DNA from: a virus
Reading direction: 5' to 3' (one strand)
IMG/VR virus record: IMGVR_UViG_3300033553_000637
Location: 1-24,287 of that record
Length of the DNA stretch: 24,287 nucleotides
How positions within the stretch are numbered: position 1 is the stretch's first letter; every line of letters starts with the position of its first letter. Positions 1 through 24,287 of the stretch are shown in pieces. The notes under the pieces were generated by a model. It worked only from the letters and a program-made list of their open reading frames with translations, did no database searches and was not told the origin of the DNA. Both the position numbers and the translations under genes were made by a program.

Positions 1-138
1 ATTAGACGTGTTATAAAACTCTTATTTGGAAATTATTTTTTCGAATTTTAAGGAATAATTTGAATAAGTAATTCTTTTTTCAAACTATATTATAAATAAT
101 ACATTAAATTTTTTGCAAATAAAAAAATAAATGATTGA

Positions 139-162
139 TGTACCCCCCAAAAAACAAAAAGC
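139..162 (+). repeat. Candidate phage left terminus / transposase site 1
   Basis: The stretch TGTACCCCCCAAAAAACAAA starts with TG, as Mu-like ends do, and contains the TACCCCCCAAA motif that recurs in the same orientation near 418, 546 and 600. In Mu the left end carries several MuA sites spread over less than 200 bp; here the copies spread over about 480 bp. Assignment as the terminus is inference. Confidence 0.35.
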
Positions 163-202
163 CCACTAAAAAAGAAAACATAAAAAACGCTTGAAACTAA
201 TG

Positions 203-231
203 AACACAACGCCTACGGGCGTTTTTGTGTT
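203..231 (+). terminator. UACG-tetraloop hairpin with T tract
   Basis: AACAC (203-207) pairs with GTGTT (227-231), AA (208-209) faces TTTTT (222-226), and CGCC (210-213) pairs with GGCG (218-221) around a TACG loop, giving the stable C(UACG)G tetraloop. The T run lies on the 3' side of the inner stem. It resembles an intrinsic terminator for transcripts entering from the left, and would shield the prophage from host read-through if the phage end is near 139. Confidence 0.45.
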
Positions 232-417
232 AGTAGTGGTGCAAACTACCAAATGCCCACTTTGTAATATTTAGCGATATTATTGCGTTATTTTAAACCG
301 CTATTAAATGCCGTTTAAACTCCTTACCGACATTACAACCCCATATTACCTTATATACCGATAACATCACTAAAATTAACGCCTCACAGTTACTATGGCT
401 GCTTGTTAAGTCTTATT

Positions 418-434
418 TAGCCCCCAAAAACAAC
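418..434 (+). repeat. Candidate transposase-site copy (weak)
   Basis: TAGCCCCCAAAAACAAC resembles the TACCCCCCAAA motif at 141 and 546. It also resembles a C-rich Bacteroidota intergenic motif seen near 11128-11143, so it may be unrelated to the phage end. Confidence 0.2.
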
Positions 435-483
435 AGTTTCTTGAAGCGTTTCACGAATTGCCTAAAAACACCCCATTTTTACT

Positions 484-519
484 ATGCGGGGACAGATGCG
501 GGGACAGATGCGGGGACAA
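484..519 (+). repeat. Triple 12-bp tandem repeat
   Basis: The unit ATGCGGGGACAG occurs at 484-495 and 496-507, and once more as ATGCGGGGACAA at 508-519. Copies are otherwise identical and directly abutting. It is much more G-rich than its surroundings. It lies between two candidate transposase-site repeats, left of the repressor. Function unknown; a protein-binding iteron-like array or slippage product are both possible. Confidence 0.8.
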
Positions 520-540
520 TCTTATGCATACAAACTATAT

Positions 541-616
541 GAAACTACCCCCCAAATGCATAAAAAAGGCGGTGAAAACAGGTAAAACAGCCTTGAAACT
601 ACCCCCTAATACAACA
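541..616 (+). repeat. Paired GAAACTACCCCC repeats (candidate transposase sites)
   Basis: GAAACTACCCCCCAAATGC begins at 541 and GAAACTACCCCCTAATAC begins at 595, in the same orientation and 54 bp apart. A degenerate form, GCAAACTACCAAATGCCCAC, begins at 241. The shared TACCCCC core also occurs at the proposed terminus (141). Same-orientation repeats beside the repressor end of a Mu-like phage suggest transposase binding sites. Confidence 0.4.
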
Positions 617-698
617 AAATCAATACATGTCATCTACTAATTAACTGAAAATCAATAATTTAATATGTTTTGATGTTATGATCCGTGTATAAATTCTA

Positions 699-1427
699 CT
701 AATTCATAGTATTTAACCGGATTGTGGCCTTTATTAAGGCCAAGGCACGTATTTTTTTTAATTGCACATCTTTATCCTGGTGGTGTTTGTTTTCACTCAC
801 CAATTTAATGTATTCTATGCCTTTTTCAGATTTTTGAATGTATTTCACGGTTACAAATTCCTCTTCACCTACGTCAATGCTCAATAGGTACATTTCGCCC
901 CAAAAAATATCGTTTTCAATATCTTCAACTTTCCTATAGGCAACAATATCCCCGTTTTTTAATAATGGGTACATACTATCCCCGGCAACATACACGGCTC
1001 CATCACATCTTGGCAGGTTGGGGATACTCATGGTATCTAATACTTCCAATTCTTCACTTCCCCTAAATAATTCAACTAGACCGGCTGTAGCCTCCAGGTT
1101 ATATATCGGAATTAATTGTTGTTGTAGATCATTATCGGTTCTTAAAGGGAAAACTCGTAATTTTTTATTATCAATCTTTAGTGCCTTATTTTCACTCATT
1201 AAAGGAAGATTGGAATGTTCATCTCGCAGATTTGAATGTATTAAATCACTTTCCGAAATGTCAAAATATCTGGCAATTTTAATTAAATCATTAAACTTTG
1301 GGTATGAAGCTCCTTTTTCATAATTAGCCCATTGAGTTCTTGTAAACTGCATAGATTCAGCTATCTTATCTTGTGTTAGGGCTTTTCTAAGCCTCAAGTA
1401 ATGAAGGTTTTCGCCAAAATTTATCAT
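699..1427 (-). CDS. Prophage repressor, HTH + S24 peptidase-like
   Basis: 242 residues. Residues ~3-62 form a Cro/cI-type helix-turn-helix (LTQDKIAESMQFTRTQWANYEKG). The C-terminal half is a LexA/S24-type domain: Ser151 in GDSMYP and Lys195 in VTVKY fit the catalytic dyad, and Ala115-Gly116 (ATAGLVEL) sits 35 residues before the serine, close to LexA spacing, so self-cleavage is plausible. It is transcribed leftward, divergent from the early operon, as Mu c is; the protein itself is lambda/LexA-like rather than Mu c-like. It very likely maintains lysogeny by binding the palindromes at 1446-1478. A cleavable form would link induction to RecA and DNA damage, which is inference. Confidence 0.9.
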   Translation of the reverse strand: MINFGENLHYLRLRKALTQDKIAESMQFTRTQWANYEKGASYPKFNDLIKIARYFDISESDLIHSNLRDEHSNLPLMSENKALKIDNKKLRVFPLRTDNDLQQQLIPIYNLEATAGLVELFRGSEELEVLDTMSIPNLPRCDGAVYVAGDSMYPLLKNGDIVAYRKVEDIENDIFWGEMYLLSIDVGEEEFVTVKYIQKSEKGIEYIKLVSENKHHQDKDVQLKKIRALALIKATIRLNTMN

Positions 1428-1444
1428 ATTCTAAATAAATTATT

Positions 1445-1459
1445 TCCAAATTATTTGTA
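1445..1459. promoter_or_regulatory. Second, imperfect operator copy
   Basis: CAAA-TTA-TTTG at 1447-1457 matches the core of the perfect palindrome CAAA-TTG-TTTG, with its centre 18 bp to the left. It also contains TTTG (1454-1457), a candidate -33 element of the rightward early promoter, so a repressor bound here would cover it. Confidence 0.5.
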
Positions 1460-1486
1460 ATTGTCAAATTGTTTGACATATATTTG
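1454..1486 (+). promoter_or_regulatory. Early rightward promoter (Bacteroidota type)
   Basis: TTTG at 1454-1457 and TATATTTG at 1479-1486 match the Bacteroidota TTTG / TAnnTTTG pair with a 21-bp spacer. Transcription would start near 1492, about 20 bases before the ATG at 1512. The perfect palindrome fills the space between the boxes, which implies repression by occlusion. Confidence 0.65.
1462..1478. promoter_or_regulatory. Perfect 17-bp palindrome, probable repressor operator
   Basis: TGTCAAATTGTTTGACA is a perfect inverted repeat (7-bp arms, 3-bp centre) between the divergent repressor and early genes. It abuts the TATATTTG -7 box. A single half-site, GTCAAAT, follows at 1503-1509 just before the first early gene. 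Position and symmetry make it the best candidate operator in the window. Confidence 0.7.
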
Positions 1487-1511
1487 TACACATAAATGAA
1501 CGGTCAAATAT

Positions 1512-1718
1512 ATGGAATTAGAAGAAATCATAAAGCTCAAAAAGAAATTAAAGCCCAGAATGGAGCTTGGTGACTATGTGACATTAGGTAAAATGTTCGA
1601 TATAGCGCAGAATACAGCAAGGGCACGTTACCTCAGAAATAACGAAGAAGCAGTACTGGCAATGAAGGAAATCATTGAATCCAGGGAAGCATTGATTAAT
1701 AAATTTAAAAAGGATTAG
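1512..1718 (+). CDS. Small DNA-binding regulator, Ner/Cro position
   Basis: 68 residues, highly charged. Residues ~21-45 (DYVTLGKMFDIAQNTARARY) read as a helix-turn-helix in which TLGKMFDIA and NTARARYLR would be the two helices; the C-terminus is a charged helix. It is the first gene of the early operon behind the palindromic operator, the position of ner in Mu and cro in lambdoid phages, so a negative regulator of early or repressor transcription is plausible. No Shine-Dalgarno is evident, as usual in this phylum. I do not recognise the family with certainty. Confidence 0.7.
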   Translation: MELEEIIKLKKKLKPRMELGDYVTLGKMFDIAQNTARARYLRNNEEAVLAMKEIIESREALINKFKKD

Positions 1719-1720
1719 AT

Positions 1721-2080
1721 ATGAGTAAAATAAACTTCACACCCACATTGATAGACAATAAAGCTTATGATTTCTATTTGAATTATAGAAATAAGAGCGA
1801 AAAAAGACTTTCTATCAAACAAATACAGGAATACACCTATAATGCTTCGGTACTTAATTCGCTCCTTGAAATTATTGACAACCGTGCAGCCTATGCAAAA
1901 GCTACGGGTGTAAAACCAGGGAATTTATGGGACATGCTTAGTAATGATGTAAACAATTTAAAGCACGTTCCCCACACCTTACCAATTACATCAAGTGGAT
2001 TACGGCTTAAAGCTAAAAAATACAAGGATGAAGGATATACAAGCCTTATTTCATCCAGTCTCGAAAACAAAAACGCATAA
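1721..2080 (+). CDS. Stand-alone paralogue of transposase DNA-binding domain
   Basis: 119 residues. Residues 12-119 align with residues 104-213 of the transposase encoded at 2526-4625. From Tyr38 to the end the alignment is gap-free, with about 47 of 82 identities by hand count, including YTYNASVLN, LSNDVN, GLR, KYK and SLIS. In MuA the comparable N-terminal region binds the end sites. The protein stops where the transposase linker begins and has no catalytic domain, so it could bind phage ends without cutting them: a competitor, targeting partner or regulator. It starts 2 bases after the preceding stop. Codons differ at many wobble positions between copies, so the duplication is not recent. 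It is not a fragment left by a frameshift, because the transposase is complete. Confidence 0.85.
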   Translation: MSKINFTPTLIDNKAYDFYLNYRNKSEKRLSIKQIQEYTYNASVLNSLLEIIDNRAAYAKATGVKPGNLWDMLSNDVNNLKHVPHTLPITSSGLRLKAKKYKDEGYTSLISSSLENKNA

Positions 2081-2525
2081 TTATGAAAATTCAAGTTTTC
2101 TCACCTCACTACACACATCAAAATCAGTTAACTCCAACATTATTAACTGAATTATCGAACCGTAAAGTTCAACTAGATATTCTGCCCGCTTCTTCCCTAA
2201 TGAAATCATCACAATCCCACGTGCCGACCAAAATTCCTTTTCAGGTATTAAAGATTGAGCGTCAGGAGGATAATAGTTTATTGTGCAAGGAGAACGGTCG
2301 AAAGCTCCCTTTAACGCCGTCAGGTGGGCTAGACAAGGCTCAACTTGAGCTCGAAATTGCTCTTCGTCTATGGTAGGGTTAGAGCCAACTATATCAACAA
2401 TTAAAACATAAGAAGATAACATATCACTAGTATTTAAGATTAGACACCCTAAATGTAGTGATTTTCCCGAAAGGCATACAGGGCGGTTCGAGTCCGTCCC
2501 GGGAAACAATCAATACCCCAGAATA
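2081..2525. other. Non-coding structured stretch between domain paralogue and transposase
   Basis: 445 bases with no convincing gene. A 97-codon plus frame (2083-2376) starts 2 bases after the preceding stop but its protein is featureless; a 142-codon minus frame (2081-2509) starts inside the tRNA-like arm. Several inverted repeats lie here: TAGAC/GTCTA (2330-2334, 2366-2370), GAGC/GCTC (2347-2350, 2359-2362), GGCTC/GAGCC (2337-2341, 2382-2386), and the two strong hairpins at 2423-2506. Part of it is visibly richer in G and C than the neighbours. It breaks an otherwise tightly packed operon and so is likely functional RNA, a mobile remnant or a control region. Confidence 0.55.
2423..2506 (+). 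ncRNA. Candidate structured RNA with tRNA T-arm-like hairpin
   Basis: Two hairpins abut exactly. The first pairs ATCACTA (2423-2429) with TAGTGAT (2456-2462) and, after a small bulge, ATTTA (2432-2436) with TAAAT (2450-2454). The second pairs TTTCCCG (2463-2469) with CGGGAAA (2500-2506) and encloses an inner stem GGGCGG/CCGTCC (one G-U pair) around the loop TTCGAGT, the classic T-loop sequence of tRNA. A 7-bp acceptor-like stem stacked on a T arm resembles a tRNA minihelix, but I could not build a complete tRNA: no D arm, anticodon arm or upstream acceptor partner fits. It ends 19 bases before the transposase ATG. Options: leader structure, tRNA-derived remnant, or new small RNA. Confidence 0.4.
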
Positions 2526-4625
2526 ATGCAGGAATCACCATACGAATATTACGACGGTAAGCTTGGACTTAAAATTAAGTACCTCATTTCCGATAATGAC
2601 GGACAATACCAACGTCATTCGGAAAGCATCAGGGTGATATCATACGATGCTCTTAAAAAACGTATGAATCGAAAATCTAGTTGTGAAAAAAGACTTCGTC
2701 GGGCTGCTTTGAACAATGATACTCTTATACTTTTTTCTTCAATTTCCAGAGAATGGAAGGATCGGCTCACCACAAAATTTGGAAACCCGAAAGAAGAAAT
2801 AAAAGAAAGTTGGTTTGCTCAACATTACACAGCAGATCGAAAAGCCTATGAGTTTTATGTTGGACATAGATATGGTGAGAAAAACGAAAAGAAACTGGAC
2901 CTTAAATTGGTTGAGACCTACACTTACAATGCTTCAGTTCTCAATGCTGTATTAGAGATGAAAACCAACCGCCGTGCATACGCAAAAGCCTTGGGCGGTG
3001 TGCAGTTGGATATATGGCAAAGCCTTAGCAACGATGTGAATGCATTCAGGGAGGTTGCCCACGATCTTCCGGCGACAAGGGATGGTTTACGACGAAAAAC
3101 CAATAAGTATAAGAAAGAAAGCTTTCTAAGTCTTATATCCGGTCGCCTTCAAAACATTAATGCTTCTAAAACAAAAGGCGAAGAGCAAATGGCAATGCTT
3201 GATGAATTGCTTTCCAAGCATACCAACCTTGACAACCAATTAATTTCAGAAATATACAATGCAGTGGCCAAGCAATTGGGATGGGAGGAAATAACACCAA
3301 TGACCGTTAGTAACCGGAAAAACAAAAAGAAAGTTACTATTCACGCTGGCCGAAATGGTATAAAATCCTTGAAAAGCAATGTGCTAATGCAGGTAAAACG
3401 AAAAAAACCAACCACCCCCATGTTATACTGGACACTGGATGGTTGGGATGTAGAATTGTTGTACCAGGATACTGCCATAGATAAGAAGGGAAATAAAGTA
3501 ACCACCTATCACAATCGATTAACGGTAGTTGTGGTATTGGATCCACACAATAACTATCCTGTAGGCTATGCCATAGGAACAAATGAAAGCCCGGCACTTA
3601 TTAAAAAGGCACTTCAAAACTCCATGAGACACGTTAATTCTCTTTTTGGCGAATTATATATGCCTTACCAGCTTCAAAGTGATAACTACGCCGTAAAGAA
3701 CCTTACTCCAATTTATAAGGCAATCACTCCGCATTTTACTCCTGCTGAAGTTGGTAATGCCAAAGCAAAAGTGATCGAGCCTTATTTTGGTTATATCAAT
3801 AAAAAATATTGCAAACTATTGGACAATTGGAGTGGTCATAACGTAGATAGTGGCAGCAAAAACCAACCTAATAGTGAATACCTGCAAAAGATTAAAAAGA
3901 GCTTTCCAGATCAAAAAGGCTGTATTTCACAAATTGAAGCTCTAATTTCTTCAGAGAGATCTAAAAAACAGGAAGAGTACCAACAAAACTGGCTTGAGAC
4001 TAAAGAAGAATTCAAGCAGATCATGAGCCTTGAAAACTACCTACTAACATTTGGTAGCAGTACAGGTGATACCAATAAACTTACCGGCGAAGGTGTTGTG
4101 ATAAAAATTGAAGGTGAAAAATGCTACTTCGACAGCTTCGATTTAAATTTCAGGCATCAATCCCACTTAGACTGGAGCATCCAGTATGACACTAATGACC
4201 TTAGCCAGGTTCTTGCCGTTTCTGATGATGGTACCGAACGACACCTCTTAGAGCAAAAATATATCCAACCAATGGCTTTAGCAGACAGGACAGAGAAGGA
4301 TCCTTTTGAGCTAAAACGCATTAAAGACTTCAATAAAACTACAATAGATATTATTGTGGATGAGCGTGCCAGCAACTCCCGATTACTTGATACGCTTCTT
4401 GACAGACCTGAGCTAAACGACACTCTTGCAAAACATTTGCTTACCGACAGTGTAGGTCAGCACAAAAACCACAAAAGCCGGGAACGTTTGGAAGTTGCCA
4501 AAAATTCCAGTCAGTTAGTTGAAAAGACTGCCAAAAAGGAAGAAAAAAAGCAATTGAAAACCTTTGCCGATGAACAGCAGGAATACTACGACTCTAAAGT
4601 GAATATTAACGAATACATCTCATAA
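2526..4625 (+). CDS. MuA-like DDE transposase
   Basis: 699 residues. It should bind the phage ends and carry out replicative transposition by strand transfer. The N-terminus (~1-95) is the Mu-type winged-helix region typical of Bacteroidota homologues (YYDGKLGLK ... LFSSISREWKDRL). Residues ~96-215 are the end-binding domain duplicated at 1721-2080. The RNase H-like core starts near YWTLDGWDV: Asp308 (or Asp305), Asp386 (QSDNY) and Glu418 (KVIEPYFG) fit the DDE triad. The C-terminal ~100 residues are charged and may contact the B ATPase. The stop is followed 2 bases later by the B gene. Start chosen at the ATG at 2526 because the N-terminal domain is complete from there. Confidence 0.95.
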   Translation: MQESPYEYYDGKLGLKIKYLISDNDGQYQRHSESIRVISYDALKKRMNRKSSCEKRLRRAALNNDTLILFSSISREWKDRLTTKFGNPKEEIKESWFAQHYTADRKAYEFYVGHRYGEKNEKKLDLKLVETYTYNASVLNAVLEMKTNRRAYAKALGGVQLDIWQSLSNDVNAFREVAHDLPATRDGLRRKTNKYKKESFLSLISGRLQNINASKTKGEEQMAMLDELLSKHTNLDNQLISEIYNAVAKQLGWEEITPMTVSNRKNKKKVTIHAGRNGIKSLKSNVLMQVKRKKPTTPMLYWTLDGWDVELLYQDTAIDKKGNKVTTYHNRLTVVVVLDPHNNYPVGYAIGTNESPALIKKALQNSMRHVNSLFGELYMPYQLQSDNYAVKNLTPIYKAITPHFTPAEVGNAKAKVIEPYFGYINKKYCKLLDNWSGHNVDSGSKNQPNSEYLQKIKKSFPDQKGCISQIEALISSERSKKQEEYQQNWLETKEEFKQIMSLENYLLTFGSSTGDTNKLTGEGVVIKIEGEKCYFDSFDLNFRHQSHLDWSIQYDTNDLSQVLAVSDDGTERHLLEQKYIQPMALADRTEKDPFELKRIKDFNKTTIDIIVDERASNSRLLDTLLDRPELNDTLAKHLLTDSVGQHKNHKSRERLEVAKNSSQLVEKTAKKEEKKQLKTFADEQQEYYDSKVNINEYIS

Positions 4626-4627
4626 TT

Positions 4628-5575
4628 ATGGATAACATTACCAAACAACTTATTGCCGAAAAATGTAGGCTGTATATATCTGAAAACAACCTAACCCAAT
4701 CCGACTTTGCCTCCAAGGCAGGAATGGGCAAAGAGTTTATTACCCACATTCTTAAAGAAGGATCAGACTTCACCTATTCCGCAGGTAAAAACAAGATCGT
4801 AACCATTTCCGATAAGTATTTTACAAGGATTGCAGAATTCATTGGCCTTTCACTTACCAAATCCTATTGGGAAATTATACCCACCCCACAATTGACCCAG
4901 GCAATATCAATATTAAAGGATGCTAAAGCATACGGTGCTACCAATTTGATCATTGCAGATACCGGAGCAGGGAAAACCCAAAGCGTGAACCTGTTCCACC
5001 GTAAAAATCCGGCAGATACGTTTGTTGTTACCGTGGGAAGTTCAGATAACCTCTCAGATCTTATAGATAAGATCATAGACCAGCTGAAGATCACTACCGG
5101 AAAAACAAAAAGCAAGAAGCTTCGGGATATTGCGAAAAAACTGCGCAATATGAAGGAAAGCGGACTGGAACCTCAGTTAATTATGGATGAGGCCGAATAT
5201 ATGAAGATCCCTGCCCTTTGTGCGACCAAGGAACTATATGATTACCTGCACCAGTACTGTTCTATTGTATTGGTAGGAACTTCACAATTACTTAAAAACC
5301 TTGACAGTCTTCGCAAAAAAGACAAGCCCGGAATACCTCAGTTTTACAGACGGATAAAATTTGGGATCCGAAAATTACCAAATGTGGATACTTCATTTAA
5401 ACTCTTTTTAAACGGCCTTTCAAATGAGGTTCAAAAGTATCTAAGAAAAATATGCGATAACTACGGAGAGCTTCATGATGTTCTGGTGCCGGTTAGGCGT
5501 GAGGCAGATCGGACTGGAGAGACCATTACCGTAGCTTTTATTCAAAAAGTGTTAAACCTCTCAAAAGACTACTAA
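4628..5575 (+). CDS. MuB-like AAA+ ATPase, transposition target selector
   Basis: 315 residues, 2 bases downstream of the transposase. Residues ~8-80 form an N-terminal HTH (LTQSDFASKAGMGKEFITHI), as in MuB. The AAA+ core has a Walker A motif at 111-117 (DTGAGKT), Walker B at 184-188 (LIMDE) and a sensor-like VLVGTSQLL. MuB coats target DNA in an ATP-dependent way, recruits and activates MuA and gives target immunity; length and gene order match that role. Nothing in the sequence suggests a defect. Confidence 0.93.
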   Translation: MDNITKQLIAEKCRLYISENNLTQSDFASKAGMGKEFITHILKEGSDFTYSAGKNKIVTISDKYFTRIAEFIGLSLTKSYWEIIPTPQLTQAISILKDAKAYGATNLIIADTGAGKTQSVNLFHRKNPADTFVVTVGSSDNLSDLIDKIIDQLKITTGKTKSKKLRDIAKKLRNMKESGLEPQLIMDEAEYMKIPALCATKELYDYLHQYCSIVLVGTSQLLKNLDSLRKKDKPGIPQFYRRIKFGIRKLPNVDTSFKLFLNGLSNEVQKYLRKICDNYGELHDVLVPVRREADRTGETITVAFIQKVLNLSKDY

Positions 5576-5583
5576 AATCTTAA

Positions 5584-6300
5584 ATGAATCACTCCCCAAC
5601 AACTTCAAAAAATGACAAACCCCAACAGAATAAACAATCAGCCAACCATCAGGAATCCAGTAAAACACCAAAACTTAAAAAAGTCCTCACCGTTGCGAAT
5701 ATTCAAAATCAAAACATAGATAGGATCCCATTTAAGGGAGACTGGTTCCAGGCATTTAAAAAACCTCAGAACAAAGGCGTGTGGTTTATCTGGGGCGGTT
5801 CAGGAAGCGGTAAAAGTACCTTTCAGATGATGTTGGCTAAAGAGTTCGCTAAAACAGAGAAAGTGTTTTACAATCTCTTGGAAGAGGAAATGGACGATTC
5901 GGATTTTGTGGAACGTACCGAATTATGCCGAATGAATGAAGTGGCAGATAATTTTAATGTTCAGCGATATAACTACGATGAATTGTACGCCTATCTCGAA
6001 AAGAGAGGATCCCCAAAAGTGGTAGTGATTGATTCTATTACCTATTTCACAAAGGATTTTTCAAAGTACATGCATCTAAAGAAAAAATTCCCAGATAAGA
6101 TTTTCATCATAAGTGGTCACGCCGAGGGAAAAAATCCAAGGACAAAACTTGAAGAAGACATCATGTACGATGCCAAGATGAAAATATTTGTTAGCGGTTA
6201 CCTGGCAACTTGTAAGGGACGGACAATTGGTCCTAATGGAGGTCTTTTTGTGATCTGGCCAGAAGGATATAAAAAGCTGCAAGGCGCATCTATTAATTAA
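5584..6300 (+). CDS. RecA/DnaB-superfold ATPase
   Basis: 238 residues. The first ~45 are polar and rich in Gln, Asn, Ser and Lys, probably disordered. Walker A is at 71-79 (GGSGSGKST), an acidic run EEEMDD at 100-105 may supply the catalytic glutamate, and Walker B is VVVID at 146-150, followed by SITYF; IISGH at 175-179 looks like a sensor segment. This is a single RecA-like core such as those of phage Sak4/RadA-like recombinases or helicase loaders. It sits between the transposition genes and DUF3164, suggesting a DNA transaction during transposition or replication. Its exact substrate cannot be read from sequence. Confidence 0.8.
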   Translation: MNHSPTTSKNDKPQQNKQSANHQESSKTPKLKKVLTVANIQNQNIDRIPFKGDWFQAFKKPQNKGVWFIWGGSGSGKSTFQMMLAKEFAKTEKVFYNLLEEEMDDSDFVERTELCRMNEVADNFNVQRYNYDELYAYLEKRGSPKVVVIDSITYFTKDFSKYMHLKKKFPDKIFIISGHAEGKNPRTKLEEDIMYDAKMKIFVSGYLATCKGRTIGPNGGLFVIWPEGYKKLQGASIN

Positions 6301-6313
6301 TAAAAACAAACCT

Positions 6314-6640
6314 ATGAATACAGTACACGCACGATTGAAAATTACACCAGGGGAATATCAGGATCTTATAATGGATCTATGGTTTCAATGGAGCTGCACC
6401 AAAACAAAAAACCTGCTTTCCCTTCAAAAGGTGCTAACCTGCCAACCATTGTTCAGGTGGTGGTGTAGAGAGCTTAAAAAATTTGAAACCCAATTTATGG
6501 AAGAAACCCAATTCTATGAAAATGTGATTTCCAAAGAACTGGCTCTTTCCTGCTACAATGAAAACATTCAACCCATTTATAACCGATTCTCAAAACCCTT
6601 AATTAAAAAAGCCTATGAGCGCCAATCAATTGAAGAATAA
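6314..6640 (+). CDS. Early-operon protein of unknown function
   Basis: 108 residues. Aromatic-rich (LWFQWSC, LFRWWCREL) and mainly helical by eye; no signal peptide or membrane segment. It has three cysteines without a zinc-site pattern. It lies 13 bases after the ATPase and in the same direction, so it is co-transcribed with the transposition genes. I do not recognise the family. Confidence 0.7.
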   Translation: MNTVHARLKITPGEYQDLIMDLWFQWSCTKTKNLLSLQKVLTCQPLFRWWCRELKKFETQFMEETQFYENVISKELALSCYNENIQPIYNRFSKPLIKKAYERQSIEE

Positions 6641-6673
6641 AAATTTAATAATAAAAACCACAAACTATAAACT

Positions 6674-6949
6674 ATGAATACATCTATCCCAATTTCCGAT
6701 GCTGAATATAAAGAAATTCAAATCGGACTTTTCAAAGAAGTCCTAAATGGCATCCTGTCCGTAAAATCCGAACCGAAAATTGAATTTTCTGAAAAGCTCA
6801 TAAAATCGGCAAAACTGAACATCACACAAGGCCTTGGCGGAGACCAGCTATTGCATCTTGTTTACCTGGGCGAAGCCTGGAACCAAAACCTGAACATAAA
6901 CAGATCCGGAGCCGGACTTGTAATTAATTTCACCCTTAGAACCAATTAA
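6674..6949 (+). CDS. Early-operon protein of unknown function
   Basis: 91 residues, mixed helix and strand, soluble. The ATG follows an A-rich leader; the stop TAA is directly followed by the next gene's ATG (6951, one base between). Co-transcribed with DUF3164. No recognisable motif; a short glycine-containing stretch (QGLGGDQ) lies mid-protein. Confidence 0.7.
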   Translation: MNTSIPISDAEYKEIQIGLFKEVLNGILSVKSEPKIEFSEKLIKSAKLNITQGLGGDQLLHLVYLGEAWNQNLNINRSGAGLVINFTLRTN

Positions 6950-6950
6950 A

Positions 6951-7619
6951 ATGAGTACAGAAACCACAACCCCAAAACCGGTCAAAACCGTTGACCAAAT
7001 GACAGAAGCCGAATTGGAAGCCCTGTTAACAGAAAAAAGAGGTGCCAAAAAGAAAGCCCTTACAATTGAAAAGAATCGTCATGAAGCCGATAAAAATAAC
7101 TTTCTGAAACACAGCTCCTCTAAGTTCCTACAAATCCATAATGATATGAAGGGACTCAAGGAGTATGCGATCCTTCAGGCAAATGAATTATACGATCGTA
7201 TGTATAAAATTGAGGGTAAAGAGCCAAAGGAAACAAAGTCCTTCAGTCTTAAAAATACGGCAGATACTGTGAAGGTAACAGTAGATCGCCCGGAGCGATT
7301 CTCTTTTACTGATGAGGCCATTGTCCATATTAACGCTATTAAAGATGTCTTTAAAGAAAAATACGCAAAGCGAAACAAAAAGATGTATGGCTACATAGAT
7401 GAGCTGCTGATTAAAAATAAGACGGGCGAATATGATCCAAAGTTACTGGTTAAAATTCGCCGTCAAGCTCTTGAAAATGACGATGAAGAAATGCTTGCGT
7501 TAATTGATAATCTTACCAATTGTCAGACAGTGAGCGGAATCTCCCAATATTGCCGCCTGTATATTAAAGATGAAAACGGCAAGTACCAGGATATTTCCCT
7601 TCAATTTTCAGCCTTATGA
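6951..7619 (+). CDS. DUF3164 family phage protein
   Basis: 222 residues. The central coil-rich region, the segment RPERFSFTDEAIVHINAIKD, and the ending YCRLYIKDENGKYQDISLQF match the pattern of DUF3164 proteins, which are typical of the early region of Mu-like phages (conserved end of the form RFY...YQPI.LD). The first ~20 residues are Thr/Pro/Lys-rich and probably flexible; residues ~20-75 are a likely coiled coil. Molecular function is unknown in the family. Its last codons overlap the next gene's ATG (ATGA). Confidence 0.85.
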   Translation: MSTETTTPKPVKTVDQMTEAELEALLTEKRGAKKKALTIEKNRHEADKNNFLKHSSSKFLQIHNDMKGLKEYAILQANELYDRMYKIEGKEPKETKSFSLKNTADTVKVTVDRPERFSFTDEAIVHINAIKDVFKEKYAKRNKKMYGYIDELLIKNKTGEYDPKLLVKIRRQALENDDEEMLALIDNLTNCQTVSGISQYCRLYIKDENGKYQDISLQFSAL

Positions 7620-7897
7620 ACAGTTTAAAAATGCGGCAGCTGATCGATGATCAGCTTGCCGGCATTAATTATAAATCCATAGAAAAACCTAATAAAATGG
7701 CTGTAGAAATTAATTGTACTCAAATCGAAGATAATATTATCCTGGTGAATGGTAAAGAAGTAAGAAAGGATATGGATGGTACCTGGATAGCTAAAGACCG
7801 CTTTAGTATGATAGAAGCAAAGTTTTTTGGTGAATTCAGGGAAACCTTGAAGAGATGTAGAAGCGCACAATATTTAACGGCTACCTATAAAATTTGA
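7616..7897 (+). CDS. Small early protein of unknown function
   Basis: 93 residues. Its ATG overlaps the stop of DUF3164 in the ATGA arrangement, indicating translational coupling. The middle (VEINCTQIEDNIILVNGKEVRKDMDGTW) suggests a small beta structure. No membrane segment. Family not recognised. An internal ATG at residue 28 (MAVEINC) is an alternative start that would begin right at this beta region. Confidence 0.65.
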   Translation: MNSLKMRQLIDDQLAGINYKSIEKPNKMAVEINCTQIEDNIILVNGKEVRKDMDGTWIAKDRFSMIEAKFFGEFRETLKRCRSAQYLTATYKI

Positions 7898-7905
7898 ATT
7901 GATTG

Positions 7906-7930
7906 ACCGGAGTGGTTATGCTGCTCCGGT
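7906..7930 (+). promoter_or_regulatory. Intergenic GC hairpin
   Basis: ACCGGAG (7906-7912) pairs with CTCCGGT (7924-7930) around an 11-base interval, in the 60-base gap between two early genes. It is followed by ATAATTTTAAAT rather than a clean T run, so it is more likely an attenuator, processing or stability element than a full terminator. Confidence 0.5.
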
Positions 7931-7957
7931 ATAATTTTAAATCTAAAACCAAACAGA

Positions 7958-8263
7958 ATGACTGCTACAAAACAAAATACCATTCCTCTTAAAACCGACC
8001 GCCGAAAGCTTTGGTCATACTTTGACAAGGCCAACGGAAAACATAAATACATTCTTAGTCTTTGCATCCAGTTCGGTTGGTGTAAACCCCACCACATTAC
8101 AGGCCATGAGGTTGCCGATCTTGGCGCACTGGACGGTTGGTTGCGTGGAAAATCCACAATAGGACAATCCCCCGTTAAAAAGCCATTGCAGGAAATGGAA
8201 CCCATTGAACTCTCAAAGGTAATTGTAGCCCTGGAGGCTATGGTGACCAAAACCAACAGTTAA
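7958..8263 (+). CDS. Small early protein, possibly GemA-related
   Basis: 101 residues, helical. RRKLWSYFDK, CIQFGWCKPHHIT and the C-terminal LSKVIVALEAM segment are loosely reminiscent of short GemA-like (DUF1018) regulators of Mu-like phages, and its location in the middle of the early operon fits. The resemblance is weak and based on memory of pattern only. Two cysteines flank a tryptophan (C-IQFGW-C), not a standard zinc site. Confidence 0.65.
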   Translation: MTATKQNTIPLKTDRRKLWSYFDKANGKHKYILSLCIQFGWCKPHHITGHEVADLGALDGWLRGKSTIGQSPVKKPLQEMEPIELSKVIVALEAMVTKTNS

Positions 8264-8264
8264 A

Positions 8265-8420
8265 ATGAAAAAAAGATACCTGAGTTTTAAAGATTTCTGC
8301 AAACATCCGGCAAACGCCCGTAAAACCATTGTATTGGAATCTGCTGTTACCTGTGAAACCACTGTTACAAAATGCGCCTTTTGTGGGCAGCATTTAACCC
8401 AACCTCAAACCGATTGTTAA
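8265..8420 (+). CDS. 51-residue CxxC mini-protein
   Basis: Short frame starting at ATG 8265, one base after the previous stop, and ending TAA 8420, two bases before the next gene's ATG at 8423. The tight fit between neighbours argues that it is real. It encodes a basic N-terminus (MKKRYLSFKDFCKH) and a C-terminal KCAFCGQHL with CxxC and His, plus further Cys residues, consistent with a small zinc-binding knuckle. Function unknown. Confidence 0.6.
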   Translation: MKKRYLSFKDFCKHPANARKTIVLESAVTCETTVTKCAFCGQHLTQPQTDC

Positions 8421-8422
8421 TT

Positions 8423-9025
8423 ATGGAAAATCATATTAAAGATAAATTATTAAAAGTTTATGAGCTTGTAAAACGTGGTGAAGCTGGCGAGAAGGATAAT
8501 GCCAAACTTGCCTTAGACCGTATTTGTAAGAAATACAACCTAGATGAAAAATCTTTGGACTCACTTCACTTAAGAAAATATCACTTCAAATACTCCACTA
8601 AACTTGAATTGTGGCTTATAGGAAGAATTATGATACATCTACTCAATACAGACACGTCAAAAGCCATTAGGGACACATGGGGCAAACGTGAGGTAGTAAT
8701 TGAATTGGAATATCTTGATTTTGTGCTATTAAGTTCTGCTTATGAATACTTCAGGAGGCACATGAAACTTGAATACAATAGGCTCGTATTGCCCCTGGTT
8801 AAAAGATGTAGAACTACACGAACTCGTAATGCCACCCGTACCTACCTTCAGGAGATATTTTTTACAAAATATATTCTTGCCAGCGGCCTTTATAAGAAGG
8901 AGGAAGTTACCAAAATTGACACCTCAAAAATGAGTGAAAAAGAACGCAGCGACCGTATGAACTTAGAAAAAGTTGAAGGCGGAAATTACAAAACCCAAGT
9001 TACTACGGGATTATACCTAGAATAA
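8423..9025 (+). CDS. DUF2786-like N-terminal, early protein
   Basis: 200 residues from ATG 8423. An upstream in-frame ATG at 8372 lies inside the 51-residue gene and is less likely. The N-terminus (LLKVYELVKRGEAGEKDNAKLALDRICKKYNLD) has the pattern of the DUF2786 domain: a leading helix, a linker and an A-x-x-LA-x-I-x-KY-x-L helix. The rest is helical and basic, with RTTRTRNATRTY as a possible nucleic-acid contact. The stop codon shares its last base with the next ATG (TAATG). Confidence 0.7.
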   Translation: MENHIKDKLLKVYELVKRGEAGEKDNAKLALDRICKKYNLDEKSLDSLHLRKYHFKYSTKLELWLIGRIMIHLLNTDTSKAIRDTWGKREVVIELEYLDFVLLSSAYEYFRRHMKLEYNRLVLPLVKRCRTTRTRNATRTYLQEIFFTKYILASGLYKKEEVTKIDTSKMSEKERSDRMNLEKVEGGNYKTQVTTGLYLE

Positions 9026-9579
9026 TGGCTACAACTACTACCCACTACAAAATACACATCCCCAAAACTGATACTTACCTGAAACTTACCTACAGGGGAA
9101 ATAGTTTTTCTAAACTGGAACGCCTTAAAGGTAAAATCACCGATTCCATGCTAATGGAACTAGGCCGTATAATCCCACCTAGATTGAGCGAAATGGAAAA
9201 GTGGCAAAACCACTTTAAAGATAAGATCAGCCTGGAGCCTTTAGAAAAGAAGAAAAGCCATTTTTCATTGTTCAATGATGCCTGGTTTCAGTTCTACGAA
9301 GATTTTACCGGGTTCCCTCCAAAATTTGGCGCTATGGAGGCTTCCCATTTAAAAAAGATCATTACCCACCTTACCAAGGTAGGTGGGTCTCCAGATGAAG
9401 CCCTTAGCCTTTGGAATACCATTTTAGCGGCTTGGCCTAAGCTATCCGATTTTCATAAAGAAAACACGGATATAAAATATATTAACTCACGTCTAAATGT
9501 AATTTTAAATGCAGTTAAAAAAGCGATCAACACCGGAACCTCCACCATTGGTGGAACTGATAACAGCGCCTCATTATAA
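9025..9579 (+). CDS. Early protein, helical domain of unknown function
   Basis: 184 residues. The N-terminus is strand-rich (THYKIHIPKTDTYLKLTYRG); residues ~85-165 form a helical domain (LFNDAWFQFYEDFTGFPPKF ... LSLWNTILAAWPKLSDF) of the sort seen in phage replication-associated proteins. It overlaps the upstream stop by one base. At 9364-9388 the coding sequence contains a strong hairpin (ACCCACC ... GGTGGGT arms), which could be structural chance. A replication or DNA-metabolism role is only inferred from position. Confidence 0.7.
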   Translation: MATTTTHYKIHIPKTDTYLKLTYRGNSFSKLERLKGKITDSMLMELGRIIPPRLSEMEKWQNHFKDKISLEPLEKKKSHFSLFNDAWFQFYEDFTGFPPKFGAMEASHLKKIITHLTKVGGSPDEALSLWNTILAAWPKLSDFHKENTDIKYINSRLNVILNAVKKAINTGTSTIGGTDNSASL

Positions 9580-9610
9580 AAACAGGCTTGTGGTGCAGCA
9601 CTATGGTAAA

Positions 9611-10075
9611 ATGACCATGCAAAGCGCTATGAACACCAAAGCCCCAACTGTTGGCAAGCTGAGCCGTGATCAAGGACAGGATCACCTTATAGAATCCCTC
9701 GGAAGGGTATTCGTTGCTACCTCTATGTATTTTGATAAACCCTTGAACACCCAAGAAGCTGAAATTGTTGCAGTGGAAATTCTAAACGATTACGAAATGA
9801 GCAACCTGAAGCTGGAGGATATCGTGGTAGTGATAAAAGAAATCAAGGAGAGTGAAATCTATGGCCGCTTAACTGCCAATAAGATCATCAAGCACATCCG
9901 GGGCTATTGGGAGCGGCGTTTAAAAGCAGCTGTATCAGATAGCATTGACAATTCCCAGTCTAACAAGGATGGGGCGGAAATGTCAGAACGCGTAAAAAAA
10001 ACAGTTGCCATTGCTGCCGCACAATTAAACCGGGTGGATTACACCAGGAACCAAAACAAGAAATATTTAAAATAA
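9611..10075 (+). CDS. Early helical protein of unknown function
   Basis: 154 residues from ATG 9611. The frame is open back to an ATG at 9509, but that would overlap the preceding gene by 71 bases and add a low-complexity, proline-rich leader; 9611, 31 bases after the stop at 9579, is preferred. The protein is helical with two long helices (EAEIVAVEILNDYEMSN, LEDIVVVIKEIKES) and a basic segment RGYWERRLKAA. This looks like a small replication- or repair-associated phage protein; family not identified. Confidence 0.65.
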   Translation: MTMQSAMNTKAPTVGKLSRDQGQDHLIESLGRVFVATSMYFDKPLNTQEAEIVAVEILNDYEMSNLKLEDIVVVIKEIKESEIYGRLTANKIIKHIRGYWERRLKAAVSDSIDNSQSNKDGAEMSERVKKTVAIAAAQLNRVDYTRNQNKKYLK

Positions 10076-10081
10076 ATAAAT

Positions 10082-10732
10082 ATGAAAATTAGACCAATAC
10101 TATTTAGTACGCCAATGGTTTCAGCCATTTTGGAAAACCGGAAAACCCAAACTAGAAGGATAATTAAACCACAGCCTATAGTTAACGATGATGAATATTC
10201 ATTTCAGTTAAAGAAAGGCGTTGAACTTACTGGTTCTGTCGTCGAAATTAATAGCAGCCACCTTGGACTTATATCCTTTGGAAAATATCAAATTGGGGAT
10301 ATTATTTGGGTTCGCGAAACCTGGCAGTATAGTGATGATTTGGAGCATCCATATTTATACAAACAAAAGGAATTAGAAGAATGGCTACCTGAGTTTTTTA
10401 AAAGAATGACTTGGAGGCCATCCATTTTTATGCCTAAAGAAGTTTGCAGGATCTTTCTGGAATGCACCAATGTGAGAGTGGAAAGGCTAAATGATATTTC
10501 AGAAAAAGATGCAATCGCGGAAGGTGTAGAAAAGCATTCAGATTTTGGATCTACAGGCTATATTTTATACACAGAACCTGAAGCTGCACACACTGATATT
10601 GATGCCGTTTGGTCTTTTGAATCTCTATGGGAAACTATCAACGGAAAAAAATCATGGGATGACAATCCATTTGTATTTGTGTATGACTTCAAGCTAACAG
10701 AATGTCCAACCAATTTTTTAAAAGATGAGTAA
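10082..10732 (+). CDS. ASCH/PUA-like phage protein
   Basis: 216 residues. KIRPILFSTPMV, ILENRKTQTRRIIKPQP, GDIIWVRETWQ, WRPSIFMPKEVCRIF, VRVERLNDISEKDAIAEGV and NPFVFVYDF form the ordered motif set of a widespread phage protein usually classed with ASCH (PUA-fold) domains; these are thought to bind RNA or modified nucleotides. Length matches the family. It sits in the accessory part of the early operon and overlaps the next gene by 8 bases, a pair often seen together. Biochemical role is not established. Confidence 0.85.
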   Translation: MKIRPILFSTPMVSAILENRKTQTRRIIKPQPIVNDDEYSFQLKKGVELTGSVVEINSSHLGLISFGKYQIGDIIWVRETWQYSDDLEHPYLYKQKELEEWLPEFFKRMTWRPSIFMPKEVCRIFLECTNVRVERLNDISEKDAIAEGVEKHSDFGSTGYILYTEPEAAHTDIDAVWSFESLWETINGKKSWDDNPFVFVYDFKLTECPTNFLKDE

Positions 10733-10913
10733 AATGCAATACCCAACATTAGAACAGGCAAAAATAGCAGGTCGGTTTCAGTTATGTAAATGGCATCGCT
10801 TTTTACCCTCGCCAGAAAATGAAGAACAAATAGAAATCAATCACCTTCTATATGAAAGATGGAAAGAAGCGGGTGGATTTACTCCAGAAATTTCAAAGCA
10901 ATTAGGATTTTAA
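10725..10913 (+). CDS. Small partner of the ASCH-like protein
   Basis: 62 residues, beginning inside the last codons of the ASCH-like gene (8-base overlap), indicating coupled translation. QLCKWHRFLPSPENEEQ ... ERWKEAGGFTPEISKQLGF resembles a small conserved phage protein with the pattern CRWYRFLPSP ... GGFTPEISK that accompanies ASCH-like genes. No domain of known function. Confidence 0.75.
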   Translation: MSKMQYPTLEQAKIAGRFQLCKWHRFLPSPENEEQIEINHLLYERWKEAGGFTPEISKQLGF

Positions 10914-10920
10914 AAAATCT

Positions 10921-10950
10921 CAATACTCAATACTAACATCTCAATACTAA
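10921..10950 (+). repeat. CAATACT direct repeats
   Basis: CAATACT occurs at 10921-10927, 10928-10934 and 10942-10948. A related GAATACTAATATCTC begins at 11156, just before the next-but-one gene. The similar leaders flank the small membrane gene at 10955-11119, as if duplicated with it or inserted as a cassette. Confidence 0.6.
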
Positions 10951-10954
10951 TATT

Positions 10955-11119
10955 ATGAAACAAGTACTATTAAACTACGCAAATTTCACTGAAGAATTCA
11001 ATCTATTAGGTAAGATCATTGTTGGCACTGTGACCGGATTTATCCTTGTTTGCTGTGTTGCCATGATAATTGGGCTGATCCTTCAAGGCGTACCAGAAGC
11101 GATAGGATATGCCCAATAA
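10955..11119 (+). CDS. 54-residue single-pass membrane protein
   Basis: Short frame from ATG 10955 to TAA 11119. Residues ~20-44 (KIIVGTVTGFILVCCVAMII) form one strong transmembrane helix after an acidic N-terminus with FTEEF; the C-terminal tail is short. It lies between DNA-metabolism accessory genes rather than with the lysis genes, so a holin role is less likely than a small early membrane effector, for example superinfection exclusion. That is inference from topology only. Confidence 0.6.
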   Translation: MKQVLLNYANFTEEFNLLGKIIVGTVTGFILVCCVAMIIGLILQGVPEAIGYAQ

Positions 11120-11130
11120 AATCCCCCTAG

Positions 11131-11143
11131 CCCCCAAAGGGGG
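11131..11143. repeat. C5-AAA-G5 mini-hairpin
   Basis: CCCCCAAAGGGGG, preceded by CCCCCTAG (11123-11130). This motif resembles a common Bacteroidota intergenic element. It follows the small membrane gene and lies before the DUF4406 gene; it may act as a weak terminator or be a stray repeat. Confidence 0.55.
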
Positions 11144-11181
11144 AATAAATAAACTGAATACTAATATCTCAAAATCAAAAT

Positions 11182-11487
11182 ATGAAAAAGAAAATTTACA
11201 TAGCCGGAAAAGTAACCGGAGAGAATAAACTGGAATGTATCAATAAATTTAAAGAGGCAGAGCGACAAATCAATGAATTGGGTCATGAGGCAATAAACCC
11301 TTTACGGGTTGTGGGTACATGGGATGTAACCTGGAGCGATGCGATGAGAAAGTGTATTGCCGCACTTATGACAGCTGATGTATTATACACGCTTCCTTGC
11401 GTAGTGTCAAGCAAAGGTGCGTTTGTAGAATGCAGTTTGGCATCGGTAATAGACATTAAACGAGTAGATAACCTAAACAACCTTTAA
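11182..11487 (+). CDS. DUF4406 protein, nucleoside deoxyribosyltransferase-like
   Basis: 101 residues. The start KIYIAGKVTG, the LGHEAINPL segment, the SDAMRKCIAALMTADVLYTLP strand-helix and the SKGAFVECSLA motif with a conserved glutamate match DUF4406, related to nucleoside 2-deoxyribosyltransferases. Phage members may salvage or alter nucleotides, but enzymatic activity has not been shown for this group as far as I know. The next gene starts one base after its stop, so both are co-expressed. Confidence 0.85.
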   Translation: MKKKIYIAGKVTGENKLECINKFKEAERQINELGHEAINPLRVVGTWDVTWSDAMRKCIAALMTADVLYTLPCVVSSKGAFVECSLASVIDIKRVDNLNNL

Positions 11488-11488
11488 A

Positions 11489-11830
11489 ATGGAAATAGAA
11501 CATTCAATTTGGCTTACTAGAATACTTGTCATAGCAATAATACTTTTTGCACTTTACTGTATTGCAGGTTACTCGCTTGAGAAATATCGAAAAAAACACA
11601 GAACACCCGAAGAACCAAAGGAAGCGCTTCGGGAACACGTTACCAGGATCAACAAAACCTTGTTAGACTCTGGAATGAGTTATGGTGATATTCGGGAATT
11701 CTGGGACGAATGCTTTGTGGAAGGTCAAATACGATATAGTTTACCTCCCTGCACATGCAACGATGTGAATCAATGCGAAACTTGGTGTCAGGCCAAAGCA
11801 AGGTTTACGTTAAATCCTCCAATTGATTAA
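11489..11830 (+). CDS. Membrane-anchored protein with Cys-rich tail
   Basis: 113 residues. Residues ~8-29 (TRILVIAIILFALYCIAGYS) form one transmembrane helix followed by basic residues, so the C-terminal part is probably cytoplasmic. Near the end, PPCTCNDVNQCETWC contains four cysteines (CxC...C...C) that could bind a metal. It is the last gene of the early operon: a new promoter follows. Family not recognised. Confidence 0.65.
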   Translation: MEIEHSIWLTRILVIAIILFALYCIAGYSLEKYRKKHRTPEEPKEALREHVTRINKTLLDSGMSYGDIREFWDECFVEGQIRYSLPPCTCNDVNQCETWCQAKARFTLNPPID

Positions 11831-11856
11831 TAAACCCTCAGTTATATATATTTTTG
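11823..11856 (+). promoter_or_regulatory. Candidate promoter of the secreted-protein unit
   Basis: TATTTTTG at 11849-11856 fits the TAnnTTTG -7 box. A TTG at 11823-11825 lies 23 bases upstream, slightly long for the -33 element. Transcription would start near 11863, 18 bases before the ATG at 11880. Confidence 0.5.
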
Positions 11857-11879
11857 TAATTTCACCTAAACTTTAAACC

Positions 11880-12404
11880 ATGAAGAAACTACTACTATTA
11901 ATTAGCATCTTTCATTTTTGCACTTCTCAAGCCCAGGATCTTTCCCATTTAAGGAGTATGAGCAAACCTGAAGCCGCTGCCTTTACTGATAGCATTATTG
12001 TTGATGTTAGGGAAAAATTAATGCTTTGGGATGTTCAGGAAAATTCTCGTCTTTTAACCTTTGAATTTATAGAGGCTTCTACAGATACCGTTGCCCTTAA
12101 TAAAGTACTTAAGAGTGGCCATCATATTGATGTAGAATTTTATGAAATTGATTTTGAAGTGTTCTATGAAGGCCAGGACAAAACCTTGGAAATTGAAGGT
12201 GAAAAGAAATATAGATTTTACCAAGCAAGGCTTAAGTTTTTAGATATGTTTCCTGTTTGGAAAAAGTACTTTGATGCCTCAGCAACAATCACGGGAGTTC
12301 GTGAGGAATTTAAATATACTGCAAAAGGTAATGATGGTTATTGGAATTATAAATTTGAAAGTACTTCAAAAGAACCATATTGGTTGATTAGGAAGTTCCA
12401 TTAA
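11880..12404 (+). CDS. Secreted protein, probable lysogenic-conversion (moron) gene
   Basis: 174 residues. The N-terminus (KKLLLLISIFHFCTSQAQ) is a signal peptide with likely cleavage after the AQA-type site near residue 18-19; a Cys at 14 lies too early for a convincing lipobox. The mature protein is acidic, with many beta segments (HHIDVEFYEIDFEVFYEG) and aromatic residues; no known domain recognised. It has its own promoter-like box and a strong terminator directly after it, unlike any neighbour, and lies between the early operon and the late genes. This is the signature of a moron expressed from the prophage, altering the host envelope. A plain fitness or superinfection role cannot be told apart. 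Confidence 0.75.
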   Translation: MKKLLLLISIFHFCTSQAQDLSHLRSMSKPEAAAFTDSIIVDVREKLMLWDVQENSRLLTFEFIEASTDTVALNKVLKSGHHIDVEFYEIDFEVFYEGQDKTLEIEGEKKYRFYQARLKFLDMFPVWKKYFDASATITGVREEFKYTAKGNDGYWNYKFESTSKEPYWLIRKFH

Positions 12405-12420
12405 CAAAAGCCAAAAATTT

Positions 12421-12452
12421 AAAAACCACCCCTTAATCCGGGTGGTTTTTTT
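12421..12452 (+). terminator. Intrinsic terminator after the secreted-protein gene
   Basis: AAAAACCACCC (12421-12431) pairs with GGGTGGTTTTT (12440-12450) around an 8-base loop, followed by more T. It is the clearest terminator in the window, works on the plus strand and closes the moron unit. The A/T arms make it usable for transcripts from the right as well, so it could also stop the long leftward packaging transcript. Confidence 0.85.
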
Positions 12453-12496
12453 ATGCGATAATATTGCCGATTTAAATATTTTGTTTAAGTTTGTCT

Positions 12497-12745
12497 ATGA
12501 CAAAACGTCAGAAACAAGAGATTGGCACTCAAAAGAATAAGCTTCTTCGCTACCAATTGGTTTTAGGGCTTTATCACGAGCATAAAACAGAAGATAATTC
12601 TGTAATGACAGTATGGCGTAAGTATATCTATCCCAGATATGCAATTTCCAGAACTACCTTATACACCATTCTTGGTACCTCTGTCAATAAAGAACTAAAA
12701 GAGATCAAAGCTTTGGAAGACAGCCAGCTTTCCATATTTGGTTAA
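12497..12745 (+). CDS. Small conserved protein, possible late regulator
   Basis: 82 residues from ATG 12497 (a TTG two codons upstream is less likely). Basic start MTKRQKQEIGTQKNK, then YAISRTTLYTILGTSVNKEL, which reads like a helix-turn-helix with RTTLYTIL as recognition helix. It stands alone between the moron terminator and the inverted packaging module, roughly where Mu carries its Mor/C late activators, so a role in the early-to-late switch is plausible; it is shorter than Mor/C and not clearly homologous. Its stop codon overlaps the stop of the opposing gene within TTAA (12742-12745). Confidence 0.6.
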   Translation: MTKRQKQEIGTQKNKLLRYQLVLGLYHEHKTEDNSVMTVWRKYIYPRYAISRTTLYTILGTSVNKELKEIKALEDSQLSIFG

Positions 12746-13194
12746 ACATCGGTTATACTAAAACTATAGGTTAATCTATACTCCTGCACCCCATCATCCC
12801 TCTTTACACGTTGCATTCCCCTTCTTATTAATTTCCCGGCAAATTCCTCAGGGTTCCATCCGTGAAGTGCCGTGTGAGCCGCCTCTATCAATTGCCAAAT
12901 AGACCTGGCATTGTCCTTTTGAGGCTTCGGGGCGTGTCCACTTGAATTGGTCAATTTTAAATCGGCAATACTAAGCGTTAGGTAACAGTCTGCCATTTGT
13001 CGTTGCTGTGGATCCTTATTCCGATCTTTCCCGACATCACTATAAGCGGCATTGGTAATATCTATTAAAGCACATGGCCATTGCACCGGAAAGTTAGGAC
13101 TGTAGTAATCCAGTTGTCCCCAATCTTCATCAACATATTTAAATCCCGGTATTGACAGGAGTTTTGCCTGAGTATTATCGATTATGTTTTTCAT
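12742..13194 (-). CDS. Putative neck/tail-completion protein
   Basis: 150 residues, last gene of the minus-strand packaging operon, with a 4-base overlap with the gpG-like gene upstream. WPCALIDITNAAYSDVGKDR, CYLTLSIADL and the C-terminal strand EYRLTYSFSITDV give the alternating strand pattern of small tail-terminator or gp37-like proteins that cap the tail or join it to the neck. Gene order next to gpG supports this. The exact family is uncertain. Confidence 0.6.
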   Translation of the reverse strand: MKNIIDNTQAKLLSIPGFKYVDEDWGQLDYYSPNFPVQWPCALIDITNAAYSDVGKDRNKDPQQRQMADCYLTLSIADLKLTNSSGHAPKPQKDNARSIWQLIEAAHTALHGWNPEEFAGKLIRRGMQRVKRDDGVQEYRLTYSFSITDV

Positions 13195-13727
13195 TGCTTT
13201 AAGTTCTTTTTAATTGTTTTTCCTACCTCTTCCATATTGTGGTTTACGATGAGTTGTACCCGCCTGTCCACTTGGGGATCCCATCCTATAAATTGCCGTT
13301 GGTCAATTTTCATTATGGTACCAACTTTCATTAATGCCATGGCCTTCCATTTGGCAGCTTCCCCGGAAAGTTTCTCTATTCTTTTTTTACCGCCTTTGTT
13401 ACCTTTAGCTGCTCCGTTTGCCTTATAGAACATTGCCCAAAAGTAGCTTTTCATCTTGGCGGTAACTTCTATTTCTCCACCTTCATTGTGGATGCTGGCA
13501 TAGGGAAGTGAGCTCTTCCAACTTATGGAATGCCCTGTATTGGTTTTATTGATACTCCTCCTTAATTTACCGCTTCTATCAAGTAAAGAACCCCGGCTAT
13601 AGGTATGCTTGGTTTCAGGCCATTTCTTGTTAAAGAATGCCTTGCGCTCAAAGTTACGGTCAAACTCCTGTGTGAGATCTACCGCTACATCATCCACAAT
13701 ATTTTTAACCACATCTTTAAAATCCAT
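13191..13727 (-). CDS. Phage virion morphogenesis protein, Mu gpG-like
   Basis: 178 residues. The early segment FERKAFFNKKWPETK, the LLDRSGKLRRSI motif, PYASIHNEGGEI and RQFIGWDPQ are the ordered hallmarks of the gpG / tail-completion family (neck type). In Mu, gpG acts in tail-head joining. A lysine/glycine-rich insert (KANGAAKGNKGGKK, ~103-116) lies between the motifs. It starts 7 bases after the gpF-like stop and is coupled to the following gene by overlap. Confidence 0.88.
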   Translation of the reverse strand: MDFKDVVKNIVDDVAVDLTQEFDRNFERKAFFNKKWPETKHTYSRGSLLDRSGKLRRSINKTNTGHSISWKSSLPYASIHNEGGEIEVTAKMKSYFWAMFYKANGAAKGNKGGKKRIEKLSGEAAKWKAMALMKVGTIMKIDQRQFIGWDPQVDRRVQLIVNHNMEEVGKTIKKNLKQ

Positions 13728-13734
13728 ACTTAGG

Positions 13735-14601
13735 TTATTTTTTCCGCAATAATTGAATAATAGGCTTTGCCTTAGCTGCTCCCGCTACTTTATGGTAGGG
13801 ATGCTTTGGCGGAAAAGCCACTTTTTGTTTTCCGGGATTAAACCTGAAAATTTCCAGTTTGTTCTTACCGTTCTTGCTCTCCTGGTATGTTGCGCTTTTT
13901 CCAGATTTATGAGCTTTCACGGCATCACTTAAATCATTTAAGTAAGCCAATACTTCAGCTACCGTACATCGGCAACGCCAACCATTTGGCGGAAAGAATA
14001 AGTCCCAAAAAGGATCATCCTTTGGAAGGGTGGTATTGTGAAGTGTCTGATGGCTATCCCTCACCTTATCATCATTGGCAGTTCTGTACTGAAGATAATA
14101 GCGATCACCATCACTAAAGTTCTCCCAACGCTCTGCCATTAAACCACTACCTACTGCAAAGTCATATTCTGCCTCCAGGTAATTTTCGTTATAGTTTTTT
14201 TTAATGCTGGAGACATCTTTTGAAAACTGGGAGAAGCTCTTGATTTTCTTATCTTCGGTAAGCAGCTGCCTCGAAGCTTCAAATAATTGTGCGTGCGTTT
14301 TTAATCCTGAAAACAGGAATATATCCTCTTCCATGCTTTTGCGCATAGAATCGCTAATTTCATTATCAGAAAGCGCCCTGGATAAAAATCCGTTTGTTTG
14401 GATTATGATGTCCTGGTATTCCGGTACCTCTTTTAAATCGTCCGGGTGATAACTCCCTTTTTTGTGCAGCTTTTTAAAAGCCTTTTCAACGGTCTTTAAA
14501 AGCCGTTTAAACTTAGGATTTAAGGCTAACTGTAAATCCTGTTGTTGATGGTTGCAATGGCCGCAAGTGCAATTGTACAAATGCGATAGCCTGCCGTGCA
14601 A
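13735..14601 (-). CDS. Phage head morphogenesis protein, Mu gpF-like
   Basis: 288 residues. The C-terminal part carries the minor head protein motif: YRTANDDKVRDSHQTLHNTT (~172-191) followed by PNGWRCRCTVAEV (~205-217). Such proteins assemble near the portal, and some members are toxin-fused; no extra domain is seen here. The N-terminus has CTCGHCNH (11-18), a likely small metal knuckle. The C-terminus is basic. The gene sits 23 bases after the portal stop, matching Mu gene order. Confidence 0.88.
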   Translation of the reverse strand: MHGRLSHLYNCTCGHCNHQQQDLQLALNPKFKRLLKTVEKAFKKLHKKGSYHPDDLKEVPEYQDIIIQTNGFLSRALSDNEISDSMRKSMEEDIFLFSGLKTHAQLFEASRQLLTEDKKIKSFSQFSKDVSSIKKNYNENYLEAEYDFAVGSGLMAERWENFSDGDRYYLQYRTANDDKVRDSHQTLHNTTLPKDDPFWDLFFPPNGWRCRCTVAEVLAYLNDLSDAVKAHKSGKSATYQESKNGKNKLEIFRFNPGKQKVAFPPKHPYHKVAGAAKAKPIIQLLRKK

Positions 14602-14624
14602 TGCCCCAAAGTAACCTTTAGGGC

Positions 14625-15839
14625 TTAGTCGAAAAAATCCGCGCCAAGGCTAAGGGTGTTTTGTTGCTTTGGCACTTCTCGTTTCCCAATTACTTCAATG
14701 CCAAACTTCTCTTTTACCCATTCCGGCTTCACATCAAAATAAGGCAAGGATTCCTTGGTCATAGTCCATAACTGGCTTATATCTTCGGTTTGTTCATATC
14801 CATAGGTGATCTCACCTTTTAAAACCCCTATTTTTGAGAGTGCAGGTATAACGGTGGTATTCCAAGCTTGCTCCAACAAACGCAAATCGCTATCACATAA
14901 AGTGTTCAACATTTCCTGACCGCTTTCGTCTTTAGATCTGCTACCGTTTTGAGTATCTTGGCCAATAACAGCTCCTGTAACTAACAATGAAATTTCATTG
15001 TTGCAAAATGTCATTAAATTGCTATAAACATCCCCATTGGTATTCACGCCTTTTGCCCATTCAAAGCTTTCACTTTCATCAATGATAAACCAAGCGGCTG
15101 CGCCCATATCTTTCATCATCGTTTCGCCCCGTTTTACCATTGCAGGATCTTGCGTATTTGTTTTCATGACCCTGGGCGGAATTCCATAGATCTCGCACAA
15201 TTCACTCCAGCAACTTTGTGCAAATCGTTTAAATAATATGTGGGGAACTGCATTGTTCAACAAACCTAAATTACCCTTGGCTCCAAACTCCAATAACCAG
15301 GTACCGTATTCTGCAACTTCACGGTAAGGGGTAAATGTATCTTCAGTATAATCGGGATATAACCTTCCATTTCTGGGATCTATATTTTCCCTGGGCAATA
15401 AGTCTACCTGAAGTACTTTTTCAATATTTAAAGACAATTCAATTAATGAATGGCCATTAAAAACACTGTCCAAAATGTGTTTGTTGATTTCATTGGTAAA
15501 CTTGGCATTGTTGATCAATTTTGTTTGATCCTCATCTACATCCCCGTTGGCTTTTTTAAGTACAATACGTTCTGCCAATACTTTTAACTGGCGGTTTTGT
15601 AATTGTGAAGTCAATAATGCATCCAGCTTAATTTCCTTAAAAAGCTGTTGAATTAAATACCACTTGGGAAGATCTACCAGGTTGGTTAATTTTTCGGCAG
15701 TTTTCCAACTGGCAATGTCTTTACGAGTGCTCGCCACTGCCTTTGGGGCAATTGTAGCGGTATATTTTGGGGCGGCTGCATTTGTTTTTAAAGCCAAATT
15801 ATGCGATTGCTTTTTTGTTCTATGTTTTCTACTGCTCAT
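14625..15839 (-). CDS. Portal protein, DUF935 (Mu gp29-like)
   Basis: 404 residues. It forms the dodecameric ring through which DNA enters the head. Typical DUF935 segments are seen: WYLIQQLFKEIKLDALLTSQ, FNGHSLIELS, PRNGRLYPDY, LLNNAVPHILFKRFAQSCW, and FCNNEISLLVTGAVIGQDTQ near residue 285. The N-terminus (~1-40) is basic and Ala/Lys-rich. Somewhat shorter than Mu gp29 (about 500 residues). Stop precedes the gpF-like gene; start is 2 bases after the DUF1320 stop. Confidence 0.9.
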   Translation of the reverse strand: MSSRKHRTKKQSHNLALKTNAAAPKYTATIAPKAVASTRKDIASWKTAEKLTNLVDLPKWYLIQQLFKEIKLDALLTSQLQNRQLKVLAERIVLKKANGDVDEDQTKLINNAKFTNEINKHILDSVFNGHSLIELSLNIEKVLQVDLLPRENIDPRNGRLYPDYTEDTFTPYREVAEYGTWLLEFGAKGNLGLLNNAVPHILFKRFAQSCWSELCEIYGIPPRVMKTNTQDPAMVKRGETMMKDMGAAAWFIIDESESFEWAKGVNTNGDVYSNLMTFCNNEISLLVTGAVIGQDTQNGSRSKDESGQEMLNTLCDSDLRLLEQAWNTTVIPALSKIGVLKGEITYGYEQTEDISQLWTMTKESLPYFDVKPEWVKEKFGIEVIGKREVPKQQNTLSLGADFFD

Positions 15840-15841
15840 AA

Positions 15842-16288
15842 TTATTCGTGATTAAATTTTTTGCGTGAGCCAAAACTAAAAGGCTCTTTGGTGCTTAATT
15901 CATTATCAATTTGAGGTAACGAACTTAGGTTTACATCACCATTTGCCAATTTGTTGAGCCAAGCTACGGCACGATCATATCGTTCCTTTGTTTGCTCATA
16001 GATCACATCGGCATTGCAAAGCTCCACTACCCACCATTTGGCAATGGTGGTAGCGTGTTTTAAGATCAGCGGATTTCGTTCAGCTGCCACTTTGCTTAAA
16101 ATTGCATCTACATCGTATTGCAACCTCCCATCCTGCCACTGTCTTTTATTGTTTCCGGATAGATAACTGCGTACCTCTTCTTCAGCTGCGGCCATAGCGA
16201 TATCAATAATATCATCATTGCCTTCAGTGATTTGTTCCAATTGATAGCCGTATATCGTACTTGGCATATCTGATTTATTTAAAAACAT
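15842..16288 (-). CDS. DUF1320 protein, Mu gp36-like neck protein
   Basis: 148 residues. MFLNKSDMPSTIYGYQLEQI, IIDIAMAAAEEEVRSYL, and HATTIAKWWVVELCN ... RYDRAVAWLNKLANGDVNL follow the DUF1320/gp36 pattern, a head-completion-type helical protein. In Mu gp36 follows the major head gene; here it is placed between large terminase and portal, on the other strand. The residues after ~125 are polar and unconserved-looking. Confidence 0.85.
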   Translation of the reverse strand: MFLNKSDMPSTIYGYQLEQITEGNDDIIDIAMAAAEEEVRSYLSGNNKRQWQDGRLQYDVDAILSKVAAERNPLILKHATTIAKWWVVELCNADVIYEQTKERYDRAVAWLNKLANGDVNLSSLPQIDNELSTKEPFSFGSRKKFNHE

Positions 16289-16291
16289 AAC

Positions 16292-17821
16292 TTAGTATTT
16301 TCGTGAGTTAATAGCCCCAAATGAATAATCCATATTTTTTTGTACCGTTCGGTTTTGAATTAGCCAACAAGCCCCTTCAAGGGAATCGGGCCCGTCCATT
16401 ACAGAAGCTTTTTCGCTTACGCCTATCATTTGATCGTGCATACGTATCATATTTGGATCTTCCTTTTCAGCTTTGTTGAAAATCAGATTTCCAAGACGGT
16501 TGAGAGGTTCCAAGGTTCCTTCGATCCTAAAGAACTTATCGGCCTTTCTGCGTTTGTCTTCAGTTATTGGTATGGTAAATCCATAACTATCTGCACGCTG
16601 ATAAATCAAGGGCAGTAACACTTGCTGGTAGTGTGGATCCTGCAAGCTGTTGTTTTCAATGTAGATCCGTTTGGTATCCACATTTTTTTCCTTCAGGTAT
16701 AAATAGGATTCATAGAGCCAGTCCACAAACTTTGCATTGCTGGTTTGATCTATCCAAACTTTATATAAAAAGCGTTTCCTACCCATACTCCCAACAACCA
16801 CTACGGATTTATAAGAAGCTTGCTTATTGCGCCCACGATCTTTATTGGAGGTCGAAGGATCGGCATATACAAATACCTGATCACAAAATTTGAGAGCCGG
16901 ACATTTACCGTAGGTGATATCTTTAAAAGTATCACCTTCAGAAATTGGGTTATTAAAATATTCCTTTTGTTGTGCGCTCCAGGGAATTTTAGATAACACC
17001 CGATCTATAAGCTTTGCGGTGTTTTTCTGAGGCCAGGTACTTTTACCTTCTTTATCCCGGATATTGATTATATCGTGCCGGTCTGCTTTTTTGGCAAGCT
17101 CTGTAATGCAACAATATTTTGCAATGATATTTCCTAGCACTACAAATAATAGATCATTGGAGGTTGATCTGGTTGGGTAAAGTGCTTCATTGATCCACTT
17201 CACCTTTTCGGTAACACGATCAGGGTTTCTGCATTCCTCATCGGTATCAATATCATCTATAAGAATACCATCCGGTCTCTTTGCATCATTTTTTGTACCT
17301 CTGGGGCTTTGCCCTGCACCCAAAGCACGTAATGAAACCCCTTTCTTGGTTATAAACTCATGGGATTCCCAATTGCCAATTCCCTCCTGTTCCCCATAAT
17401 CATTAATGATACGATTATTGGATTCCAGTGTGGCCTTAAAAGGCAATAGCAGTCGTTTTGCATTATCGAAAGTGTTGGAGACCAATACAAAATTCTTGAT
17501 CCTACCGGTAAGGATCAGGAACAAGAAAACCATCATGGCCGTAGATGATTTACTCAATTCCCTCGCCCAGGAAACAACTTCATACCATTCTGAATTTGCA
17601 ATACATCTTTTGGTAAAATCAATATGAAATTTCGCAGGTTCTGAAGTACAATAATGCGGGAAATAATATTTTTTCCACTCCTCCGGATGAGCTTCCAGAT
17701 GGGCAATACGCTTTTGTTTTTGTGCAGGGGTTTCATTAAGGTCAACAGGTGTTGCCTTTGCACTATTTTCCCTGTATTGGTTCCAGAGGGCTAAATATTT
17801 CTTGTCTTCAGCTTTAGCCAT
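16292..17821 (-). CDS. Terminase large subunit (Mu gp28-like)
   Basis: 509 residues. Motor and nuclease that packages phage DNA. The ATPase part has an arginine-lysine Walker A-like loop ARELSKSS (86-93) and Walker B GILIDDID (185-192); SPRGTKNDAKRPDG is typical before it. The RNase H-like nuclease has Asp321 (YADPSTSN), Glu389 (YIENNS) and Asp476/Asp479 (MDGPDSLEGACWL). Its ATG is immediately preceded by the small subunit's TAG with no bases between, so translation is probably coupled. Full length; no sign of decay. Confidence 0.93.
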   Translation of the reverse strand: MAKAEDKKYLALWNQYRENSAKATPVDLNETPAQKQKRIAHLEAHPEEWKKYYFPHYCTSEPAKFHIDFTKRCIANSEWYEVVSWARELSKSSTAMMVFLFLILTGRIKNFVLVSNTFDNAKRLLLPFKATLESNNRIINDYGEQEGIGNWESHEFITKKGVSLRALGAGQSPRGTKNDAKRPDGILIDDIDTDEECRNPDRVTEKVKWINEALYPTRSTSNDLLFVVLGNIIAKYCCITELAKKADRHDIINIRDKEGKSTWPQKNTAKLIDRVLSKIPWSAQQKEYFNNPISEGDTFKDITYGKCPALKFCDQVFVYADPSTSNKDRGRNKQASYKSVVVVGSMGRKRFLYKVWIDQTSNAKFVDWLYESYLYLKEKNVDTKRIYIENNSLQDPHYQQVLLPLIYQRADSYGFTIPITEDKRRKADKFFRIEGTLEPLNRLGNLIFNKAEKEDPNMIRMHDQMIGVSEKASVMDGPDSLEGACWLIQNRTVQKNMDYSFGAINSRKY

Positions 17822-18379
17822 CTATGAGAGTTTGGAATTTATAAATACATCAAATAGCGGAACCAGGCGCTTATATAAATCAAAGTCCTGAGGCTTGATA
17901 AAGTCAAGGAATCCAGTTGCAACCTCATAAATTTCAGCAATTGAAGTTTCGGTTTCTAACCTTTTTATGGAAGTAGTTATAACTGCAATTGTATTTGCTT
18001 CTTTAGTAGTGGCAAAATTCCCAACTGTTACCGGAAAGTCTTCTTCGTTGTATTTTGGGTACTCTACCCTATCATTTCCATTTTTATCCTTTGTTATTTT
18101 GGGTTTCAATAAATCCTCCGGAACGTCATACTGCACCTTACGTGTAATGATGTGATTGTTCAACCACTCCAATTGATCATATAGATCACCAATCATTTTT
18201 TGGCGGGTGACCATAAGGGACTTGCGCAGTTTCTTCCAGGCTTCCTGATCTATCCACTTAGTGATGGTATTGGGACGTACTCCTACACGATCGGCAATTT
18301 CCTTATTGGTGAGTTTTTGGCTTGTATCCAAAAACAGCATTCTGGCATATTCTTTTGCTTCGGTTTTCTTTAGTCCCAT
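17822..18379 (-). CDS. Terminase small subunit-like, HTH protein
   Basis: 185 residues. An N-terminal HTH (LTNKEIADRVGVRPNTITKW, ~22-42) and helical C-terminal part suit a small terminase (Mu gp27-like) that recognises phage DNA and hands it to the large subunit. First gene of the leftward operon. A variable central segment (~85-115) is Pro/Lys/Asp-rich. A candidate -7 box on the minus strand (CACTTTTG, 18396-18403) lies about 17 bases upstream of its ATG. Confidence 0.8.
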   Translation of the reverse strand: MGLKKTEAKEYARMLFLDTSQKLTNKEIADRVGVRPNTITKWIDQEAWKKLRKSLMVTRQKMIGDLYDQLEWLNNHIITRKVQYDVPEDLLKPKITKDKNGNDRVEYPKYNEEDFPVTVGNFATTKEANTIAVITTSIKRLETETSIAEIYEVATGFLDFIKPQDFDLYKRLVPLFDVFINSKLS

Positions 18380-18408
18380 GGGTGTGATTTGAAGGCAAAA
18401 GTGGGTAA

Positions 18409-18420
18409 TTCGCGCGCGAA
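18409..18420. promoter_or_regulatory. 12-bp palindrome between divergent late operons
   Basis: TTCGCGCGCGAA is a perfect palindrome of CG repeats in an otherwise AT-rich stretch, 29 bases upstream of the small terminase ATG on one side and about 55 bases from the capsid-side promoter's -33 element on the other. It is a candidate site for a shared late activator. The rest of 18380-18537 holds weaker inverted repeats (AAAGCC/GGCTTT at 18435 and 18461; CTGTA/TACAG at 18452 and 18466). Confidence 0.5.
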
Positions 18421-18474
18421 AATAAAAAAACCGGAAAGCCTCTTAACTACTCTGTACACGGGCTTTACAGTTTC

Positions 18475-18505
18475 TTGCGGGATACATTTTGTTACTACAT
18501 ATTTG
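18475..18505 (+). promoter_or_regulatory. Rightward late promoter candidate
   Basis: TTG at 18475-18477 and CATATTTG at 18498-18505 (7 of 8 to TAnnTTTG) are separated by 20 bases. Transcription would start near 18512, 26 bases before the protease ATG at 18538. The imperfect -7 box would suit a promoter needing an activator. Confidence 0.5.
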
Positions 18506-18537
18506 TCCCTCTAATAAAGAATGAATTCATAAAACCA

Positions 18538-19527
18538 ATGCCGAAACCCGGACAAAAGAAAAAGCGATTTACATTCAATGATCCCACGGTTAAAAACAGT
18601 CATGGGTTCCTAATTCCCACCGAAGGGATAGGTCTTGAAAGGTTCGCTAAGAATCCTGTAATGTTGGATAGCCATTGGAACAGCAACCATAGTGTTATTG
18701 GACGTTGGGAAGGTTTTGAAAATAAAGAAGGTCTTTTAAGCGGTCTTCCCGTATTTGATATGGATGATGAAGCAGCTACCAAAATTGCCGGAAAGGTAGA
18801 ACGGGATTTTATACGAGGCTGTTCTATGGGAATCACATTTAACCATGCTGATTTAAAGTATGTGGCCGGTCAACTGATCCTTGAAAAATGTGAACTATAT
18901 GAAGTGAGCATAGTAGCTGTTCCCAGTAATGCCAATAGCATACACTTATATCATCAAGACGGTAAAACATTAATGACAGATGAAGAGGTACAAAAGCTTT
19001 GTTTATCTGCCATCCCAACCGAACCGGAAACTGAATTTATTACACCTAAAAACCCAGAAAACGAGAATATGAGTAAAATTAAATTAACCGCAGTTGCTGC
19101 CTTGATATTAGGTTTTACAGCTGACACAGAAATGGAATCAGCCGAGCTAAGCGCAAAAATCGTAGGCTTGGATGCCGAGAAAAAAGCAGCTGAGTTAAAA
19201 CTCTCTGCCAAATTGGAAGCTGAAGAAGCTTCGAAATTAACAGCTGTCAACTTACAGGTTGATAATGCCGTGACTGCTGGGCAAATTTCAGCAGAGAAAA
19301 AAGAGCAGTTTGTAAACCTAGGTATTGCAAACCCTGAATTGTTGACTTCAACATTGGCTTCAATACCAGTTAAAAAGACTTTTGCAGCGACCATCAAGAA
19401 TAACGATGGAACTGAAAGCGAGGTCAAAACAGCTGAAGACTTTCAGAAGTTAACCTTAGAAGCACAGTTGAGCTTTAAATCGACACAACCCGACCAGTAC
19501 AAGAAATTATTCACCATTAATAACTAA
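18538..19527 (+). CDS. Prohead protease fused to scaffold (Mu I/Z-like)
   Basis: 329 residues from ATG 18538; a longer frame back to TTG 18475 would run through the promoter. Residues 1-140 are an HK97/S78-type maturation protease: His46 (LDSHWNSNH), Ser96 (RGCSMGITF) and Glu122 (LYEVSIVAVPSN) fit the catalytic set. Residues ~178-329 are Ala/Lys/Glu-rich and helical, as scaffolds are. An in-frame ATG at 19069 (Met178) begins exactly at the scaffold part and could give a separate scaffold, as Z within I in Mu. First gene of the rightward structural operon, four bases before the capsid gene. Confidence 0.9.
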   Translation: MPKPGQKKKRFTFNDPTVKNSHGFLIPTEGIGLERFAKNPVMLDSHWNSNHSVIGRWEGFENKEGLLSGLPVFDMDDEAATKIAGKVERDFIRGCSMGITFNHADLKYVAGQLILEKCELYEVSIVAVPSNANSIHLYHQDGKTLMTDEEVQKLCLSAIPTEPETEFITPKNPENENMSKIKLTAVAALILGFTADTEMESAELSAKIVGLDAEKKAAELKLSAKLEAEEASKLTAVNLQVDNAVTAGQISAEKKEQFVNLGIANPELLTSTLASIPVKKTFAATIKNNDGTESEVKTAEDFQKLTLEAQLSFKSTQPDQYKKLFTINN

Positions 19528-19531
19528 TAAA

Positions 19532-20449
19532 ATGCCAGCAAATTTTCCAGAAATATGGTTAGGACGTATTATCCAAAACCTAGATAATAGTGATGTTGCA
19601 CCCTTTTTGAATGGGATTGCAGAAATCGCAGCAAGCGTTGTCCAAATCAACCAGGGGCAATTAAGTGAGCAAAACAAAATTTATGTGCCAAGCACTGAAT
19701 TTGAAGTTGATGTATTGATCAACAACACCACTTATCCAATTGCAGTGCAAACGTATGCAGATGGTACTATCGAAATTACCTTGGACAAATACCAAACTAA
19801 GGTAGTGACCTTAAGTGACGACCAAATTATTGGTGCCTCTTATGACAAAATCGATGTGGTTACAAAATCCCTGGTCAGAAGCATTATGTCTTCTAAATAC
19901 AAAAAAGCAATTCATTCAATTGCCCCTGCCGCTGTTACCGTAGATACTCCTGTAATGGCTGCAACCGGTGGAGCTGCTGCCTTGACTGATCCATCAGGAA
20001 GGAAACGCTTAACCTATGAAGACCTTGTGGCCTTTAAAGATGCCTGTGATAAAGCCGGAATGGCCGAGGAAGGGCGAAGATTGGTTTTATGTACAAACCA
20101 CTGGAACGATCTATTGTTAGACCGTAAAAACTTCGGTAATCAATTGGTAGATTATGCAAAAGGAAAGCCAGCTCCTTTTATCTCCGACTTTGAGTTGCAC
20201 AAATACCCGGTAATGCCACTTTACACTTCTTTGAAAGTGAAAAAAGCTTACGGTGCCATTGTGGAAGCCGGAGATACCGTTGCATCGGTGTGTTTTGTAA
20301 AAGAGAAAATTGGTAAAAAAACAGGCTTGACCAAGCAATACTTTGCCGAGGCCAAAAACAACCCTGCGACCCAAACTAATGACCTATCGTACAGACACTA
20401 CTTTATTGCAGTGCCTTACCAAAACAAGCACATTGCTGCTATAGTATAA
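19532..20449 (+). CDS. Major capsid protein
   Basis: 305 residues, same size class as Mu gpT. It follows protease/scaffold directly. Features fit an HK97-type capsid: an N-terminal helix-rich arm (EIWLGRIIQNLDNSDVAPFL), a beta-rich central part, GRKRLTYEDLVAFKDACDKAG as a spine helix, and a strand-rich end SYRHYFIAVPYQNKHIAAIV. Short A/G-rich inserts (AATGGAAAL) lie mid-protein. A GC hairpin follows the stop, as often seen after highly expressed capsid genes. Confidence 0.85.
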   Translation: MPANFPEIWLGRIIQNLDNSDVAPFLNGIAEIAASVVQINQGQLSEQNKIYVPSTEFEVDVLINNTTYPIAVQTYADGTIEITLDKYQTKVVTLSDDQIIGASYDKIDVVTKSLVRSIMSSKYKKAIHSIAPAAVTVDTPVMAATGGAAALTDPSGRKRLTYEDLVAFKDACDKAGMAEEGRRLVLCTNHWNDLLLDRKNFGNQLVDYAKGKPAPFISDFELHKYPVMPLYTSLKVKKAYGAIVEAGDTVASVCFVKEKIGKKTGLTKQYFAEAKNNPATQTNDLSYRHYFIAVPYQNKHIAAIV

Positions 20450-20460
20450 TACCCCAACCA

Positions 20461-20488
20461 TCCGGCTATCCTTCGCCAGATAGCCGGA
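20461..20488 (+). terminator. 10-bp GC hairpin after the capsid gene
   Basis: TCCGGCTATC (20461-20470) pairs perfectly with GATAGCCGGA (20479-20488) around an 8-base loop. No T run follows (ATCTATAAAAT), so a partial terminator or a 3' stabiliser for the capsid message is more likely than a full stop; the lysis genes follow 22 bases later. Confidence 0.6.
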
Positions 20489-20509
20489 ATCTATAAAATA
20501 TAAATTAAC

Positions 20510-20851
20510 ATGCTCGATTACCTCCTATCACCAATTATCCAGATACTGATGCTGTTTTTTACGGCACTTATTACCTGGTTCTTTTCAAGATCCAGATATA
20601 AAATGGATTTGAAGTCCTCAGGAATCGACAATGAAATAAAATCAGCTGACTATTACAGATCATTACTTGACGACATGGCTATAAGGTTAGACAATGCAAT
20701 CTCCGAACTCATGAAGTTGGAAGATCGATTTGTAAAGTTGATGCAAACCAATAGGGAGCTTTCTAACACGAATATGCAATTGATGGAAACCAATAAAGAA
20801 TTATTGGTAGAGCTTAAAAAGTACAAACAGTTAAACGGCAAAAAGGAATAG
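20510..20851 (+). CDS. Membrane coiled-coil protein, holin-like candidate
   Basis: 113 residues. Residues ~5-26 (LLSPIIQILMLFFTALITWFF) are one transmembrane helix, then basic SRSRYK, then a long coiled coil (~42-107; LDNAISELMKLEDRFVKLMQ and following heptads) and a lysine-rich end. It directly precedes the endolysin gene (2 bases between), so a role in lysis is likely: holin, or an inner-membrane lysis regulator. Topology with basic residues after the helix puts the coil in the cytoplasm, which argues against a classic i-spanin. Confidence 0.6.
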   Translation: MLDYLLSPIIQILMLFFTALITWFFSRSRYKMDLKSSGIDNEIKSADYYRSLLDDMAIRLDNAISELMKLEDRFVKLMQTNRELSNTNMQLMETNKELLVELKKYKQLNGKKE

Positions 20852-20853
20852 CT

Positions 20854-21285
20854 ATGGTTACGAGCGCAGATTGTACTAAAAAATATGGAACCCCGGACAT
20901 TCACATGGAGCGAAAGGAAATGGTTCTCTGGGACATCCCTACCGATATTAATGCAGGAATCCCAGAATTGCCTAACCGGCTTTATTGTAATAAGGACATT
21001 GTTGAGCCACTAGAGCAAGCTTTTCAGAATGTTATTGATAGGGATTTGGCTTGTCATATTAAGTCCTGGGACGGTTGCTTCAATATTAGAAAGAAAAGAG
21101 GCGGCTCTACATACTCCCTGCACAGCTGGGCAATTGCCGTAGACTTTAACGCAGCCTGGAACCGCTTTGGGGCAAAGCCTCAAATGTCTTTGAAAGTGGT
21201 AAAATGCTTCACTGATGCCGGATTTGAATGGGGTGGTACCTGGTCAAAAAGGGACGGAATGCACTTTCAATTAAAATCGATTTAA
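20854..21285 (+). CDS. Endolysin, M15 peptidase family
   Basis: 143 residues. It should cut the peptide stems of peptidoglycan at the end of infection. The zinc motif SLHSWAIAVDFN gives His90 and Asp97, and DGMHFQ gives His137, the M15C (L-Ala-D-Glu / D-Ala-D-Ala peptidase) ligands. No signal peptide, so it needs a holin or similar. The stop overlaps the start of the next gene by one base (TAATG), binding it into one lysis unit. Length is normal for the family. Confidence 0.92.
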   Translation: MVTSADCTKKYGTPDIHMERKEMVLWDIPTDINAGIPELPNRLYCNKDIVEPLEQAFQNVIDRDLACHIKSWDGCFNIRKKRGGSTYSLHSWAIAVDFNAAWNRFGAKPQMSLKVVKCFTDAGFEWGGTWSKRDGMHFQLKSI

Positions 21286-21758
21286 TGAAGTACTTATTAA
21301 TCCTACTCGCCTGTTTTTTGATAGTCTCCTGCGGAAGGCGACCAATCACCAATACGGTAAGCATTCTTGACAGTACCCACGTTGAGCGTAAAGTAAATAT
21401 TAGGGATACTATTATCAACCTGCCATTTTATAAGGTGGGAGTTTCGGTAGCCGAAAAAGACCTAAATGAAACACCCCTGACGAAGACCAACGGAAATGCA
21501 AAAGTTGAACTATATAAAAAGGATGAAATCATTTACGCTAATGCCACTTGTGATTCGCTGGAGCTTCAACTTAAGCTGAAGGATAGCATTATATCAACAT
21601 TTCGCGATCGTAAAACTGACACGGTAATTACCCTGCCTCCGGAACAGGTCAAATATGTTCCCTGGTATATAAAAACACTTGCCTGGATAGGTGGTATTGC
21701 ACTATTGATCCTGGGCATTAAAGTGGCATTATTTATTTACAAACCTAAAATTTCATAA
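21285..21758 (+). CDS. Lipoprotein with C-terminal TM, possible unimolecular spanin
   Basis: 157 residues from ATG 21285. An upstream in-frame start at 21228 lies inside the endolysin and would hide the signal peptide. N-terminus KYLLILLACFLIVSCGRR is a lipoprotein signal with lipobox I-V-S-Cys16. The ~110-residue middle has strands and a helix (SLELQLKLKDSIISTF). Residues ~130-152 (KTLAWIGGIALLILGIKVAL) are a C-terminal transmembrane helix. A lipid anchor at one end and an inner-membrane helix at the other is the plan of u-spanins such as T1 gp11, which fuse inner and outer membranes at lysis. It follows endolysin with a one-base overlap. Confidence 0.75.
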   Translation: MKYLLILLACFLIVSCGRRPITNTVSILDSTHVERKVNIRDTIINLPFYKVGVSVAEKDLNETPLTKTNGNAKVELYKKDEIIYANATCDSLELQLKLKDSIISTFRDRKTDTVITLPPEQVKYVPWYIKTLAWIGGIALLILGIKVALFIYKPKIS

Positions 21759-21760
21759 AA

Positions 21761-22159
21761 ATGAAAAAACCATGCGTATTCAAATCACACCCGAAATTGG
21801 AGAAGTATTATGAAACCTCTGATGGGACAAAGTTCTTTCAGGAACACGATGCCAAAACATTCTCCAGAACTTTAAAAGATAAAGCTGTGAAAACGGTAAA
21901 AAGGCCTGCGGAAGTTGAAGCTGATGAACCTGTTAAAAAAGCAGGTGCTTCCAAATCCACGAAAGATTCCAAGCCAGAAGGATTGACCCCAATGCAAAAG
22001 GCAAAACTTAGAATTGAAGCCATTGAAAAAATGGAGACCGTTGCAGGGGTTGAAGAAGCCTTGAAAGAGGAAACCGCTAAATCTGTAATTGCAGCCGGTA
22101 AAGCACGTATTGAGGCCATTGAAGCTTCAAATGAAGTGATCAACAAAGAAAAAGAGTAA
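21761..22159 (+). CDS. Structural-region protein of unknown function
   Basis: 132 residues, between the lysis cassette and the sheath. The N-terminus (FKSHPKLEKYYETSDGTKFF) is a small conserved-looking module also seen in proteins preceding tail genes of related phages; the rest is lysine-, alanine- and glutamate-rich, with two helical repeats sharing RIEAIE (~87-92 and ~117-122). A linker-like or head-tail joining role is possible. I do not recognise the family. Confidence 0.65.
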   Translation: MKKPCVFKSHPKLEKYYETSDGTKFFQEHDAKTFSRTLKDKAVKTVKRPAEVEADEPVKKAGASKSTKDSKPEGLTPMQKAKLRIEAIEKMETVAGVEEALKEETAKSVIAAGKARIEAIEASNEVINKEKE

Positions 22160-22162
22160 TAT

Positions 22163-23389
22163 ATGTTACCAGGATTAGATATAAAATTTGACAATGGCAA
22201 TATAGATACCGTAGTATCTACTGCCGACGGTGTATTTGGTTTGTTGGCCTCGGCAGTTGCTGTTGTTGATAAATTCGAACTGGAAAAGGAATATACCCTA
22301 AAAGGTATGGCCGATGTGGCCGCATTGGGAATTCTGCCAGATTTGGACAATTACCAACTGTATAAGTGGCTAAAAGAGTTCTATGAAGAAGCGGGTGAAG
22401 GTGCTGAACTCTGGTTAATGGGTTTCCCCAAAGCCGACAAACCAAGTGATTGGTTCACCGCAGATGTAGTTACCGGGAAAGCTCCAGCAGAAAAGTTGCT
22501 GGATGTTTCAAATGGTCGGCTTAATGCATTGTTCACCTGTTACAATCCTGTAGCTCCATTTGTTCCGGTTGTTGTAGCCGGGTTGGATGACGATGTGGCC
22601 TTAGCACAACAAAAAGCCCAATTACTGGCGGTAAATTATACCAAAAATAAATACACCCCACTATTTGTGATCCTTGAAGGTTTTGCTTTTGATGGGGATG
22701 CCATAGGTCTTACAGATCTATTACTAGGTGAAGACAACCGTGTAGGGATCTTTATAGGTGATACCGAAAAAGGCAGCGTTGACCCGGTTACATTAGGAGC
22801 TGCTTCAGGAGTGCTTGCCGGAAGATTGGCAATGATTCCAGTTCAAGAGAATCCCGGAGCCGTAAAAAGGGGTGCATTGGCAACTTTGACCGCTTTTATT
22901 GTAGATGAAAAGGTGGAGCTCTACGATGTAGCAGCCTTGCACAATAAAGGTTATATCACCTTCCGGACACATGAACGCAAAGCAGGCTATTATATCAGTG
23001 ATGATCCTTTGGCAACTAGTATAGATGATGACTACCGTCAAATAACCCGTAGGAGGGTAATAGATAAGGCTTACCGGGTTGCGCATAATATTGCCAGTGA
23101 AGAAATATTGGCAGATTTTGACCTGAACAACGATGGGACCATTTCCCCTTTTTATGCCAAAACTATTGAAGGCAATATCGAAAGGGCAATTTTTAACCAA
23201 ATGACTTCCACTGGGGAGCTTTCAAGAGACCAGTCCAATAAAGACGATAAAGGTGTGATCGCTAAATTCAATACAACATTGAACGTAGCAACAACCAACC
23301 GTATCGAGCTTTCCCTAAAGGTAAGGCCTAAAGGATATGCACGTTGGTTTGATGTATTATTGGGGTACGATGTTTCACTTAACAACTAA
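22163..23389 (+). CDS. Tail sheath protein, DUF2586
   Basis: 408 residues. It builds the contractile tail sheath, showing that the phage is a myovirus. The N-terminal VFGLLASAVAV region, the central beta-rich domain (NRVGIFIGDTEKGS, AASGVLAGRLAMIPVQENPG) and the C-terminal RRRVIDKAYRVAHNIASEEI followed by strand-rich end match the DUF2586 sheath type found in Bacteroidota phages. The C-terminal part is the conserved sheath core. Followed 5 bases later by the tube gene, the usual order (Mu L then M). Confidence 0.9.
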   Translation: MLPGLDIKFDNGNIDTVVSTADGVFGLLASAVAVVDKFELEKEYTLKGMADVAALGILPDLDNYQLYKWLKEFYEEAGEGAELWLMGFPKADKPSDWFTADVVTGKAPAEKLLDVSNGRLNALFTCYNPVAPFVPVVVAGLDDDVALAQQKAQLLAVNYTKNKYTPLFVILEGFAFDGDAIGLTDLLLGEDNRVGIFIGDTEKGSVDPVTLGAASGVLAGRLAMIPVQENPGAVKRGALATLTAFIVDEKVELYDVAALHNKGYITFRTHERKAGYYISDDPLATSIDDDYRQITRRRVIDKAYRVAHNIASEEILADFDLNNDGTISPFYAKTIEGNIERAIFNQMTSTGELSRDQSNKDDKGVIAKFNTTLNVATTNRIELSLKVRPKGYARWFDVLLGYDVSLNN

Positions 23390-23394
23390 TAATT

Positions 23395-23805
23395 ATGTTT
23401 AATAGTAGAGAATACGAATGGGCAGACCTAACCCTGATTTTAGGCGGAAAAGATATCACCGAGATTCGAGCGGTAAAATATACCGAAAAAATAGAACGTG
23501 AAGCTGTGTATGCAAAAGGCAGGAACCCTCACAGCATTCAAAGTGGAAACATTGCATATGAAGGTGAAATCACCATGTTGCGAAGTGGATATGAAAAACT
23601 GGTGAAAGCCGGAAAAGGTAGTGTTCTTGCCCTGGCCTTGGACGGATTGTTTTCTTATGGGAATCCAGCTGATGGGGATGCTTTATTAAGTGATCGTGCC
23701 TCAGGTGTCCGATTTACAGAAGCTGCAAAAGAATTTAAACAAGGCGACAAATTTCAGGAAATAACCCTGCCATTTATCTGCCTTAACATTAAAAATCAGG
23801 TTTAA
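23395..23805 (+). CDS. Tail tube protein
   Basis: 136 residues. It forms the inner tube inside the sheath. DLTLILGGKDITEIRAVKYT, EREAVYAKGRNPHSIQSGNIAYEGEITML and the final beta strand QEITLPFICLNI match XkdM/gpM-type tube proteins in pattern and size. Position right after the sheath and before the frameshifted chaperone gene is the standard tail order. Confidence 0.88.
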   Translation: MFNSREYEWADLTLILGGKDITEIRAVKYTEKIEREAVYAKGRNPHSIQSGNIAYEGEITMLRSGYEKLVKAGKGSVLALALDGLFSYGNPADGDALLSDRASGVRFTEAAKEFKQGDKFQEITLPFICLNIKNQV

Positions 23806-23808
23806 GCT

Positions 23809-24105
23809 ATGGAAAAGCAAATCACTAAAGAACAAATTGAAGCTTGGAAAAAAGCTCACGAAGGCGTTTTTAAAATTACTGTTGAAGACAAGCTTGCTTA
23901 TTTAAGAAGTCCAACCCGTAAAGAGTTTGAATACGCTTCTCAAGTTGCAAAAACATCTTCTATAAAGTTCAATGAGTATTTATTAAAAACTTGCTGGTTG
24001 GCCGGTGATCAAGAAATACAAACCAAGGACTCTTATTTTATGGGAGCATCCGGGCAAATAGCTGCTATTTTAAATATCAAAGAGTCTAAGCTGGAAAAGC
24101 TTTAG
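23809..24105 (+). CDS. Tail assembly chaperone, short form
   Basis: 98 residues. Helical and charged; it sits between tube and the (unseen) tape measure, the place of lambda G or Mu gp41. These proteins wrap the tape measure during tail assembly. The frame ends LEKL-TAG at 24105, but the -1 frame continues in register from just before this stop (see next entry), so ribosomes shifting back one base make a longer form. A DNA sequencing error is an alternative but the site and place fit programmed frameshifting. Confidence 0.85.
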   Translation: MEKQITKEQIEAWKKAHEGVFKITVEDKLAYLRSPTRKEFEYASQVAKTSSIKFNEYLLKTCWLAGDQEIQTKDSYFMGASGQIAAILNIKESKLEKL

Positions 24106-24266
24106 AGGCTGCGAAAATAGTTGATGAAAAAGCAGAATGGCTACGTATAACCAATGCGCAATTACGGTACTATTTTCATATTGACCCTGACAGCCTCAGT
24201 GATGAAGAATGGGCAAACCGAGTAAAAGAATTACAATTTATTAGACAAAAGGAAAGCAATACCTAG
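24096..24266 (+). CDS. Tail assembly chaperone, -1 frameshift extension
   Basis: Read in the -1 frame from AAA at 24096, the sequence encodes about 56 residues (ALEAAKIVDEKAEWLRITNA ... VKELQFIRQKESN) ending at TAG 24264-24266. It has no suitable start codon at its beginning. The last -1-frame stop upstream is TAA at 24087-24089, so the shift must occur between 24090 and 24105. The stretch G-GAA-AAG (24093-24099) is the only slippery site there: Lys-tRNA can move from AAG to AAA. Lambda uses the similar GGGAAAG. The extended protein corresponds to the GT form. Confidence 0.8.
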   Translation, partial: KALEAAKIVDEKAEWLRITNAQLRYYFHIDPDSLSDEEWANRVKELQFIRQKESNT

Positions 24267-24282
24267 CCTTCCTTTTGTTTTT
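24246..24282 (+). terminator. Weak terminator-like hairpin at the window end
   Basis: CAAAAGGAA (24246-24254) pairs with TTCCTTTTG (24269-24277), followed by TTTTT (24278-24282). The arms overlap the end of the chaperone extension. Only two G-C-rich steps, so it would be weak; it may lower expression of the following tape measure gene. Confidence 0.4.
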
Positions 24283-24287
24283 ATCCC

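Follow-up and report, generated by a model that had tools for sequence, protein, structure and literature searches.

Regulation of transposases by their own truncated forms is common, and a small gene lying ahead of an intact MuA-like transposase raises the question of whether a transposing phage carries a regulator of this kind as a gene of its own, or whether the small gene is a functionless leftover. The window analyzed here is a viral contig of 24,287 bases in IMG/VR and comes from a Mu-like phage that infects Bacteroidota; relatives of its transposase were located in Flavobacteriaceae and other Bacteroidota. The small gene, referred to below as the copy, has an intact frame, starts 2 nt past the stop codon of the ner-like gene and comes second in the early operon (Table 1). 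Its stop codon abuts that of the convergent gene X. Pfam gave no match for the ner-position gene, and the candidate promoter ahead of the operon was read against the consensus known for the phylum Bacteroidota. Near the left end of the window direct repeats of TGAAACTACCCCC(C/T)AA are present at 540-555 and 594-609 and also at 138-153, with TGAAACTACCCCC at 540 and 594. These repeats (138-610) could be end sites for the transposase. In the stretch from the left end to the repressor gene, ATGCGGGGACAG occurs three times in tandem (484-519).

Table 1. Features in the left part of the window, with coordinates, strand and the basis for each assignment.
Feature	Position	Strand	Basis
CI-like repressor (HTH_19 + Peptidase_S24)	699..1427	-	Pfam and PHROG matches
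Candidate early promoter, Bacteroidota-type	1454..1486 (TTTG 1454-1457, TATATTTG 1479-1486)	+	sequence reading, inferred from phylum consensus
Small gene in the ner position, 68 aa, opens the early operon	1512..1718	+	position and by-eye similarity to the small pre-transposase gene of relatives
Stand-alone Ibeta-like subdomain gene (the copy), 119 aa	1721..2080	+	alignment, selection tests, model pLDDT 83
Gene X, convergent, 113 aa	2081..2422	- (likely)	homologues in L035, L125, L175, L183-L187
Anticodon-less tRNA-like minihelix (acceptor-like stem, GG-containing spacer, T-arm)	about 2463..2511	+	directly before the transposase
MuA-like transposase, intact, 699 aa	2526..4625	+	PHROG 310; Foldseek to 4fcy, 9bw1, 8aa5
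Ibeta-like segment within the transposase, residues 104-213, paralogue of the copy	2835..3164	+	alignment
Igamma-like segment of the transposase, residues ~214-296, missing from the copy	3165..3413	+	model helix pattern and register against MuA (low statistical confidence)
MuB-like ATPase	4628..5575	+	PHROG 296, AAA_22

Local alignment paired residues 12-119 of the copy with residues 104-213 of the transposase with a single 2-residue gap, at a score of 290 as compared to a mean of 38 and a maximum of 63 for 300 shuffles. The alignment given in an earlier, sequence-only reading of the window, in which the last 82 residues of the copy run without gaps against transposase residues 132-213 with 47 identical, was reproduced exactly. 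Open frames, alignment and segment profiles likewise agreed with its description of the copy as a separate gene that has no catalytic core and lies upstream of an intact transposase.

The domain identity of the copy was assessed through the transposase. The transposase matched PHROG 310 'transposase' at 3e-37 and its structural model matched TnsB and MuA transpososome structures in Foldseek at E-values of 1e-12 to 1e-14. The predicted elements run from a winged-helix-like N-terminus (to about residue 85) through a helical region (about 96-203) and a second helical region (219-285) to an RNase H core from residue 300. A full-length profile alignment with five MuA proteins (hhalign) kept order and register at a low-confidence E-value of 0.046, placing transposase residues 96-207 against MuA 80-168 and residues 216-285 against MuA 175-247. 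Local profile comparisons alone gave no match of the segment to MuA Ibeta, Foldseek searches of PDB and BFVD with the isolated copy returned nothing significant, and a profile search against PDB sequences gave no match. The C-terminal end of the copy coincides with a subdomain boundary, transposase residue 213 lying in the linker that leads into the following helical domain. A profile of the segment between the Ialpha-like and Igamma-like parts recovered the copy at an E-value of 1e-37. Read by domain order, the copy would correspond to one half, the Ibeta-like one, of a bipartite Ibeta-Igamma end-binding module and not to the whole. The segment holds the same place as Ibeta of MuA, preceded by a winged-helix Ialpha-like domain and followed by an Igamma-like helical domain and then the RNase H core; unlike Ibeta of MuA it also exists here as a separate gene, and its sequence has diverged too far for profiles to match it to Mu itself with confidence. 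In MuA the ends are bound by both Ibeta and Igamma (PMC3362531). The sequence-only reading had taken the copy for a duplicate of the end-binding domain; its paralogy to the end-binding region stands, and its extent is reduced to the first, Ibeta-like half.

The distribution of such genes was surveyed by scanning genomes and viral contigs with transposase alignments, which yielded 160 loci, and the census was taken over 134 distinct regions, each at least 700 nt long, upstream of related transposases. An Ibeta-like stand-alone copy was found in the window only (1/134). The domain profile detected no second intact stand-alone copy in the scanned loci, and no extra stand-alone copy was present in 16 relatives (13 whole genomes and 3 virus records). 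Maintenance across related phages was thus not borne out, and the absence of the copy beside related transposases, named in the sequence-only reading as the mark of a passive duplication, argues against a conserved control system. Wider searches gave no close relatives of the copy in IMG/VR using a peptide pattern, and only distant transposases or unannotated matches in phage and plasmid collections. Eight matches were obtained in 400 host-family genomes, none of them a small intact stand-alone gene, as each frame was the size of a transposase, ran into the end of a contig or was plainly broken. A broken, frameshifted MuA-like transposase is present in a Flavobacteriaceae genome (L174, 1240-3255). 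When the copy was placed in trees of the transposases it grouped with the transposases of the window, L011 and L033 in about 57% of resamplings and with that of L017 in 29%, and the duplication likely arose within this phage.

To find orphan pieces of the transposase, it was divided into seven segments and a profile of each was searched against all frames. Only three phages had such pieces in the slot that separates the ner-like gene from the start of an intact transposase. These were the window, a phage with a separate Igamma-like piece (L035 1472-1831, identical to L173 542-901; E 1.5e-15), and a third with a partial Igamma-like piece of only about 26 homologous residues (L026 4532-4699; E 2.5e-8). 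Orphan catalytic or C-terminal pieces were found in the slot in none of the loci. The contents of the slot differ strongly among relatives, and in many of them the transposase follows directly after the ner-like gene.

The sequence-only reading had taken wobble divergence between the copy and the transposase as a sign of long-term maintenance. Third-position identity between these transposases is 35-48%, even to a relative that is 74% identical, which is near saturation, so this argument is weak alone and a codon model was needed; the codon model did give signs of selection. A branch model was applied to ten sequences and a neutral branch was tested in two trees. Omega on the branch of the copy was 0.10-0.11, and 0.07-0.10 over all placements in the tree, as compared to 0.017 for the transposases, making the constraint on the copy about six times looser, and equal omega was rejected (2 delta lnL about 27). 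A neutral branch for the copy was also rejected (2 delta lnL 7.0 and 6.5 in the two trees, p about 0.01), and with omega near 0.1 the neutral decay for which a dN/dS comparison of the paired copies had been proposed is disfavored. The branch of the copy is long, at 1.05 as compared to 0.06-0.22 for the sister transposases. A two-phase relic model, in which the sequence evolved first like a transposase and then neutrally, differed in fit from constant purifying selection by no more than about 1 lnL unit and implies about 0.75 neutral substitutions per codon. In simulations with this amount of neutral change the frame stayed open in about 3%, and retention of 31 of 34 conserved hydrophobic positions, as seen in the copy, occurred in about 1% (p about 0.01).

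Conserved basic positions behaved differently from the hydrophobic ones (Fisher p = 0.009), with 5 of 10 lost in the copy, which is about the expectation under free drift. Highly conserved positions were altered at 12 of 44 sites in the copy as compared to at most 5 in any close transposase. The helix that follows the LP-S/T motif retains the equivalents of R189 and K191, and the net charge of the copy (+5) is inside the transposase range. As the selection tests share data, saturated synonymous sites and simple models, they amount to moderate evidence for a selected fold, suggesting that the copy is under selection for a folded protein rather than freely decaying. The two-phase variant, a former transposase that is now neutral, is disfavored by the simulations of frame and core retention.

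We favor, with a probability of roughly 40%, the reading that the copy is a lineage-specific, still-folded partial paralogue of the phage's own transposase that acts as a weak damper of transposition in trans. Judging from its position and intact frame, the copy would be made together with the other early proteins. It would still fold and would touch part of the end sites non-productively; alternatively, it may enter transposase-DNA complexes and bring no catalytic core to them. Either way the result would be a weak trans-acting damping of transposition on the principle of IS1 InsA, with contacts and direction of effect presumed. Since the copy is half of a bipartite module with an altered basic surface, weak or indirect damping is to be expected rather than strong occupation of the ends, and with the Ibeta-like half only and half of the conserved basic positions lost, simple occupation of the transposase's end sites is doubtful. 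The ends of Mu are bound much more weakly by Ibeta alone than by Ibeta and Igamma together, which makes a half-module a poor competitor. Homology beyond chance, the end at a subdomain boundary, the Bacteroidota-type candidate promoter ahead and the pattern of substitutions favor a damper; occurrence in one phage, relaxed constraint, loss of basic positions and the half module weigh against it. Also counted in its favor were the two unrelated phages whose slot contains an Igamma-like piece of its own, the lack of orphan catalytic or C-terminal pieces there in all loci, and the InsA precedent.

InsA of IS1 has the DNA-binding domain of its transposase, represses transposition and competes with InsAB' at both ends (PMC12428005). 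The copy resembles InsA in being a separate protein whose DNA-binding domain is common with the transposase. InsA, however, is the product of its transposase's own gene when frameshifting fails, whereas the copy is a diverged separate gene holding half of a bipartite module. Like the inhibitors InsA, Inh and KP the copy has a DNA-binding part and no catalytic core, though the part is half a module only; the maintenance across related elements that marks this type was not seen (1/134 upstream regions). The Tn5 inhibitor protein and the P-element KP repressor are truncated transposases that act as negative regulators. Unlike the copy, they are same-gene products or derive from internal-deletion elements, and they belong to other transposase families. 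In Mu, repressor c and MuA are a regulator and a transposase with a common DNA-binding domain, and this domain is Ialpha, which binds the enhancer/operator, not Ibeta, which binds the ends. A limited search of the open-access literature turned up no description of a Mu-like phage that encodes half of the end-binding module in a gene of its own.

A close rival, ranking just behind the damper and itself quite possible, is that the copy is a relic of recombination. An incoming module of gene X, minihelix and new transposase would have displaced or invaded an older transposase, leaving behind a functionless piece that is open by chance. The strong variation in slot contents fits this, as does the fact that in L035, as in the window, gene X has a transposase-derived piece directly against its 3' end; the short L026 piece looks relic-like, the branch of the copy is very long and the two-phase model fits almost as well as constant purifying selection. 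A relic would nevertheless need both a stop-free frame and a well-kept hydrophobic core after its neutral phase (the 3% and 1% outcomes above), as well as a 5' deletion of the Ialpha-like part that still left an ATG 2 nt past the ner-like stop. Gene X is moreover found without any such piece in L125, L175/L186, L183 and L187.

The split between a hydrophobic core kept at 31/34 positions and a basic surface half lost also suits a protein that retained its fold and changed its surface, binding other DNA, such as the early operator region, or another partner instead of the transposon ends. A second early-operon gene adjoining the repressor and the ner-like gene would be well placed for this, but the R189 and K191 equivalents are retained, the net charge is within the transposase range and no alternative site was identified, and we regard a new target as improbable. 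It is very improbable that the copy was joined to the contig during metagenome assembly: although this is a single metagenomic contig and the junction was found on no second contig, the ner-like gene 2 nt before the copy and gene X after it, known beside Mu-like transposases of several phages, make both flanks typical of the locus.

Homologues of gene X that are 43-57% identical occupy this slot at other loci, next to their Mu-like transposases (L035, L125, L175, L183-L187), and Pfam and PADLOC gave no match for gene X of the window. A promoter-like CACTACATTT lies on the minus strand in three of four copies and GCTACATTT in L125. The coding strand is likely the minus strand, likely rather than proven because the long plus-strand frame opposite gene X is open in 3/4 homologues too. 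An obligatory link between gene X and the copy was rejected, given the loci listed above that have gene X only. Other minus-strand genes, unrelated to gene X and each beside a tRNA-like minihelix, occupy the slot in L003 (1915-2319), L094 (about 1204-1443) and L099 (about 2104-2349), which suggests a cargo site expressed in the direction of the repressor.

The minihelix resembles a tRNA elbow without an anticodon arm, and consists of an acceptor-like stem, a spacer of 6-15 nt and a T-arm with a TTCGA loop. The spacer contains GG in 29/31 and the tail is often GCAA or ACAA. In Bacteroidota Mu-like phages it sits immediately ahead of the transposase gene and recurs a few kb beyond it (window 2463-2511; L034 4918-4957; L093 4087 and 4936; L103 1124; L175 1087; L101 7260; L105 7534; L022 10833; and others). 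Hits numbered 34 on the transposase strand as compared to 2 on the other strand and 1 in three triplet-shuffled copies, and the 31 distinct copies comprise 23 acceptor pairings and 18 T-stems. ARAGORN and Rfam did not call the minihelix in the window and a brief literature search found no description of it. It could serve as a processing signal for RNase P/Z or mimic a tRNA.

A broader reading, rather unlikely in our estimate, is that Bacteroidota Mu-like phages repeatedly copy out Ibeta or Igamma as early genes in the ner-transposase slot as a phage-specific trans brake on replicative transposition, in which case the pieces in the window, L035 and L026 would be independent births of one kind of regulator. 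If functional, the copy would add a new variation to a theme already known, that of regulators derived from transposases. Should it act in trans, it would offer a small and clean handle on the timing of replication in a transposing phage, and on the question whether half a bipartite module can work alone. If it is a relic, it would mark the slot between ner and the transposase as a site of module exchange.
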